A stretch of 64,000 nt of DNA. Origin: Kineosporia mesophila (GTDB lineage: Bacteria; Actinomycetota; Actinomycetes; Actinomycetales; Kineosporiaceae). Both the position numbers and the translations under genes were made by a program. Positions 1 through 64,000 of the stretch are shown here, piece by piece; the first letter of the stretch is position 1, and each line of letters starts with the position of its first letter. The DNA is taken from the NCBI RefSeq assembly GCF_021129235.1, contig NZ_JAJOMA010000010.1, forward strand, positions 186,001-250,000, written 5' to 3'. The notes beneath the pieces were generated by a model. The model had not been told where the DNA came from and searched no databases. It saw nothing but the letters and a program-made list of their open reading frames with translations.

Positions 1-881
1 TCTGCCCGACCGGCTCGATGTCGAACATGCTCGGCGTGCGCGCCCTCGTGCCCGCCGGGCAGGAGATCATCTGCGACTCGCTGGCTCACATCGTGCGGGC
101 CGAGCTGGGCGGCCACGCCGTGTTCGGTCAGGTCACCACGCGCACCTGGCAGTCCTCGCGGGGGCAGCTCGACGCGGACCAGGCGCTCGGTATGGCGGTG
201 CCCGACGCCGGGCCGTACTTCGTCTCCACCGCCGCGATCGCCATCGAAGACACGCACAACTTCGGTGGCGGCACCGTGCAGTCCGTGGACGAGCTGCGCC
301 GGTTGCGGGCCGGTGCGGCCGCTCTCGGACTGGACGTGCACATGGACGGTGCCCGTCTGTGGAACGCCCACGTGGCCACCGGCGTCCCCCTGTCGGAATA
401 CGGTTCGTTCGCCGACACGGTGTCGGTCTGCCTGTCGAAGGGCCTGGGCGCGCCCGTCGGCTCGTTGCTGGTGGCCAGCGCCGAGCGCATTGCCGAAGCC
501 CGTATCTGGCGTAAGCGGATGGGTGGCGGCATGCGGCAGGTCGGCGTGCTGGCGGCGGCCGGCCGGTACGCGCTGAAGCACCACGTGGCAAGGCTCGCCG
601 ACGACCACGCCCGGGCCCGCACGATCGCGGAGGCTCTGGCCGGGGTCGACGACTCGATCGTCGAGCCGGAGCTGGTGCGCAGCAACATCGTCGCCTCCCG
701 ATGGCCGTCCGCGGCCGCTGCCCAGGCGTTCATCGCCGGTTGCGCCGACGAGGGCATCCGGGTCAGCGCGGTCGGGGCCCGGGTGGTCCGCCTGGTGACC
801 CATCTCGACATCGACGAGAGCGGTGCGGGCCGGGCCACCGAGGCACTCCCGGCCATCGCGAAGCAGGCGCTGAACGTCTGA
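1..881 (+). CDS. ltaE: Low-specificity L-threonine aldolase, 5' end outside window
   Basis: PLP-dependent lyase of the beta-eliminating-lyase/threonine aldolase family, which cleaves L-threonine or L-allo-threonine to glycine and acetaldehyde. The reading frame is open to the left edge and the first visible residues are PTGSMSNM, the conserved PSGTMxN-like loop, so about 50 N-terminal residues lie outside the window and the ATG at 18 is internal. The PLP lysine sits in SVCLSKGLGAPVGS and the cofactor-binding aspartate in VHMDGARLWNA. The stop at 879 is followed by a strong hairpin shared with the convergent acetyltransferase gene. Family assignment is secure; substrate stereospecificity cannot be read from the sequence. 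Confidence 0.9.
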   Translation, partial: CPTGSMSNMLGVRALVPAGQEIICDSLAHIVRAELGGHAVFGQVTTRTWQSSRGQLDADQALGMAVPDAGPYFVSTAAIAIEDTHNFGGGTVQSVDELRRLRAGAAALGLDVHMDGARLWNAHVATGVPLSEYGSFADTVSVCLSKGLGAPVGSLLVASAERIAEARIWRKRMGGGMRQVGVLAAAGRYALKHHVARLADDHARARTIAEALAGVDDSIVEPELVRSNIVASRWPSAAAAQAFIAGCADEGIRVSAVGARVVRLVTHLDIDESGAGRATEALPAIAKQALNV

Positions 882-900
882 GTTGCCTTGGCGGACGAAC

Positions 901-928
901 GGCGCCGGTTCCCGAGGGAACCGGCGCC
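901..928. terminator. Bidirectional hairpin terminator
   Basis: Perfect inverted repeat with 13-base arms (901-913 and 916-928, GGCGCCGGTTCCC and its complement) around GA, lying between two convergent genes whose stops are at 881 and 933. There is no clear T tract, as is usual for high-GC actinobacterial terminators. Confidence 0.7.
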
Positions 929-932
929 GTTG

Positions 933-1460
933 TCAGTGGTCGCTGCGCAACCGACTGTAAGACACCATGTCGTGCCACTCGCCGCGCCGGAACTGGGCGC
1001 CGCGCAGGATGCCTTCCCGGGTGAAACCGGCCTTCTCCAGAGCCTTCTGCTCGGCGAAGTTCTCCACATCGGTACTGGCCTCGACCCGGTGCACCGGGAT
1101 GTGCCGGAACAGCCACTCGTAGGCCAGGCGCTGGGCGATCGAGCCGATGCCCTTCCCCCGCGAGCCCGGGGCGATGGAGATGCCGATGTTCAGGGCCTGG
1201 CTGCCGCGGTTGGGGCCGTAGCCCACCGGGTGCCAGCCGATCGAGCCGATCGGCAGGCCGTCGTGACAGATCAGGATGACACCCTCGTCCTCACCGAGCA
1301 GCCCGTCGGCGTACCAGCGATCCTGATAGGTGTTCTGGCGCCGGGCCATCGGCAGGAAATCGCCGAACTCGGTCTCGTGCTCCCGGTCGCCGCGCCATTG
1401 CTCCAGCAGGGGCAGGTCCTCCACGCCCACGGCGCGGAGGACCACATCCTTGTTCGTCAC
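933..1460 (-). CDS. GNAT family N-acetyltransferase (RimJ/RimL type)
   Basis: 175-residue GCN5-related acetyltransferase. The acetyl-CoA pyrophosphate-binding loop is visible as GSRGKGIGSIAQ near residue 98, followed by the usual RimJ/RimL block HRVEASTDVENFAEQKALEKAGF that ends the fold. The target (a protein N-terminus or a small amine) cannot be predicted. The ATG overlaps the pknL stop by four bases (ATGA), so it is probably the second gene of the kinase transcript and translationally coupled to it. It ends at the hairpin at 901-928. Confidence 0.85.
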   Translation of the reverse strand: MTNKDVVLRAVGVEDLPLLEQWRGDREHETEFGDFLPMARRQNTYQDRWYADGLLGEDEGVILICHDGLPIGSIGWHPVGYGPNRGSQALNIGISIAPGSRGKGIGSIAQRLAYEWLFRHIPVHRVEASTDVENFAEQKALEKAGFTREGILRGAQFRRGEWHDMVSYSRLRSDH

Positions 1461-3601
1461 CAGGTCTTCAGAATGACCTTGGAACCGACGTCGGCCGGCC
1501 CGGTCACGCTCTGCTCGCGCACGGTGTTGGAGAACCCGAAGCCCTGGTGCTCCACCTGGAAGCCGAGGCCCTGAAGCGTGGCCTGGGCCTGGTTGATGTC
1601 CTGGCCCACCACGTTCGGCACCTCGACCTGGGCGGGCTGCTTGACCGTGTAGAGCTTCACCGTGCTGCCCTTGGCCACCTGCTGGCCGGTGGCCGCCGGT
1701 TCCTGCTGGGTCACGGTGCCGGGGTTGGGTCCGCCCTGCACGTAGTCCTGCTCGACCTGCTCGACCACGAGGCCCTTGCTCTCCAGCAGGGCCTTGGCCT
1801 GGTCGAAGTTCTGGTTCACCACGTTGTCGAGCGCCACCGGCTCGATGCCCTTGCTGATGACGAGCTTGACCTCGCGGCCCGGGGTGACCTTGTTGCCGGC
1901 GGTGGGTGCGCTGGCGATGACCTTGCCCTTTTCGACCTTGGCGCTGAACTTCTCCGTGGTCGTGCCGACCTTCAGGCCGGCGCCCTCGATGGCCTCCGTG
2001 GCCTTGTCGAGGGTCTTGCCCTTCACGTTGGGCACGGTCGTCATCTCCGGGCCCTTGCTGACGATCAGGGTCACGGTGCCGTTCTTCTTGACCTTGTCGC
2101 CACCGGCCGGGGTCGAGGAGATCACCATGCCGTTGGTGACGTCGCTGCTGAACTCCTCATTCACCTCGGCGGTGAGGCCCTGCACGACCACGACCCGCTG
2201 GGCGTCGGCCTGGAGCAGACCGGCCACGGCCGGTACCCGGACATAGGAGCCCGGGCCGCCGGAGAACCACCAGACACCGGTGAGCACCAGGGCCAGGACG
2301 ATCAGCAAGCCGACAGCGGCGGTGATCGCCGTGCGGCGACGGTCGCCGCCGAAGTCGCCGGGAGGTGCCTCCTCGTCCTCGTGCACGCGCAGCCGCGGCA
2401 GCATCGGCTCCCGCGTCATGCCCCTCTCCTGACGCCGCGACAGGGCGCGGGTCGGTTGCGGGCCCTGGGCGGGCGCCGGCGCCGCACCGGGCACCGGCTG
2501 GTAGAGCGCGGTGGCCTGGTCGTCGGCGCCGGGCCGCACGGTCAGCTCGCTGCTGTTCGGTGAGATGACGCGCGTGGGTCCGGACGAGCCGAACTCCGGG
2601 TGCTCCGAGCGCGAGTAGACCGCGGTCTGATTGGCCGCAGCCGCCCCGGACATCGCCGAGCCGAATTCCTGCGTCACGTCGTCGATGTCGGTCGTCGGGC
2701 CGCGCAGCTCGTCGGCGTCGGCGGCGCGCACGTCGAGCAGCTCGGCGGGCACCGAGGCCCGGGTCATGCGCAGCTCGGTGAGCGCGGCGTCGGCCGTGGG
2801 CGGGCGCACGTCCGGATTGGTGTCGGTGAGCTTCAGCACCAGCGGGTCGAAAGCGCCGGTCAGGTTGGGCGCGATCGAGGTGGGGGTGGGCACCCGCTCG
2901 TAGACGTGGCGGTAGGCCACCTGCAGCGGGTCGTCGCCGGTGAACGGCTGACGGCCGGTGAGCAGCTCGAACAGGATGATGCCGGCGGCGTAGACGTCGG
3001 CCCGGGCGTCGGCGTGACCGTGGGCCACCAGCTCGGGGGACAGGTACGCGACGGTGCCGAGCAGCTCGTCGGTCGCAGCGGTGGCGATCGGCGCGGTGAC
3101 GGCGGCGGCCAGGCCGAAGTCGGCGACCTTGATGCGCCCGTCGTCCGTGAGGATGACGTTCTCCGGCTTCACGTCGCGGTGCACGATGCCCGCCCGGTGG
3201 GCGGCGCCGAGCGCGGCGAGTACCGGTTCGAGCACGGAGACACTCTCGCGGGGCGTGAGCGCGCCACGTGCCGACAACACGTCACGCAGCGTGCGCCCCG
3301 GCAGGTACTCCATCGCGAGATAGAGCACGCCGGAGGTCTCGTCGGTGCCCTGGTCGAACACACCGACGACGTTCGGGTGGGAGAGCCTGGCGGCCGATCG
3401 GGCCTCACGCACGAACCGGGAGACGAACTCGGGGTCGTCAGCCAGGTTTTCGTGCATGACCTTGAGGGCGACCTCCCGGTCCAGCCTCCGGTCCACCGCG
3501 AGGTAGACCGTAGCCATGCCACCGCGCGCGATCCGTGACCGGACCAGGTACCGCCCGTCGACCAGCCGGCCGACCAGTGGATCCTGGAGTGTCATGTCCA
3601 C
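1457..3601 (-). CDS. pknL: Ser/Thr protein kinase with extracellular PASTA repeats
   Basis: Membrane Hanks-type kinase of 714 residues. The kinase domain has the glycine loop ARGGMATVYLA, catalytic Lys near residue 47 (VALKVM), HRDVKPEN near 141 and DFG near 161. A Pro/Ala-rich linker leads to one membrane helix (about 420-445, AAVGLLIVLALVLTGVWWF) and four PASTA repeats (VPxVxGxxxxxA units) to the C-terminus, which in this family bind peptidoglycan or muropeptides. An in-frame GTG lies 39 bases upstream, but the GTG at 3601 is preferred because TAGACT stands exactly 7 bases before it, the leaderless pattern seen elsewhere in this window. The Rv2175c-like gene nearby identifies it as PknL rather than PknB; mycobacterial PknL lacks PASTA repeats. 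Confidence 0.9.
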   Translation of the reverse strand: MDMTLQDPLVGRLVDGRYLVRSRIARGGMATVYLAVDRRLDREVALKVMHENLADDPEFVSRFVREARSAARLSHPNVVGVFDQGTDETSGVLYLAMEYLPGRTLRDVLSARGALTPRESVSVLEPVLAALGAAHRAGIVHRDVKPENVILTDDGRIKVADFGLAAAVTAPIATAATDELLGTVAYLSPELVAHGHADARADVYAAGIILFELLTGRQPFTGDDPLQVAYRHVYERVPTPTSIAPNLTGAFDPLVLKLTDTNPDVRPPTADAALTELRMTRASVPAELLDVRAADADELRGPTTDIDDVTQEFGSAMSGAAAANQTAVYSRSEHPEFGSSGPTRVISPNSSELTVRPGADDQATALYQPVPGAAPAPAQGPQPTRALSRRQERGMTREPMLPRLRVHEDEEAPPGDFGGDRRRTAITAAVGLLIVLALVLTGVWWFSGGPGSYVRVPAVAGLLQADAQRVVVVQGLTAEVNEEFSSDVTNGMVISSTPAGGDKVKKNGTVTLIVSKGPEMTTVPNVKGKTLDKATEAIEGAGLKVGTTTEKFSAKVEKGKVIASAPTAGNKVTPGREVKLVISKGIEPVALDNVVNQNFDQAKALLESKGLVVEQVEQDYVQGGPNPGTVTQQEPAATGQQVAKGSTVKLYTVKQPAQVEVPNVVGQDINQAQATLQGLGFQVEHQGFGFSNTVREQSVTGPADVGSKVILKTW

Positions 3602-3614
3602 GTTCGGCAGTCTA
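3602..3614 (-). promoter_or_regulatory. Leaderless -10 element of pknL
   Basis: On the minus strand TAGACT (3614-3609) is followed by seven bases and then GTG at 3601. The same hexamer-plus-6/7 spacing precedes metF, menC, murE, hisD, hisC and the LON gene. Transcription would begin at the start codon. Confidence 0.55.
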
Positions 3615-3699
3615 AGGCCGTCCGGGTTCGGCTCTGCCACATCCCGGGAATCCCGGTGGTCTCATCGTTACCTGTGAGCACGGCGTTCATCGGCCGCGA

Positions 3700-4986
3700 T
3701 CAGCGAAAACGCAGCTTGAGAGTGCGCACGGTGGCCACGTACCGGCGGGTGTCAGGAAAAGTGCCGTGGCGCCGCACCGAGGCCAGGCCCTGGTAGTAAC
3801 CGGCCAGCGCGGTCTGCTCGTCCGCGTGTCGTCCCAGGGCCAGCAGCAGCACCATCCCGGCGGTGATGTTGTCCTTGGTGTCGAGCAGGTCCAGTGGACG
3901 TCCCAGCAGCTCACCGGCCCAGGCGCCGACCGACGGCAGCAGTTGCATGGCCCCGATCGCATTGGCGGGGGAGACCAGCCGCTGGTCGAATCCCGACTCC
4001 ATCGAGGCCACCGCCAGGGCCAGGGCGGGGTCGACCCCGAAGTGCACGGCCGTGGCCCGCACCAGGCCCTTCACCGTGGCCCGGTCGGGCACGTCCGCCT
4101 GTTTCAGCACCTCGCGGTTGGTCGAGGCCGCCGTCGTCACAGCCGCCGGATAGGAACGGTGGGGAAGATCACCTGCCGGGATCACCTCACCGCGCCGGGT
4201 GCGGCGCCGCCGGGCGGCCATCTGCCGGGTCGTGTCGGCGGACGGCCGTCTTCGCTGCGGCCCGGTACCGACCGGGATCTCCTGCGTCCCCGGCCCGGAC
4301 GCCAGGGCCGGGAGCCGGATCAGCTGGCCGGTCTTCAGCACCGCGCCGGGCCGCATGTCGTTGGCCGCGAGTACCGCCCGGCCCGAGCACCCCGCCACCC
4401 GCGCCACGCTCTCCAGATCGTCCCCGGGCTTGACCCGGTAGGCCAGGGTCGGCGAGCCCGAGGCGTCCGCCGGGGGCTGACCGGCCGCGGTCGCCCGGCG
4501 CCGGGCCAGGGCGGCGTCATCGGGATCGGCGCTCACCAGGGCGTCGAACAGGATGCGCAGGCCCACGGTGCGCAGCGTGGCCGCCGGGTGCGGCGGTGCG
4601 TCGATGGTGGACGTCGTCGCCAGGCGCGGGATCGAGTCGGGTGTGGTGCCGGGCCGGCTGAGCAGGACCAGCGGCGCCGGGGGAGGAGGAACCGTGGTGG
4701 CGGGCGGTGCCAGACCGACGAGCACCGTGAGCCGGGTGCGCCGCAGCAGCATCTGCACGCCCGGGCCGGGCCGGTGCACGCGGTGCCGGGACGAGGGTGC
4801 CGAGGGCGCCGGTGGTGGCGGGACCTGGATGTGTGCCGCCGCGACGACCACCCCGGGGGTCTCGGGCTCCGCAAAGGTGTCGGGCACGGTGTCGGACAGG
4901 GGTTTCGGGCCGGCCCCACGCCGTCGGCGCGGTGCGGCGGGATCCCCGAGAAGAGCTGCGGTCGGGTCGCTCATGGGCCTGGGCAT
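3700..4986 (-). CDS. LysM and lytic transglycosylase (SLT) domain protein
   Basis: 428-residue cell-wall protein. A Pro-rich N-terminal half of unclear fold precedes a LysM motif at about residues 183-226 (YRVKPGDDLESVARVAGC ... GQLIRLPAL), a basic linker (RRRRTRRGE) and an SLT domain from about 300 to 415. The probable catalytic Glu is in VASMESGFD near 329, followed by the conserved AIGAMQLLP and GYYQG motifs. It should cleave glycan strands and be held to peptidoglycan by LysM. No classical signal peptide is visible, so export is uncertain. It lies between pknL and the PknL partner protein, suggesting wall remodelling linked to that kinase. A second in-frame ATG is four codons downstream of the chosen start. 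Confidence 0.85.
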   Translation of the reverse strand: MPRPMSDPTAALLGDPAAPRRRRGAGPKPLSDTVPDTFAEPETPGVVVAAAHIQVPPPPAPSAPSSRHRVHRPGPGVQMLLRRTRLTVLVGLAPPATTVPPPPAPLVLLSRPGTTPDSIPRLATTSTIDAPPHPAATLRTVGLRILFDALVSADPDDAALARRRATAAGQPPADASGSPTLAYRVKPGDDLESVARVAGCSGRAVLAANDMRPGAVLKTGQLIRLPALASGPGTQEIPVGTGPQRRRPSADTTRQMAARRRRTRRGEVIPAGDLPHRSYPAAVTTAASTNREVLKQADVPDRATVKGLVRATAVHFGVDPALALAVASMESGFDQRLVSPANAIGAMQLLPSVGAWAGELLGRPLDLLDTKDNITAGMVLLLALGRHADEQTALAGYYQGLASVRRHGTFPDTRRYVATVRTLKLRFR

Positions 4987-5407
4987 CCTCTCGGTCTCGT
5001 GCGTGTCCCTCGGTCAGTACGGTCACTCCAAGGTCATTGTGCAACAGACGGTAGTGGAATAGCGACGACCGGTGACATGGGCATGTCTTGTGCCGTGGTC
5101 CGGGCCGATCCGTGCGCAGCCGGGCACGACTATGGCCCGGTGGCGCAGATCTTCCGAGTTACTTTACAGAACAACGGCTTTGGTCTTCTCTTTCGCTGCC
5201 GGTGGGACGAACCACGCGTACTCGCCACTCCGGGCGGGTGCTGGCGTCACGTGTACGTGCCCGGAAGAACCGGTGGACGCGGGGCCCTCGCCGGCCTTGC
5301 CCGCCACCGAGTCGGCCTCTCAGCTGCGGATGTTCTGCCGACGGCCGTCACCACCGGCGGCCGGGTGGTTTCTGGTTTTGCCGGTGGGACGTGGCACCCT
5401 AAGTCGC
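4987..5407. other. Divergent intergenic region, no gene
   Basis: 421 bases between the transglycosylase and the Rv2175c-like gene. It should carry promoters for both. The stretch near 5155-5205 is noticeably richer in A and T than its surroundings. I see no convincing -35/-10 pair, RNA gene or repeat. Confidence 0.4.
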
Positions 5408-5794
5408 GTGTCAGACACACCCCACGAAAACGAAGACGTCCTCAGCCAGGGCCCCGACGGCGAGCGGGTCTGGCTCAACCTGCCCGACGTGGCCGAGCTG
5501 ATCGGTACCGATGTCGGCAAGGTCCGCCGCATGTTGCAGGAGCGCGTGCTCATCGGCCTGCGCCGCGGCGAGCGCAAGATCATGAGCGTGCCGGCGGAGC
5601 TGCTGAACGACGGGGCACCGCTACCCGATCTCCAGGGCACTCTGGTCGTGCTCTTCGACTCGGGTTTCTCCGACGAAGAGGCCCTGCGCTGGTTGTTCAC
5701 CGAGGACGGCTACCCCGGCACGCCGGTCGACGCCCTGCGCACCGGCCACCGCAAGACCGAGGTGCGGCGCCGGGCGCAGGCCCTCGCGTTCTGA
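5408..5794 (+). CDS. Rv2175c-like helix-turn-helix DNA-binding protein (PknL partner)
   Basis: 128-residue protein matching Rv2175c, the DNA-binding substrate of PknL in Mycobacterium tuberculosis. The winged-helix part is visible as WLNLPDVAELIGTDVGKVRRMLQE followed by GERKIMSVPAELL. The C-terminal half carries GTLVVLFDSGFSDEEALRWLFTEDG, typical of this family. The GTG at 5408 is chosen because homology begins just after it; a much longer upstream extension in the same frame has no family features. Its stop at 5794 directly abuts the crtB stop at 5795. Regulation by phosphorylation of its N-terminus is inferred from the mycobacterial protein. Confidence 0.85.
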   Translation: MSDTPHENEDVLSQGPDGERVWLNLPDVAELIGTDVGKVRRMLQERVLIGLRRGERKIMSVPAELLNDGAPLPDLQGTLVVLFDSGFSDEEALRWLFTEDGYPGTPVDALRTGHRKTEVRRRAQALAF

Positions 5795-6778
5795 TCAGCG
5801 GGAAGCTCCCGCCGGGTCCTCCTCCTTGGAGCCTTTCGAGGAGGGGGACGACGGCAGCACGATCTGCCGGTTCGCCTTCCGGGCCCGGGATGCCCGGCGG
5901 GCCGCCGGCAGGGCCACGGAAAGCCGGCGCGTCAGCGGTACCGAGGCCCTCCGGCTGAGCACCTGGTAGTCGATCTTCTCCACGGCGTCGAGGATCTCGC
6001 CGTACAGGACGAACGCGGTTCGCACGCAGTCCTGCGAGGTCGGGTGCAGCATCTCGATGCCCGGCTCGGCGAACGCGTACAACCGGCGGGTGCGCTCGAT
6101 CTCGAACTTCAGCAGCTCGCGGATCATCGGGGTGACCTCGCCGGCCTGCAGGGCCTCGCGGGTCACGCCGAAGCTGTCGAGGTCTTCCTGCGGCAGGTAC
6201 ACGCGACCGCGCTGCAGGTCTTCGCCGACGTCGCGGATGAAGTTCGACATCTGGAAGGCCTCGCCCAGGGCCCGGGCCCGGGCCGAGGCCTCCGGGGTCT
6301 GCGGCTCGAGGATCGGTAGCATCTGCAGGCCGATCACCGCCGCCGACCCGTACATGTACTGCTCCAGGTCGGCATACGTCTGGTAGCCGGTGATCGTGGC
6401 GTCCATCTGCATGGATTCCAGGAACGCCTCGATGTGCACCCGGGGCACCTGCCAGCGCCGCACCGTGTGCAGCATGGCCACGGTCGCCGGGTCTTCCGGC
6501 ACCACACCACCCGACAGCGCCTCGAGGAACTCGTTGCCCCACGTCTCCAGGGCGGCCGGGTTCGGCGCGACCAGCGAGTCGACGAACTCGTCGGCGGACC
6601 GGGCGAACGCGTACTGCGCCCAGACGTACGGGCGCTTCTCCGGCGGCAGCAGCATCGTCGCCAGGTAGTACGTCTTGCCGTGCTCGGCGTTGACCCGGCG
6701 GCAGTGCTCATAAGCGGCACGCAGCTTCAGATCGCCGATCCGGGCCGCGTCCAGGGCCTTGTCACTCACCCGCGGCAT
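5795..6778 (-). CDS. crtB: Phytoene synthase
   Basis: 327-residue squalene/phytoene synthase that joins two geranylgeranyl diphosphates into phytoene, the first committed carotenoid step. The first Asp-rich motif is YAFARSADEFVDSLV and the second is the conserved [18 protein letters not shown]. The first motif has SADEF where DDxxD is common, a conservative change. A strong Shine-Dalgarno GGAGG lies five bases before the ATG. The last 35 residues are a basic then Ser/Lys/Glu-rich tail. The gene is separated from crtE-crtI by the sialyltransferase-like/pyruvyl transferase pair but lies on the same strand. Confidence 0.92.
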   Translation of the reverse strand: MPRVSDKALDAARIGDLKLRAAYEHCRRVNAEHGKTYYLATMLLPPEKRPYVWAQYAFARSADEFVDSLVAPNPAALETWGNEFLEALSGGVVPEDPATVAMLHTVRRWQVPRVHIEAFLESMQMDATITGYQTYADLEQYMYGSAAVIGLQMLPILEPQTPEASARARALGEAFQMSNFIRDVGEDLQRGRVYLPQEDLDSFGVTREALQAGEVTPMIRELLKFEIERTRRLYAFAEPGIEMLHPTSQDCVRTAFVLYGEILDAVEKIDYQVLSRRASVPLTRRLSVALPAARRASRARKANRQIVLPSSPSSKGSKEEDPAGASR

Positions 6779-6862
6779 GTCGCCTCCTGCCTCACAAAAA
6801 GCTCCCCGTCGTCACTCCTGATACAAGCCCTTTCGGGAGACTAACCTTGAACGCCCTGGTCA

Positions 6863-6877
6863 GCCACCGTCGGTGGT
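6863..6877 (-). terminator. Possible terminator after the pyruvyl transferase gene
   Basis: Short inverted repeat CCACC-GTC-GGTGG just 3' of the pyruvyl transferase stop on the minus strand. A near-identical hairpin lies after crtI at 10158-10172. It is short and has no T tract, so the assignment is tentative. Confidence 0.35.
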
Positions 6878-6879
6878 GA

Positions 6880-8517
6880 TCAACGGGTGGGTATGACCCG
6901 TAACGGCTCGGGCACGGTGGCCAGGTTCTCCAGCGTGACCTCGAACAACCGCTGTTGCAGCTGCCCGATGTCGTCCACCACGCTCGCCCGGTGGTCGAGC
7001 AGATGATCGGTGAGTTCCTCGAGCCGCCGCCCCAGACCGGGCTCGTTCACCGGCACGCCCCACTCCTCGCGGCCGATGTCGGCCAGGAAATAAGTCAGCT
7101 TGGGGTGCGAGATCAGGCTGATGATCGGGGTGCCGCAGCCGAACGGCACCATCCCGGCGTGCCCGCGCATCCCCGCCACCAGCGCGGCGCGCCGGTAGGT
7201 GGTGTGGATCTCCTCGACGGACATGTCGTACATCGGGATCACCGGCAGCGTCAGACCGTGCTCGCGGCGCAGGTCGTTGACGAAGATCTCGTCGTCCACG
7301 CAGTGCGCCGCATACCGCACCTCGGCGCGGTGCCGGATGCTCAGGATCCAGTCGCGCATCCCGGCCAAGAACTCTCCGTACCCGTCGCCGAAGCGCCGGT
7401 TCGACCGGTCGTAGGCACAGTTCAGCAGCACCGGCCCGGTCTCGCCGCGGTCGTGCGGCTCCGCCTCCCAGGCCGGTCCGCCGAGCTTCGAGATGACCGT
7501 GGTCGGGCAGGGCTGCCAGCGCACCTTCTCGGCCAGCGCGTCCGGCAGCAGAGCCCGCACCCGCTCCACCGACCCGGCGTTACGCAGACCGACGAACCCG
7601 GCCCTCTCCACCAGCGTGCGCAGCGAGGTGCCGAACCGGCCGCCGTCGAACTCCTGACCCTCGAACGTGTTGTAACCGACGGCCCAGACCACCAGCGGCA
7701 CCGTGATCCGGCGCAGCATCTCGTCGGTGATGTTCCACTGCCAGCCGGAGTTACCGTTCGGCGCGGTGTCGGGCAGGAACAGCCCACCACCTCCGAGCAC
7801 GAGCCCGTCACCGGCGTTCACCTGGGCCAGGCGCTGCTCGTCGAACAGCTGGTGCACGTGCACGTCCCACCAGCGCGGGAACGAGACCGGCTTCTTCAGA
7901 GCGCTCTTCGCGAGCCCCTTGCGGGGTTTCGGTTCGTACTCCAGGTCGAAACCGCGCCGCACCGAGTCGACCAGGGCCAGGTCGCCCGCGTTGCCGTGCG
8001 GGTCGGCGTGGAAGGCGGCGTGCGCGACCATGCCGGTGGTGTCGCCCAGCGCGTTCGCCGTCGCTTCGGAGTTCTCGTTGCGCCGCAACTGAATCCGGCA
8101 GCCTCGCCGGCCCGGGTCGAGTTCCAGGCCCTCCAGGGCGAACTCCCGCCCACGAACGTGGTCGTGGCGCACCCAGGCGATCTCGGCCAGCTTGGCCAGG
8201 GCATCCGGAGCTCGACGCGGGTCCAGGCTCGCCAGGAGAAGATGGGCGTTCGCCGCGTCGTAGTCCGAGACCGCGGCCAGGCTCCGGCCGGCCTCGAGAT
8301 GATCTGCCGCCGAAGGTTTCTCCGGCAGTTCTTCACGGGCCAGCCGGGCGGCTTCCTGGAAGCTGCCCTCCTTGCGCAGCTCGGCCGGACGGGCACCCCA
8401 GCGGGGTATGCCGGTGGGCACCGGTGAGGTCGGGTCGTCCGGCGACACGGTCAGGTCGAGGTCTTTCTGCACCGAGATCGTGTCGTCCTTCGTGACGTCG
8501 CCGGGCCGGGCGGTCAT
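6880..8517 (-). CDS. Polysaccharide pyruvyl transferase family protein with helical N-terminal repeats
   Basis: 545 residues. The C-terminal 350 residues look like the polysaccharide pyruvyl transferase family (CsaB/WcaK-like), which transfers pyruvate from PEP to a sugar of a surface glycan: VNAGDGLVLGGGGLFLPD, VVWAVGYNTF and GMRGHAGMVPFGCGTPIISL near the C-terminus. The first 150 residues (GSFQEAARLAREELPEKPSAADHLEAG and following) look like TPR-type helical repeats. The ATG overlaps the stop of the upstream sialyltransferase-like gene (ATGA), so the two are coupled. A longer in-frame extension upstream runs antiparallel to nothing and lies wholly inside the neighbour, so it is rejected. 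Acceptor sugar unknown. Confidence 0.75.
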   Translation of the reverse strand: MTARPGDVTKDDTISVQKDLDLTVSPDDPTSPVPTGIPRWGARPAELRKEGSFQEAARLAREELPEKPSAADHLEAGRSLAAVSDYDAANAHLLLASLDPRRAPDALAKLAEIAWVRHDHVRGREFALEGLELDPGRRGCRIQLRRNENSEATANALGDTTGMVAHAAFHADPHGNAGDLALVDSVRRGFDLEYEPKPRKGLAKSALKKPVSFPRWWDVHVHQLFDEQRLAQVNAGDGLVLGGGGLFLPDTAPNGNSGWQWNITDEMLRRITVPLVVWAVGYNTFEGQEFDGGRFGTSLRTLVERAGFVGLRNAGSVERVRALLPDALAEKVRWQPCPTTVISKLGGPAWEAEPHDRGETGPVLLNCAYDRSNRRFGDGYGEFLAGMRDWILSIRHRAEVRYAAHCVDDEIFVNDLRREHGLTLPVIPMYDMSVEEIHTTYRRAALVAGMRGHAGMVPFGCGTPIISLISHPKLTYFLADIGREEWGVPVNEPGLGRRLEELTDHLLDHRASVVDDIGQLQQRLFEVTLENLATVPEPLRVIPTR

Positions 8518-10016
8518 CGCACTCCGATCGCGTGGTCGTCGAGCTGTTCCAGCCGGGGCCTGAGCCAGGCCATCTCGGCATGGGTGAAGTCGTGCTCCGG
8601 GTGGAAACCGACCAGGTCGACCACCTCGCACACGGCCAGCAGGTCGAGCAGCCGGAGCACCTGGTAGGCATCGGTCTGCAGAGGCTGTTCCGCCGTGCCG
8701 GCCACCGGTTCCGTGTCGTCCCGCACCGGGTTGCGCAGTGGCCTGCGCAGGGCCTTCTCGACGATCGCCGGCTGGCGGCCAGGGACGAGCTGCGAGCGCA
8801 CAGCAGCCAGCCAGTCGCCGGGGCTCCCGGCCTCGTCCAGGTCGTCGGCGTCGTCCGGATCGTCGGAGAGGATCAGCCGCAACCGGGTCTGGGTGTTCCA
8901 GCCCATTTTCGCGTCGTGCCGGATCACCTGGACATCGGTGCGCGTGCCGCCGTCCGCCGGGCTGTTGCGCGTGGGTCCGAAGCGCACCACCACGTCGTAG
9001 TCGTCCACCCGGGCACCCTGGCCGGATCCTTTCAACCGCTGGGCGTCGTCCGTCACCAGGCACACCCGATTCCCGGCCAGCCGCTGACGCAGGTCGTTGA
9101 GTCGCAGCACGCGCAGGTTGCGGGCAACGTTCTCGGCCAGCGGGGCCGGGTCCAGGGTGGCGTAGCGCTGCCAGCGGCTCAGGTGGTGCAACACGTCTTG
9201 CTCGGTGGGCCGGGCCAGCTCGGCGAGGGGGAGGGCCAGCACCTGGTCCAGCAGGACGGCCACGGCCGCGTCCAGTTCCTTGCGGGGTGTGGGACGGTTC
9301 AGCAGCCCGAGCACCAGCTGCATCGGTTCCCGCAGACCCGTGCCCGCCCTGAGTGCGGCGTCCAGCACGGTCACCAGGCGCAGGCGCCGGTCGTCGCGTT
9401 CTTCCAGAGCCCTCAGCTTGTTCTTCACACCCAGACGGTCGCCGGAGGTGAGATTCAGGTACGCCTGATGGGCGTGCATGGCCGTCGGCAGATCACCGGC
9501 GTGCTCACCGGCGAGTGCCCGTTGCCGCCACGACGCCCGTGACGCGGGCCGGGCGGCCAGCAGTACTTCAGTGATCTCCAGACTGAGGTGCGGGTCTTTG
9601 CCCCGGGCCGTTTCGGCAACCTCCAGCAGCTTCTCCACCAGGGACGGAAGAGCCTCGACCCAACTGCGTTCACCGGAGATGATCGCGACCGAATCGTTCC
9701 CCTGGCGTAGGGCCTGTGCGGCCCGGGTGATCTCGGTCAGCGGACCGCGTACGGACTTTGGCCGTGCCGCCAGGGATTCCGGTTCTGCCCATCGGACAGT
9801 GGCTTGGAGGAACGGCCGGTTCACCGTCTCGGCGACCTCGACCTGGTGGGCCAGCCGAGTGGCTTCCTCATGGGCAGCCTCGGCGGCCGCGGCCTGAGCG
9901 GCCCGGCGCTCGGCCTGCGCCTCCAACCGGGCCTCGGCGATCGCCCGGGGCGTGAGTTTCCGGATCTCCGCGATCGCTCGCGGCGTCAGTTGATCGAGCT
10001 TGTCGATGATGCTCAT
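8514..10016 (-). CDS. Putative glycosyltransferase with sialyltransferase (GT29)-like C-terminal motifs
   Basis: 500 residues, not recognised with certainty. An exact-style internal repeat (LTPRAIAEIRK, LTPRAIAEARL) and an Ala/Glu-rich helix open the protein, followed by a long helical region. The last 200 residues resemble the GT29 fold: NRVCLVTDDAQRLKGSGQGA then VDDYDVVVRFG and GGTRTDVQVIR match the sialyl L motif pattern (VVGNxxxLKGSxxGxxIDxHDxVxRxN ... GxRT), and LLAVCEVVDLVGFHPEHDF matches the S and VS motifs. The conserved PSTG of motif S is missing. Coupling to a pyruvyl transferase supports a role in building a modified surface or lipid-linked glycan, possibly one carrying a sialic- or nonulosonic-type sugar. 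That last point is inference. Confidence 0.5.
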   Translation of the reverse strand: MSIIDKLDQLTPRAIAEIRKLTPRAIAEARLEAQAERRAAQAAAAEAAHEEATRLAHQVEVAETVNRPFLQATVRWAEPESLAARPKSVRGPLTEITRAAQALRQGNDSVAIISGERSWVEALPSLVEKLLEVAETARGKDPHLSLEITEVLLAARPASRASWRQRALAGEHAGDLPTAMHAHQAYLNLTSGDRLGVKNKLRALEERDDRRLRLVTVLDAALRAGTGLREPMQLVLGLLNRPTPRKELDAAVAVLLDQVLALPLAELARPTEQDVLHHLSRWQRYATLDPAPLAENVARNLRVLRLNDLRQRLAGNRVCLVTDDAQRLKGSGQGARVDDYDVVVRFGPTRNSPADGGTRTDVQVIRHDAKMGWNTQTRLRLILSDDPDDADDLDEAGSPGDWLAAVRSQLVPGRQPAIVEKALRRPLRNPVRDDTEPVAGTAEQPLQTDAYQVLRLLDLLAVCEVVDLVGFHPEHDFTHAEMAWLRPRLEQLDDHAIGVR

Positions 10017-10157
10017 CGGCGTGCTCCCGTGAGGGGGTGAAGACTGACAGGCTGGCGCACGCCGGAGAGACTACCGGGGTGGTCGGACAGAAACAGAGAG
10101 TAGTCAGAACGGGGGAGGCCCGACCTCCATACCCAGGGCCGACGCAACCGCCGCACA

Positions 10158-10172
10158 CCCACCATCGGTGGG
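10158..10172 (-). terminator. Possible terminator downstream of crtI
   Basis: Inverted repeat CCCACC-ATC-GGTGGG about 33 bases after the crtI stop on the minus strand, with partly paired flanks (GCA/TGC). It would end the crtE-crtI transcript before the glycosyltransferase pair. No T tract. Confidence 0.4.
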
Positions 10173-10204
10173 CATGCGCGTCCTCAATTCCCTCCGAAAG
10201 CCCC

Positions 10205-11776
10205 TCAGCGCCACGCCCGCGACGCGTACACCGGATCGGGCCCGGTGATCCGCTCCGCCGCCAGGCGCCCCGACACCAGCACCATCGGCACCCCGACCCC
10301 CGGCTGGGTGCCCGAGCCGGTGAACACCACGTTCTCGCCCCACAGGTTTCCCGGGCGGAACGGGCCGGTCTGGAAGAACGAGTGCGCCGCCGCGAACGGG
10401 GCGCCCCGCTCCATGCCGCGCTCGGCCCACTCCAGCGGGGTGGTGACGTCTTCCACCTCGATCGAGTCGCCGAAACCCTCGTACCCGTGCGACTCCAGCT
10501 GTGCGAGCACATGATCGCGGTACACCGGCTTGAGGCGCTTCCAGTCGATCGGCGAGTCCAGGTTCGGCGTCGGGAACAGCACGTAGTAGATCTCCCGGTT
10601 CGCCGGGGAGAGCCGCGCGTCCGAGGCCGTCGGGTTCGTCACCAGGAACGACGGGTCGCTCATCAGGCGGCCCGACGTCAGCTCCTCGAACGTGCCCTTC
10701 CACGGCCCACCGAAGTGGATGTTGTGGTGGGCCGCACTCGGCCAGCTCTGCCGGGTACCGGCGAGCATCAGGTAGCAGGACGGCGAGTACTTCAGCCGCT
10801 TCACCCGGAACGGCGTCTTGCCCAGCAGATCCCGGTAGGCGACGGGAAGATCGGGGTTGAGTACCACCACGTCGGCGGGAATGCGCTCGCCGTCCGCGGT
10901 GATCACGGCCGTGGCCCGGCCGCCGGAGTGCTCGACCTTCGTCACCTCGGTGCCGTACCGGAACTCCACGCCGTGCTTCTTCGCCGCGGCGGCCATCGCC
11001 GCCGGCACCGCCGCCATGCCCCCGGCCGGGAAGTACACGCCCGCCACCGAGTCCATGTAGGCGATCACCGCGTAGAGGGCCATCGCGTCGTAGGGTGACA
11101 GGCCCGCGTACAGCGCCTGGAACGAGTAGATACGCTGCGTGCGGTCGTCTTTCAGGAACTGGCCGACCTTCGGCGCCATCCGCCGGAAGCCACCGATCGC
11201 TGCCAGCTTGGCCAGGTTCACGGTGAGCAGGTCGAGCGGGGAGTCGATGTTGCGGTCGATGAAGTCCCGCATCTCGTACTTGTACAGCCGCGACACGAAC
11301 CTCACGTAGCGCCGGAAGCCGGCCGCCTCGTCCGGCCCGATCACGCGCTCGATCTCGTCGGCCATCCGGTCCACGTCGGAGTGCACGTCGATCGAGGAAC
11401 CGTCGGCGAACGTGGTGCGGTACAGCGGCTCGACCGGCTTCAGGTTCAGCCAGTCGGACATGTCCTCGCCGAGCGAGTCGAAACAGTCGGCGATCAGGTC
11501 GGGCATGGTCAGCACGGTCGGGCCCGGGTCGAACCGGTACTCGCCATTGCCGTTCGGGGCGCTGATCGTGCGCACCGCGGCCCGTCCACCGGGCACCAGA
11601 TCGCGCTCCAGCACGATGATCTGGCGGCCGGTGCGGGCCAGGCGCATGGCGGCCGAGAGTCCGGCCAGACCGGCCCCGACGATCACCACGGTGTCGGTGG
11701 GGCCGGTGACGGTACGGGGACCCTTGCGCAGGGGGGTGGCGTCGAAGCGGTTACGGCTCATGGAGGGGAGGGGCAT
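10205..11776 (-). CDS. crtI: Phytoene desaturase
   Basis: 523-residue FAD-dependent carotenoid desaturase that converts phytoene to lycopene or a related acyclic product. The dinucleotide-binding motif VVIVGAGLAGLSAAMRLA begins near residue 30 and the family C-terminal signature GSGTQPGVGVPMVLVSGRLAAERI closes the protein. The start ATG lies three bases after the crtE stop, so crtE-crtI form one operon; AAGGA upstream can act as ribosome binding site. An internal ATG five codons in has no ribosome binding site. The number of desaturation steps cannot be predicted. Confidence 0.93.
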   Translation of the reverse strand: MPLPSMSRNRFDATPLRKGPRTVTGPTDTVVIVGAGLAGLSAAMRLARTGRQIIVLERDLVPGGRAAVRTISAPNGNGEYRFDPGPTVLTMPDLIADCFDSLGEDMSDWLNLKPVEPLYRTTFADGSSIDVHSDVDRMADEIERVIGPDEAAGFRRYVRFVSRLYKYEMRDFIDRNIDSPLDLLTVNLAKLAAIGGFRRMAPKVGQFLKDDRTQRIYSFQALYAGLSPYDAMALYAVIAYMDSVAGVYFPAGGMAAVPAAMAAAAKKHGVEFRYGTEVTKVEHSGGRATAVITADGERIPADVVVLNPDLPVAYRDLLGKTPFRVKRLKYSPSCYLMLAGTRQSWPSAAHHNIHFGGPWKGTFEELTSGRLMSDPSFLVTNPTASDARLSPANREIYYVLFPTPNLDSPIDWKRLKPVYRDHVLAQLESHGYEGFGDSIEVEDVTTPLEWAERGMERGAPFAAAHSFFQTGPFRPGNLWGENVVFTGSGTQPGVGVPMVLVSGRLAAERITGPDPVYASRAWR

Positions 11777-11779
11777 CAG

Positions 11780-12883
11780 TCACTGCTTCCTTGCTGTGGC
11801 CGCGACGACCAGGCCGGCCAGCACGTCGCGGGCCGGTCCCTCAGCGAGATCGGCCCCCGCGAGTGCGGATTCGGCCCGGGTCGTGGACGAGGCGATCATC
11901 TGCTCGATCTGCGTCACCGCGCCGGTCTCGACGATGATCTGACGCAGTGTCTCCACACCGGCCGCGTCCAGGGCCGGGTCGCCCAGCAGCCGGTGCACGG
12001 TCGCGGCCTGGGTCGGAGTGCTGTTCTGCAGGGTGCGGGCGACGAGCACGGTGCGCTTGCCCTCCCGCAGGTCGTCACCGGCGGGTTTGCCGGTGGTGGC
12101 GGGGTCGCCGAACACGCCGAGCACGTCGTCGCGCAGCTGGAACGCCTCGCCCAGCGCCAGGCCGAACTCGGAGTAGACGGCCAGCAGCTTGTCGTCCGCC
12201 CCGGCCGCGCTGGCGCCGATGAGCAGGGGGTGCTCCACCGAGTACTTGGCGCTCTTGAACCGGATCACTCTCAGGGCACGCTCTGCCATCACGGCCGGGT
12301 CTTTCTCCGGCAGCACCTGGCTGAGCACGTCGAGGTACTGCCCGCCCAGCAGTTCGGTGCGCATCGTGTCGAACATCGGCCGGGCCCGGAGCAGCTGCTC
12401 CGCCGACAGGCCGCTCGCCGAGAACAGCTCCTCGGTCCAGACCAGGCACAGGTCGCCGGCCAGCACCGCGCCGGCCAGGCCGAACGCCTCGGAGGCGCCG
12501 TTCCAGCCCTGTTCGCGGTGCCGGCCCTCGAACCGCTTGTGCACCGCGGGCATCCCGCGTCGCAGGTCGGAGGCGTCGATCAGGTCGTCGTGGATGAGAG
12601 CGGCCGCCTGGAAGAGCTCCAGTGCCGCGGCCGCCTTCACCGCAGCCTCGCAGTTCTCACCGCCCGCGCCCCGCCAGCCCCAGTAGAGGAACGCCGGGCG
12701 CAGGCGCTTGCCCGCGCTGGTCATCACCGAGACGGTGTCGGTGATCTCGACGCACTCCGGGGAGACCTCGGCGAGCTCGAGCGAACGGCGGGCCAGGAAG
12801 TCCTGCAGCGCCGTGTCCACCCGCTCCCGCAGATGCTCCGCCTGCAGGGGATGGCTGCCGGCCGAGGGTGCGAGCGACGTCAT
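11780..12883 (-). CDS. crtE: Geranylgeranyl diphosphate synthase (polyprenyl synthetase)
   Basis: 367-residue trans-isoprenyl diphosphate synthase supplying GGPP to CrtB. Both Asp-rich motifs are present: LIHDDLIDASDLRRG (first) and LRDDVLGVFGDP (second), with GKRLRP for diphosphate binding. By position it corresponds to IdsA2 of mycobacteria, and by operon to CrtE, so the symbol rests on context. It is the first gene of the crtE-crtI operon and is transcribed divergently from metF across a 286-base region that contains a short palindrome. Confidence 0.9.
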   Translation of the reverse strand: MTSLAPSAGSHPLQAEHLRERVDTALQDFLARRSLELAEVSPECVEITDTVSVMTSAGKRLRPAFLYWGWRGAGGENCEAAVKAAAALELFQAAALIHDDLIDASDLRRGMPAVHKRFEGRHREQGWNGASEAFGLAGAVLAGDLCLVWTEELFSASGLSAEQLLRARPMFDTMRTELLGGQYLDVLSQVLPEKDPAVMAERALRVIRFKSAKYSVEHPLLIGASAAGADDKLLAVYSEFGLALGEAFQLRDDVLGVFGDPATTGKPAGDDLREGKRTVLVARTLQNSTPTQAATVHRLLGDPALDAAGVETLRQIIVETGAVTQIEQMIASSTTRAESALAGADLAEGPARDVLAGLVVAATARKQ

Positions 12884-13002
12884 GCTGGCGGGACCTTCTT
12901 CCGTGCTGCTCCTGCACCCGCGTGGTGGGGGACGCGCGGGGCCCGGCGTGTGGGCGGCCGGGGTCCCACCCTCTCAGGTCCGCCCGCCCGCTGCGCGTCG
13001 GT

Positions 13003-13018
13003 AGGGTCTTGCGACCCT
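13003..13018. promoter_or_regulatory. Palindrome in the crtE/metF divergent region
   Basis: AGGGTC-TTGC-GACCCT, a perfect 6-base inverted repeat between the divergent crtE and metF starts (start codons at 12883 and 13170). It could be an operator for crtE, but there is no direct evidence. Confidence 0.3.
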
Positions 13019-13156
13019 GGTGAGAACGACGTTTTCCGCCGGTTCATCCGCGATCCACCCCGAACGTGACCACCCGCTGACCGGTTCGTGATCAACTCCC
13101 GGCCTCCGGCTCGTGATCGGGCACGCCGCGACCGGGGTGACGAACCCCTGGACGCG

Positions 13157-13169
13157 TAAACTCCCGGAC
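13157..13169 (+). promoter_or_regulatory. Leaderless -10 element of metF
   Basis: TAAACT (13157-13162) followed by seven bases and then ATG at 13170. This supports the downstream ATG rather than one 57 bases earlier as the start, with transcription beginning at or next to the A of ATG. Confidence 0.6.
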
Positions 13170-14075
13170 ATGCCCCAGGACCGACCCGCCCTGCACGAGC
13201 AGCTGCACGAACTCATCGCGGCAGAGCGCCCCTCGATCTCGTTCGAGTTCTTCCCGCCGAAGACCGACGAGGCGGAGGCGACGCTCTGGCAGTCGATCCG
13301 TCGGCTCGAGCCGCTCAACCCGACTTTCGTGTCGGTGACCTACGGGGCCGGTGGGTCGAGCCGGGATCGCACCACGCGCGTCACCCAGCGCATCGCGCAA
13401 GACACCACGCTGACGCCCATGGCCCACCTGACCTGCGTCGGTGCCAGCCTCGCGGAGCTGCGCGGCGTGGTCGCCGACTACGCCGCGGCGGGTGTGAAGA
13501 ACGTTCTCGTGGTGCGGGGCGACCCGGCCGGTGGCCCGCGGGCCGAATGGGTGCAGCACCCGGGGGGTCCGCGGTACGCCGTCGAGCTGGTCTCGCTGGT
13601 GCGGGAACTGGGCAACTTCAGTGTGGGCGTCGCGGCCTTCCCCGACATCCACCCCGCCAGCGCCGATCTGGACGCCGACGCCCGCGTCCTGGCGATGAAG
13701 GCCGAGGCCGGTGCGCAGTTCGCGATCACCCAGATGTTCTTCACGCCGTCGACCTACTTCGAGCTGGTCGACCGCGCTGCGTCCCTGGGCTGCACCATCC
13801 CGATCATTCCGGGGATCATGCCCGTCACCAACGTGAAGCAGGTCACGCGCATCGCCGAGCTCACCGGCGTCGCCATTCCCGATCCCGTCGTCGAGCGGCT
13901 GCACGCCGTCGCCGACGAGCCCGCGGCCGTGCGGCAGGTGGGTGTCGAGATCGCCACCGAGCTCTCCCGTGAGCTGCTCGACGGAGGTGCGCCCGGGTTG
14001 CACTTCATCACCATGAACCGGTCCACGGCGACGCTCGAGGTCGCCGAGGCGCTGGGGCTCACCGCCCGCGTCTAG
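13170..14075 (+). CDS. metF: Methylenetetrahydrofolate reductase
   Basis: 301-residue flavoprotein that reduces 5,10-methylene-THF to 5-methyl-THF for methionine synthesis. Family signatures are FEFFPPKTDEAE near the N-terminus (the Glu acts in catalysis), VSVTYGAGGS, HLTCVG, LVVRGDP and QMFFTPSTY, and the C-terminal LHFITMNRS. Length matches the bacterial MetF family. Monocistronic: leaderless promoter in front and a hairpin at 14104-14137 behind. It occupies the place of the MTHFR-like Rv2172c in the mycobacterial order. Confidence 0.95.
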   Translation: MPQDRPALHEQLHELIAAERPSISFEFFPPKTDEAEATLWQSIRRLEPLNPTFVSVTYGAGGSSRDRTTRVTQRIAQDTTLTPMAHLTCVGASLAELRGVVADYAAAGVKNVLVVRGDPAGGPRAEWVQHPGGPRYAVELVSLVRELGNFSVGVAAFPDIHPASADLDADARVLAMKAEAGAQFAITQMFFTPSTYFELVDRAASLGCTIPIIPGIMPVTNVKQVTRIAELTGVAIPDPVVERLHAVADEPAAVRQVGVEIATELSRELLDGGAPGLHFITMNRSTATLEVAEALGLTARV

Positions 14076-14103
14076 GGGTTTTGGTGCTTGTGGACGTCCA
14101 CCA

Positions 14104-14137
14104 GCCCGCGTCTCCCAGGTCACCTGGGGGAGCGGGC
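14104..14137 (+). terminator. Hairpin downstream of metF
   Basis: Stem of about 15 pairs with one bulge and a tiny loop, centred on CCCAGGT-C-ACCTGGG and extended by GCCCGC/GCGGGC. It lies 29 bases after the metF stop. Confidence 0.5.
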
Positions 14138-14265
14138 CGGTCGGGGAGGGGTTTGCCGGGCTGCCCGGGCATCTCCTCGCTGCGGCCGCTACTTTCACAA
14201 CGCGCCCTGGAGACCCCACATCGTCCTCTGCTCCAAGGGGCATTCTTGTTCCAAGGTGCACTCTG

Positions 14266-14952
14266 ATGTCGGAGCAGTCCGGCCCGGGGCGGTCCGGCCC
14301 GGAACAGCCCAGCCGGGTGCCCGGATTCGCGGAATGGTCGGCCCTGCACGGGAACGCGGCGCCCACCGGTCTGGTCGGCGGCTGGCTGCGCTTTGTCTAT
14401 CTGACGGCGAAACCACTGGTGCTGCTGCGGATATCGCCGCACGTGGTGACGTTCTTCGGTCTGCTCGTGGGGGTGTGCGCCCTGGTGCCCGCGGCGGGGG
14501 GATCGCGCTGGCCTCTGCTCGCCGCGGCGCTGATCGGCCTGTCCGCGCTGCTCGACGGGCTGGACGGGGCCGTGGCCGTGCTCAGTTCCCGGGTCTCGTC
14601 CTTCGGGGCGCGGCTGGACCGGGTCTGTGACCGGTGTTCGGACGTCTGCTTCGCGGCCTGTCTCGGACTCGCGGGCGGGTTCTGGGTCTGGTGGGTGGCC
14701 GGCGCCTGTTGCGGGCTGCTGCACGAGTTCACGCGCTCGTGGGCCCGTCATCGGGGGATGACGTCGATCGGTGTCGTCACGGTGTCCGAGCGACCGACGC
14801 GGGTGCTGGTGGCGGCCATGTTCGTGCTGGCGGCGGGGGTTTACCCGGCGTCGGCCGGAACCTGGTCCACCGCCGGGGGAATCGTCATGGCGGGGGCAGG
14901 GGCCCTTGGGTTGTTGCAGTTGGTTGTGGCCGTGCGGCGGGGGCTTTCGTGA
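14266..14952 (+). CDS. CDP-alcohol phosphatidyltransferase family membrane protein
   Basis: 228-residue integral membrane protein of the CDP-alcohol phosphatidyltransferase family, which joins a CDP-activated lipid or alcohol to a second alcohol. The active-site motif DGLDGAVAVLSSRVSSFG then ARLDRVCD follows the family pattern DxxDGxxAR(x8)GxxxDxxxD, except that the Arg is Val. All four Asp are present. Five or six hydrophobic helices follow. Substrate unknown. Two imperfect 15-base direct repeats (TCCAAGGxGCAxTCT at 14232 and 14250) sit just before the ATG. By position it may add a polar group to an isoprenoid or phospholipid, but this is not shown. Confidence 0.75.
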   Translation: MSEQSGPGRSGPEQPSRVPGFAEWSALHGNAAPTGLVGGWLRFVYLTAKPLVLLRISPHVVTFFGLLVGVCALVPAAGGSRWPLLAAALIGLSALLDGLDGAVAVLSSRVSSFGARLDRVCDRCSDVCFAACLGLAGGFWVWWVAGACCGLLHEFTRSWARHRGMTSIGVVTVSERPTRVLVAAMFVLAAGVYPASAGTWSTAGGIVMAGAGALGLLQLVVAVRRGLS

Positions 14953-15247
14953 CCTCAAGGGTTTCTTGATCGTCGGCGTGCATTCCCCGGCGTAGACGAT
15001 GTCCGGGATATTCCCAGGTCTCTCTCCTGTCGGGTGAAGTGGCTTCTGCGGTTGGCAATCTCGTTGACATGGCGAAAGACCCGAAGCGGCCTGGGCCGAT
15101 CTACGACAGGTGATGCGACGCCTGGCGGAGCCGAACGGGCGAGGCGAGGACCGTCGCGTTGTGGATGTGCGGATCGCTGCGCCCGATACCGGGGGAGTTA
15201 CGTGCGGAGCCTTGAGCTCGGTCGTCCGGCCGCCCCCAGAGATACGG

Positions 15248-15800
15248 ATGACTGTCGAGATGATGGCGCCGGCCGGGATGCATGATCAGGTGACGGCCGA
15301 GCAGTACGCGGCGTGGAGCAGTGCGCCGGCCTCGCGACAGGATGGTTCTCGTGCGCCCGAGTGGGTCCAAGCGCCATCACCGCCTGGCCCGTGTGCCGGC
15401 GAATGCCGTGGACGTGTCGGCGGGGGCGTCGTGGAACGCGGACACCGACTTCGATGCCCGGCTCCAGGATGCTCCGCTGAACAACCGCCGGCCAGAGGTG
15501 ACGGTCTGTCGCGCCGACACGATCGACGTCAGCCCGACCCGGCCCGAGCATGTTCTGCTCGTCATCGAGGTCGTTTCTCCTGGTTCGGAGACCACCGACC
15601 GGACCGTGAAGGCGGAGCAGGACGCCCGGGCGGGAATTCAGTTCTCCTGGCCGATCGAGCAGGCCGCTACCGGTGTTTCTCTGGCGTACATTCACGTTCT
15701 TGATCCGGCTACGGGGCGGTACCGCGATGGTGAGTTCGTCGCCGGTGTTCTGAAGGTGGCAGCTCCCTTTCCGGTGGAGATGGACCTCAGCCTGATCTGA
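15248..15800 (+). pseudogene. Broken Uma2 (DUF820) family endonuclease-like gene
   Basis: The N-terminus of a Uma2-family protein (MTVEMMAPAGMHDQ, VTAEQYAAW) is read from 15248. The remainder, MVLVRPSGSKRHHRLA then FDARLQDAPLNNRRPEVTV and VLLVIEVVSPGSETTDRTVK, lies in another frame and ends at 15800. The join near 15318-15340 lacks about 20 residues expected before MVLV, so a small deletion with frameshift has disrupted it. Uma2 proteins have a restriction-endonuclease-like core, often occur in many copies and are of unknown biological role. The catalytic region IEVVSPGS is preserved. A 159-residue product from an internal ATG at 15321 is possible but would lack the normal N-terminus. Confidence 0.65.
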
Positions 15801-15816
15801 CGGGCGGTACCGGTGG

Positions 15817-17316
15817 TCAGGCCGGGCCGATGAGGTCGGCCACGATGGCGGCGGAGAGCCCGACCAGGGGGAGGCCGCCGCCGGGGTGGGACGAGCCGCC
15901 GACCAGGAACAGGCCGGGTACCGGGCTGCGGTTGGCCGGGCGCAGGAACGCCGAGCGCGCGCCGTTGCTGCTCGAGCCGTAGATCGCGCCGCCGGTCGAG
16001 CGGGTGTTGCGTTCCAGGTCGGCCGGGGTGCGGATCTCGTTCCAGAGCAGGCGGTCGCGCACGTCCAGGCCGCGCTCTGCCATCCGCCCCAGGATCTTGT
16101 GGGCGTACGACTCGGCGAGACCGGGCGCGTCCCAGTCCATTCCGGCGTCGGGTGCGTGGCGGGGGGCGTTGACGAGCACGAACCAGGCCTCGTGGTCGTC
16201 GTCCGGGCGGAGCGCCGGGTCGTCCGGGGCACTGATGTACACCGTGGGATCAGGCACCGGTGAGGGTTTCCCGGCCTGTTTCCCGGTGCCGAACACGTGG
16301 TCGAACTCGGCGTCGTAGTCGGTGGGGAACAGCACGGTGTGGTGCCGCAGGCCGGGCGTGCGGCCCCGCAGGGCCAGGAGCATGACGAAACCCGAGAGCG
16401 AGGGTGAGGCCTTCGCGAGCGCGCGCCGCCCGCCCTTGCCCTCGGCGCCGGGCAGCAGGTCGCGGTACAGATGAGCTGCCTCGACCCCCGACACCACCAC
16501 GTCGGCCGGCAACGTCTCGCCGCTCTCCAGCCGCACCCCCTCGACCTGGGGGGAGGCGATCACCTGCTCGACCGGCGACGAGGTGAGGATCTTGACGCCG
16601 TGCGACGTCGCCCGGTCGGCCACGGCCGCGCCGAGCTGCCACAGCCCGCCCGGGACGTACCAGGAGCCGAAGGCATGCTCCACGAACGGCACCGTGGCCA
16701 GGGCCGCCGGGGCCCGGCGCGGGTCGGAGCCGGTGTAGGTGGCGTAGCGGTCGAGGAACATGCGCTGCTCGGGCGCCTGGAGGTACTGACGGCCGAGCCC
16801 GCGCAAGCTGAGCCAGGGCGCGACCGTGCGGATGTCGGCCGGGTTGCGGGCCAGCCCGAGCAGCGTGCGCATACCGTCGAGGGGCGACTCCAGGAACGGG
16901 TCGCGGGTCAGGTCCCAGATGCCGGCCGCGCGCCGGTGGAAGGCCGCCCAGTCCTGCCCGGCCCTCGGCCCGAGAGCCTCGGCCCAGGCCCGGGAGACCC
17001 CGGCCGGCCCGCTGCCCGGCATGTCCCATTCGAGTCCACCGGGAAAGCGGTAGTGGCACGCCGGATCGAGGGGCACGAGCGCGAGTACGTCTTCCAGCGG
17101 CTGACCGGTCTTCAGGAACAGGTCTCGATAGACCGCCGGCAGCGTGAGCAGGCTGGGCCCGGTGTCGAAGCCGAACCCCTCACGGCGCAGCAGCCCGAGC
17201 TTTCCGCCGATCTGTTCGGCCTGCTCCAGCACGGTCACCTGGTGGCCCAGCGCCCCCAGACGGGCCGCGGCGGACAGCCCACCGAGCCCGGCACCGACCA
17301 CGATCACCCTGGCCAT
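15817..17316 (-). CDS. CrtI/CrtD-family carotenoid desaturase or oxidase
   Basis: 499-residue FAD-dependent oxidoreductase of the phytoene-desaturase family: ARVIVVGAGLGGLSAAARLG at the N-terminus and LFLVGGSSHPGGGLPLVGLS at the C-terminus. It is clearly distinct from crtI in this window. Placed last in an operon with CrtA-, CruF- and GT2-like genes, it most likely carries out a later step, such as the 3,4-desaturation of a 1-hydroxy carotenoid (CrtD type), rather than phytoene desaturation. The ATG lies two bases after the GT2 stop. Exact reaction is inferred from context. Confidence 0.8.
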   Translation of the reverse strand: MARVIVVGAGLGGLSAAARLGALGHQVTVLEQAEQIGGKLGLLRREGFGFDTGPSLLTLPAVYRDLFLKTGQPLEDVLALVPLDPACHYRFPGGLEWDMPGSGPAGVSRAWAEALGPRAGQDWAAFHRRAAGIWDLTRDPFLESPLDGMRTLLGLARNPADIRTVAPWLSLRGLGRQYLQAPEQRMFLDRYATYTGSDPRRAPAALATVPFVEHAFGSWYVPGGLWQLGAAVADRATSHGVKILTSSPVEQVIASPQVEGVRLESGETLPADVVVSGVEAAHLYRDLLPGAEGKGGRRALAKASPSLSGFVMLLALRGRTPGLRHHTVLFPTDYDAEFDHVFGTGKQAGKPSPVPDPTVYISAPDDPALRPDDDHEAWFVLVNAPRHAPDAGMDWDAPGLAESYAHKILGRMAERGLDVRDRLLWNEIRTPADLERNTRSTGGAIYGSSSNGARSAFLRPANRSPVPGLFLVGGSSHPGGGLPLVGLSAAIVADLIGPA

Positions 17317-17318
17317 GC

Positions 17319-18752
17319 TCAGCGGCCCTTGGGAGAGTCGGCGGGCTGGTCGGGTTGGGTGTGCGGGCCCGGGGCAGCAGGCTGGCCAGGCCCGGCGTAT
17401 GGGCCCGGGGCAGCAGGCTGGCCAGGCCCGGCGTATGGGCCCGGTGTACTGGGCTGGCTGGGTTCGGGGTGTGGGCTAGGCACGGCGGACGGGTCCGGTT
17501 CGGTGCGCAGGCTCGGTACGGCGGGCTGCTCGGGTTCGGTGTGCAGGCCTGGAGAGACCTGGTTGGTCGTGGTGCTGGGTTCTGTCCCCGGCACGAAGGC
17601 CGGCTGCCGGGCGGAACCACGGCCGACGGGCCGCCCGCGCCACGACAGCTCACCGCGACCGCTGGCCCGCAGCGAACGCCCGACCAGCCAGCCGAACACC
17701 CCGATCGACGCCGGGTGTGCGAAGGCATCAGGCAGCGAGCGGCCGTCGGTGCGTTCCGCCACCAGGTAACGGCCGACCACTCCGGCCAGGTATCCGCTGA
17801 AGCCGGTCAACGAGCCGGTCAGCGCGGCGATGGGCGGCACCAGGTAGACCACGCCCAGCCCGGCGACGACCGCTCCGGCGCCGGCCCGGCCGCCGAAGGC
17901 CGACCAGAGGGACTTGGTGTAGCCGTCACGCAGTTCCGCCCAGTCGCCGTACATCCGGCAGACCGCGAGGTGGGTGCCGTCGACGACCCCGCCCCGCCCC
18001 CCGGCCGCCTTCACGGACCGCAGCAGGGCGATGTCGTCCAGCACCGCGCCCCGCACCGTGGGCGCCGCGTGCCCGCCGCTGTCGCGGTAGATCTCGGTGT
18101 CGACCACCAGGAACTGGCCGTTGGCCGCGGAAAGGCTCGCCCGTGGTGAGTTCTCGGCCTTGTTCAGAGGCAGGGTGGTGAGCCAGGACCACTGCAGCAG
18201 CGGCTGCACGAGACGCTCACCCGCGGTACCGGCCAGCTGCCGCGGGTACGGCGAGACCAGTTGCAGATCAGACTTTCTCAGCAGGTTCACGGCAGCGGCC
18301 AGGGCATGCGGCGCGAACAGCACGTCGGCGTCCACGAACACCAGCACCGAGCCCGACGCCAGCCGGGCCCCGGCGTGGCACGCGTTCGGCTTGCCCAGCC
18401 AGCCCTCGGGCGGGTCCCCGGCACTGATCACCCGCACCCGCGGGTCCCCGGCCGCTGTGGCCCGTACCACCTCGGCCGTGCCGTCGGTAGAGCCGTCGTC
18501 GATCACGAGGATCTCCAGGTAGGGCACCCGGATCTGGTCGAGCAACGACGCCAGGCAGGGCGCCACCCGCCCGGCCTCGTTACGCACCGGCAGCAGGACG
18601 GTGACGCGCTCGCCGACCTCGTCGGGGTCGTTCTCCGGCTGCCGTAACGCCCGCAGATTGAACGCCGTGTGCACGGTGAGCCCCACCGCGGTCAGGCTTC
18701 CTACCCGAACCAGTCCGCGCCAGACAGCGCGTGCCGTACTCCGTCTCGTCAA
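17319..18752 (-). CDS. GT2 glycosyltransferase, carotenoid glycosyltransferase (CruC-like), with repetitive tail
   Basis: 477 residues. An N-terminal membrane segment is followed by a GT-A domain: VTVLLPVRNEAGRV, LVIDDGSTDGT, VFVDADVLFAP (DxD) and AVLDDIALLRSVKAAGG. Two or three C-terminal membrane helices follow (about 280-340). It should glycosylate a hydroxylated carotenoid at the membrane. The last 100 residues are Pro/Gly/Glu-rich repeats, including two identical 36-base units, and are not part of the family. The start is TTG, overlapping the cruF-like stop (TTGA). Family certain; acceptor inferred from the operon. Confidence 0.75.
   Translation of the reverse strand: MTRRSTARAVWRGLVRVGSLTAVGLTVHTAFNLRALRQPENDPDEVGERVTVLLPVRNEAGRVAPCLASLLDQIRVPYLEILVIDDGSTDGTAEVVRATAAGDPRVRVISAGDPPEGWLGKPNACHAGARLASGSVLVFVDADVLFAPHALAAAVNLLRKSDLQLVSPYPRQLAGTAGERLVQPLLQWSWLTTLPLNKAENSPRASLSAANGQFLVVDTEIYRDSGGHAAPTVRGAVLDDIALLRSVKAAGGRGGVVDGTHLAVCRMYGDWAELRDGYTKSLWSAFGGRAGAGAVVAGLGVVYLVPPIAALTGSLTGFSGYLAGVVGRYLVAERTDGRSLPDAFAHPASIGVFGWLVGRSLRASGRGELSWRGRPVGRGSARQPAFVPGTEPSTTTNQVSPGLHTEPEQPAVPSLRTEPDPSAVPSPHPEPSQPSTPGPYAGPGQPAAPGPYAGPGQPAAPGPHTQPDQPADSPKGR
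17365..17436 (-). repeat. Two identical 36-base tandem repeats in the GT2 tail
   Basis: 17365-17400 and 17401-17436 are identical, encoding GPYAGPGQPAA units; degenerate copies flank them. The unit length is a multiple of three, so copy number can change without frameshift. Confidence 0.85.
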
Positions 18753-19969
18753 CGTTCCCCGATCCGTGCGGTCGTGTCCCTGGAGTCGTCGTCCTGGTCC
18801 GGCCTACCACCGGAGCCGGCCCGATTGCCGGGGTCAGGTCTGCTGCCCGAGCCAGCTCGATGGCCGGAGCCGGGCCTGTCGCTCGAGCCCGGCCTACCGG
18901 CTGAACTCGGCCTGGTGCCCGGTCCGGTGCTGCCAGATCCTGCTTCTTGCCCGGTCCTCGCTCGCTGGCCCGGTCTGCCGGCCGGCACCGGGATCTGCTC
19001 GCGGGTGCGAGTCTGGTCACGGTGGGTCACCCGGTCAGGGCGTTGCTCCTGATCTGGCTCATGGTCCGGCCGGTTACCCAGGGACTGGCCCAGTCCCTGG
19101 CCCAGTCCCGCCTCCGGTTGCCCGCCACGTCCGGCGTCCGACCCGGATCCTGGTTCGCCGTCGGGCTCGGCCCCGGCGACCGCGATCAGGCGGTGTAGGT
19201 AGGGCAGGACGGTCAGGCCCATCACCAGCCCTCCGTAGACCCCCACCCAGGGCCGGCCGAAGAAGAACAGGTTGGCCACGGCCGACCCGAGCCAGGTCCA
19301 GGCCAGCACGGAGGCAGCGGGCCATTCCCAGCCTCGTCGGCGGTCCGGACGGTCGGGCAGCACCCGGTCGAGCGCGGCGACGATGATCAGCGCCACCAGC
19401 AGCCAGCCCGCGTAGTTGGTCAGCGGGATGCCGGGCACACCGGGCAGCGCCGGATGCGGGTCGGCGAAACGCCAGGCGTCCTGCGCGGTCATCTGTGGGT
19501 CGAGGTAGAGGTCCCAGGCAGCGAGAGCGAACCCGCCGAGCAGAGCCGTACGCGCCCGGCTCCTGGTGCCGCCGATGCCGGTGGCCAGGCGACGGCCCAG
19601 CAACAGGGCCGGGTAGGCGATCATCGTCCAGGCGATCGGGACCAGCACCGGCACCCCGGCGACCTTCAGGCCCAGCCGGCCGGTGTAGACGTACTCGCCG
19701 AACGGATATCCCGTGTGCACGCCGATCGTCTCGGCCGCCAGCCCGATGCCGCCCGCGACCGCGAACAGGACCGCGGCGTGCCGGGGGCTCCAGCGCAGGG
19801 CGGCGTGCAGCACCCCGGCCGAGGTCAGCAGCAGCACGCTGAGCACGGTGACCACGCGCAGGGGGGCGCCGGACAGCAGCGGGTAGCTGATCTGGGCCAG
19901 GACGCCGGCGATCAGCAGGCCGATCACGATGTGACCGGGAACGTCCGGTGCCGTCGGCGGCCTGGTCAT
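18749..19969 (-). CDS. CruF-like carotenoid biosynthesis membrane protein (1',2'-hydratase)
   Basis: 406 residues; the first 270 form a polytopic membrane domain of the CruF/DUF422 carotenoid biosynthesis family with the characteristic GLAAETIGVHTGYPFGEYVYT and WDLYLDPQMTAQDAW. CruF proteins hydrate the 1',2' double bond of acyclic carotenoids, creating the hydroxyl that is then glycosylated. The last 130 residues are a Gly/Arg/Ser/Pro-rich low-complexity tail not seen in typical members. The ATG at 19969 overlaps the crtA-like stop (ATGA); a longer upstream frame lies inside that gene and is rejected. Confidence 0.75.
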   Translation of the reverse strand: MTRPPTAPDVPGHIVIGLLIAGVLAQISYPLLSGAPLRVVTVLSVLLLTSAGVLHAALRWSPRHAAVLFAVAGGIGLAAETIGVHTGYPFGEYVYTGRLGLKVAGVPVLVPIAWTMIAYPALLLGRRLATGIGGTRSRARTALLGGFALAAWDLYLDPQMTAQDAWRFADPHPALPGVPGIPLTNYAGWLLVALIIVAALDRVLPDRPDRRRGWEWPAASVLAWTWLGSAVANLFFFGRPWVGVYGGLVMGLTVLPYLHRLIAVAGAEPDGEPGSGSDAGRGGQPEAGLGQGLGQSLGNRPDHEPDQEQRPDRVTHRDQTRTREQIPVPAGRPGQRARTGQEAGSGSTGPGTRPSSAGRPGSSDRPGSGHRAGSGSRPDPGNRAGSGGRPDQDDDSRDTTARIGER

Positions 19970-20700
19970 TCGTCCCCCCGCCGGCTGGGCTCCGGCGCGG
20001 GTGCCGGTGTGGTGGCCCGGAAGGGGCCGAGGGTCCCGGTGACCGAGTGCACCTCGAAGCGGGCGAAAAGCTCTTCCGCGTACCAGCGCTCGGGCCCGGT
20101 GCGGCGGACCACGTCGACGTGGCCGGCCCGATGGTAGGCGAAGTCGTTCAGCGCGGACGACGATTCCCACAGGGAGAACGTGCCCTGCAGGCCGATCGGT
20201 GCCTCCCCGACACCGAGCGCCAGGCGCAGGCCGGCGACGGTGGACAGCTCGGCCGAGACCGGAGGGACAGCACGCCAGAAGGACATCGCCCGACTCGGCC
20301 GCAGGCGGGCCCGGGTGATCGAGGCGACCTGGGCGTCGTCTGCAATTCTGCGTGGTGCCGGTGTCCCGAACGGCTCGGTGCGGGCCCACTCACCCCGGCT
20401 GGTCAGGGGGCTCATCGTGATCTCGAGGCGCTCGGAGGCGATGGCGTTCCAGCGGCGGTGGACCCCGCCCTCCGCGAACGCGGTGGCGTGCTCCGGGCTC
20501 TCCCAGACGGTCAGCAGCCCCCAGTGCCGGGGATCGGCGTCGCGCAGGGTGAACGTGCGCCCGTCACCGGTGCCGAGAAGTTTGGCGAAGCGCAGCCCGG
20601 GGACGGACCGCAGCGCCAGGCGCTCGGTACCCATCCGGAGCAGCGCCAGGGGCAGGCGGGAGATCGGCACACCCCAGACCGTGAGCACCACGTAGGTCAT
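19966..20700 (-). CDS. Spheroidene monooxygenase-like (CrtA) protein
   Basis: 244 residues resembling CrtA, which introduces a keto or hydroxy group at C-2 of acyclic carotenoids. Supporting motifs are LRFAKLLGTGDGRTFTLRDADPR, WGLLTVWESPEHATAF, ARLRPSRAMSFWRAVPPV and the closing TFSLWESSSALNDFAYH. GAGG stands six bases before the ATG. First gene of the four-gene operon crtA-cruF-GT2-crtI-like. The exact oxidation is inferred. Confidence 0.75.
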   Translation of the reverse strand: MTYVVLTVWGVPISRLPLALLRMGTERLALRSVPGLRFAKLLGTGDGRTFTLRDADPRHWGLLTVWESPEHATAFAEGGVHRRWNAIASERLEITMSPLTSRGEWARTEPFGTPAPRRIADDAQVASITRARLRPSRAMSFWRAVPPVSAELSTVAGLRLALGVGEAPIGLQGTFSLWESSSALNDFAYHRAGHVDVVRRTGPERWYAEELFARFEVHSVTGTLGPFRATTPAPAPEPSRRGDE

Positions 20701-20797
20701 GGGTACCTCACCGCCCGTCTCGCCGGAGTCGTCATCCTGCTCTCCCCACCAACGGCCGCAACCTTACGCGGGCCCACCGACAGTCTGGGGGCGGGCG

Positions 20798-20809
20798 TAA
20801 CCTGCCCAG
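20798..20809 (+). promoter_or_regulatory. Leaderless -10 element of menC
   Basis: TAACCT (20798-20803) then six bases and GTG at 20810. No ribosome binding site precedes the start, in keeping with a leaderless mRNA. Confidence 0.5.
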
Positions 20810-21823
20810 GTGACGGCCCAGGCAGACTTCCCGGTGGTGCCCTACGCGATCGGGTTGACCGACCGGTTCCGGGGGATCACCGTGCGCGAGGGGGTCCTGC
20901 TGTCGGGCCCTCACGGATGGGGCGAGTTCTGCCCGTTCCCCGAGTACGACGACGCCGTCGCGTCCCGGTGGCTGGCGACTGCGGTGGAGGCCTGCACGGT
21001 CGGCTGGCCGGCACCGGTGCGCGACCTGATCCCGGTGAACTGCATCGTTCCGGCCGTCACGCCCGAACGCGCCGCCGAGCTGGTGATCGCCTCGGGCTGC
21101 GCCACCGCGAAGGTCAAGGTGGCGGACCGGCCCGGCTCGCTCGCCGACGACCTGGCCCGGGTCGAGGCGGTGCGCTCGGCGCTCGGCCCGCACGGGGCCG
21201 TCCGGGTGGACGCGAACATGCGCTGGGGCGTCGACGAGGCCGTCCACGCCCTGCGGGAGCTGACCCGGGTGGCGGGGGAGCTGGAGTACGCCGAGCAGCC
21301 CTGTCGCACCGTCGAGGAGCTCGCCGAGGTGCGCCGCCGGGTGGAGGTGCGGATCGCCGCCGACGAGTCCATCCGGCAGGCGGCCGACCCCACCCGGGTT
21401 CGGCTGCGCGAGGCGGCGGACGTCGCGGTGATCAAGTGCACGCCGCTCGGAGGCGTTCGCCGGGCGATGGAGGTGGCCGAGTCGACGGGGCTGCCCTGCG
21501 TGGTCTCCTCGGCGCTGGAGACCAGCGTGGGCCTGGCCGCCCAGGTGGCCCTGGCGGCCGCGCTCCCGGAGCTCCCGTTCGCCTGCGGCCTCGGCACGGT
21601 CTCCCTGTTCCGTGAGGATGTCGCCCGTCCGGGTGAATCTCTGCGACCGGACGGTGGTTTCATTCGGGTTCCGGCCGCTGCACCGGTTCCGGGCCAGGCC
21701 GCCCTCGCCGCGGCCGAGATGGTCGACCCGGCGCGTCGGGCCTGGTGGCTGGCGCGTCTGGGGCGGGCCGTCGACGGCCTGGCCGACCCCTCCGTGGCCC
21801 CGTCGGCGTGGCGCGCGGCCTGA
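20810..21823 (+). CDS. menC: o-Succinylbenzoate synthase
   Basis: 337-residue enolase-superfamily enzyme that dehydrates SHCHC to o-succinylbenzoate in menaquinone synthesis. Active-site features in order: AKVKVAD (Lys pair), VRVDANMRW (metal Asp), EYAEQPCR (metal Glu), IAADESI (metal Asp) and VIKCTPLGG (catalytic Lys), then SSALETSVGL. Length fits the actinobacterial MenC family. Transcribed alone, divergent from the crtA-like gene, from a leaderless promoter. Other men genes are not in the window. Confidence 0.92.
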   Translation: MTAQADFPVVPYAIGLTDRFRGITVREGVLLSGPHGWGEFCPFPEYDDAVASRWLATAVEACTVGWPAPVRDLIPVNCIVPAVTPERAAELVIASGCATAKVKVADRPGSLADDLARVEAVRSALGPHGAVRVDANMRWGVDEAVHALRELTRVAGELEYAEQPCRTVEELAEVRRRVEVRIAADESIRQAADPTRVRLREAADVAVIKCTPLGGVRRAMEVAESTGLPCVVSSALETSVGLAAQVALAAALPELPFACGLGTVSLFREDVARPGESLRPDGGFIRVPAAAPVPGQAALAAAEMVDPARRAWWLARLGRAVDGLADPSVAPSAWRAA

Positions 21824-21926
21824 GCCTGCTTCCGGCCCGGCCTCTCTACATCCGCACTCCCACCACTGGTCGCTCTTCGTCAACGGGCTGATACCCAGCG
21901 TCGTCCGAACGGGGGCGCATCTGTGG

Positions 21927-21957
21927 TTGACGGATTCCCGGGAGGTCGGTGTACATT
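21927..21957 (+). promoter_or_regulatory. Promoter upstream of the SOS box
   Basis: TTGACG (21927-21932) and TACATT (21952-21957) with 19-base spacing. The LexA box begins just after the -10, so LexA binding would block RNA polymerase. Confidence 0.5.
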
Positions 21958-21965
21958 CGAATCGT

Positions 21966-21981
21966 TCGAACATGTGTTCGA
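21966..21981. promoter_or_regulatory. LexA (SOS) box
   Basis: TCGAAC-ATGT-GTTCGA is a perfect match to the actinobacterial LexA palindrome TCGAAC-N4-GTTCGA. A further TTCGAA at 21956-21961 stands upstream in near register. It lies 270 bases before the DUF6504 start and should control the mutagenesis cassette. The 428 bases between menC and DUF6504 hold no other supported feature. Confidence 0.85.
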
Positions 21982-22251
21982 ACGGGCTCGTCAAGGATCA
22001 CAGCGCGCCGGCTGCCCTTGATGAGTTGGTCGGTGACGAGGCGAACTCGACCCCGCCTCGTCGCCGGCCGTCCCGGTGTCATGTCTCACCGGCCTGCGGA
22101 GAGGGGGACCGTGGGCCGGTGGCAGCCCGTCTTCCCCCGGGCCTGGTTGCTCCGTAAGAGTTTTCGTGCGGCATCCGGATCAGCGTCAGGTATCAGTCGG
22201 CACATCGATCCCAGTCGGCAGCGGTAGCGGGAAGCGTAGGTGTAGAACGAA

Positions 22252-22878
22252 ATGGCTCGTCGGGTAAGTGAATTGGTTGATGTCCGGGTCGTCCAGGAAA
22301 CGGGTGACGCGCCGATGGCCTTCCTCTGGCGAGGTCGTCTCTACGTTGTGCGTGAAGTTCTCGGGCACTGGCACGAGCGGCGCGACTGGTGGTCCACCGC
22401 CGCCGCGCGTGCCCTGCACGGCGAGGACTCGCACGGCCGGCGACCCTCGGCCACGGAAGAGCCGTCCTTCGCGGTCTGGTCCGGGCAGCCGTCCGGACCC
22501 TCCGGCGAACTGCCTGGCGGAGTGCCCGGCGGTATTCCCGGGCGGGCCCGCGAAGACCATCTTGAAGACGCTGTTGGCAGGTCCCACAAGCATTCTCACC
22601 ATCGGTCACGGGGTGGGGCGGAGCGAGGTGCCGAACGGCCCGGCTCGGCTCGGCGCCACTCCGGGCCGGTGGGCGCACAGGCCGGATCGAGCGGGCCGGC
22701 CGGATCGGCCGGATCTGCGGAAAAACCCCACGAGTTCATGCTCGACAGCGAGTGTGAGGTCTGGAGGGTGGAGGCGAGCACCGGGCGGGCCTTCGGCAAC
22801 GGGGTGTACGACCTCTCCCGCACACCGTCCACGGAGCAGTCGGCCGATTCCTGGCGCCTGCTCCAGGTCGCCGACTGA
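22252..22878 (+). CDS. DUF6504 family protein with an insertion
   Basis: 208 residues. The ends match DUF6504, a small actinobacterial family found beside error-prone polymerases: MARRVSELVDVRV, FLWRGRLYVVREVLGHWHE and, at the C-terminus, VWRVEASTGRAFGNGVYDLS with WRLLQVAD. About 100 low-complexity Gly/Ser/Pro/His-rich residues (roughly 60-160) split the domain. Function unknown. As the first gene after the LexA box it probably belongs to the DNA-damage response with the downstream HEPN, dnaE2 and dinB genes. No strong ribosome binding site precedes the ATG. Confidence 0.65.
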   Translation: MARRVSELVDVRVVQETGDAPMAFLWRGRLYVVREVLGHWHERRDWWSTAAARALHGEDSHGRRPSATEEPSFAVWSGQPSGPSGELPGGVPGGIPGRAREDHLEDAVGRSHKHSHHRSRGGAERGAERPGSARRHSGPVGAQAGSSGPAGSAGSAEKPHEFMLDSECEVWRVEASTGRAFGNGVYDLSRTPSTEQSADSWRLLQVAD

Positions 22879-22937
22879 GCGCCCGCGAATTCCGGCCCGA
22901 TCTTCATGACCGACTCCGGAACCACTTCTGGACCCAA

Positions 22938-22959
22938 GGATTCCGGCCCCGCGGAATCC
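22938..22959 (+). terminator. Hairpin between DUF6504 and HEPN genes
   Basis: GGATTCCG, six bases, CGGAATCC: an 8-pair stem 60 bases after the DUF6504 stop in the 288-base gap before the HEPN gene. It may be a partial terminator or a processing site. Confidence 0.35.
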
Positions 22960-23166
22960 GGTCCACCGGCGGGTTCCGTGCCGCCGTGTCAGAAAACCTC
23001 AGCCCCGGGAAACCCAGGCCCGTCAGGGCCCACGCCACGGACGGCACCACCTCAGCAGCTCCCACGAGTTCCATCGTCGTGGCGGCCCCTTCATCAGGGT
23101 CACAGCGGTGCCGTACCCGATCGTCCGTCCGAACGTCCTGAACGTCCCGACCCCGAGGAGGCCGAC

Positions 23167-23601
23167 ATGTCGGCAACCACTCTGGCCCGGCCGCCCGTCT
23201 CGACCGCGGCCCGGATGCTGCTCGACCGTTCCCGGGCCGGCCTGGCGCAGGCCTGTGCGTCGCGCACCGCGTCCGAGCGCTACGTCACCGCACACCTGGC
23301 GGCGCTGCGGGCCGCGGCCGCGGTGCTCGCCGTCCGCAGCCGTCCCGGGGGCCGGGGCGGGCCCCGCAGCGTCTGGGAGGTCCTGCCCCGGGTCGCTCCC
23401 GAACTGGGCGAGTGGTCCTCGTTCTTCGCCTCCACCGCCTCCCGCCGGGCCGCGATCGACGCCGGTCGCACCGGCGTCGTCAGTGCCCGCGAGGCCGACG
23501 ATCTGCTCCGCGAGGCAGAGGCTTTCCACCATCTGGTCGAGTCCACGCTCGGCCTGCCCTACCAGCAGGTTCTCCCGTTGACCCTGCCGAGCTGCGAATG
23601 A
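23167..23601 (+). CDS. SAV_6107 family HEPN domain protein
   Basis: 144-residue all-helical protein matching the SAV_6107-type HEPN family, regularly encoded next to dnaE2 in actinobacteria. Motifs visible: ARMLLDRSRAGLAQACAS, ERYVTAHLAALRAAAAVLA, RSVWEVLPRVAPEL and a C-terminal AFHHLVESTLG. The ATG at 23167 follows a strong GAGGAGG; an upstream in-frame extension is Pro-rich without family features and is rejected. The canonical RxxxxH nuclease motif of toxin HEPN proteins is not evident, so a nuclease role is not claimed. It is seven bases from dnaE2. Confidence 0.75.
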   Translation: MSATTLARPPVSTAARMLLDRSRAGLAQACASRTASERYVTAHLAALRAAAAVLAVRSRPGGRGGPRSVWEVLPRVAPELGEWSSFFASTASRRAAIDAGRTGVVSAREADDLLREAEAFHHLVESTLGLPYQQVLPLTLPSCE

Positions 23602-23608
23602 CCACGAG

Positions 23609-26600
23609 ATGCCGCACCCCTTCACCCACCTGCACGTCGCCTCCGGGTACTCCCTCCGGTACGGCGCCTCCAGTCCGCGCCAGCTGGTCGAGCAGGCCGT
23701 CTCCGAGGGTCTGACCTCCCTGGCGCTGACCGACCGTGACGGCCTGTACGGCGCGGTCAAGTTCCTCAGCTCCTGCAAGGAGGCCGGGATCGAGCCGGCC
23801 CTCGGCGTGGATCTTGCCGTCGAGCCGGTACTTCCGGCCGGCAGGAGGCGGCCGGGGGTCGCCGGGCAAGGTCTTCCGGAGCCCGTCCGACGGGTCCCGG
23901 TGCGGGGCGGTGCCAGCGTGGACCCTCGTCTTCCCCGGGTCACCGTGCTGGCACTCGCCTCCGGCCCTGGCACCGGACTGCAGCCGGGCCAGGGTTGGGG
24001 TCGCCTGTGCCGGCTGGTCACCGCCACCCACCTGAGAGGTGAGCGGGGCCGGCCGGTCAGCACCGTCGAACTGATCACCGAACACGCCCAGCTCGACGGC
24101 GTCCCCGCGCTCGTCGTCCTGCTCGGGCCCGCCTCCGAGTACGGCCGGGCGGTGCTGGCCGGCCGGGCCGATCTGGCGCGGGCGGTGCTCGACCACTGGC
24201 GCGCCCTGCTGCCACCTGCCGGCCTGGCCGTGGAGATCGTGTATCACCTTGGTCCGCAAGGGGTTCCGGGCAGTCTCGGGCAGGCCGCGCGGATGCTCAA
24301 CCTGGCCCGCCAGGCCGGGGTGCCGACCGTTCTCACCAATGCCGTACGGCACGCCGGCCGCGACGGTGCGGTCACGGTCGACGTGCTGGACGCGGCCCGC
24401 CGCCTGGTCGCCATCGACTCCCGGCACCTCGACCGCACCACCAGTGAGGGCTACCTCGTCGGTGCCGCTGAGATGACCCGCAGGGCGCACGACATCGCTG
24501 TCGCGGCCGGTGACCCGGCGGCGGCGGGGCAGATGCTGGCCCTGACCGAGTCGCTGGCCTCGCGCTGCCTGATGAACGCCGAGCTCGAACTGGGAGTGGG
24601 CCGGGCGCACCTTCCCGAGGACGAGGTACTCGGCCTGGCGGGCAAGGACGCCGGCGTCGAGCTGAAGCGGAGATGCCTCGACCGGATCAACACGTGTTAC
24701 CCCCGGGCGAGCCGCCGCGATCTGGAGCGCATCACCAAGCGTCTGAAGCAGGAACTGCATCTCGTCGCGGCCATGGACATCCCGACGTACTTCCTCACCA
24801 TCGCGAAGGCCTGCGACCTCATCCGGGAGATGGGGGTCCGGGTCGCGGCCCGGGGTTCCGGGGCGGGCAGCCTGATCAACCACCTGCTCGGCATCTCCGG
24901 GGTCGACCCGCTGCGGCACGACCTGCTGATGGAGCGCTTCGCCACCCGGCACCGCGCCCAGTTGCCCGACATCGACCTGGACGTCGAGTCCGACCGGCGC
25001 ACCGACGTGTACGAGAGGCTGCTCGAGGTCTTCGGCGGTGACCGGGTCAGCTGCGTCTCGATGATGGACACCTACCGGGCCCGGCACGCCATCCGCGACG
25101 TCGGCAACGTGCTCGGCATGCCGCCCGGCGAGGTCGACACCATCGCCAAGTCGTTCCCGCACATCCGGGCCCGGGACGTCCGTTCCGCCATCGCCGAACT
25201 GCCCGAACTACGCGCCTCCGGGCTCGCCCACCCCCGCCTGGGATTGCTGTTCGACCTGGTCGAACGCCTCGACGGGCTGCCCCGGCACGTCGCGCTGCAC
25301 CCCTGCGGCGTGCTGATCTCGGACAACCGGCTGCTCGATCGCACACCGGTCGAGGCCAGCTGGATGGGTTTCCCGATGAGCCAGTTCGACAAGGACGACG
25401 TCGAGTCGCTCGGGCTGCTCAAGCTCGACATCCTCGGTATCCGCATGCAGTCCGCGATGTCCTACGCGATCCAGGAGATCGCCCGGGTGGACGGTCCGGA
25501 CACCGTCGCGGCGGGGAAGCACGACGAGACGTCCGACTTCATCGATCAGGCCGGCCTGATCGACCTCGACGCGGTGCCGCACGACGACCCGGTCACGTTC
25601 TCCCTGATCCAGAGCACCCGCACGCTCGGCTGTTTCCAGATCGAGTCACCCGGTCAGCGGGAGCTCGTGGGCAAGTTCGCTCCCGAGACCTTCCACGACC
25701 TGATCATCGACATCTCGCTGTTCCGTCCCGGCCCGGTGAAGTCCGACATGATCACGCCCTTCCTGCGGGCCCGGCAGCGCTGGGACGAACCGGAGTACCT
25801 GCACCCGGCCCTCAAGTCGGTCCTCGAAGACACCTGCGGGGTGGTCGTCTTCCACGAACAGGTGCTGCAGATCGTCAGTATCGCCACCGGCTGCGGTCTG
25901 GACGACGCGGACGAGTTCCGGCGGGTGATGGGTGTGACGGCCAAGCTCGAGACGAACGAGGCGTGGTTCCGGCACCACACCGCCCGGCGGCACACCCCCG
26001 ACGGTGCTCGGGTGTTCGACGACGATGACATTGACCGGATCTGGGCCGTGCTGAAGGCTTTTGCCTCGTTCGGTTTCTGTAAGGCCCATGCCGCGGCGTT
26101 CGCGTTGCCCACCTACCAGTCGGCCTGGCTGAAGGCCCACCACCCGGCGGCGTTCCTGGCCGGGGTGCTCACCCACGACCCGGGCATGTACCCCAAGCGC
26201 CTGATCCTCGACGACGCCCGCAATTTCGGCATCACCGTGCTCCCTCTCGACGTGAACCACTCCGACGGTTCCTACCGGGTGGAACGGCTCGATGAGCGGG
26301 ACCCGGGCTCGCTCCGCACCACACATTCCGAACCCCGCGCCTCGCCTTCCGGCTCCACCCCGTCCGCCGTCGTCGGTGACCCCGTGGACCCGACAGCATC
26401 CGGCGTCCTCACCGCATCGATCGTTCCTGCCGTGCCCGGACAGGCGGTCCGGCCGGCCGAAGAGCCCAGACAGAACATCCGCCCCGGTTCCCGCACTCCG
26501 GAGGGCTTCTCCAGCGACCCCGAAGAGGCCTCGAATCAGGCTGATCCACTGAACACCGGACCACAGCACCCGATCTTCTCGCCGGACTCGATCGACCGGC

Positions 26601-28342
26601 TTGGTGCACCCACCTCGTCCTCTGGCATCCCGGCAAACCCGACCACCCTGCCCGCTCCGACAGACCCGCTGGCCGTGGCCGACGTCCCCACTCCGTCTTC
26701 CCCGACCCCGACGTCCCAGAACGGTGCCCTGGTCCTGCCCGACGGCAGCCCGTACGGGATCCGCCTGTCCCTGGCGGAGGTGAAGGGCATCAGCGAGGCC
26801 GAGGTGGAACGGGTGGTGGCGAACCGTCCGTACCCGTCGCTGGCCGACTTCTGGCAGCGGGCCAGGATTTCCCGGCCGATCGTGGAGAGGCTGATCATCA
26901 CCGGGGCCTTCGACTCCCTCTACGGCCTGACCGATGCCCTGCCGGTGCCGGCTCGCGGGCGGACGACCCGTCGTGACCTGTTGCTGCAGCTCGCCGACCT
27001 GGAGCGGTGGAGCCGTTCCCTGGAGAACGGGAGGGCCGGAAGCCGGAAGAGAAGAGGTCCGGGCCGGCCGGCCGGAGGGTCCGGGGCGCCACGGCCATCG
27101 GAATCGGGCGCCGGGAGCTGGAACGGCATCAGGGACGAGGGCCGGAACCGGAGCGGAGTCAGGGACGGCCTGCGGAGCGGGAGTGATGGAGGAGGTAGGG
27201 ACGGGGACAGCAGCGGCGTCCGCCGGGCCGCCGGGTTGCAGTCGCAGTCGGCGTTACCTGTGGTCGCGGCCCCGGACCAGTCCGTGCAGCTCGCGCTCGA
27301 CCTGGGCGATGCCCCGGACCGGATCGTCCCGAGCGGCCTGCCCGAGATGACCAACGCCGAGCGCACCCGCGCCGAGCTGGAGGTGCTGGGGCTGGATGCG
27401 AGCCGTCACGTCCTGGAGTTCTACGAGCCGATGCTGAAGGCGCTCACGATCACCCGGGCCCGCGATGTGCGCGGGCAGCGCAGCCGGGCGGAGATCCTCG
27501 TCGCCGGGGTGAAGGTGGCCACCCAGACCCCACCGGTCCGGACGGGCCGGCGCGTCGTGTTCCTCACCCTGGACGACTCGACCGGCCCGGTCGACGCGAC
27601 CTTCTTCGAAGACGTGCAGGGTCCGTACGCGGGCACGGTGTTCCACTCCTGGCTGCTGGTGGTGAGAGGGGTGCTCCGCAAGACCGGGCGGCGCGGGGTC
27701 TCGCTGCGCGCGACCGGGGCCTGGGAACTGCCGGTGCTGTGGGAGGCCTGGGTGGAGTCCGGACTGGCGGGGGTGCTGGAAATTCTCCAGGCCGACGAAC
27801 CGACGGAGCGGAGGTCCCGGCGCCCTCTGCCGGCCGGACTGCCGGCGACGGCCTTCCACGCGGGGATCGTCCCGGCCCAGGTGGGGGAGGCGACCCCCGG
27901 CCGGGTGCTCGGCATCAGCCGCGACGACGGTGCGCTGCCCGGCGCCGGGCCCACCGACTGGGAGGCACCCACCGGTCTGCCCAGCGGAGACCGGAACAGC
28001 TACGGCTCGGCGAAGAGAACCGGTAAAGAGGGGGAGCAGTCCCCGCGTCGCGTGATCGTGCACCCCAGTGGCTACCGGCAGTCGCCCTACGCGGACCTGA
28101 GACCAGCGGGCACCGACACCCGGGAGACCCGCCGGATGCAGGCCACCGAGCGGGAGGCCGCGCAGGGCGAACGCCGGCGCCGGGAGGAGGAACGTCGCTA
28201 TCGGACCCGGACGGAGGAGGCTCCGGACATGACCGCGGAGCCGGAGGAACAGGAGAACCTCCGCCGTCAGGAGGAGTCCCGCCGCCGGCGTGAGCCTTCC
28301 CGCAAGCTCTGGCACTCCAGCCCCGGAAGTTCCGGCCGGTGA
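23609..28342 (+). CDS. dnaE2: Error-prone DNA polymerase III alpha subunit, oversized
   Basis: 1577-residue C-family polymerase of the DnaE2/ImuC type used for damage-induced translesion synthesis. Catalytic Asp pairs are in LPDIDLDVESDRR and LLKLDILGIRMQS; VSCVSMMDTYRARHA and FPHIRARDVR are DnaE2 hallmarks. The PHP part begins HLHVASGYSLRYGAS, differing from replicative DnaE. A clamp-binding-like QLALDL lies near residue 1234. Typical DnaE2 is about 1100 residues; here Pro/Ser/Thr-rich inserts at about 894-1044 and Arg/Gly/Ser-rich inserts at about 1130-1227, plus a charged tail after about 1394, account for the difference. The reading frame is continuous. Overlaps dinB by GTGA. Confidence 0.9.
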   Translation: MPHPFTHLHVASGYSLRYGASSPRQLVEQAVSEGLTSLALTDRDGLYGAVKFLSSCKEAGIEPALGVDLAVEPVLPAGRRRPGVAGQGLPEPVRRVPVRGGASVDPRLPRVTVLALASGPGTGLQPGQGWGRLCRLVTATHLRGERGRPVSTVELITEHAQLDGVPALVVLLGPASEYGRAVLAGRADLARAVLDHWRALLPPAGLAVEIVYHLGPQGVPGSLGQAARMLNLARQAGVPTVLTNAVRHAGRDGAVTVDVLDAARRLVAIDSRHLDRTTSEGYLVGAAEMTRRAHDIAVAAGDPAAAGQMLALTESLASRCLMNAELELGVGRAHLPEDEVLGLAGKDAGVELKRRCLDRINTCYPRASRRDLERITKRLKQELHLVAAMDIPTYFLTIAKACDLIREMGVRVAARGSGAGSLINHLLGISGVDPLRHDLLMERFATRHRAQLPDIDLDVESDRRTDVYERLLEVFGGDRVSCVSMMDTYRARHAIRDVGNVLGMPPGEVDTIAKSFPHIRARDVRSAIAELPELRASGLAHPRLGLLFDLVERLDGLPRHVALHPCGVLISDNRLLDRTPVEASWMGFPMSQFDKDDVESLGLLKLDILGIRMQSAMSYAIQEIARVDGPDTVAAGKHDETSDFIDQAGLIDLDAVPHDDPVTFSLIQSTRTLGCFQIESPGQRELVGKFAPETFHDLIIDISLFRPGPVKSDMITPFLRARQRWDEPEYLHPALKSVLEDTCGVVVFHEQVLQIVSIATGCGLDDADEFRRVMGVTAKLETNEAWFRHHTARRHTPDGARVFDDDDIDRIWAVLKAFASFGFCKAHAAAFALPTYQSAWLKAHHPAAFLAGVLTHDPGMYPKRLILDDARNFGITVLPLDVNHSDGSYRVERLDERDPGSLRTTHSEPRASPSGSTPSAVVGDPVDPTASGVLTASIVPAVPGQAVRPAEEPRQNIRPGSRTPEGFSSDPEEASNQADPLNTGPQHPIFSPDSIDRLGAPTSSSGIPANPTTLPAPTDPLAVADVPTPSSPTPTSQNGALVLPDGSPYGIRLSLAEVKGISEAEVERVVANRPYPSLADFWQRARISRPIVERLIITGAFDSLYGLTDALPVPARGRTTRRDLLLQLADLERWSRSLENGRAGSRKRRGPGRPAGGSGAPRPSESGAGSWNGIRDEGRNRSGVRDGLRSGSDGGGRDGDSSGVRRAAGLQSQSALPVVAAPDQSVQLALDLGDAPDRIVPSGLPEMTNAERTRAELEVLGLDASRHVLEFYEPMLKALTITRARDVRGQRSRAEILVAGVKVATQTPPVRTGRRVVFLTLDDSTGPVDATFFEDVQGPYAGTVFHSWLLVVRGVLRKTGRRGVSLRATGAWELPVLWEAWVESGLAGVLEILQADEPTERRSRRPLPAGLPATAFHAGIVPAQVGEATPGRVLGISRDDGALPGAGPTDWEAPTGLPSGDRNSYGSAKRTGKEGEQSPRRVIVHPSGYRQSPYADLRPAGTDTRETRRMQATEREAAQGERRRREEERRYRTRTEEAPDMTAEPEEQENLRRQEESRRRREPSRKLWHSSPGSSGR

Positions 28343-29652
28343 GCCGCCGCAGCTACCGCCGGACCGGCGCGGGTCTGTCGCAGGACGACAGCGGATGCCT
28401 GATCCTGCACGCGGACATGGACGCCTTCTACGCCTCGGTCGAGCTGATCGACCGCCCGCATCTGCGGGGGCAGCCGGTGATCGTCGGCGGGGGAGGCCGG
28501 TCGGTGGTGCTCTCGGCCACCTACGAGGCCCGGCGCAGCGGTGTGCACGCGGCCATGCCGATGGGCCGGGCCCGGCGGCTCTGCCCGGAGGCTGTGGTGA
28601 TCGAGCCCGACCACGACCGGTACGCCGAGGTCTCGCGCGGGGTGATGGAGGTCTTCCGCTCGGTGACGCCGCTGGTCGAGCCTCTCAGCCTGGACGAGGC
28701 GTTCATCGATGTCTCCGGCGCGGTGCGGGGATCGGGTACGCCGTCGCAGATTGCCGCGGTGATCCGCGACCGGATCGCGGACGAGCAGCGCATCGCCTGC
28801 TCGGTCGGGATCGCGGCCACCAAGTTCGTGGCCAAGCTGGCCTCGGCCCAGGCCAAACCGGACGGTGTGCTGGTGGTGCCCCGCGACGAGACGGTGACGT
28901 TCCTGCACGGGCTGCCGGCCGGTGCGCTGTGGGGAGTGGGGGAGAAGACGGAGGAGGCGCTGCGGCGACTGGGACTGGTGACGGTCGCCGACATCGCCCA
29001 CACCCCGAAGGCGACCCTCCGCCGGGCGCTGGGCGACGCCTCGGGCGCCCATCTGCACGACCTCGCCTGGGGCCTCGACCCCCGTCCGGTGATACCCGAA
29101 ACGGTCGAGAAGAGCATCGGCGGCGAAGAGACTTTCAGCACAGACATCGATGACCCCGACGTGATATCCCGCGAACTGCTAAGGCTCAGCGAGCGGGTGG
29201 CGGCGCGGACCCGGGCGGCCGGGCTGGTCGGGCGCACCGTGGTGATCAAGATCCGGTTCGCCGATTTCAGCACGATCACCCGATCCCGCACGCTGCCGGA
29301 GCACACCGATCTTGCGCGCGTCCTGCACGCCACCGCGCTCGCCCTGTATGCCCGGCTGGGCCTCGACCGGGCACGGTTGAGGCTGGTGGGAGTGCGTTTG
29401 GAAGGGCTCCGGGAGGCGTCGGAGGGGCACCACCAGATGACGCTGGACGAACGCCCCCTGGGCTGGCGGGAGGCAGAGAGGGCGGTGGACCGGGCCAGTG
29501 CCCGGTTCGGTGCGGGGGCGGTGCGTCCGGCCAGCTTGGTGGCACAACCTGCCGCGACGGAGGAGACTGCCCGGCACCGCCGGGCCCCCCGTTCCGGCGA
29601 CGGTCATGGCCCCCTCCGGTATCAAGCCAGACATCCGTATGGCCGAGAATGA
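28339..29652 (+). CDS. dinB: DNA polymerase IV (Y family)
   Basis: 437-residue translesion polymerase. The catalytic acids are intact: HADMDAFYASVE at about 24-35 and PLSLDEAFIDVSG at about 115-127, and YEARRSGVHAAMP contacts the incoming nucleotide. A helix-hairpin-helix region follows (WGVGEKTEEALRRLG), then the little finger and a clamp-binding-like QMTLDE near 378. Because the catalytic residues are kept it is a true polymerase, not the inactive ImuB adaptor that usually partners DnaE2 in mycobacteria. GTG start overlaps the dnaE2 stop. Confidence 0.92.
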   Translation: MSRRSYRRTGAGLSQDDSGCLILHADMDAFYASVELIDRPHLRGQPVIVGGGGRSVVLSATYEARRSGVHAAMPMGRARRLCPEAVVIEPDHDRYAEVSRGVMEVFRSVTPLVEPLSLDEAFIDVSGAVRGSGTPSQIAAVIRDRIADEQRIACSVGIAATKFVAKLASAQAKPDGVLVVPRDETVTFLHGLPAGALWGVGEKTEEALRRLGLVTVADIAHTPKATLRRALGDASGAHLHDLAWGLDPRPVIPETVEKSIGGEETFSTDIDDPDVISRELLRLSERVAARTRAAGLVGRTVVIKIRFADFSTITRSRTLPEHTDLARVLHATALALYARLGLDRARLRLVGVRLEGLREASEGHHQMTLDERPLGWREAERAVDRASARFGAGAVRPASLVAQPAATEETARHRRAPRSGDGHGPLRYQARHPYGRE

Positions 29653-29767
29653 GGAGACCGTCCGGGTGGGATGGCCGATCGGCTTTCGCGGTAGGCGTGT
29701 GCGACCTATTCTGTGACCATCGCCGGAACGCATGTGGAACGACCGGTGTGACCGTCAGGAGGTCGAA

Positions 29768-30154
29768 GTGCCGCTCTCCGATAACGAGCAGCGTCTGCTT
29801 GAGCAGATGGAGCGCGCGCTCTATGCCGAGGATCCGAAGTTCGCCTCGGCAATGCGTGGTGCCAACCGACGGCCAGGGGCCGGTCGGCGGCTTGCTATTG
29901 GGGGCACGGGTATCGTGCTCGGGCTCGTAGTGCTCGTCTTTGGCGTGGCCAATAACAACATCCCGGTCGGGGTGCTCGGCTTCGTCTGCATGCTCGGTGG
30001 TACGGCTTATGCCGTTTCCAGTAAGCGCAGAGGGCCAGTAGGCGTTGTCAATGCGGCCGGTGCCGTCCGTCCCCCGGTGAAACGCAAAGCCAGCAAGGGC
30101 AGCTTCATGCAGCGCCTAGAGCAGCGCTGGGATCGTCGCAGGGATGAACGCTGA
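29768..30154 (+). CDS. DUF3040 family membrane protein
   Basis: 128 residues. MPLSDNEQRLLEQMERALYAEDPKFAS is the diagnostic DUF3040 opening (given here in parts: PLSDNEQRLLEQME and ALYAEDPKFA); two hydrophobic segments follow (about 45-63 and 68-86), then a basic tail. The GTG at 29768 is chosen because AGGAGG stands eight bases upstream and the family start coincides. Function unknown. The homologue Rv2169c is likewise just upstream of mraZ in mycobacteria. Confidence 0.85.
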   Translation: MPLSDNEQRLLEQMERALYAEDPKFASAMRGANRRPGAGRRLAIGGTGIVLGLVVLVFGVANNNIPVGVLGFVCMLGGTAYAVSSKRRGPVGVVNAAGAVRPPVKRKASKGSFMQRLEQRWDRRRDER

Positions 30155-30211
30155 TCAGCACCGTTCCTGTGAACACGTCAGACAGCACATGAAAGATGCT
30201 TGACGGCAAGG

Positions 30212-30231
30212 GGCCCCGCTCCGGCGGGGCC
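30212..30231 (+). terminator. Terminator after the DUF3040 gene
   Basis: GGCCCCGC-TCCG-GCGGGGCC, an 8-pair GC stem with a 4-base loop, 57 bases after the DUF3040 stop. First of four hairpins in this 406-base convergent gap. Confidence 0.6.
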
Positions 30232-30257
30232 GACAAGCTGAATGCAGGGTTCATGGA

Positions 30258-30285
30258 GGCGGTACCGCACTCGTGCGGCGCCGCC
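30258..30285. repeat. Second hairpin of the 30.2-30.5 kb cluster
   Basis: GGCGG and CCGCAC stems pair with GTGCGG and CCGCC around a TC turn, with a two-base mismatch, giving about 11 to 12 pairs. Confidence 0.5.
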
Positions 30286-30314
30286 TAGCGCTGTTTGGCG
30301 AGCGAACCCGTCGT

Positions 30315-30366
30315 CATGATCAGGCCCGGGTCGGCCCTGCCACGGGGCGGCCCGGGCCTGATCATG
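30315..30366. repeat. Long inverted repeat with perfect 16-base arms
   Basis: CATGATCAGGCCCGGG (30315-30330) is exactly complementary to 30351-30366; inner bases add several more pairs. No gene overlaps it. Confidence 0.8.
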
Positions 30367-30437
30367 AGGAGAACAGGGCACAGAACCTGATGGTGGACGC
30401 CCGAACTCACCTGGGTGCGTCCCCAGCCCTTTCGTTC

Positions 30438-30518
30438 GTGATCATGCAAAACCTCCCCCGCGTTCTAGAACTCTGTCGCTGAGAGTTCTAGAACCTCGGG
30501 GAGGTTTTGCATGATCAC
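30438..30518. repeat. Nested 81-base palindrome
   Basis: Perfect 21-base outer arms (30438-30458 and 30498-30518, beginning GTGATCATGCAAAACC) enclose a perfect 13-base inner stem (30462-30474 and 30482-30494) built on GTTCTAGAAC, with a 7-base loop and a small internal mismatch. It shares its TGATCATG end with the preceding repeat. It lies between convergent genes and may be a bidirectional terminator or a palindromic repeat element; no target-site duplication was seen. Confidence 0.85.
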
Positions 30519-30560
30519 AAAAAGGGGGACGCGCGAACAGGGGGACTGAGACGGGCCGGG

Positions 30561-32948
30561 TCAGGAGCGGGTGCTGCCGGCCTTCTCCCGGGGCTTGCGC
30601 CCAGCGGTTCCGTCCTCGTCCGGTCCGGAGGAGGACGATCCCCGCCGGAAGCGTGACGTGATCCAGGGGGTCAGCCCGGCCAGGGCGGTGAGGCCGGAGC
30701 CGGGCCACAGGCGGGCCGTCCACCGGGTGCGGCCGGACTTCTGCACCGCCACCGCCCCGACAATGAGGGCGACGTCATGGCGCCGGTCGGCCGCGGCCCG
30801 GCCCGGCTCGTCGGTCGGCGGGGCGTAGAGGGCGTTCTCCAGTTCGTCCACCAGCCGGTCCAGCGCGGCGGACTGCTCGGGTGCGAGCTGGTAATCGTCG
30901 TTGAGACGTTGCCGGACGGCGCGCGGCGTCCACGACGCGGCCCAGCGCACCCCCAGGTCGCTCAGCCCGAGCCGCAGGTCGTCCCACGCGGCGGTGGCCA
31001 GGCCGGACGCGGTGACGGCCTGCCGCCAGCGCCGCCGTCCGGCCACGACGGAGGCCGTGCGGGGCGCGGCCAGGCCGAGCAGCACGACCAGCAGCAGCAC
31101 CACGGGCTGCCACGGCACCGAGAAGCCTCCGTCGGACGAGGTACCCGCGGCCTCCTGCTGCTCCTGCGTGGCCTCGGCCTCGGCGGTGCTACTGGCGTCG
31201 CCCTCGCTGGTGTCCGGCGCGGTGGTGGTGCTGGTCTGGCTGTCGGGGGTGTCGGAGTTCGTGCCGGTGTTCGGCAGGGTCCAGTCGGGGGCAGCCTGAC
31301 CGCTGCGCGGCGTCGGCTCGAAACGCACCCAGCCGACACCGGCGAAGTACAGCTCGGGCCAGGCGTGGGCGTCGCGCGAGGAGATGATGCGGGTGTTCTG
31401 GGTCTGCACGCTGCCGGGCAGGAAGCCGACGGCGACCCGGGCGGGAATGCCGAGCTGGCGCGCCATCACGGCCATCGTCGAGGCGTAGTGCACGCAGTAG
31501 CCCTCGCGGGCCTTGAGGAACTCCACGATCGCCTGGGCACTGCCGTCACCGTTCTTGGTCTCGGGTGCCTTGGTGTTGTAGACGAAGCCGCCGCCGGTGC
31601 GGAACCACTCCTGGAGCCGTACGGCCTTCTCGTAGGCGGATCCGTTGCCGGCCACGTTACGGGCGGTCCGCTCGATCTCGGCGGGCATGTCGTCGGGCAG
31701 CTGGGTGTACTGCTTGACGATCCCCTCCGGGGCCGTGCCGGCGTTGGCCAGCTGGTCGGCGGTCGGCGTGACCTCGGTGAACTCGACGCCGTAGTTGGCC
31801 TGGGTGGTGTCGACCTTGTTGCCGATGACGTTCAGCGTGTCCGGGTCGTACAGCCACTCGCCGTCCAGCCCGGTGACGGTCCTCGCCGGGTAGGGCAGGG
31901 GCAGGTAGGTCTCCCGCAGCCGGTAGATCTGGATCTGACTGGTCTCACTCGAGGTCTTCACCGCGGCGGTCAGACCGGGCGCCGTGGGCAGCCCTTTGCT
32001 GATGTTGTTGGCGCGCGGGATCTTCTTCCCGCTCGGCTTCCAGGTCTTGCCGTCGTACTCGTCGTCGGTGACGATCCGCAGCGGGTCCGGGTTGTCGACC
32101 GTGGTGGTGTAGGCGAGCAGTTCGGTGTCGACCGGGTCGTTCAGGTCGCGGCGCATGTCGAGGATCGGGTTGATCCGGGTGATCACGGTGCCACCGGAAC
32201 CGTCGGAGCCGTCGCCGGATCCGCCGAGCAGCTGGTTGTCCAGACCGGGCACGAAGGAGGGGATCGCCACGGCCAGGGCCACAGCGGCCAGGCCCACCCG
32301 GCGACCGCCCCGGGCCAGGCCGGTGTCGCCGCCGGCCCGGGCGGGACGCTGCCCGGCCGAGGCCAGCACCCGGCCCCAGGCGCGCACCCGGTCACCGGCG
32401 TCGGCGGAGAGCAGCAGCAGGAAACCCGCGGCCGCGATCAGGAACAGGTACCAGGGCAGACCGTCGTCGAGAAGGGCGGCGGGCACGCAGTACATCGCCA
32501 GCAGCGGCAGCCCGGCCAGGGCCGGCTGCCGGAACGAGGTGGCCAGGATGTCGACGGCCAGCGCGACCAGCCCGGTACCCCCGGCGGCGAGCAGCACGAT
32601 CCCGCGCGTCGCGTCGACCGGCGGGGACTGGCTCTGGGTGATCTGGAGACCGGTGTCGAGCAGGTCGGAGAGCATCCGGACGGCGCCGGGCGGGTCGGCG
32701 ATCTCACCGCGCGCGAACAGCACGACGATCGCCAGGAACAGCACGACGGCCTGGAGCCCGACCACGGCCGGCCACCAGCCCCGGGCCAGCTGGCGCCCGA
32801 CGATGCCGGTCACCATCACCGCCAGCACCATGATCGCCGCGGCGAACAGCCAGGTGGAACCCTTGATCAGGGGAGCGAGGGTGAGCGCGGCCACCAGGCT
32901 GGCGACCGCGGCGGTCACCGCCATCCGCTCGTCGGAACCGTTGCTCAT
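30561..32948 (-). CDS. TgpA-type transglutaminase-like membrane protein
   Basis: 795 residues. Six or so N-terminal membrane helices (to about 240) are followed by an extracytoplasmic transglutaminase-like domain with catalytic Cys in EGYCVHYASTMAVMARQLG (near 484) and His/Asp in ISSRDAHAWPELYFAG (near 528). An acidic Ser/Thr/Glu linker, one further helix (LLLVVLLGLAAPRTASVV) and a cytoplasmic C-terminal region follow. The ATG shares one base with the DUF58 stop (TGATG). Part of the conserved moxR-DUF58-transglutaminase operon; its exact substrate is unknown. Confidence 0.88.
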   Translation of the reverse strand: MSNGSDERMAVTAAVASLVAALTLAPLIKGSTWLFAAAIMVLAVMVTGIVGRQLARGWWPAVVGLQAVVLFLAIVVLFARGEIADPPGAVRMLSDLLDTGLQITQSQSPPVDATRGIVLLAAGGTGLVALAVDILATSFRQPALAGLPLLAMYCVPAALLDDGLPWYLFLIAAAGFLLLLSADAGDRVRAWGRVLASAGQRPARAGGDTGLARGGRRVGLAAVALAVAIPSFVPGLDNQLLGGSGDGSDGSGGTVITRINPILDMRRDLNDPVDTELLAYTTTVDNPDPLRIVTDDEYDGKTWKPSGKKIPRANNISKGLPTAPGLTAAVKTSSETSQIQIYRLRETYLPLPYPARTVTGLDGEWLYDPDTLNVIGNKVDTTQANYGVEFTEVTPTADQLANAGTAPEGIVKQYTQLPDDMPAEIERTARNVAGNGSAYEKAVRLQEWFRTGGGFVYNTKAPETKNGDGSAQAIVEFLKAREGYCVHYASTMAVMARQLGIPARVAVGFLPGSVQTQNTRIISSRDAHAWPELYFAGVGWVRFEPTPRSGQAAPDWTLPNTGTNSDTPDSQTSTTTAPDTSEGDASSTAEAEATQEQQEAAGTSSDGGFSVPWQPVVLLLVVLLGLAAPRTASVVAGRRRWRQAVTASGLATAAWDDLRLGLSDLGVRWAASWTPRAVRQRLNDDYQLAPEQSAALDRLVDELENALYAPPTDEPGRAAADRRHDVALIVGAVAVQKSGRTRWTARLWPGSGLTALAGLTPWITSRFRRGSSSSGPDEDGTAGRKPREKAGSTRS

Positions 32949-34441
32949 CACAGAAACCGCCCAAAGCCGTCGCCGGAACCGTTCTGGCCGTTCGCCGTGC
33001 CGTTCGCCGTGCCGTTCGCAGGGCCGTTCGCAGGGCCGTTCGCCGGGCCACCAGCACGGCCGTTCCCGCCGTTCGCGGCCCAGCCCGGAGTCCCATTCAT
33101 AGACGCCGAAGCTGTGCCGCCCGCGGGCACAGGCGGTGGGGAGACCCCGATCCCGGCCCCGAGCTCCGCGCCGGCTCCGACCGCGGTGCTCGCCGCGCTG
33201 CTCCAGACCTCGGTGATGATCTGCCGCGGCCCGGCCTCGACGACGGCCCAGCCGCCACCCCGCAGCAGGGACATCATCCGCTGGCGGTTCTGGGTGGAGC
33301 CCCGGGCCGCGTTCTGCGCCCACTCCGGCGTGTTCAGCAGCACCGCGATCCCGCCGCGGCCCTCCAGGCCCAGTTCCCCGAGCTTCAGGGCCACCGACTC
33401 GTCGATGTCGCCGAGCACCGCGATGACCAGACCGTCGCCCCCGGCACGGTGCATGGTGGCCACGGCGTCGTCCAGCACGTCGTCGTCGCCGGCCTGTACC
33501 ACGGCGAGCCGTTCCAGTAGCTCCCCGGAGGCCTCCCCGGAGTGCGGGTTGGACCAGGCGGCGGGGGTGCCGTCCACGATCAGGCGGATGCCGTGCTTCT
33601 CTTCGGCGAAGTGCACGGCGATCGACGCGGCCGCGCTGACCGCCCACTCGAACGAGGAGCCCGGGCCGTCCCCGCGGTGGGCGCGGGCCCGGGTGTCGAG
33701 CAGCACGGTGGCGCGCATCTGCCGGGGCTGTTCCTCGCGGCGCACCATCAGCTCGCCGCGCTTGGCGGTGGATCGCCAGTGCACGCGGCGCAGGTCGTCG
33801 CCCTCGCGGTACTCCCGGGTGGCGATGTCGTCCTCACCACTGACCGCGGCCGCCCGGGCCAGCGAGTCGCCCGCGCCGCCCCAGGTGCCGCCCGCGGTCA
33901 GGGGCACCAGCGGGTGCAGCTGGGGCACCACCACGACGTGGTCGTTACCGGTGAAGGAGCGGGTCAGCTCGCACATCCCGAACGGATCGGTGACGCGCAG
34001 CCGCAGCGGGCCGATCGGGTACTTGCCGCGCATCGCCGCGGTGAGCGAGTAGGTGACGGCGGCCCGCTGGCCGCCGGGCATCCGGTCGAGCACGAAACGT
34101 GGGGGAGCACCCAGCACGGGTGGCACCCGGTCTTCCGCCAGCAGCACCCGGGTGCGCAGCGAGGCCAGGTTCTGCAGCTCCAGCCGCACCCGCATCGGGC
34201 TGCCGACCGAGACCCGCGGCGGGGTGGTGGTGCGGGTCAGGCCGATCCGGTAGTGCGCCCGGGTCAGCATGTACACGCAGGCCAGCGGCAGGACGAGCAG
34301 CAGGACCGCGATCCGGAGCAGATCCTGACGGCCGAGTACCACCGCGCAGATGCCGGAGGCGACCCCGGCGGAGAGGAAGGACCGCCCCCGGGTGGTCAGC
34401 CCGGACAGCGCCGCGCGGGCCCGGGAGAGGGCGGACCTCAC
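32948..34441 (-). CDS. DUF58 domain protein
   Basis: 497 residues: two N-terminal membrane segments, then a DUF58/VWA-like region with the diagnostic ATREYREGDDLRRVHWRSTAKRGEL (seen as YREGDDLRRVHWRSTA) followed by LMVRREEQP. Usually works with a MoxR ATPase. The GTG at 34441 overlaps the moxR stop (GTGA); the longer in-frame extension lies inside moxR and is rejected. The C-terminal 60 residues end in Gly/Asn/Ala/Pro repeats coded by 12-base units. Confidence 0.85.
   Translation of the reverse strand: MRSALSRARAALSGLTTRGRSFLSAGVASGICAVVLGRQDLLRIAVLLLVLPLACVYMLTRAHYRIGLTRTTTPPRVSVGSPMRVRLELQNLASLRTRVLLAEDRVPPVLGAPPRFVLDRMPGGQRAAVTYSLTAAMRGKYPIGPLRLRVTDPFGMCELTRSFTGNDHVVVVPQLHPLVPLTAGGTWGGAGDSLARAAAVSGEDDIATREYREGDDLRRVHWRSTAKRGELMVRREEQPRQMRATVLLDTRARAHRGDGPGSSFEWAVSAAASIAVHFAEEKHGIRLIVDGTPAAWSNPHSGEASGELLERLAVVQAGDDDVLDDAVATMHRAGGDGLVIAVLGDIDESVALKLGELGLEGRGGIAVLLNTPEWAQNAARGSTQNRQRMMSLLRGGGWAVVEAGPRQIITEVWSSAASTAVGAGAELGAGIGVSPPPVPAGGTASASMNGTPGWAANGGNGRAGGPANGPANGPANGTANGTANGQNGSGDGFGRFL
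32988..33047 (-). repeat. Five 12-base tandem repeats in the DUF58 tail
   Basis: Units CCGTTCGCCGTG (twice), CCGTTCGCAGGG (twice) and CCGTTCGCCGGG, coding for NGPA and NGTA repeats. Confidence 0.8.
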
Positions 34442-35436
34442 GCCGGCCAGGAACCGTTGCTCGCGGCGGCGCGCGGGGCGGGCACCGGCACCTGGCTGAG
34501 GATCGAGGCGAGCACGTCGGCCGGGGCCCGGCGGGACAGCTGCGCCTCGGCGCTCGGCATCAGGCGGTGGGCCAGCACCAGCGGGGTGAGCGACTGCACG
34601 TCGTCGGGGATCACGTGACCCCGGCCGCTCATCGCGGCCCGGGCCTTGGAGGCGCGCAGCAGGTGCAGGGCCGACCGCGGGGAGGCGCCCAGGCGTAGCT
34701 CCGGGTTCGAGCGGGTGGCCCGGACCAGGTTGACCACGTACTCCTTGATGCCGTCGGCGGCGTACACCGACCGGCTCACCGCGATCAGGGAGCGCACCGT
34801 GTTCGCGTCGCAGGCCGGGCGCAGGCCGGACAGCGGGTCGTGCTCGCCGTGGTGACCGAGCATGTCCAGCTCGGCGTTGGCGGAGGGGTAGCCCATCGAC
34901 ACCCGCGCCATGAAGCGGTCGCGCTGGGCCTCGGGCAGCGGGAAGGTGCCCTCCATCTCCACCGGGTTCTGGGTCGCGACCACGATGAAGGGGGACTCCA
35001 GGTAGTGGGTCACACCGTCGACCGTGACCTGGTGCTCCTCCATGCACTCCAGGAGGGCGGACTGCGTCTTCGGGCTGGCGCGGTTGATCTCGTCACCGAC
35101 CACGATGTTCGCGAACACGGCGCCGGGCTTGAACTCGAACTCGTGCCGTTCCTGCCGGTAGATGCTGACGCCGGTGACGTCGCTGGGCAGCAGGTCGGGC
35201 GTGAACTGGATGCGCTTGACCGTGCAGTCGACCGCCCGGCCGAGCGCCTTGGCCAGCATGGTCTTACCGACGCCGGGCACGTCTTCCACCAGCAGGTGGC
35301 CCTCGGCCAGCAGAACCGTGACGGCGAGGTCCACCACGTCGGGTTTGCCCTCGATGACCGACTCGATCGCCGACTTGATAGCTCCGGTCACGCCTGCGAG
35401 GTACTCGAGTTCCCGCGGGCCGGCCATGGTCGTCAC
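34438..35436 (-). CDS. MoxR family AAA+ ATPase
   Basis: 332-residue chaperone-like ATPase. Walker A is EDVPGVGKTMLAK (near 52-63), Walker B VVGDEINRASPKTQSALLE, sensor 1 VATQNPVEMEGTFPLPEAQ with DRFMARV following. Soluble and cytoplasmic; thought to assist maturation of its operon partners. First gene of the operon, with GTG start at 35436 (an ATG three codons later is an alternative). A palindrome at 35456-35474 precedes it. Confidence 0.92.
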   Translation of the reverse strand: MTTMAGPRELEYLAGVTGAIKSAIESVIEGKPDVVDLAVTVLLAEGHLLVEDVPGVGKTMLAKALGRAVDCTVKRIQFTPDLLPSDVTGVSIYRQERHEFEFKPGAVFANIVVGDEINRASPKTQSALLECMEEHQVTVDGVTHYLESPFIVVATQNPVEMEGTFPLPEAQRDRFMARVSMGYPSANAELDMLGHHGEHDPLSGLRPACDANTVRSLIAVSRSVYAADGIKEYVVNLVRATRSNPELRLGASPRSALHLLRASKARAAMSGRGHVIPDDVQSLTPLVLAHRLMPSAEAQLSRRAPADVLASILSQVPVPAPRAAASNGSWPA

Positions 35437-35455
35437 GTGTGCAGCCTCCGTGCCT

Positions 35456-35474
35456 CCGGACCGTCACGGTCCGG
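35456..35474. promoter_or_regulatory. Palindrome upstream of moxR
   Basis: CCGGACCG-TCA-CGGTCCGG: perfect 8-base arms 20 bases before the moxR start. It could be an operator or a leader hairpin. Confidence 0.4.
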
Positions 35475-36004
35475 GGGGTGCCTGTCGTCCGGGTAGGCCC
35501 GGCAGAAGTCGTGCAGGTATATGTGTGCGGTGCTTGGTGCTGATCAGTCTCTCAAACGCTGAAGCATCCTGCAGCGTCCCTCCGGGGCGTCAGGAGGGGA
35601 GCGGTAGCCCCGTCCGCCCCTCCGGTACCCGTCCGTACTCATAGGTACTCGCCGATCCGCAGCAAGAAGGGCCTATCGGGACATACGGACGGCGACGGCG
35701 CGCGGCCCGCGCAGTTCGCACGTGATCGCCCCCACATGCGCGGGCCGGGAGAGCACCTCGTCCACTATTCCCCACCGCCCCCCACCCGCGGGCAGTTGTC
35801 GCCCCCCGCGTCCCCACTTTGCTCCCCGTCGGCCCGTCGAGGGTGCCCCGACCCTCCCCGAAGGGGGCATATGACCGTTGGGGCAGCGCTGTCAAGACTG
35901 TGGATGACACTCGGACGCAAACATCCCCCACGTTCGCATCCGGCCCGCTGACCTGCACTTTCGTGCAACTGGCGGCTGCGGAATCCACCGTTCCGCCATT
36001 GCGT

Positions 36005-36039
36005 GTGGGGGGAAGTGGAGTAATGTGGAGGCCACTGGA
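36005..36039 (+). promoter_or_regulatory. MraZ-binding repeats
   Basis: GTGGG/GTGGA at 36005, 36015 and 36025, and CTGGA at 36035, repeat with exact 10-base spacing, about 80 bases before mraZ. This is the arrangement bound by MraZ (TGGGN-type repeats with 5-base spacers). TAATGT at 36021-36026 could be the -10, so MraZ binding would repress its own operon. Confidence 0.65.
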
Positions 36040-36115
36040 GCAGGGAGGAGTTCACGGATGACACCTCTCGCCCCAGCTGTTCTGAATAGGGAGGGGCGAG
36101 GGAAGGGGACCGTAG

Positions 36116-36547
36116 ATGTTCCTCGGTACCCATACACCTCGCCTCGACGACAAGGGCCGGATGATCCTTCCGGCCAAGTTCCGCGAGCAACTGGAGGAAG
36201 GGGTGATCGTGACCAGGGGTCAGGAGCGTTGTCTCTATGTCTTCCCCGTCGACGAGTTCTCCCGGATCTCCGACCAGTTGCGCCAGGCACCGGTGACCAG
36301 CAAGCAGGCGCGCGACTACCTACGGGTGTTCCTCTCCGGGGCATCCGACGAGGCGGTCGACAAACAGGGCCGGATCACCATCCCGGCCATGTTGCGCACC
36401 TATGCCGGTCTGACCCGCGACTGCGCCGTGATCGGCGCCGGTCAGCGGATCGAGATCTGGGACCTGGCGGCGTGGGAGTCGTACCTCGAGGAGCAGGAAC
36501 AGGCGTTCGCCGAGCAGGCCGAGGAAGTTGTTCCCGGGTTGTTCTGA
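36116..36547 (+). CDS. mraZ: Transcriptional regulator MraZ
   Basis: 143-residue AbrB/SpoVT-fold DNA-binding protein with its two tandem repeats: [23 protein letters not shown] and [19 protein letters not shown] (the DxKGR motif in each). It controls the division and cell-wall cluster, of which it is the first gene. GGGGA stands eight bases before the ATG. The repeats at 36005-36039 are its likely operator. Confidence 0.95.
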
Positions 36548-36771
36548 TGTCGCCTGATCTCGTGCCACCCCGCAGGAGCACCACGCCGCAGCAGCAGAAC
36601 CGAGCATCCAGTGCTGACTCATGGCCGGCCCGACTCGCCGACGATGAGGTCTCCAGCCGCCCGAGGCGTCCTGACACACCTTCCCCGGTGTCAGGCCGCA
36701 GTTCGGTCGGAGCGGATGGAGACCTGATCGGCGGACGTCGGCCCGCCCCGGAGCGCGGGTCTCACCTCTGA
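36547..36771 (+). CDS. Small ORF coupled to mraZ, doubtful
   Basis: 74 codons starting at an ATG that shares a base with the mraZ stop (TGATG). The predicted product is polar, Arg/Pro/Ser-rich and matches nothing I recognise. A hairpin (CCTGACAC ... GTGTCAGG, 36670-36695) lies within it. The remaining gap to rsmH (36772-36982) shows nothing but the rsmH ribosome binding site. It may be non-coding leader or attenuator sequence. Confidence 0.25.
36670..36695 (+). terminator. Hairpin between mraZ and rsmH
   Basis: CCTGACAC, ten bases, GTGTCAGG. It lies 120 bases after mraZ and about 290 before rsmH, so it could attenuate read-through from the mraZ promoter. Confidence 0.35.
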
Positions 36772-36982
36772 CGAGACACCTGCAGCCTACTTCCCACCAC
36801 ATCTCTGTCACCCTGCCGGGTCGGCGAACCCCTGCCGCACCCGCAACGACCCGTACAAGAAGTCAGTCACGGAGTGTAATCGCCGAACGCGCACAGCCCC
36901 CAGCGGCTTCCCTGCCCACGAAAACCATTCTGCGGACCGGAGAAATGCTCCGGCCGCGCCGCACCCCCGAGGGGAGGTCGCG

Positions 36983-38035
36983 ATGACCAGCCCTGACCCG
37001 GCCGGCCCGGCCGACGATGTCGCCGAGGCCCACGAACGACATGTCCCCGTCATGCGCGACCGCTGTGTCGAACTGCTGGCGCCCGCGCTGGACAGGCCCG
37101 GATCGATCGTGGTGGACGCCACGCTCGGTATGGGCGGCCACAGCGAGGCCCTGCTCAGCGCCTGCCCGCAGGCCACGCTGGTCGGTATCGACCGCGACCC
37201 GCAGGCCCTGGAACTGGCCGGCCGCCGGCTGGCCGGTTTCGGTGACCGCGTGCGCCTGGCGCACGCCGTCTACGACGACATCCCCCAGGTCCTCACCGAC
37301 CTGGGGATCGGCAAGGTCGACGGTGTCCTGATGGACCTCGGCGTCTCGTCCCTCCAGCTGGACGAGAGCGACCGGGGCTTCGCCTATGCGGTGGACGCGC
37401 CGCTGGACATGAGGATGAACCAGACCGAGGGTGTCTCCGCGGCCGACGTCCTCAACACCTACGCCGCCGCCGACCTGGTCCGGATCCTGCGTGACTACGG
37501 CGAGGAGCGGTTCGCCAAGCGCATCGTCTCGGCGATCGTGCGCGAGCGGACGGCCCGGCCGTTCACGACCAGCGCCCGGCTGGTCGAGCTGATCCGGGAC
37601 AACGTGCCGGCCGCCACCCGGCGCACCGGTGGCAACCCGGCCAAGCGCACGTTCCAGGCGCTGCGGATCGAGGTCAACCAGGAGCTCGAGGTGCTGCAGC
37701 GGGCCGTGCCCGCGGCGGTGGATGCGCTCGCCGTCGGCGGCCGGATCGCCGTGCTGGCCTACCACTCCCTGGAAGACCGCATCGTGAAACGGGTGTTCGC
37801 GGACCAGGTGCGCAGCACCACGCCGGCCGGCCTGCCGGTCGAGCTCGAGGGGCACGCCCCGCGCATGCAGTTGCTGACCCGGGGCGCCGAGGTGCCGGAC
37901 GAGGCGGAGACGGCGGAGAACCCGCGCGCGGGTTCGGCCAGGCTACGGGCGGTGGAACGGCTCCGGGAGGCGCCGGCCGCCGTCGCGAAAGATGTTGTGG
38001 GCTATCGCAGGCAACGAGGAGGGGACGCAGGATGA
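36983..38035 (+). CDS. rsmH: 16S rRNA m4C1402 methyltransferase
   Basis: 350-residue SAM-dependent enzyme (formerly MraW). [14 protein letters not shown] opens the domain; SAM site [38 protein letters not shown]; the closing [18 protein letters not shown] and [14 protein letters not shown] are diagnostic. The ATG follows GGGGAGG by six bases. The stop overlaps ftsL (ATGA). Confidence 0.95.
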
Positions 38036-38496
38036 GCACCAGCACCGCGACCGCGAGGGTTGCACCGGAATACCTTTCGGGCGCCGCGGCGGCCCGGCAG
38101 AACACCCGGCAACCGGCCCGGCCGCCGCTGCGTGTTCCGCGTCCCCGTCTGCGGGTCGTTCCCGCGCCCCGGCGTTCGCGCACCGGGCTCGCCCTGCTGT
38201 GCGTCGGCCTGCTCGGCGCCGGCCTCCTGGCCCTGCTGCTGCTCAACATCAGCATCGGCAAGGGTGCCTACGAGCTCACCGGGCTTCAGCAGAAGCAGCG
38301 GGAACTCGCCGATCAGCAGCAGTCGCTGACCGAGCAGGTCGAGTCGCAGGGCGCCCCGGGCAAGCTCGCCGGCAAGGCCAAGAAGCTCGGCATGGTGCCC
38401 GCGCCCAACCCGGCGTTCCTCGACCCGGACAACGGCAGCGTGAAGGGCGAGCCCGAGGCGGCGACCTCCCCGGCGTCGGCTGAGCCTGCGCGATGA
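38032..38496 (+). CDS. ftsL: FtsL-like septum formation protein
   Basis: 154-residue bitopic protein: basic Pro/Arg-rich cytoplasmic part, one membrane helix (about 50-75, [20 protein letters not shown]), then a short coiled coil ([20 protein letters not shown]) and an Ala/Pro tail. Sequence conservation is low in this family, but place, topology and 4-base overlaps with rsmH and ftsI support FtsL, which joins FtsQ and the septal synthase. Confidence 0.8.
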
Positions 38497-40751
38497 GTAC
38501 CGGTGGTGGCGCGGCCGCCCGGTCCGGGGACCCTCGGGAGTCGGGACGCGCCACCACGCCGGTTCCGAAAGCGCAGAAAACAGGACGCGGTCAGTCGTCC
38601 GCGAGGACGGGATCCGGGTCCGGCGCGTCCGGCGGCTCGTCGGGAAGTGCCAGGAACGTCATGCGTGGGGACACCTCTCCGGCCCGTGGTGGCCAGCCTC
38701 GTAACCAGCCGCCCCGTCAGGGCTCCCAGCCCCGCCGGGCTCCGGCCGGCACCGGGAGGCCGGTGGCGAAGAAGGCCGTCGGCCGGAAACCCTTACCGAA
38801 TAAAGCTCCTCGGCCCGGCGCGAAACCCGTTGCCCGCAAGAGCAGTTCGCGGCAGGGTGCGAAGAAGACGGCCCGTACGCTGACTCGCTCGGCCCTCGGC
38901 CCGGCCGTGAGAACCGCTCGTACACAAGCCAGACGCCGTACCGGCGGGCGGGGCCCGGGGGGTCCCGGCGGCCCCCGGCGCCCGCTGCTGGGCCCGCCCC
39001 GGTCCGGCAGCCCGGACGTGCGGCTGCGCTGGGTCACCGGTGCCGTCGTCCTGGTCTTCCTCGTGTTCGCCGGAAAACTGTTGCAGCTACAGGCCATCGA
39101 CGCCGAGAAGCTGTCGGCCGAGGCGCTGGAGAGCCGCTCGATCACCAAGCCCCTGCCCGCGCACCGCGGCGACATCCTCGACACGAACGGCAGCGTCCTC
39201 GCCACCACGGTGGAACGGCGCAACATCACCGTCGACCAGACCCTGGTGTCCGCGTACAACGAGACGGCCAAGGTGCCCAACGACGAGAAGGGCGCGGTCG
39301 GGGCGGCCCGGAAGATCGCCCCGGTCCTGAACGAGCCGGTCGCCGAGGTCGCGCAGACGCTGGCCGGCAACAAGCGCTTCAACTACGTCGCCAAGGACGT
39401 GGAACCCACCGTCTGGCGCGATGTCTCGGATCTCAGCCTCCCGGGCATCTTCAGCGAGTCGGCCAGCCGCCGCACCTATCCGGCCGACTCGGTCGCCTCG
39501 AACGTGCTCGGTTTCATCAACAGCCAGGGCGAGGCCCAGTCCGGCATCGAGAGGTCGCAGGACGAGCTGCTGAACGGCACCGACGGCACGCTCACCTACG
39601 AGAAGGGCAAGGGCGGTCAGCAGATCGCCACCGGGATGACCACCGAGACCGAACCGGTCGACGGCAAGGACGTCCAGCTCACCCTCGACCGCGACCTGCA
39701 GTGGAAGTCGCAGGAGGCGCTGGACAAGGTGGTCAAGGACGCCAACGCCGCCTCCGCGACGCTGGTGGCGCTCAACATCAGGACCGGGGAGATCCTGGCC
39801 CTGGCCGACGCCCCCACCTACAACGCCAACACGCCCAACAAGGCCAAGACGGCCGACCTCGGGAACCGGGCCCTCACCGATGTTTTCGAGCCCGGGTCGA
39901 CCAGCAAGGTGATTACGGCCGCGGCCGCCATCGAGGAGGGCGTGGCGACGCCGTCGACCCACGTCACGGTGCCCAACCGGCTCGACCGGGGCGCCGCCGG
40001 CGTGATCCGCGACTCCGAGGAGCACGGTGTCGAGAAGCTGACCTTCGCCGGGGTTCTGGCCAAGTCGTCGAACATCGGCACGGTCAAGGTCGGCGAGAAG
40101 ATGTCCGCGCAGACGATGTACGACTACCTGACCAAGTTCGGCATCGGCAGCAAGACCGGGGTCGGCATGACCGAGTCGGCGGGCATCCTCAGCCCGCCCG
40201 GCAAGTGGGACGGCCGCACCCGGCTGAACGTGATGTTCGGTCAGGGTCTGTCGGTGACCGCGCTGCAGTCGGCCGAGGTCTTCGCCACCATCGCCAACGA
40301 CGGTGTGCGGGTGCAGCCGAAACTGGTGAAGGCCGTCACCGGGGCCGACGGCAAGCTCGAGCCGGAGCCCGAGGGCAAGAAGACCCGGGTGGTCAGCACC
40401 AGGACGGCCGAGCAGGTCCGCCTGATGCTGGAGAGCGTCGTCGGTGAGGGCGGCACGGCGGTCAACGCCGAGATCCCCGGCTACCGGGTGGCGGGCAAGA
40501 CCGGTACGGCGCAGGCCTACGACGAGAGTTGCGGCTGTTACAACGGGTACACGGCCAGTTTCGTAGGGATGGCCCCGGCGGACGACCCGGCCCTGGTGGT
40601 CGCGGTCTTCGTGCAGCAGCCCCAGAACGGTCACTACGGCGGCACCCTGGCGGCGCCCGTCTTCCAGCAGATCATGTCCTACGCGCTGACCTTGCAGGGC
40701 ATCGAGCCGACGGGGGCGAAGATGCCCGACGTTCCGCTCGAGTGGTCCTGA
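38493..40751 (+). CDS. ftsI: Septal peptidoglycan transpeptidase FtsI (PBP3)
   Basis: 752-residue class B penicillin-binding protein that cross-links septal peptidoglycan. A long basic Arg/Pro/Lys-rich cytoplasmic extension (about 1-170) precedes the membrane helix (about 176-198, TGAVVLVFLVFAG). The dimerisation domain begins ITKPLPAHRGDILDTNG. Transpeptidase motifs: STSK with catalytic Ser near 469, SSN near 523, and KTGTAQA near 668. The N-terminal extension is longer than in Escherichia coli but usual for actinobacteria. ATGA overlap with ftsL. Confidence 0.95.
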   Translation: MSTGGGAAARSGDPRESGRATTPVPKAQKTGRGQSSARTGSGSGASGGSSGSARNVMRGDTSPARGGQPRNQPPRQGSQPRRAPAGTGRPVAKKAVGRKPLPNKAPRPGAKPVARKSSSRQGAKKTARTLTRSALGPAVRTARTQARRRTGGRGPGGPGGPRRPLLGPPRSGSPDVRLRWVTGAVVLVFLVFAGKLLQLQAIDAEKLSAEALESRSITKPLPAHRGDILDTNGSVLATTVERRNITVDQTLVSAYNETAKVPNDEKGAVGAARKIAPVLNEPVAEVAQTLAGNKRFNYVAKDVEPTVWRDVSDLSLPGIFSESASRRTYPADSVASNVLGFINSQGEAQSGIERSQDELLNGTDGTLTYEKGKGGQQIATGMTTETEPVDGKDVQLTLDRDLQWKSQEALDKVVKDANAASATLVALNIRTGEILALADAPTYNANTPNKAKTADLGNRALTDVFEPGSTSKVITAAAAIEEGVATPSTHVTVPNRLDRGAAGVIRDSEEHGVEKLTFAGVLAKSSNIGTVKVGEKMSAQTMYDYLTKFGIGSKTGVGMTESAGILSPPGKWDGRTRLNVMFGQGLSVTALQSAEVFATIANDGVRVQPKLVKAVTGADGKLEPEPEGKKTRVVSTRTAEQVRLMLESVVGEGGTAVNAEIPGYRVAGKTGTAQAYDESCGCYNGYTASFVGMAPADDPALVVAVFVQQPQNGHYGGTLAAPVFQQIMSYALTLQGIEPTGAKMPDVPLEWS

Positions 40752-40769
40752 GAGGTCCCCGAAACCGGA

Positions 40770-40782
40770 TAGATTCACGACT
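40770..40782 (+). promoter_or_regulatory. Leaderless -10 element of murE
   Basis: TAGATT (40770-40775), seven bases, GTG at 40783, within the 31-base ftsI-murE gap. It would allow murE onward to be transcribed separately from mraZ-ftsI. Confidence 0.55.
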
Positions 40783-42402
40783 GTGCCGGCCCCGCTGCGC
40801 GAACCCGCGCCTGCCCGTTCCCTCGTCGACGTCGCGAGCGTCCTCGGTACCACCGTGCCGGACACTGCGCGTGACGTCGTGATCACTGGCGTCTGCCTGG
40901 ATTCCCGGGCAGTACGGCCCGGTGACCTGTACGCCGCGCTGCCCGGAGCGCGCACCCACGGCGCCCGTTTCGCCGCCGGTGCCGCAGAACTGGGCGCGAC
41001 GGCGGTGCTGACCGACCCCGACGGGGCGGAACTGGCGGCCGCCGCCGGATTGCCGGCGGTGATCGTTCCCCACCCCCGTCAGGTGCTCGGTGACCTGGCC
41101 GCCTGGGTGTTCGGCCGCCCGGCCGAGAAGATGCTGATGTTCGGCGTGACCGGCACCAACGGCAAGACCACCACGACCTTCCTGCTGGACGGCGCGCTGC
41201 GCGCCGGGCAGCGTCGCACCGGGCTGATCGGCACTGTGACCACCCGGTTCCTCGACGAGCAGGTCGACAGCGTGCGCACCACCCCGGAGGCCCCCGACCT
41301 GGCCGCCCTGATGGCGACGATGGTGACCCGGGGTGTGGACGTCTGCTCGATGGAGGTCTCCAGCCACGCGATCACCCTCGGCCGGGTCGACGGCATCCGC
41401 TTCGACGTGGCCGGGTTCACCAACCTCAGCCAGGACCACCTCGACTTCCACCCCACGATGGAGGACTACTTCGCCGCGAAGGCGGAGCTGTTCTCGCCGG
41501 AGCGCTCGCGGCAGGGCGTGGTCTGCGTGGACGACGAGTGGGGACGACGGCTGGCCCGGGAGGCGGGGGTGCCGGTCGTGACCTTCACCACCGTCGGCCC
41601 GTGGGCCGGAACCGACGACGCGAGCCCACCCTCGTCCTCAATCATCGAGGCCGACTGGCGTGTGACCGCCGCCCGCCCGCACGACGGGGGCACCGACTTC
41701 GTCCTGACCGGCCCGGCCGGCGTGACCGTGGACGCCCGCTGCCCGCTGCCGGGCGAGTTCAACGTGGCGAACACCGTGCTCGCGCTGCTCATGCTGGTGG
41801 CCGGAGGCATCGAGGCGGCCGATGCCGCCCGCTGGCTGGCCGACGCCCCCGCGGTGCCGGGCCGGATGGAACTCATCTCCCGCGCCGCCCCCGGGCAGCC
41901 CCTGGCCGTCGTCGACTACGCCCACAGCCCCGACGCCGTGGCGACCGCTCTGCGCGCCCTGCGCCCCTCCCTGGGGGCTGCCGGGGGGCCGCTGGTGGTG
42001 GTGCTCGGCGCCGGTGGCGACCGCGACCGCGCCAAGCGCCCGAAGATGGGCGCCGAGGCCGCCCGGCACGCCGACGTGGTGGTCGTCACCGACGACAACC
42101 CCCGTTCCGAGGTCCCCGCCGACATCCGCGCATCGGTGCTCGAAGGGGCACGATCGGTGAGCGGAACCGGCTCCGCCACCCCTGATGTGCTCGAGATCGC
42201 CGACCGCCGTCAGGCGATCGAGACCGCCGTCCGGCTCGCCGGGCCGGACGGGATCGTGCTGGTCGCGGGCAAGGGGCACGAACGCGGTCAGGAGATCGCG
42301 GGGGTCAAGCACCCGTTCGACGACCGGGAGGTGCTCGCCGAGGTGCTCGGGCGGGCCGGCGGCAATGTGGCCGCCCCGGTGCCCCAGGGCCAGAACCGGT
42401 GA
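40783..42402 (+). CDS. murE: UDP-MurNAc-tripeptide synthetase (meso-diaminopimelate adding)
   Basis: 539-residue Mur ligase adding the third residue of the stem peptide. All catalytic parts are present: GVTGTNGKTTTTFLL (P-loop near 122), MEVSSHAITLGRV, LSQDHLDFHPTMEDYFAAKAELF (carbamylated Lys), VVDYAHSPDAV and GKGHERGQ. DDNPRSEVP near 436 is the signature of meso-diaminopimelate specificity. GTG start from an apparent leaderless promoter. In contrast to the MurD-like gene, nothing is missing here. Confidence 0.95.
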   Translation: MPAPLREPAPARSLVDVASVLGTTVPDTARDVVITGVCLDSRAVRPGDLYAALPGARTHGARFAAGAAELGATAVLTDPDGAELAAAAGLPAVIVPHPRQVLGDLAAWVFGRPAEKMLMFGVTGTNGKTTTTFLLDGALRAGQRRTGLIGTVTTRFLDEQVDSVRTTPEAPDLAALMATMVTRGVDVCSMEVSSHAITLGRVDGIRFDVAGFTNLSQDHLDFHPTMEDYFAAKAELFSPERSRQGVVCVDDEWGRRLAREAGVPVVTFTTVGPWAGTDDASPPSSSIIEADWRVTAARPHDGGTDFVLTGPAGVTVDARCPLPGEFNVANTVLALLMLVAGGIEAADAARWLADAPAVPGRMELISRAAPGQPLAVVDYAHSPDAVATALRALRPSLGAAGGPLVVVLGAGGDRDRAKRPKMGAEAARHADVVVVTDDNPRSEVPADIRASVLEGARSVSGTGSATPDVLEIADRRQAIETAVRLAGPDGIVLVAGKGHERGQEIAGVKHPFDDREVLAEVLGRAGGNVAAPVPQGQNR

Positions 42403-42558
42403 CGCGCGCACCGCGCGGGCTCGGTACCGTGAGCGCCGCCCCATGGGCCCCCGGCAGGTACAGGAGACCGTCCGTCTGATGTCCGGCTCGATCACTGCTT
42501 CCCCCGGCAGCACGCCGGTTCCCACCCCCACACGAACGAGAGAGACCGAGGCAGCGTC
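42403..42558 (+). other. Gap in the position normally held by murF
   Basis: 156 bases between murE and mraY. Actinobacterial and most other dcw clusters have murF here (about 1.4 kb). No remnant of MurF is visible in any frame. Confidence 0.75.
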
Positions 42559-43644
42559 GTGAGAACGGTCCTGATCGCCGCGGCCGTATCGCTGGTCTTT
42601 GCGCTCTTCGGAACCCCGATCTTCATCCGGTTCCTGGTCAAGCGCCGTTACGGTCAGTTCGTCCGGGACGACGGCCCGACCTCGCACCACGTCAAGCGGG
42701 GCACCCCGACCATGGGTGGCGCGGTCATCATCCTCGCCACCCTGACCGGCTACACGGTGGCGCACGCCGTCACCCTGGACGGCCCGACGATGTCGGGCGT
42801 CCTGGTGCTCTACCTGATGACGGGTCTGGGTCTGGTCGGATTCCTCGACGACTTCATCAAGATCAGCAGGCAGCGAAGTCTGGGACTGACGGCCGGCGGC
42901 AAGCTCGCCGGGCAGTCGTTCGTCTCGGTGACCTTCGCGATCCTGACGCTCCAGTTCCCGGACAACGGTTTCCGGACCCCGGGCACCACGGCGATCTCGT
43001 TCATCCGTGACACCGCGGTCGACCTGGCCTTCGCCGGGCCGGTGATCGGTCTGATCCTCTACATCGCCTGGACCTACATCATCATCGCGGGCGCCAGCAA
43101 CGGCGTTAACCTGACCGACGGTCTGGACGGCCTGGCCACCGGCGCGAGCGTGATGGTGTTCGGCGGCTACGTGATGATCGGTATCTGGCAGTCCAACCAG
43201 TCGTGCCAGCTCGCCACCGGCGCCGGACCGCAGTGCTACGAGGTGCGCGATCCGCGTGACCTGGCCGTGGTTGCGGCCTGTGTGATGGGTGCCTGCTTCG
43301 GCTTCCTCTGGTGGAACGCCTCGCCGGCCAAGATCTTCATGGGTGACACCGGTTCGCTCGCCCTCGGCGGCGGCCTGGCCGGCCTGGCCATCACCACCCG
43401 CACCGAGCTGCTTCTCGTGCCGCTGGCCGGCCTGTTCATCATGATCACGCTGTCGGTCATCATCCAGGTCGGCTCGTTCAAACTGACCGGGAGACGGGTG
43501 TTCCGCATGGCGCCCCTGCAACACCACTTCGAACTGGTCGGGTGGGGCGAGGTCACCATCGTCATCCGGTTCTGGATCATCGCCGGGCTCTTCGTGGCGC
43601 TCGGTCTCGGAGTCTTCTACGCCGAGTGGGTGGTGGGTATATGA
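42559..43644 (+). CDS. mraY: Phospho-N-acetylmuramoyl-pentapeptide transferase
   Basis: 361-residue polytopic enzyme that makes lipid I from undecaprenyl phosphate and UDP-MurNAc-pentapeptide. Signatures: [27 protein letters not shown] (Asp pair), [24 protein letters not shown] and [12 protein letters not shown]. The stop overlaps the next gene (ATGA). Confidence 0.95.
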
Positions 43645-45098
43645 GCGACCCCCGGGCCCATGAGTGGAACGGCCTGCGGGTCGTCGTCGCCGGGATCGGG
43701 ATCTCCGGTTTCGCCTGTGCGGACGCCCTGCTCGAGCGGGGCGCGCAGGTCGTCGTGGTGGATCACACCGATGCCGGCTCGCGCGGGGAGCGCGGCACCG
43801 TGCTGGGCATGCTGGGCGCGGACATCCGCCTCGGCGCCGAGCACGTCACCGCCCTGCCCGCCGTGGACGGCGAGCCCGCTCAGCTGCTGATCGTCTCGCC
43901 GGGCTGGGCCGACGACCAGCCGGTGCTCGCCGGCGCGCTCGCCGCGGGCATCCCGGTCTGGGCCGAGGCCGAGCTGGCCTGGCGCCTGCGGCCCGCCGGG
44001 AGGCCGGCCCCCTGGCTGACCGTCACCGGCACCCGGGGCAAGGCCACCACCACCACGATGCTGGCCACCATGCTGGCGGCCGACGGCAGGCGCGCGACCT
44101 CCACCGGGCAGGCGGGCACCTCGCTGCTGGAATCGGTACTGCACCCGGAGCCGTACGACGTGCTCGCCGTGCAGCTGTCGGCGTTCCAGCTGCGCTGGTC
44201 GTCCAGCGTGCAGCCGCTGGCGTCGGTGTGCCTGAACGTCGGCCCGGCCGACACCGGCAGCCTGGCCGCGCGCGGGCTGGTCTACCGCAACACCGAGATC
44301 GCCTGCGTCTACAACGTCGCCGACGAGGCCACCGAGCAGCTGGTGCGCGACGCCGAGGTGATCGAGGGCGCCCGCGCCATCGGTTTCAGCGGTGGGGTGC
44401 CCGCCGTGTCGATGCTCGGCCTGGTCGAGGACGTGCTCTGCGATCGGGCGTTCGTGCCTCAGCGGGCCACCGCGGCCGCCGAACTGGGCACGATCGACGA
44501 CGTGCGCACCGCCGGGGCCGGCGTGCTGGCCGCCCACAACGTGCTCAACGCCCTGGCCGCCGCCTCGCTGGCGCGGGCGTTCGGCGTCGTCCCGTCGGCC
44601 GTGCGCGACGGGCTGCGTCACTACTACCCGTTGCCGCACCGGCTGAACCTGCTGCAGAAGACGAACGACGTGGACTGGGTGGACGACTCGTCGGCCACCG
44701 ATGCCTACGCGGCCGCGGCCGGGCTGGCGAGTTTCGCCTCCGTGGTCTGGATCGCGGGTGGCTACGGACCGGCTCCGGACGACCTGGACGCGGTGGTCGA
44801 GAAGTACGCGGCCCGGCTGCGCGGGGTCGTGCTGCTGCCCGGCGACGGCACGTCCGCGCTGCGGGAGGCCCTCGGCCGACACGCCCCGGATGTCCCGGTC
44901 CTGGATGCCGCCGTCACCGAGACTGGGGGGATGCCTGAGATCGAGCCGGTGATGCGGTCTGCCGTCGAACGCGCCGGCGACCTCGCCCGGCCCGGCGACA
45001 CGGTGCTCTACTCACCGGTTCTCGCGGCCCGCGAGGGTGAGCCGTTCTCGGCCCGGGGCCAGGCGTTCGCCCTCGCCCTGAAAGACGTGCCGGCGTGA
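43641..45098 (+). CDS. MurD-like protein lacking catalytic residues (probable pseudoenzyme)
   Basis: 485 residues, in the murD position and of MurD length and domain order, with recognisable MurD stretches ([66 protein letters not shown]). The active-site motifs are lost: P-loop GTNGKT is GTRGKA (near 130); GNxG is GQAG; the Glu of ExSSFQL is Gln (QLSAFQL, near 178); DHLDxH is ADTGSL (near 202) and the carbamylated Lys is absent; DDSKATN is DDSSATD (near 348); SPACASxDxF is [12 protein letters not shown] (near 457). It should not ligate D-Glu. Four-base overlaps with mraY and ftsW keep it in the operon. It may be structural or regulatory. Confidence 0.85.
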
Positions 45099-46363
45099 CG
45101 GTCACCGTCGAACCGCCGCTGGTCGGCGGGGCCCGGGACGGGGACTCGCTCTCGCAGCGCGTCGCCGGGCGGCTGAACTCGCCGCTCACCTCGTACTACC
45201 TGGTGTTCGGGGCGACTGTCGCGCTGACCTGCATCGGTCTGGTGATGGTGCTGTCCAGCTCCAGCGTCGAGTCGATCGCCGACGGCGCCTCGCCGTTCAC
45301 CGAGTTCTGGCGGCAGGCGATGTTCGCCGCGATCGGGGTGCCGGCGATGCTCGTGGCCATGCGCATCCCGGTGCGCACGTGGCAGGTGCTGGGGTGGCCG
45401 CTGCTGCTCCTGTCGTTCGTGCTGCAGATGCTCACCTTCGTGCCCGGCATCGGTGTCGGCGCCAAGGGCAACCACGGCTGGATCCTCATCGCCGGTTTCA
45501 CCCTGCAGCCCGCCGAGGTCGGCAAGTTCGCCCTGATCGTCTGGGGCGCCACCGTGCTGGTGCGCAAGCGCCCGCTGATGGACCAGCCGCTGCACGCCCT
45601 GATCCCGGTGGTGCCGGGCGCCGGTGTACTGCTCCTGCTCATCCTGGGCGGGAAAGACCTGGGCACGGCGATGGTGGTCATGGCGATCATGGCCGGGCTG
45701 CTCTTCGTGGCCGGGGCCCCGCTGCGCATCTTCGCCGCGGCCTCGGGGGTACTGCTGCTGGCGGTGCTCGCGCTGGCGCAGACCGGTAACCGCCTCGACC
45801 GGATCGGCAGCTGGCTGAACGGCTGCTCCGCCACCAGCGCGGACGCCATGGGTGCCTGCTTCCAGAGCGTGCACGGCCAGTGGGCCCTGGCCTCCGGCGG
45901 GTGGTGGGGCGTGGGCCTCGGCGCCAGCCGGGAGAAGTGGGGCCTGCTGCCCGAGGCGCACAACGACTTCATCTTCGCCATCGTCGGCGAGGAGCTCGGC
46001 CTGGTCGGGACGCTGCTCGTGATCGGCCTGCTGCTGACCCTGTGTCTCGGCCTGGCCCGGATCGTGCTGCGCACCGACGACCTGTTCGTGAAAATTGCTA
46101 CTTCGGGAGTTCTGATCTGGGTGGTCACCCACTCCGTCATCAACATCGGTGGGGTCATCGGCCTGCTGCCGATCGTCGGGATGCCGCTGCCGCTGGTCTC
46201 CAGCGGCGGCACGGCGCTCATCACGATGCTCGGGGCCCTGGGCATGGTGCTCGGGTTCGCCCGGCGGGAGACCGGGGCCGCGCAGGCTCTGGCCGCCCGG
46301 GTGGGCCTGGTCCAGCGGTCGCTGGCTGTGCTCCCGGTCCGGCGTGAGGGGAGGAACCGATGA
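45095..46363 (+). CDS. ftsW: Septal peptidoglycan glycosyltransferase FtsW (SEDS)
   Basis: 422-residue SEDS polymerase with about ten membrane helices. Conserved parts: VMVLSSSSVES, GNHGWILIAGFTLQPAEVGK, GGKDLGTAMV, the catalytic Asp in EAHNDFIFAIVGEELG (near 289) and the closing GVIGLLPIVGMPLPLVSSGGTA. It works with FtsI. GTG start overlaps the murD-like stop (GTGA); stop overlaps murG (ATGA). Confidence 0.95.
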   Translation: MTVTVEPPLVGGARDGDSLSQRVAGRLNSPLTSYYLVFGATVALTCIGLVMVLSSSSVESIADGASPFTEFWRQAMFAAIGVPAMLVAMRIPVRTWQVLGWPLLLLSFVLQMLTFVPGIGVGAKGNHGWILIAGFTLQPAEVGKFALIVWGATVLVRKRPLMDQPLHALIPVVPGAGVLLLLILGGKDLGTAMVVMAIMAGLLFVAGAPLRIFAAASGVLLLAVLALAQTGNRLDRIGSWLNGCSATSADAMGACFQSVHGQWALASGGWWGVGLGASREKWGLLPEAHNDFIFAIVGEELGLVGTLLVIGLLLTLCLGLARIVLRTDDLFVKIATSGVLIWVVTHSVINIGGVIGLLPIVGMPLPLVSSGGTALITMLGALGMVLGFARRETGAAQALAARVGLVQRSLAVLPVRREGRNR

Positions 46364-47448
46364 GCCTCTCCGTCGTTCTCGCCGGTGGTGGAACCACCGG
46401 CCACATCGCCCCGCTGCTGGCCCTGGCCGACTGCCTGCGCCGCCGTGACCCGGACACCCGCATCACCGCGCTGGGCACGGCCGAGGGCCTGGAGGCCCGG
46501 CTGGTCCCGGCCGCCGGTTACGACCTCCAGCTGATGCCCCGCGTGCCGATGCCCCGGCGGCCCTCGGCCGACCTGCTCCGGTTGCCCCAGCGCCTGAAGG
46601 CGGCCATCGACGCGGCCGCCGCGGTGCTGGACGACGCGGACGTGCTGGTCGGTTTCGGTGGCTACGTGTCGTCGCCGGCCTACATCGCGGCGCGGCTGAA
46701 GAAGGTGCCGTTCGTGGTGCACGAGGCCAACGCCCGGCCCGGCCTGGCGAACAAGCTCGGCGCCCGGTTCACGCCCTACGTCGGCGTCACCTTCCCGGAC
46801 ACGCCGCTGCGCGGGGGACAGGTGATGGGACTGCCGCTGCGCACCCAGATCACCGGTCTGGACCGTCAGGAGCAGCGGGAGACCGCCCGGGTGGCCCTCG
46901 GCCTGAAGCCGAACCAGACCACGCTCTTCGTCACCGGCGGCTCGCTCGGCGCGCAGCAGCTGAACGACACGTTCGGCGCGGCGGCGCAGATGCTGACCGC
47001 CGCCGGCATCCAGGTGCTGCACACCTCGGGCCGGGACAAGACCGTTTCGTTCCCGGGGGAGCAGCCGGCCGGTTACGTCGTCACCCCGTACCTGGACCGG
47101 ATGGACCTGGCCTACGCGGCGGCCGACGCCGTGGTGTGCCGGTCCGGCGCCGGCAACGTCAGCGAGGTCACCGCCCTGGGTCTGCCCGCGGCGTACGTGC
47201 CCCTGCCGATCGGCAACGGTGAGCAGCGCCTCAACGCGGAGCCGGTGGTACGGGCGGGCGGAGGCCTGCTGATCGACAACGAAGCGTGCAACCTGCGCTG
47301 GGTCGAGACCACCCTGTTGCCCCTGCTGAGCGACCCGGGACGGCTGAGTGCCATGGGGGACGCGGCCGCCCGGTTCGGGATCCGCGACGCCGATGAGCGG
47401 CTCGCGTCGATGGTCGAGGTCGCGGCCTCACGTGGAGGAGCCCGATGA
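46360..47448 (+). CDS. murG: UDP-GlcNAc:lipid I GlcNAc transferase
   Basis: 362-residue GT28 enzyme making lipid II at the inner face of the membrane. VVLAGGGTTGHIAPLLALA is the lipid/acceptor-binding G loop, VGFGGYVSSPAYIAA and VVHEANARPGLAN follow, and the donor site reads FVTGGSLGAQQLN and CRSGAGNVSEVTALGLPAAYVPLP. ATGA overlaps with ftsW and murC. Confidence 0.95.
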   Translation: MSLSVVLAGGGTTGHIAPLLALADCLRRRDPDTRITALGTAEGLEARLVPAAGYDLQLMPRVPMPRRPSADLLRLPQRLKAAIDAAAAVLDDADVLVGFGGYVSSPAYIAARLKKVPFVVHEANARPGLANKLGARFTPYVGVTFPDTPLRGGQVMGLPLRTQITGLDRQEQRETARVALGLKPNQTTLFVTGGSLGAQQLNDTFGAAAQMLTAAGIQVLHTSGRDKTVSFPGEQPAGYVVTPYLDRMDLAYAAADAVVCRSGAGNVSEVTALGLPAAYVPLPIGNGEQRLNAEPVVRAGGGLLIDNEACNLRWVETTLLPLLSDPGRLSAMGDAAARFGIRDADERLASMVEVAASRGGAR

Positions 47449-49022
47449 GTCAGAGCCCTGAACCCCACGACCAGGTGGAAGGCGAGCCCGGCGGCTCCCC
47501 GACCCCGAGCGTGCCGACCATGGCCGGTTCCCGGGTCGGTGGCCGGCTGTCCAACGAGGCCACCGTCACCAGCGCCTCCGGCGCTCCCCTGGTGGACGAC
47601 CCGATCCTGTCCGCGCATCTGATCGGCATCGGCGGCGCCGGGATGTCGGGCATTGCCCGGCTGCTCCTCGCGCGCGGTGTCGTGGTGTCGGGCAGCGACA
47701 ACCGGGACAGCCCGGTGCTGGCGGCCCTGCGGGCCGGTGGCGCGGCTGTCTTCATCGGCCACCGCGCCGACCAGGTGCCGGCCGGGTCCACCGTGGTGAT
47801 CTCCACGGCCGTGCGCCCGGACAACCCGGAGCTGGTCGAGGCCCGGGCCCAGGACCTGCGGGTGCTGCACCGCTCCGAGGCGCTGGCCGCGCTGATGACC
47901 GGCCGCCGCCCGGTGGCGATCGCCGGTACCCACGGCAAGACCACCACCACCGGAATGACCACGGTGCTGCTGCGCGAGTGCGGGCTCGACCCGTCGTTCG
48001 CGATCGGCGGCGAGCTGACCGAGGGTGGCCAGGGTGCGCACGACGGCGCCGGCGACATCTTCGTGGCCGAGGCGGACGAGTCGGACGGCTCGTTCCTGCT
48101 CTACCGGCCCGAGGTCGCGGTCATCACCAACGTGGAGCCCGACCACCTCGACCACTACGGCAGCCAGGAGGCGGTCGAGGCCGCCTTCATCGAGTTCTGC
48201 CAGCGGGTCAAGCCCGGCGGCATGGTCGTGGTCTGCGGTGACGACGAGGGCGTGCGCCGGGTGATGGAGAGCGCTGCGGACAAGCTCGCGGTCCACGCCG
48301 TGCGGGTCTGCCGCTACGGCCTGGGCGAGGACAACGACGTGCGCCTGGTCGACATCGACGACACCCCCGACGGCGTCAGTTTCGCGATCGAGGCCCGGCC
48401 CGACGGCACCCGCATCGGCCCGGTCACCCTCCGCGTGCCCGGCGTGCACAACGCCCTGAACGCCGTCGCCGCCTGGTGCGTCGCCCGGCACTTCGGGGTC
48501 TCCGGGGCCCCCGCGCTGACGGCGGTGCGCAGCTTCGGCGGCACCCGTCGCCGGTTCGAGGACAAGGGCTCCCACGACGGTGTGCGCATCGTCGACGACT
48601 ACGCCCACCACCCGACCGAGGTGCGCGCGGTGCTGAAGGCGGCCCGCAGCGTCACCGAGGGCCGGGTGCTGGCCGTGTTCCAGCCGCACCTGTTCAGCCG
48701 TACCCGGATCTTCGCCGAGGACTTCGGCACCGCCCTGTCGCTGGCCGACGAGGTGATCGTGCTCGACGTGTACGCCGCCCGGGAGGATCCCGAGCCCGGC
48801 GTCACCGGTGAACTCGTGGCGAACGCGGTCCGGCTGCCCCCGGCGCAGGTCGCGTACCGGCCCACCGCGTCGGCCGCCGTCGACGAGGTGCTGCGACGGG
48901 CCCAGAAGGGCGACCTGGTGATGACCATCGGCGCCGGTGACGTCACCGTCCTGGGCCCGGTGATCCTGGACGCCCTGCGGGCGGGCCGCTCCGTCGGCGA
49001 CAGCGACCAGCAGCCGGCATGA
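47445..49022 (+). CDS. murC: UDP-MurNAc-L-alanine ligase
   Basis: 525-residue Mur ligase adding L-Ala to UDP-MurNAc. Motifs are complete: GIGGAGMSGIARLLL, IAGTHGKTTTTGM, VAEADESDGSFLLY, TNVEPDHLDHYGS, GVHNALNAVAA, GGTRRRFE and VDDYAHHPTEVRA. The N-terminus has an extra polar stretch of about 50 residues. It serves as an internal standard against which the losses in the MurD-like neighbour stand out. Confidence 0.95.
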   Translation: MSQSPEPHDQVEGEPGGSPTPSVPTMAGSRVGGRLSNEATVTSASGAPLVDDPILSAHLIGIGGAGMSGIARLLLARGVVVSGSDNRDSPVLAALRAGGAAVFIGHRADQVPAGSTVVISTAVRPDNPELVEARAQDLRVLHRSEALAALMTGRRPVAIAGTHGKTTTTGMTTVLLRECGLDPSFAIGGELTEGGQGAHDGAGDIFVAEADESDGSFLLYRPEVAVITNVEPDHLDHYGSQEAVEAAFIEFCQRVKPGGMVVVCGDDEGVRRVMESAADKLAVHAVRVCRYGLGEDNDVRLVDIDDTPDGVSFAIEARPDGTRIGPVTLRVPGVHNALNAVAAWCVARHFGVSGAPALTAVRSFGGTRRRFEDKGSHDGVRIVDDYAHHPTEVRAVLKAARSVTEGRVLAVFQPHLFSRTRIFAEDFGTALSLADEVIVLDVYAAREDPEPGVTGELVANAVRLPPAQVAYRPTASAAVDEVLRRAQKGDLVMTIGAGDVTVLGPVILDALRAGRSVGDSDQQPA

Positions 49023-50170
49023 CGCCGTCCTCGTCGAGCGGGCCGGGTCGTCGCCCGGCCCGGGCCCCCGCCGCCCGGAACCCGGCACCCCGGCGTAAGC
49101 CGGGCCCGTCCGCGTCCTCGGGCCAGGCGACCCCGAAACCGCCGGCGAAGACACCCAGGCCGACCCCGAAGCCGACTCCCCGCCCGGCGGCGAAGAAGCC
49201 GCCGGTGAAGAAGGTGGTGGCCCAGAAGCCGGCTGCGAAGCAACCGGTGGCCCAGAAGGTGGCCAGGAAGCCGGTGGCCAAGAAGCCGGTGGCCCGGAAG
49301 AAGCCGCCCTCGCGCACCCGCCCGGTCTCGGCGAGCCGTTCGACCGGGCTGCTGCCGCAGTACCCGCGGCCGGTGGTCTCGCAGACGTCCGCGAAGCGGT
49401 TCGCCGCGCGGGCCCGGGCGCGCCGTCGCCGTCGGCTGCTGATCGGCCTGTTCACGGTGATGGTGCTCGGTGGTGGCAGCTGGCTGGCCGTGCTCTCGCC
49501 GTGGGCGCGGGTGAACCGGGTGACCGTGTCCGGTCTGGACCGGGTGCCCGAGTCGACGGTGCGCGACACCACCGACACCGAGATCGGTCATTCCATGCTG
49601 CTCGCCCGCACCTCCGACATCACGGCGCAGCTGAGCAAGCTCCGTCTGGTGAAGCACGTCGAGGTCAGCCGGTCGTGGCCGGGCACGCTCGAGGTCGAGG
49701 TGACCGAGCGCGAGCCGGTGGCCGCCCTGCCCTCGAGCCAGGTGGCGGCCAACAGCAACCACGAAGACGCCCAGACCTCGGACACCGTGCAGATGATGCA
49801 GCTGGTGGACGACGAGGGTGTGGTCATCGAGACGGTTCCGGCCCCGGGCATCCCGGCCGGACTGCCCCGGATCGAGGTCGCGCTGGGGGAGAAGCAGAGC
49901 GTGGCCAACCTGCGCGGCACCCTGGCGGTGCTGAACGGGCTGCCCGGCAACCTGAGCTCGCGTCTGAAGGCGATCGGCACCAGCTCGCCGGACGGGATCT
50001 GGCTGCGGCTGTCGGCACCGCTCGAGGGCGCGAAACAGCGCACGGTGCTCGTGCAGTGGGGCGACTCGGAACAGGGCGCCAAGAAGGCGAAGGTTCTCAC
50101 CGCGCTGCTCCGGCAGAAGGCGAAGACCTACGACGTGCGGGCCCCGGAGATGCCTTCCACCGCGTCGTAG
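49019..50170 (+). CDS. ftsQ: Division protein FtsQ
   Basis: 383-residue bitopic protein. The first 110 residues are Lys/Pro/Ala-rich with imperfect KPVAKK and PTPKP repeats, then an Arg cluster and a membrane helix (about 140-160, LLIGLFTVMVLGGGSWLAVL). The POTRA domain follows (VNRVTVSGLDRVPESTV ... LRLVKHVEVSRSWPGTLEVEVTEREP) and the FtsQ domain to the end. It scaffolds the FtsQLB complex. ATG overlaps murC (ATGA); last gene before the ftsZ promoter. Confidence 0.9.
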   Translation: MTPSSSSGPGRRPARAPAARNPAPRRKPGPSASSGQATPKPPAKTPRPTPKPTPRPAAKKPPVKKVVAQKPAAKQPVAQKVARKPVAKKPVARKKPPSRTRPVSASRSTGLLPQYPRPVVSQTSAKRFAARARARRRRRLLIGLFTVMVLGGGSWLAVLSPWARVNRVTVSGLDRVPESTVRDTTDTEIGHSMLLARTSDITAQLSKLRLVKHVEVSRSWPGTLEVEVTEREPVAALPSSQVAANSNHEDAQTSDTVQMMQLVDDEGVVIETVPAPGIPAGLPRIEVALGEKQSVANLRGTLAVLNGLPGNLSSRLKAIGTSSPDGIWLRLSAPLEGAKQRTVLVQWGDSEQGAKKAKVLTALLRQKAKTYDVRAPEMPSTAS

Positions 50171-50259
50171 TGCCCGGCGGACCGTGGGTGACGGTCCCCA
50201 CATCGCCGCTCGATCGATCACGCTGATCGAGACGGCCGGGCGACACACCGGCGAGGTCG

Positions 50260-50288
50260 TTGAAAGGCCTCGGGTGGGCACCTACGTT
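50260..50288 (+). promoter_or_regulatory. Candidate ftsZ promoter
   Basis: TTGAAA (50260-50265) and TACGTT (50283-50288) with 17-base spacing, 86 bases before the ftsZ start. Confidence 0.5.
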
Positions 50289-50316
50289 CGCTTATCAGTA
50301 CAGGCTGACATAACTA

Positions 50317-50337
50317 TAACCCTCCAGTTGAGGGTTA
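50317..50337 (+). promoter_or_regulatory. Leader hairpin upstream of ftsZ
   Basis: TAACCCTC-CAGTT-GAGGGTTA: perfect 8-base arms, 36 bases before ftsZ, between the candidate promoter and the start codon. It could stabilise or control the ftsZ message. Confidence 0.5.
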
Positions 50338-50373
50338 GGGTCTAAGGATCCGGCGAGCGAGAGGCACCCCGAC

Positions 50374-51804
50374 GTGGCAGCTCCGCAGAACTACCTCGCG
50401 GTCATCAAGGTTGTAGGTATCGGTGGCGGCGGCGTCAACGCAGTCAACCGGATGATCGAGGTCGGACTCAAGGGCGTCGAGTTCATCGCGATCAATACCG
50501 ATGCTCAGGCGCTGCTGATGAGCGACGCCGACGTCAAACTCGACGTCGGCCGTGAGCTCACGCGCGGCCTGGGGGCCGGCGCCGATCCGGAGGTCGGCCG
50601 CAAGGCCGCCGAGGACCACGCCGAAGAGATCGAAGAAGTGATCAAGGGCGCCGACATGGTCTTCGTGACCGCCGGTGAGGGTGGTGGCACCGGTACCGGT
50701 GGCGCCCCCGTGGTCGCCCGGATCGCCCGTTCCCTCGGCGCCCTGACCATCGGTGTCGTGACGCGCCCCTTCACCTTCGAGGGCCGGCGTCGATCGACGC
50801 AGGCCGACTCGGGCATCACCTCGCTGCGCGAGGAGGTGGACACCCTCATCACCATCCCGAACGACCGGCTGCTGTCGATCAGCGATCGCCACGTCAGCGT
50901 GCTCGACGCCTTCCGGTCGGCCGACCAGGTGCTCCTCTCCGGTGTGCAGGGCATCACCGACCTGATCACCACGCCGGGCCTGATCAACCTCGACTTCGCC
51001 GACGTGAAGTCGGTGATGCAGGGCGCCGGCAGCGCGCTGATGGGTATCGGCTCGGCCCGTGGTGAGGACCGCGCCATCCAGGCCGCCGAGACCGCGATCT
51101 CCTCGCCGCTGCTCGAGGCCAGCGTCGACGGCGCCCACGGTGTGCTGCTCTCCATCCAGGGTGGTTCCGACCTGGGTCTCTTCGAGATCAATGAGGCCGC
51201 CCGGCTGGTGCAGGAGGCCGCGCACCCGGAGGCCAACATCATCTTCGGTGCGGTCATCGACGACGCCCTCGGCGACGAGGTGCGGGTCACGGTGATCGCG
51301 GCCGGCTTCGACGGGGGTACGCCGACGAAGCGACGGGACGAGAACGCGCTGGGCCAGGTCAGCGGGCGGCAACAGCTACCGTCGTCCGCGCAGTCGGGTC
51401 AGTCCGGTTCCGGGGGCCAGGCGAACCAGGCCGGCCAGCAGCGTCCTGCCCACGCGCAGCCGCAGTCGGCCTCGGCGATCCAGTTCAACCCGAGCCCGCC
51501 GCCGGGCCAGCCCGGTCTGCACGGTCAGCACCCGACCGGCCAGATCCCGCAGGTGCCGCAGCAGCAGCCGGTGCCCGTGCAGATCGGTGGCCAGCAGAAC
51601 ACCAACGGTTACGCGCCGGCCAACGGTTACACCCAGCCGACCCCGCTCAACCCGCCGGAGCCGGAGTTCGAGGCCCAGACCGGTGAGCAGCCGACCCAGC
51701 CCGAGCCGCCCCGGGTCATCGAGGTGACGGACGCGCGTCCGCGCACCCCGCGTCCGATCGTTCTGGACGACGACGACCTCGACGTGCCCGACTTCCTCAA
51801 GTAA
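50374..51804 (+). CDS. ftsZ: Cell division GTPase FtsZ
   Basis: 476-residue tubulin homologue forming the Z ring. [17 protein letters not shown] binds nucleotide, the tubulin signature is [16 protein letters not shown], and the T7 synergy loop is [14 protein letters not shown] Gln/Pro-rich linker of about 140 residues leads to the C-terminal peptide [13 protein letters not shown], which binds SepF and FtsW in actinobacteria. GTG start with GAGAGG upstream; own promoter likely. Confidence 0.97.
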
Positions 51805-51829
51805 CGTCACCCCTCCTTTCTAAGGAGAC

Positions 51830-52525
51830 GTGGTGGAACGGCAGGAAGAACTGGCGATCGGCCTGGAATCGGTCCGGTCGCAGGTGGCGAAGGCGTGTAC
51901 GGAGGCCGGGCGGGACCCGGCGGGGGCAACGCTCGTCGTCGTCACCAAGACCTACCCGGCCAGTGACATCAGATTGCTGGCCGGGCTGGGCGTCCGCGAG
52001 GTCGGCGAGAGCCGTGACCAGGAAGCGTCCCCCAAGGTCGAGGAGTCCGCCGACCTGAATCTGGACTGGCATTTCATCGGCCGCCTGCAGAGCAACAAGG
52101 CCAGGCACGTCGCCCGCTATGCACACTCCGTACACTCCGTCGACCGCCCGGGCCTGATTTCCGGCCTGCAGCGCGGTGCGGCCGAGGCCGGGCGCACGGT
52201 GCGCTGCTTCCTCCAGATCAGCCTCGACGGTGACTCCTCCCGTGGCGGGGCCCTTGCACAAGACGTCCCGGCCCTCGCCGATGCCGTCGCGGCGTCGGAG
52301 AACCTGCAGCTCGCGGGCCTGATGGCGGTGTCCCCTGTGACCTGGGACCCAAATCGCGCTTTTTCAGATCTTTTGGACGCCTCCGCGCATCTAAGAGAGC
52401 AACACCCCGAAGCAATTGACATCTCGGGTGGCATGAGCGGCGATTTCATGCAAGCTCTGCGTCACGGAGCAACTCACCTGCGTGTCGGAAGCGCGGTCCT
52501 CGGCCAGAGGCCGCCGCTCGGGTAG
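51830..52525 (+). CDS. YggS family PLP homeostasis protein
   Basis: 231-residue alanine-racemase-fold protein binding PLP on Lys in LVVVTKTYPASDIRLL; WHFIGRLQSNKAR and ISGGMSGDFMQAL are family hallmarks. It maintains free PLP rather than racemising amino acids. GGAG stands before two adjacent GTG codons at 51830 and 51833. It follows ftsZ by 25 bases; the pgeF/yfiH gene usually found between them is missing. Confidence 0.92.
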   Translation: MVERQEELAIGLESVRSQVAKACTEAGRDPAGATLVVVTKTYPASDIRLLAGLGVREVGESRDQEASPKVEESADLNLDWHFIGRLQSNKARHVARYAHSVHSVDRPGLISGLQRGAAEAGRTVRCFLQISLDGDSSRGGALAQDVPALADAVAASENLQLAGLMAVSPVTWDPNRAFSDLLDASAHLREQHPEAIDISGGMSGDFMQALRHGATHLRVGSAVLGQRPPLG

Positions 52526-52561
52526 CTTCGTCGCAGGGTGAGCGAACATGCGGAGGTTTCG

Positions 52562-53059
52562 ATGAGCGGCGCACTGCGCAAGACCATGGTGTACCTGGGC
52601 CTTGCCGAGGACGACGACCGCTACTCGGCGTACGACGAGTACGAGGACGAGGACTTCGATCCGGTCGTGGACGACGAAGAAGAACGTGAAGAGCCCCGCC
52701 GGGCGGCGGTCACGCCGATCGGCCGCGCTCAGGGTCAGGGGCAGATGGCCCGGGTGGTTGCCCACCCGTCCGCCGAGATCCACCGGATCACGACGATTCA
52801 TCCCCGGACCTACAACGAGGCCAAGACCATCGGCGAGAGCTTCCGCTCGGGTACGCCGGTGATCATGAACCTGACGGACATGGACGACTCGGACGCCAAG
52901 CGTCTCGTCGACTTCTCCGCCGGGCTCGTTTTCGGTCTGCACGGCTCGATCGAGAAGGTGACGGGCAAGGTCTTCCTGCTCTCGCCGGCCAACGTCGAGG
53001 TGGCGACTCCGGAGAAGACCCGGGCTCCCGATCGCGCGGCCTTCTTCAACCAGTCCTGA
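52562..53059 (+). CDS. sepF: Z-ring anchoring protein SepF
   Basis: 165-residue FtsZ partner. [19 protein letters not shown] is the membrane-binding amphipathic start, then an acidic linker and the SepF core ([51 protein letters not shown]). The ATG at 52562 is chosen because GGAGG stands five bases upstream and the family start coincides; a GTG 24 bases earlier is less likely. Confidence 0.95.
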
Positions 53060-53167
53060 CGGTCTGAGAAGGCCCGCGTCAGCGGGTCCGATCTGCACTC
53101 CCGTCGCACCATGTGCGGACGGCTCTATTTTGCATGCCCACGATCTGCTCGCGGGCATGACCATGCA

Positions 53168-53192
53168 CCGGGCAGCGCTGAGCGCTGCCCGG
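53168..53192 (+). terminator. Strong hairpin downstream of sepF
   Basis: CCGGGCAGCGCT, one base, and its exact complement (12-base arms, 53168-53179 and 53181-53192). Probably ends the dcw transcript. Confidence 0.6.
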
Positions 53193-53201
53193 AAGGGCAG
53201 A

Positions 53202-53224
53202 GTTCACCGGCCCGGCCGGTGAAC
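53202..53224 (+). terminator. Second tandem hairpin downstream of sepF
   Basis: GTTCACCGGCC, one base, and its exact complement (11-base arms). Tandem with the preceding hairpin, ten bases apart. Confidence 0.55.
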
Positions 53225-53577
53225 CGGGTCTGTACCGGTGGGGTGGCCGGACAGGGCCGTCCGGGCGAGGGTGGGCACCGGACGGCGGGCCGGCACGTTG
53301 TACCGGCTGATGCGAAGGACGATGGAATCCCGACCGGGGGTGGCCGATCCGGCCGACCCCGTGGGAAACATCAGTGATCCTAAGCGATCCGGGCGCCTTC
53401 TGGCCATGTCCGGTTCGCTACGGTGAACGAAGTTCGACGCAGCTCGTCCGTCTGCGGCAGGCTTGACCTCCCGTTGACGGTTGTGGTCGCCATTCCGGTG
53501 GCGATCGCCGGCAGCACATCGGGCAGGTCAGGTGCCTCCCGGTCCCACCACTGAGTGCAAGCGGAGCCACAACCGCC

Positions 53578-53865
53578 GTGAACCTGATCGCCAACCTGCT
53601 CTACTACGTCGTCTTCCTGTTCTTCATCATCCTGATCGGCCGGCTGGTGATCGACTGGATCCAGGTCTTCGCCCGGGACTGGCGCCCGCGCGGCGTGGTG
53701 CTGGTGATCGCCGAGGGGATCTACTCGGGAACCGATCCGCCGCTGAAGGCGCTGCGTCGCCTGCTCCCACCTCTCCGTATCGGCGCAGTTCAGCTGGATC
53801 TTGCCTTCATCGTGTTGTTCCTCATAGTGAGCATCTTGATGCAGGTGCTGAACGCAGCGCGCTGA
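53578..53865 (+). CDS. YggT family membrane protein
   Basis: 95 residues with two membrane helices (about 3-22 and 72-90) around a short loop containing YSGTDPPLKALRRLLPPLRIG, the YggT signature. Counterpart of Rv2146c between sepF and wag31. Role not established. GTG start with a distant GGAG. Confidence 0.85.
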   Translation: MNLIANLLYYVVFLFFIILIGRLVIDWIQVFARDWRPRGVVLVIAEGIYSGTDPPLKALRRLLPPLRIGAVQLDLAFIVLFLIVSILMQVLNAAR

Positions 53866-54028
53866 TCTTCGGTGACGCACGTTCAGGTGACAGATTGTGT
53901 GTGAAACATGACCGTCCGTTGCTCCGGAAGTGGTGATCCGGGCCAGGCTTGTGTAGCGTCTGGTTCCGGTACGGTGGCGTAGCAGCGGCTCCGCACTTCC
54001 GAATGAGTGACCAACGCGAGGTGACCAG

Positions 54029-54796
54029 ATGGCGTTGACGCCCGAAGACGTTGTTAATAAGCGCTTCCAGGCGACCAAGTTCCGCGAAGGCTACGACCAG
54101 GACGAGGTCGACGACTTCCTGGACGAGGTCGTCAACGAACTTCGCCGCCTGGGCGAGGAGAACGAGGAGCTGCGCGGAAAGCTGAGCTCGTGCGAGCGAC
54201 GCGTCGGAGAACTGTCTCGCGCCAATGTGGCCCGCGAGTCCGCTCCGGAGCCGGCTCCCGCCCCGATGCCGACCCCGCCGCCCGCGCCGCAGCCCGTGGC
54301 CGCTGTCGCGCCGGAGCCGATCCGGGTCCCCGCCGTCATGGAGGCCCAGTCGCAGGGTCCCGAGGCCGCCGCCGGCATGCTGGCCCTGGCCCAGAAGCTC
54401 CACGACGAGTACGTGCGCAACGGTGAGCAGACCCGCGACCGCATCGTCGGTGAGGCTCGTGAGCACTCCAACCGCCTGATCCGCGAGGCCGAGGAGAAGC
54501 AGCGCCAGACGCTCGGTTCCCTGGAGCAGGAGCGTTCGCTCCTCGAGCGCAAGATCGACGAGCTGCGGGCCTTCGAGCGCGAGTACCGCAGCCGGCTCAA
54601 GTCGTACCTGGAAGGTCAGCTCCGCGAGCTGGAGTCCAAGGCGGCCGTCGTGCCCACCCGGGGCCCGCAGCAGCCGCAGTCCCAGCCCGCCGGTGTCGGT
54701 GCCGCGCCCTACGGTGCGCCGCTCCCGACGCGGGGTGGATACTCGGACTCAGGTTCCGACGCGCCGGCGCAGTACCCCTTCGGCGGACAGAACTGA
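54029..54796 (+). CDS. wag31: Polar growth protein DivIVA/Wag31
   Basis: 255-residue coiled-coil protein. LTPEDVVNKRFQATKFREGYDQDEVDDFLDEV contains the membrane-curvature-sensing start of DivIVA (seen as VVNKRFQATKFREGYDQDEV); a Pro/Ala-rich linker (about 70-105) separates it from the second coiled coil (about 110-210), and the C-terminus is Gly/Pro/Gln-rich. It marks cell poles and directs wall growth; in mycobacteria it is phosphorylated by Ser/Thr kinases. A true terminator follows at 54820. Confidence 0.95.
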   Translation: MALTPEDVVNKRFQATKFREGYDQDEVDDFLDEVVNELRRLGEENEELRGKLSSCERRVGELSRANVARESAPEPAPAPMPTPPPAPQPVAAVAPEPIRVPAVMEAQSQGPEAAAGMLALAQKLHDEYVRNGEQTRDRIVGEAREHSNRLIREAEEKQRQTLGSLEQERSLLERKIDELRAFEREYRSRLKSYLEGQLRELESKAAVVPTRGPQQPQSQPAGVGAAPYGAPLPTRGGYSDSGSDAPAQYPFGGQN

Positions 54797-54819
54797 CACA
54801 GCCCTAGCGAGTACGGCCC

Positions 54820-54848
54820 GGCGGGTTCAGACTTGGTCTGAATCCGCC
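54820..54848 (+). terminator. Terminator after wag31
   Basis: 13-base arms (one G-T pair) around TTG, followed within ten bases by TTTT. Lies 24 bases after the wag31 stop. Confidence 0.8.
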
Positions 54849-54956
54849 AGAGCCGTTTTGCGCGCGGTGCCGGCCCATGCTTCCCCTGCATGCCCGGCGC
54901 CGCTCGCGTTTGCCGCCGAACAGCCCCGTTGGACCGCCCCTGGAAAGGACACTCCC

Positions 54957-55334
54957 GTGCCCGGTGCCGAGCGCAGTACCGTCACCTCGTTCGCCGGCAT
55001 CCGCGACGAGCTGGCCGCCGAACTCCTCCAGCTCCAGAACGAGCACCAGGTCGTGCTGGACGGGCTGGCCGACGTGATCCGCGACAGCCAGGGCGGCTCC
55101 GGCGACGACCCGGCCGACTCCAGCGGCAAGACCTTCGGCCGGGAGCACGAGCAGGCCCTGCTGACCCGGGTGAGCGAGGCGATCCGGGCCACCCGGGAAG
55201 CCATCGCCCGGATCGACGCGGGTACCTACGGCGTCTGCGAGAGCTGCGGGGAGCCGATCGCGCTGCCGCGGCTGGAGGCCTTCCCGCGGGCGGCCCTGTG
55301 CGTGACGTGCAAGCAGCGGCAGGAACGCCGGTAG
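54957..55334 (+). CDS. DksA/TraR-type zinc-finger protein
   Basis: 125 residues: a helical hairpin (RDELAAELLQLQNEHQVVLDG) then a four-Cys zinc finger, CESCGEPIALPRLEAFPRAA followed by LCVTCKQ, which is the DksA/TraR C4 type. Probably binds RNA polymerase; in actinobacteria such proteins are diverse. The GTG at 54957 is chosen for GAAAGGA seven bases upstream; the longer in-frame extension runs through the wag31 terminator and is rejected. Confidence 0.85.
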   Translation: MPGAERSTVTSFAGIRDELAAELLQLQNEHQVVLDGLADVIRDSQGGSGDDPADSSGKTFGREHEQALLTRVSEAIRATREAIARIDAGTYGVCESCGEPIALPRLEAFPRAALCVTCKQRQERR

Positions 55335-55393
55335 ACAGCCGGGGGACATCAGGTGCATGAAGGCGTGTCGCGGCATGGCACCCTAGGGGAACG

Positions 55394-56051
55394 ATGACTG
55401 AGCCGACCCCGCCCACGACATCACCCGTCGATCCTGGGCCCACCGAGAGTGCCACACCCCGGCGTCAGAAGGCCTACGCCGCCGCCGTGCCACTGATTGC
55501 CCTGGTCGTGCTGGGGCTTGACCAGCTGACCAAGTACCTCGCGGTGAAGGAACTGACGGGCGAGGGCCGGGTCGACGTGGTCGGTGACCTCTTCGGCTTC
55601 TACCTGATCCGCAACCCCGGCGCCGCGTTCTCCATGGCCACCGGCTCGACCTGGATCTTCTCGGTCGTCGCGATCGCGGTGGCCGTGTTCATCATCCGGA
55701 TCTCCCGCACGCTCGGGCACTGGGGCTGGGCCGTGGCGCTCGGGCTGCTGCTCGGTGGCGCCGTCGGCAACCTGACCGACCGGGTGTTCCGCACGCCCGG
55801 GGTGTTCCGCGGGCACGTCGTGGACTTCCTCGAACTGCCGAACTGGCCGATCTTCAACCTGGCCGACTGCTCCATCACCTGCGCGGCCGTTCTCATCGCC
55901 GTGCTCAGCATCATCGGCATCGGGATCGACGGCCGGCGCGTGAGCTCGGAGAAGACAAGCTCGGAGAAGACAAGCTCGGAGAAGACAAGCTCGGAGAAGA
56001 CAAGCTCGGAGAAGACAGCCTCGGAGAAGAAGACTGCGGAGAAGCCCGAGA

Positions 56052-56059
<8 letters not shown>
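55394..56059 (+). CDS. lspA: Lipoprotein signal peptidase with repeat tail
   Basis: 221-residue aspartic protease that removes lipoprotein signal peptides in the membrane. Four helices with catalytic Asp in [11 protein letters not shown] and [22 protein letters not shown] and [11 protein letters not shown] are also diagnostic. The last 40 residues are SSEKT repeats coded by a 15-base tandem repeat, not a family feature. It overlaps the pseudouridine synthase gene by eight bases. Confidence 0.93.
55943..56017 (+). repeat. Five perfect 15-base tandem repeats in lspA
   Basis: AGCTCGGAGAAGACA repeated five times without change, followed by degenerate copies to about 56045. Each encodes SSEKT; changes in copy number keep the frame. 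Confidence 0.95.
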
Positions 56060-56981
<922 letters not shown>

Positions 56982-57034
56982 TCCGGCTCCCCCGTCCGGC
57001 GAAGGATGCCGGTGTTGGCTAGGATCGACGACCG

Positions 57035-57520
57035 ATGAGCATGATCGAAGAGCGTCCCGGTGTCCCCGGTGACAGCCCGGCCCCGTCGCCGGCCACGCCA
57101 AAACTGCTGGCCGGCGAGACCGCTGCCCTGATCGGCCCGCTGATGCTGGGCATCCTGCTGGCCGTGGCCTGGCGCCTGCTCCTGCCCACCACCGAGTCGT
57201 TCGGCGACGAGCAGGAGACCGCCGCCGCGGTCGACGGCACGCTGGCAGGGCTGGGGCTGTTCGTGGGCGTGGTGATCAGCGTGGTCACGCTGTTCCGGCC
57301 CGGGGCCGCGCCGGTGCGGCGTGTGCTGGTGGTGCTCATCACGAGCACGATCGGCGCCGCGATCTCCTGGGGTCTGGGCGACCAGCTGGGCACCCCGCAC
57401 CTGCGGGCGCTCGGCGCGGCGTTCGTCTGGCCCGCCACCACGGCCGTGGTGATCATGGTCGGTGCGATCCTGCCCTGGACCTCCCGGCGCCTGGAGCATC
57501 CCGGGCGTCGGGAACCCTAA
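57035..57520 (+). CDS. Four-helix membrane protein of unknown function
   Basis: 161 residues, not recognised. A polar N-terminus is followed by four hydrophobic segments (about 27-48, 70-88, 96-116 and 128-150). TAGGAT lies nine bases before the ATG, so the mRNA may be almost leaderless; a second ATG is two codons in. Its stop overlaps the convergent ybaK stop by three bases (57517-57520). Confidence 0.6.
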   Translation: MSMIEERPGVPGDSPAPSPATPKLLAGETAALIGPLMLGILLAVAWRLLLPTTESFGDEQETAAAVDGTLAGLGLFVGVVISVVTLFRPGAAPVRRVLVVLITSTIGAAISWGLGDQLGTPHLRALGAAFVWPATTAVVIMVGAILPWTSRRLEHPGRREP

Positions 57521-58035
57521 GCACGACCGATCGGCGCGGTCCGGGCCCGGGTCAGGCGCACCAGGTCGGCCGGCGTCAGCTCCAGATCGAGTCCACGCCG
57601 CCCACCGCTGACGAACACGGTGGGATGGTCCAGTGCGGAGACGTCGACCACGGTCGGCAGGGCCCGCCGCTGACCGAGCGGGCTGATCCCGCCCACCACG
57701 TAACCGCTGCTGCGCTCGGCGGCGGCCGGGTCGGCCATCACGGCCTTCTTCCCGTCCGCGGCCGCGGCCAGGGCCTTGAGGTCGAGCTGCCCGGCGACCG
57801 GTACCACGGCCACCCACATCGACCCGTCCACCTCGGCGACCAGCGTCTTGTACACGCGCGTCTCGTCCACACCCAGGGCCGAGGCGGCCTCGGAACCGAA
57901 CGCCAGACGGGTGGACGAGGACGCGGCCCGGCTGCGGTCCTCGGCCTCGAACGTGTGCGTGCTGAACGTCACGCCGGCAGCGGTGAGCACTTTGGTCGCC
58001 GGGGTGCCACCGGCAGCGTCCTTCTTCTTCGCCAC
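57517..58035 (-). CDS. ybaK: Cys-tRNA(Pro) deacylase, YbaK/EbsC family
   Basis: 172-residue editing enzyme that hydrolyses mischarged tRNA. Family parts: TPATKVLTAAGVTFSTHTFE, ALGVDETRVYKTLVAEV (with the key Lys), VAVVPVAGQLDLKALA and YVVGGISPLGQRRALPTVVD. The GTG at 58035 (MAKKKD start) is preferred over an ATG six codons upstream, as CACAAT stands six bases before it. Confidence 0.88.
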   Translation of the reverse strand: MAKKKDAAGGTPATKVLTAAGVTFSTHTFEAEDRSRAASSSTRLAFGSEAASALGVDETRVYKTLVAEVDGSMWVAVVPVAGQLDLKALAAAADGKKAVMADPAAAERSSGYVVGGISPLGQRRALPTVVDVSALDHPTVFVSGGRRGLDLELTPADLVRLTRARTAPIGRA

Positions 58036-58058
58036 GAGGGGATTGTGGCGCAACGCCG

Positions 58059-58712
58059 TCAGTTCGGGGTGGGGGGTTCCTTGTTCAGGTCCACCGCGGG
58101 CAGTGAGCTGAACGCGTCGAGCAGCCCGATCTCCCGGCGCAGCAGCGTCAGCTCGGCGGTGAGCCGCTCGTGGGTGCTCGCCGCCTCGAGCAGCGACTGC
58201 CGTTCGGGCAGCTCCAGCACGGCCGCGGCAGCCACCAGGTAGGAGAGCACCCGCGGGTCGGTCGGCACCCCGGACTGCTCCACCCGCAGCCGGTCGCGGT
58301 AGGCGGCGAACCGCAGGGCAACCAGCTCGGCGGCCGCGTCCAGGTCCCCGGGACCGTCCGGCTCGTCGAGGAAGTCGACGAGCCCCGTGTGGTACGGCGC
58401 ACCCGCCTCGTCGTCCAGGCCGTGCAGCCGGAACCGCGCATTGCCCACGGTGACCAGGTCGAACTGGCCGTCGTCGTAGGGCGTCGCCTCGCGGATCTGG
58501 GCCGTGCAGCCCACCGGGTACAGGCCCTCGAGCGTCTCCGGGTCACGGCCCGGGCGCGTCGCGATCACCCCGAAGTGCCGGGGCGCGCCCTCGGGCAGGT
58601 CGAGCAGGGCCTGCACCAGGATCCGGTAGCGCTGCTCGAAGATGTGCAGCGGCAGTACGAGACCCGGCACCAGCACGGTGCTGAGCGGAAAGAGGGGAAG
58701 CCGGGTCGCCAC
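58059..58712 (-). CDS. LON substrate-binding domain protein
   Basis: 217 residues carrying only the N-terminal (substrate-binding) domain of Lon protease: [27 protein letters not shown], seen as [11 protein letters not shown] and [11 protein letters not shown], then GCTAQI and a helical C-terminus. No ATPase or protease part, as usual for this stand-alone family. Its role is unknown. GTG at 58712 preceded by TAGTTT and six bases. Confidence 0.88.
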
Positions 58713-58724
58713 GGGACCAAACTA
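58713..58724 (-). promoter_or_regulatory. Leaderless -10 element of the LON gene
   Basis: On the minus strand TAGTTT (58724-58719), six bases, GTG at 58712. Divergent from the hisD element. Confidence 0.5.
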
Positions 58725-58801
58725 GTCAAACTCGCAGGCCTTGCGTTCCCTTCAGCACCAGGACGAACGACCTGTCGCCATCCGCCCGGTCCCGGCAGCC
58801 T

Positions 58802-58814
58802 TAGAATGCTGCCC
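58802..58814 (+). promoter_or_regulatory. Leaderless -10 element of hisD
   Basis: TAGAAT (58802-58807), seven bases, GTG at 58815. Fixes the hisD start against a much longer frame upstream. Confidence 0.6.
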
Positions 58815-60146
58815 GTGATCCGCCGACTTGACCTGCGTGGCCAGCACCTGAACTCCCGTGATCTGCGCGCCGTGGTTCCCCGCGCCGCGATGGACGTGGA
58901 GCATGCGCTGGGCACCGTGCGCCCGATCTGCGAGCGCGTGCGGGACCAGGGCGTGAGCGCGCTGATCGAGCTCACCGAGCAGTTCGACGGGGTGAGGCTG
59001 ACCTCGATCCGGGTGCCCGAAGAGGCCCTGAAGCGCGCGCTGGAGCAGCTCGACCCGGCCGTGCGCGCCGGCCTGGAGGAGTCGATCCGCCGGGCCCGCC
59101 TGGTGCATGACGATCAGCGCCGCGAGAGCACCACCACCCAGGTCGTGCCCGGGGGCACGGTCACCGAGCGCTGGGTGCCGGTCGACCGGGTCGGGCTGTA
59201 CGTGCCCGGCGGCCGGGCGGTCTACCCGAGCAGCGTGGTGATGAACGTCGTGCCCGCGCAGGCGGCCGGGGTGCCGGGCATTGCGGTCACCAGCCCGCCG
59301 CAGCGCGACAACCCGGCCGGTTTCGAGGGTCTGCCGCACCCGGCGATCCTCGCGGCGTGCGCACTGCTCGGCATCGACGAGGTGTACGCCGTGGGTGGCG
59401 CGCAGGCCGTGGCGATGTTCGCCTACGGCGTGAAAGACACCGACGGCAGCTGGATCTGCGAGCCGTCCGACCTGGTCACCGGCCCCGGCAACATCTGGGT
59501 GACGGCGGCCAAGCGTTTACTCAAGGGCATCATCGGCATCGACTCCGAGGCCGGCCCGACCGAGATCATGGTGCTCGCCGACGACAGCGCCGACGCCGAC
59601 CACGTCGCCAGTGACCTGATCAGCCAGGCCGAGCACGACCCGATGGCCGCGGCCGTGCTGGTCACCGACTCCGAGGTGCTCGCCGCGACGGTCGAGACCG
59701 CCGTCGCCGCGCGGGTCGACGCCACGAAACACACCGAGCGCGTCACCACCTCGCTGTCCGGCCCGCAGTCGGCGATCGTGCTGGTGGACGACGTGGACGC
59801 GGGTCTCGCGGTGGTCGACGCCTACGCGGCGGAGCACCTCGAGATCCAGACGAGGGACGCCGACCAGGTCGCCTCCCGCGTGCGGAACGCGGGTGCGATC
59901 TTCGTCGGCCCGTACTCACCCGTCAGCCTGGGCGACTACTGCGCGGGTTCCAACCACGTGCTCCCCACCGGCGGCTGCGCCTGTTTCTCCAGTGGGCTCA
60001 GCGTGCAGTCGTTCCTCAAGGGCATCCACGTCGTGACGTACGACCGGTCCGCACTGGAGGGGGTGGCCCATCACGTGGTGGCCCTCGCCAACGCCGAAGA
60101 CCTCCCGGCGCACGGTGAGGCCGTCACGGCCCGCTTCCCGCAGTGA
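58815..60146 (+). CDS. hisD: Histidinol dehydrogenase
   Basis: 443-residue zinc enzyme catalysing the last two oxidations of histidine synthesis. Signatures: [62 protein letters not shown] and SEHLEIQT-like AEHLEIQT, with [19 protein letters not shown] and SNHVLPTGG. The start was set at the GTG after TAGAAT. The stop overlaps the DUF1697 gene (GTGA). Confidence 0.95.
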
Positions 60147-60676
60147 GTAACCGGCTCGCGCTGCTGCTGAGGGGCGTCAACCTCGGCGGCAGCCGCAAGC
60201 TGGCGATGGCCGACCTGCGCTCGATGCTGACCGAACTCGGCCACACCGACGTGACGACGATCCTGGCGAGCGGTCAGGCGGTGGTCACCACTTCCCGCGA
60301 CCCGCTGGAGGTGGCCGCCGAGCTGGAGGCCCGGCTGCTCGCTGAGGCGGGTCTGCGCACCGAGGTGATGGTGCGCACCGGTCCCGAGATGGCGGGCGTC
60401 GTCGCGGCGAACCCCTTCCCGACAGCGGACGCGGACGGCTCCCGTCATGCGGTCGTCTTCCTGCGGGGTGCACTGAATCAGGAGCAGCTGGCGAAGCTCG
60501 ACCCGGCGGCCTGCACCCCGGACGAGTACGTCGCCCACGGCACCGAGCTGTACCTGCGCCTGCCGAACGGTTTCGCCGACAGCAAGCTGGCGATCGCCGT
60601 GGGCAAGGTCAAGGGCGTGCCTGCGACCACGCGGAACTGGAACACGGTGAAGAAGCTCGCCGCGTCAACGGCGTAG
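60143..60676 (+). CDS. DUF1697 family protein
   Basis: 177 residues with the DUF1697 pattern: [21 protein letters not shown] at the start, [11 protein letters not shown], and [14 protein letters not shown] at the end. Function unknown. GTG overlaps the hisD stop, so it is translated with hisD. Its 3' end overlaps the convergent TetR gene by 12 bases. Confidence 0.85.
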
Positions 60677-61222
60677 CCCGTCCATCAGCAGGTCGAGGAT
60701 GCGCCCGGCCTGTTCGGGCGTGCCCGCGGCCATCGCCACACCGCTCACCGCCGTGAGTACGTCCAGCGGCTGCACGTCGTCGCGCAGGGTGCCGGCCGCG
60801 GCCCCGGCCTCGATCAGGAGCTGCACCGCGGTCGTGAGCCGGTCGCGACTGGTGGCGTAGGGATTACGGCCCGACGCGATCACCGCGCGCAGGGCGTCGG
60901 CCATCTCGCGCTTGGTGGCCATGTAGTCGACGAAGCGGTCCATCCAGCGGCGCAGGGCCTCGTCGGTGGCCCGTTCGGTGAGCAGTTCCCGGGCCGAGTC
61001 GCAGAGCTTGGCCAGCTCGTTGCGGTAGGCCGCCTCGACCAGTTCGTCGCGGGTGGGGAAGTGGCGGTAGAGCGTGCCGATGCCCACCCCGGCATCCTTG
61101 GCGATGCCCTCCAGCGAGGCCTCGGTGCCGTCCACGCTGAACGCCTTCACCGCCGACTGCAGCAGGCGTTCCCGGTTGCGCCGGGCGTCCGCGCGCAGCG
61201 GCCGCTCGCCGGGTGCCGTCAT
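60665..61222 (-). CDS. TetR family transcriptional regulator
   Basis: 185-residue repressor. Helix-turn-helix near residues 25-65: RERLLQSAVKAF, ASLEGIAKDAGVGIGTLYRHFPTRDEL in parts (IAKDAGVGIGTLYRHFP). The ATG at 61222 is chosen for GGAGG six bases upstream; an extension of 19 codons lacks this. Divergent from an SDR gene across paired palindromes, so it probably represses both. Ligand unknown. Confidence 0.9.
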   Translation of the reverse strand: MTAPGERPLRADARRNRERLLQSAVKAFSVDGTEASLEGIAKDAGVGIGTLYRHFPTRDELVEAAYRNELAKLCDSARELLTERATDEALRRWMDRFVDYMATKREMADALRAVIASGRNPYATSRDRLTTAVQLLIEAGAAAGTLRDDVQPLDVLTAVSGVAMAAGTPEQAGRILDLLMDGLRR

Positions 61223-61322
61223 CTCGCACCTCCGCGCGTGTTCGTTGGGACCCGCGCCCTGGATGACGCGAACTCTCATTGTGGCGCAGAGCCAGACCCG
61301 CCAGTACGCCCGGTTGCCTATC

Positions 61323-61361
61323 GGAGGCTCCTCCGCTTAGTTTGTAACCGGAGGAGCCTCC
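61323..61361. promoter_or_regulatory. Paired TetR operator
   Basis: Two 12-base palindromes, GGAGG-CT-CCTCC (61323-61334) and GGAGG-AG-CCTCC (61350-61361), form a larger perfect inverted repeat with 13-base arms and a 13-base spacer. TAGTTT in the spacer (61338-61343) is a likely -10 of the SDR gene. Confidence 0.75.
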
Positions 61362-61385
61362 ATTACGGCGGAAAGGTCATCGATC

Positions 61386-62309
61386 ATGACGTCAGAACTG
61401 TTCACCACCCCCTTCGGCGAATACTCCACCGCCGACGAGGTGATCGCGGGTGCCGACCTGAGCGGGAAGCGGGCCGTCGTCACCGGCGCCGCCAGCGGCA
61501 TCGGCGTCGAGACCGCCCGCGCCCTGGCGGCGGTCGGGGCCGAGGTCACCCTGGCCGTGCGGAACCTCGACGCGGGGGAGAAGACCGCGGCGGGCATCCC
61601 GAACAGTCGTGTCGAGCTCCTCGACCTGGCCGACCAGGGCTCGGTGAAGGCCTTCACCCAGCGGTGGGAAGGCCCGCTGCACATCCTCGTCAACAACGCC
61701 GGCGTGATGGCCAGCCCTCTCGCCCGCACCCCCGAGGGCTGGGAATCGCAGTTCGCCACCAACCATCTCGGGCACTTCGCGCTCGCGGTGGGACTGCACG
61801 ACGCCCTGGCCCGGGCCGGTGACGCCCGGGTGGTCGCGGTGAGCAGCAGCGCCCACCACCGCGCGGGCATCGACTTCGACGACATCCATTTCGAGCGGCG
61901 TGAATACGGGCCGTGGACGGCCTACGGGCAGTCCAAGACCGCCAACGTGCTCTTCGCGGTGGAGGCGGCCCGGCGCTGGGCGCCCGACGGCATCACCGTG
62001 AACGCCCTGAACCCGGGCGGGATCCGGACGAACCTGCAGTGCCACGTCGACCCCGCGGAACTCGAGGCGCTGCGGAAGGCGGCGGCCTCCGACGGTGAGG
62101 AACTGCGCTGGAAGACCACGCCGGAGGGAGCCGCGACGTCTGTGCTGCTGGCGGCCTCACCGCTGGTGAAGGGTGTGAGCGGGAAGTACTTCGACGACTG
62201 CAACGAGGCCCCGCGCGGCCGGATCGGGGCCCGGCACGGGGTCTCCGGGCACGCGCTCGATCCCGAGGCGGCGCAGCGGCTCTGGGAGTACTCGCTCAGG
62301 GTTCTCTAG
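61386..62309 (+). CDS. Short-chain dehydrogenase/reductase
   Basis: 307-residue NAD(P)-dependent oxidoreductase: TGAASGIGVETARAL (cofactor), NNAGVM, catalytic Ser in VVAVSSSAHH and YGQSK. It resembles the retinol dehydrogenase-like/WW-oxidoreductase-like SDR group. Substrate unknown. Controlled by the divergent TetR through the paired operator. Its end overlaps the convergent unknown gene by 14 bases. Confidence 0.88.
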   Translation: MTSELFTTPFGEYSTADEVIAGADLSGKRAVVTGAASGIGVETARALAAVGAEVTLAVRNLDAGEKTAAGIPNSRVELLDLADQGSVKAFTQRWEGPLHILVNNAGVMASPLARTPEGWESQFATNHLGHFALAVGLHDALARAGDARVVAVSSSAHHRAGIDFDDIHFERREYGPWTAYGQSKTANVLFAVEAARRWAPDGITVNALNPGGIRTNLQCHVDPAELEALRKAAASDGEELRWKTTPEGAATSVLLAASPLVKGVSGKYFDDCNEAPRGRIGARHGVSGHALDPEAAQRLWEYSLRVL

Positions 62310-63201
62310 GAGAGGTCTTGCCCCGTACCACGGCCATCGCCTCGAGCACCGAACGGTCGGGCACGCGTCCCCGGTCGAACGCCCGCAGGGCCTCGTCGGT
62401 GCTGAAACCGGCGGCCCACCAGTCGGCCGGGTGGATGCCGCCGGGCCCGGCGAGGCGGGCGACCGGGTGCCAGCGGGCCCAGCGCTCGGAGGGGTCCCGG
62501 CCCTCGCCGGCCGGCGCGAACAGCAGCGGGGCCTGGGCCGGGTGCGAGATCCAGCCCGCGGTCTCCCATTCCGGCACCTCATGGATCCAGCGCTCGCCGA
62601 GCACCAGGTCGATCCACTCGCCGGGCAGGCCCTGGATACCACCGCGGGCCCTCACCACGGTCTCGAACAGGGTGAACGGCACGTAGCGGCGGGCCTGCAA
62701 CAGGGCGGTGCCCGGGTCGACGTCCAGGGCCGAGGTCAGATAGGGCCGCAGGGTGTCGAGCACGTGCGGCTTCCCGAGCCAGCGCAGCTCGGTGCTGGTG
62801 ATCCCGGCCAGCCAGGCGCGGTCGCCCGGGCGGACCCGGGCCCAGGTCACCAGGTCCCCGAACGGCAACTGGGCCCGTCGGGGCAGGTCGGGGCGGCTCT
62901 GCGGCGGGGACCAGCGGCGCTCGGGGGCGGCCGGGTCCGGATGGTCGGCGTCGACGGGCACCGGGTCGGGCACCAGACGGCGGGGGCGCTCGAACCGCAC
63001 CAGCCGGCGCAGGTCTGCCGGGGTCCAGCCCAGGGCGGCGAGTTCCGTGACCTCCTCCCGGGTGAGCACCCGCGAGGTCAGGTACGCCTCGGCGCGGTCG
63101 CCCCCGGTCGCGCGTTCGTAGGCCGTCGCCACCTGCGGACGCCGGAACGCCCAGCCGGCCGCGAGCACCGTCACCACACCACTGCTGTCGGCCTCGTTCA
63201 C
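62296..63201 (-). CDS. Protein of unknown function
   Basis: 301 residues, not recognised. Visible features are an Arg/Trp/Pro-rich composition with repeated short helical stretches (LTREEVTELAALGWTPADLR, FSTDEALRAFDRG) and no membrane helix or signal peptide. The GTG at 63201 is chosen because the upstream part of the frame is Arg-rich and unlike coding sequence and runs past the hisC promoter region; TACAGT on the minus strand near 63254 could be its -10. Lies between SDR and hisC. Confidence 0.55.
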   Translation of the reverse strand: MNEADSSGVVTVLAAGWAFRRPQVATAYERATGGDRAEAYLTSRVLTREEVTELAALGWTPADLRRLVRFERPRRLVPDPVPVDADHPDPAAPERRWSPPQSRPDLPRRAQLPFGDLVTWARVRPGDRAWLAGITSTELRWLGKPHVLDTLRPYLTSALDVDPGTALLQARRYVPFTLFETVVRARGGIQGLPGEWIDLVLGERWIHEVPEWETAGWISHPAQAPLLFAPAGEGRDPSERWARWHPVARLAGPGGIHPADWWAAGFSTDEALRAFDRGRVPDRSVLEAMAVVRGKTSPREP

Positions 63202-63327
63202 CAGCCGCCTTTCTCCGAGCAACCACCGCGCGCCCCTGCGCCGATCACTGTAGGGAACATCTGGATCACCAGGAGCGTGTGGGCCACGTGACCTGTAACG
63301 ACACGTGTCGGTGTCAGCTGCGCTCGT

Positions 63328-63340
63328 TAGACTCCCCACC
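63328..63340 (+). promoter_or_regulatory. Leaderless -10 element of hisC
   Basis: TAGACT (63328-63333), seven bases, GTG at 63341; same hexamer and spacing as pknL. Confidence 0.6.
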
Positions 63341-64000
63341 GTGAGCAACGAGTCCCGGGCCGAGGTTCTTGCCCGTCTGCCCCTGCGTGACGATCTGCGT
63401 GGACGCACTCCCTACGGTGCGCCACAGCTCGAGGTGCCGGTGCGGCTGAACACCAACGAGAACAGCTACGACGTGCCGGGGGAGGTGGTCGCCGCGATCC
63501 TCGACGGCGTCCGCCAGCAGGCCCGTCATCTGAACCGGTACCCCGACCGGGAGTTCACCGGGCTGCGCGAAGACCTGGCCAACTACCTCGGGCACGAGCT
63601 GGAGGCCGACCAGATCTGGGCCGCGAACGGCTCGAACGAGGTGCTCCAGCAGTTGCTCCAGGCATTCGCCGGCCCGGGGCGCACGGTGCTCGGCTTCACC
63701 CCGAGCTACTCGATGCACCCGATCATCACCGCCGGCACCGGCGCCACCTGGGTCGACGGCAAGCGGGGCAAGAAGGTGCAGCCGACGGACGACCCGGCCC
63801 AGTTCGATCTGCACGTCGAGGAGACCGTCGCGCAGATCAAGGAGCACCGGCCCCACGTCACGTTCCTCTGCTCCCCGAACAACCCCACCGGTACCGCCCT
63901 CGACCTCGAGGTGGTCAAGGCCGCCTACGACGCGACCGACGGCATCGTGATCGTCGACGAGGCCTACCACGAGTTCGCCCGCGTCGGTACGCCCAGCGCC
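63341..64000 (+). CDS. hisC: Histidinol-phosphate aminotransferase, 3' end outside window
   Basis: Class I/II PLP aminotransferase of histidine synthesis, open to the right edge (220 codons visible). Reads MSNESRAEVLARLPLR then VRLNTNENSYDVP, RYPDREFTGLRE, IWAANGSNEVLQQLLQAF, FLCSPNNPTGTALD and IVIVDEAYHEF, the expected order up to just before the PLP lysine. GTG start with leaderless promoter. Usually directly follows hisD; here 3.2 kb of other genes intervene. Confidence 0.93.
   Translation, partial: MSNESRAEVLARLPLRDDLRGRTPYGAPQLEVPVRLNTNENSYDVPGEVVAAILDGVRQQARHLNRYPDREFTGLREDLANYLGHELEADQIWAANGSNEVLQQLLQAFAGPGRTVLGFTPSYSMHPIITAGTGATWVDGKRGKKVQPTDDPAQFDLHVEETVAQIKEHRPHVTFLCSPNNPTGTALDLEVVKAAYDATDGIVIVDEAYHEFARVGTPSA

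Follow-up and report, generated by a model that had tools for sequence, protein, structure and literature searches.

A MurD homologue without its catalytic residues in the dcw operon

Why is a Mur ligase homologue that lacks most of its catalytic residues carried at full length among the division genes of the soil bacterium Kineosporia mesophila? The retention of an old, catalytically broken enzyme in such company suggests a second, non-chemical job. The gene in question, here termed pseudo-murD (43641..45098, + strand; 485 aa, defined by its open frame, profile scores and motif alignment), sits between mraY (42559..43644, +) and ftsW (45095..46363, +) within the dcw operon; the assembly totals 7.78 Mb, and positions refer to the window, i.e. 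the whole stretch of 64,000 nucleotides that was analysed. Its start overlaps mraY in the tetramer ATGA (43641-43644) and its stop overlaps ftsW in GTGA (45095-45098), and both junctions recur in 6/6 Kineosporia genomes. Pseudo-MurD scores 220.8 bits against the TIGR01087 murD model, above the curated cut-off of 211.95, and Pfam recognises the MurD N-terminal domain; Mur_ligase_M gives no match at E ≤ 0.01, and Mur_ligase_C stays below its cut-off (24.8 vs 28.4 bits). An earlier sequence-only reading of this DNA had described an intact MurD-like frame, overlapping both neighbours and accompanied by MurE and MurC with their motifs kept, and in these respects it was right: murE (40783..42402, +) and murC (47445..49022, +) encode proteins with intact P-loops that exceed their family cut-offs.

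For comparison we used five further Kineosporia genomes (G005-G009) and seven genomes of the same family from five other genera (the sister-genus genomes); the nearest named relatives of pseudo-MurD are in Kineosporia rhizophila (81%) and K. babensis (78%). Eleven key residues were scored on a joint alignment of MurD proteins, i.e. the P-loop Lys, P-loop Thr/Ser, GNxG Asn, ELSS Glu, DH His, carbamyl-Lys, DDSK Lys, DDSKATN Asn, GGxxKG Lys, ACAS Ser and DxF Phe, the names and roles of these motifs being those of MurD biochemistry. All eleven are present in 7/7 sister-genus genomes, as against one, the P-loop Lys, in 6/6 Kineosporia genomes. In pseudo-MurD the DH motif has its His and second Asp deleted, ARG replaces the carbamylated Lys, and DDSKATN reads DDSSATD. 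Every change that the sequence-only reading had named was found, together with two further losses at the Glu site, where GGLAKG has become GGYGPAP and APACASMDxF is replaced. The P-loop Thr, ELSS Glu, carbamylated Lys, DH His and scored Glu-site residues are gone in all six Kineosporia genomes; the P-loop Lys, the first Ser and the Gln of SSFQ, the PHR Arg and the Asp, Ser and Thr of DDSxAT are kept in all six. Conserved catalytic motifs are missing from a homologous domain, which is what marks a pseudoenzyme. Of the proposal that catalysis was lost, the part concerning catalytic residues stands (10/11 in 6/6 genomes); that pseudo-MurD has no ligase activity is what we infer from those residues. 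Sequencing error was ruled out, since the same 10/11 residues are missing in 6/6 Kineosporia genomes, the other five copies being 79-97% identical.

Descent of the gene and replacement of its pathway

The dcw MurDs come out as a single clade when 88 proteins are placed in one tree, and within it the Kineosporia dead copies (those without most catalytic residues) join the sister-genus dcw MurDs, apart from MurD2 (supports 94 and 88, approximate after re-rooting). Because the dcw copy groups with its sister-genus counterparts, pseudo-murD is, by this phylogeny, the ancestral dcw murD; a duplicate origin, which had been proposed for it, is rejected by the same tree.

A second full-length MurD-type ligase with intact motifs, the existence of which was a check put forward earlier, is encoded elsewhere in the Kineosporia genome, on contig C45 (TIGR01087, 261.3 bits; TGTKGKSTT, GGNIG, EVSSYQ, PDH and DK), but it is of the MurD2 type and paired with MurL. 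Its gene overlaps that of a MurL homologue, which matches NF041275 with 335.4 bits over model positions 4-441 of 447 and does not reach the curated score of 700; the model is named for Xanthomonadales, and the Kineosporia protein is a full-length distant homologue. The replacing ligase catalyses a different reaction: MurD2 adds L-Glu, which MurL then epimerises to D-Glu (PMC8788868, in the excerpt used here). For X. oryzae MurD2 that excerpt names Glu197, Arg358, Pro433 and Phe435. The Kineosporia counterpart shows Arg, Pro and Phe at the MurD2-type positions and Asp at the first (Glu) position, these positions having been assigned by motif position and not by alignment with the X. oryzae sequence; Glu occupies the first position in 20/23 Nocardioides MurD2s. 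Pseudo-murD itself is no MurD2, neither by gene context (murL being on contig C45 and the window on C2) nor by residues, as it has neither an intact P-loop nor the Arg/Pro/Phe of the L-Glu type, with SPVLAA found there instead.

MurL is present in 6/6 Kineosporia and 0/7 sister-genus genomes, and MurI above cut-off in 0/6 and 7/7, respectively, such that the two partition perfectly within the family. The source genome has no MurI above cut-off, its weak match to the MurI model belonging to the asp_race family. Such a racemase could in principle make D-Glu.

Selection on the dead gene

Pseudo-murD is not decaying but is kept by selection as a protein. With a codon model, the six Kineosporia genomes give a dN/dS of 0.107 for pseudo-murD, compared with 0.093 for murE, 0.112 for ftsW, 0.070 for murG, 0.068 for murC, 0.030 for mraY, 0.083 for MurL and 0.059 for MurD2. 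An omega of 1 is rejected for residues 1-327 (2ΔlnL 492) and for the C-terminal domain (2ΔlnL 207), as well as in each of five regions of the protein (2ΔlnL 81-207); with dN/dS at about 0.1, the retention that the sequence-only reading had supposed is borne out. Neutral simulations calibrated on third positions, under three base compositions, left every one of the six Kineosporia frames open 5, 0 and 0 times in 1000 runs. Pairwise NG86 estimates, which are uncorrected and ignore codon bias, range by region from 0 to 0.46 in three Kineosporia pairs, and reach 0.48 in intact Nocardioides pairs.

Repetition in Nocardioides

MurL was found at E ≤ 1e-40 in 23/196 Nocardioides genomes, with the MurD2 and MurL genes overlapping or adjacent. 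MurI above cut-off is present in 0/23 of these MurL-positive genomes vs 20/20 MurL-negative controls (20 of 173), and the DNA behind mraY was read for MurD in all 43. The dcw MurD lacks the whole C-terminal domain in 20/23 genomes with MurL and without MurI, and is of full length with intact motifs in 20/20 genomes with MurI and without MurL; three exceptions (G576, G545 and G501) have MurL and no MurI above cut-off, yet encode a full-length MurD with intact motifs. Fisher tests on these counts ignore relatedness and are descriptive only. All 20 cut frames stop 2-14 residues past a VRDG(L/V)(R/S) motif; they include that of G561 (genome 70% complete; a 132-aa frame with the conserved central segment described below and the helical end), which was left out of the codon, motif and conservation counts, leaving 19/20 cut copies there.

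Of the 11 key residues, between 0 and 4 remain in each of the 19 dead copies scored, and the P-loop Lys survives in only 2/19. Motif losses vary among the cut species, and because they differ, with G481 and G460 lacking the C-terminal domain yet retaining the P-loop Lys in a near-normal P-loop, stages of decay are visible. Changes between dead and intact states number 5 on the MurD tree, on which long dead branches may attract one another, and 10 on a tree of mraY and ftsW; polytomy counts of 9-12 are not lower bounds and were set aside. G481 is placed among intact relatives with support 99. Between the end of the cut frames and the first aligned ftsW codon (itself up to 26 codons into ftsW) lie 71-300 nt, and a stop-start overlap with ftsW is accordingly not evident in them.

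Selection is likewise apparent on the truncated proteins. Omega over residues 1-327 amounts to 0.047-0.053 inside three clades treated as wholly dead, and for the central segment it is 0.025 in dead copies compared with 0.029 in the intact group (20 MurL-negative and three MurL-positive genomes); fits that did not converge (SisterIntact hel; B seg, B hel, A2 seg, B2 seg and B2 hel) were left out. Against two intact relatives, NG86 in the catalytic part rises as high as 0.63 for G481 and 0.58 for G442, both recently cut, so that constraint there does relax at first.

Domains retained and predicted fold

Loss of the catalytic core has, in both genera, spared the N-terminal domain and one central segment, as judged from invariant sites, i.e. 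those at ≥96% in 49 MurDs having 10 or 11 of the 11 key residues. The N-terminal domain (residues 1-124; 43641..44012, +) keeps 93% of these sites in Kineosporia and 88% in dead Nocardioides copies. For the catalytic half of the central domain, which has decayed (residues 125-215; 44013..44285, +) and contains the altered P-loop GTRGKATT (44028-44051, +), the corresponding values are 69% and 53%, and for the non-catalytic segment that follows (residues 216-288, ending in GTIDDV; 44286..44504, +) they are 97% and 95%, with 18/25 of its invariant sites kept in all 25 dead copies compared. The helical end of the central domain (residues 289-327; 44505..44621, +), where the truncated Nocardioides copies end, keeps 93% and 78%. 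The C-terminal domain (44622..45095, +) has lost its D-Glu and ATP-site residues; it is kept in Kineosporia (omega 0.127; 67% of invariant sites) and absent from the truncated Nocardioides copies (2%). Identity between the genera points the same way, being 62% among dead copies vs 65% among intact ones in the segment, and falling from 63% (intact) to 42% (dead) in the catalytic part, from 73% to 54% in the helical end and from 57% to 45% in the N-terminal domain. Dead Nocardioides copies often show changes in the glycine loop of their N-terminal domain, for which reason UDP binding may be gone there as well.

AlphaFold2, with input alignments that also contained intact relatives, predicts a MurD fold for the Kineosporia pseudo-MurD (mean pLDDT 87.4) and complete N-terminal and central domains for the truncated N. 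gilvus copy (mean pLDDT 92.5). The best PDB matches are 8dp2 (TM-score 0.78 by query length) and 3lk7 (0.83 by query length), respectively; among the best 50 for each, the top 33 (Kineosporia) and top 32 (N. gilvus) are MurDs, followed by MurCs. By prediction, then, the fold expected of a pseudoenzyme is retained. The modelled segment comprises strands 221-225, 245-249, 258-262, 265-268 and 280-284 and a helix at 229-237. When it was compared residue by residue with three solved MurDs the alignment was poor and gapped, and for this reason the segment looks lineage-typical. The residues that survive mark where a second function should lie.

MurL in other genomes of the class

Across the class, MurL was found at E ≤ 1e-50 in 23/394 genomes, the source genome included. 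MurI is above cut-off in four of the other 22 (G110, G152, G336 and G068) and just under it in G351 (141.4 vs 146.65). Intact dcw MurD motifs were recognised by eye in 4/22 (G110, G152, G068 and G351), all with MurI or the near-cut-off match; a dead dcw MurD is present in 3/22, all Nocardioides, and a dcw MurD with a catalytic or segment part is absent in 15/22. A search of these 15 for relics found C-terminal ones only, in G210 and in G336, the latter being an exception in that MurI is above cut-off and the dcw MurD is lost. In G312 and G336 the contig breaks off some 350 nt beyond mraY, in G272 and G328 runs of N lie downstream of mraY at the locus, and in the g41 genomes no ftsW match was found downstream of mraY; for all of these, absence of a dcw MurD is concluded from a search of the whole genome. 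Since 15/22 MurL-positive genomes have no dcw MurD or a relic only, a second role would be dispensable or absent there, which argues that it is not universal.

A probable second, non-catalytic task for MurD

The cause of the dead dcw MurD is the pathway swap to MurD2/MurL. In the explanation that we favour, and hold with considerable though not full confidence, this swap and the loss of MurI led to the loss of the catalytic residues, the dcw MurD being kept for a second, non-catalytic task. The lineage would have taken up MurD2, using L-Glu, and MurL, converting it to D-Glu, and the glutamate racemase MurI would have been lost; the catalytic residues of the dcw MurD would then have gone, with the protein kept under purifying selection because of its second task. 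The grounds for this are residue loss, gene replacement, selection, the predicted MurD fold and the repetition in Nocardioides; contact as the mechanism, and who the partner might be, we infer from these. Actinobacterial MurD probably has a non-catalytic role, likely one of protein-protein contact. Contact with division or lipid II proteins appears the most likely form of it, because the kept parts fit binding and because protein-fragment complementation in M. tuberculosis found all four Mur synthetases to contact FtsW, FtsQ, FtsZ, Wag31 and SepF (PMC3605390, in excerpt). Those contacts are shared by the four synthetases and are not a property of MurD alone. The division or lipid II machinery, the latter also supposed by the sequence-only reading, is our guess for the partner of the dead MurD. 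A fuller version, to which we give even chances as a whole, would have actinobacterial MurD combine two functions, D-Glu ligation and a structural part in the division or lipid II machinery played through its N-terminal domain and the actinobacteria-typical segment. Wherever MurD2/MurL released such a protein from ligation, the enzyme would repeatedly have been stripped and its structural part retained, in Nocardioides through loss of the C-terminal domain at one boundary several times independently.

The dead MurD might instead serve another cytoplasmic Mur enzyme (e.g. MurD2, MurL, MurE or MurC), and not the division machinery, as a regulatory or stabilising subunit. All dead copies found are in genomes that also hold MurD2/MurL, and the dN/dS of the Kineosporia copy resembles that of its neighbours. 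We nevertheless consider such a role unlikely: the segment is equally constrained in intact and dead Nocardioides, which implies that its duty predates MurD2, MurL-positive genomes without a dcw MurD exist, and the M. tuberculosis Mur synthetases did not contact one another (PMC3605390, in excerpt).

Somewhat more doubtful is new or residual catalysis by way of the kept P-loop Lys and DDS residues. Although these residues, with the SSFQ Ser and Gln and the PHR Arg, are common to 6/6 Kineosporia genomes, the P-loop Thr, ELSS Glu, carbamylated Lys, DH His and Glu-site residues are gone from the same six, and in dead Nocardioides copies the P-loop Lys is largely lost and the C-terminal domain missing.

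It is also very improbable that the frame persists for operon reasons only, i.e. for translational coupling of mraY to ftsW or for an RNA or promoter element inside murD. The ATGA and GTGA junctions of all six Kineosporia genomes would suit coupling, but synonymous sites diverge more than residues (omega about 0.02-0.13 in dead groups), which shows selection to act on the amino acid sequence, and the 20 cut Nocardioides frames conserve the segment with no evident overlap with ftsW. Equally slight is the chance that we are looking at a pseudogene on its way out with a frame as yet unbroken. Staged decay, in which G481 and G460 combine a lost C-terminal domain with a near-normal P-loop, raised NG86 in the catalytic part of recent truncations and other lineages with nothing left between mraY and ftsW are what such a course would produce; against it, the dead state is common to 6/6 Kineosporia genomes at a dN/dS like that of essential neighbours, six open frames are rare to absent in neutral runs, and the dead Nocardioides clades remain under strong constraint (omega 0.047-0.053). 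That pseudo-MurD is still a functional MurD, as its TIGR01087 score and predicted fold might suggest, can be dismissed, since 6/6 genomes lack 10/11 key residues, MurD2/MurL is encoded intact elsewhere and MurI above cut-off is absent, and a warning follows, in that automatic murD annotation over the cut-off does not equal a D-Glu ligase.

Relation to known systems

Pseudo-MurD is like canonical MurD (TIGR01087) in descent, length, position between mraY and ftsW, predicted fold and family score, and unlike it in being without 10/11 of the key ATP, Mg and Glu residues. MurD2/MurL, its presence in some actinobacteria and pseudoenzymes as a kind are already known. The route described for Xanthomonas oryzae, Micromonospora and Salinispora is carried by the Kineosporia genomes and by 23/196 Nocardioides, but it is the replacement and not the dead dcw MurD; the excerpt of PMC8788868 lists Micromonospora, Actinoplanes, Verrucosispora and Salinispora among actinobacteria, with Kineosporia and Nocardioides not among them, and makes no mention of the fate of the dcw MurD. 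Kineosporia and part of Nocardioides are thereby added to the genomes with this route. Among the matches listed from open-licence PMC text, none describes a dead or non-catalytic dcw MurD kept after such a swap, or its repetition.

Because the enzymes are essential, a structural role of Mur ligases in division is hard to test, and the present case offers a natural separation-of-function experiment in which evolution took catalysis and kept the rest. In Bordetella, Mur enzymes reportedly interact, with MurG as a scaffold (PMC6420597). The likeness to Bordetella and, so far as the excerpt goes, to M. tuberculosis lies in contacts of Mur ligases with division or membrane-step proteins; the ligases there are active, whereas in the present case evolution would have parted contact from catalysis. 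Plants, too, retain a Mur ligase homologue for a task other than peptidoglycan synthesis: the chloroplast MurE-like protein PAP11, a eukaryotic MurE homologue, is part of the plastid RNA polymerase, and its structures 8w9z, 8wa0 and 8wa1 came up in the comparison with solved structures. Unlike PAP11, the protein described here is a MurD, belongs to bacteria and has not left its own operon, with two genera found at different stages.

MurL, MurD2 and MurD remnants in compared genomes

In two genomes of the same genus (g41 of the class-wide set), G029 and G184, mraY is followed approximately 1 kb downstream, on the same strand, by MurL, with MurD2 situated behind it (loci L153 and L155), and in both the MurL and MurD2 genes are near or inside the dcw cluster. 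In two further MurL-containing genomes of the class, G336 and G210 (L156, L157), the sole MurD remnant after mraY is a C-terminal relic, whereas the truncated Nocardioides copies retain the opposite end of the protein. For the Nocardioides genome G460 (L147), the genome search reported one in-frame TGA within the MurL match; nonetheless, a 471-aa open frame spans most of the MurL model.

Other Mur-like genes and a racemase in Kineosporia

A weak second MurL-like protein (27-32% identity) occurs in four of six Kineosporia genomes (L061-L064), the K. mesophila copy lying on contig C23 at 192435-193433. An asp_race-family amino acid racemase (C45, 241576-241959; L009 1501-1884), scoring 146 bits against a family cut-off of 93.1, is a conceivable alternative source of D-Glu in this genome.

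No murF is present in the murE-mraY interval of the window (42403-42558), and two MurF-like genes of K. mesophila are located on contig C56 (L005, L007). Elsewhere, a MurC N-terminal-like frame (C11, 124155-124541; L008 1501-1887; 222-aa open frame), whose matched part corresponds to the MurC N-terminal domain only (TIGR01082 positions 2-127, 124.5 bits), is possibly another non-catalytic Mur fragment.
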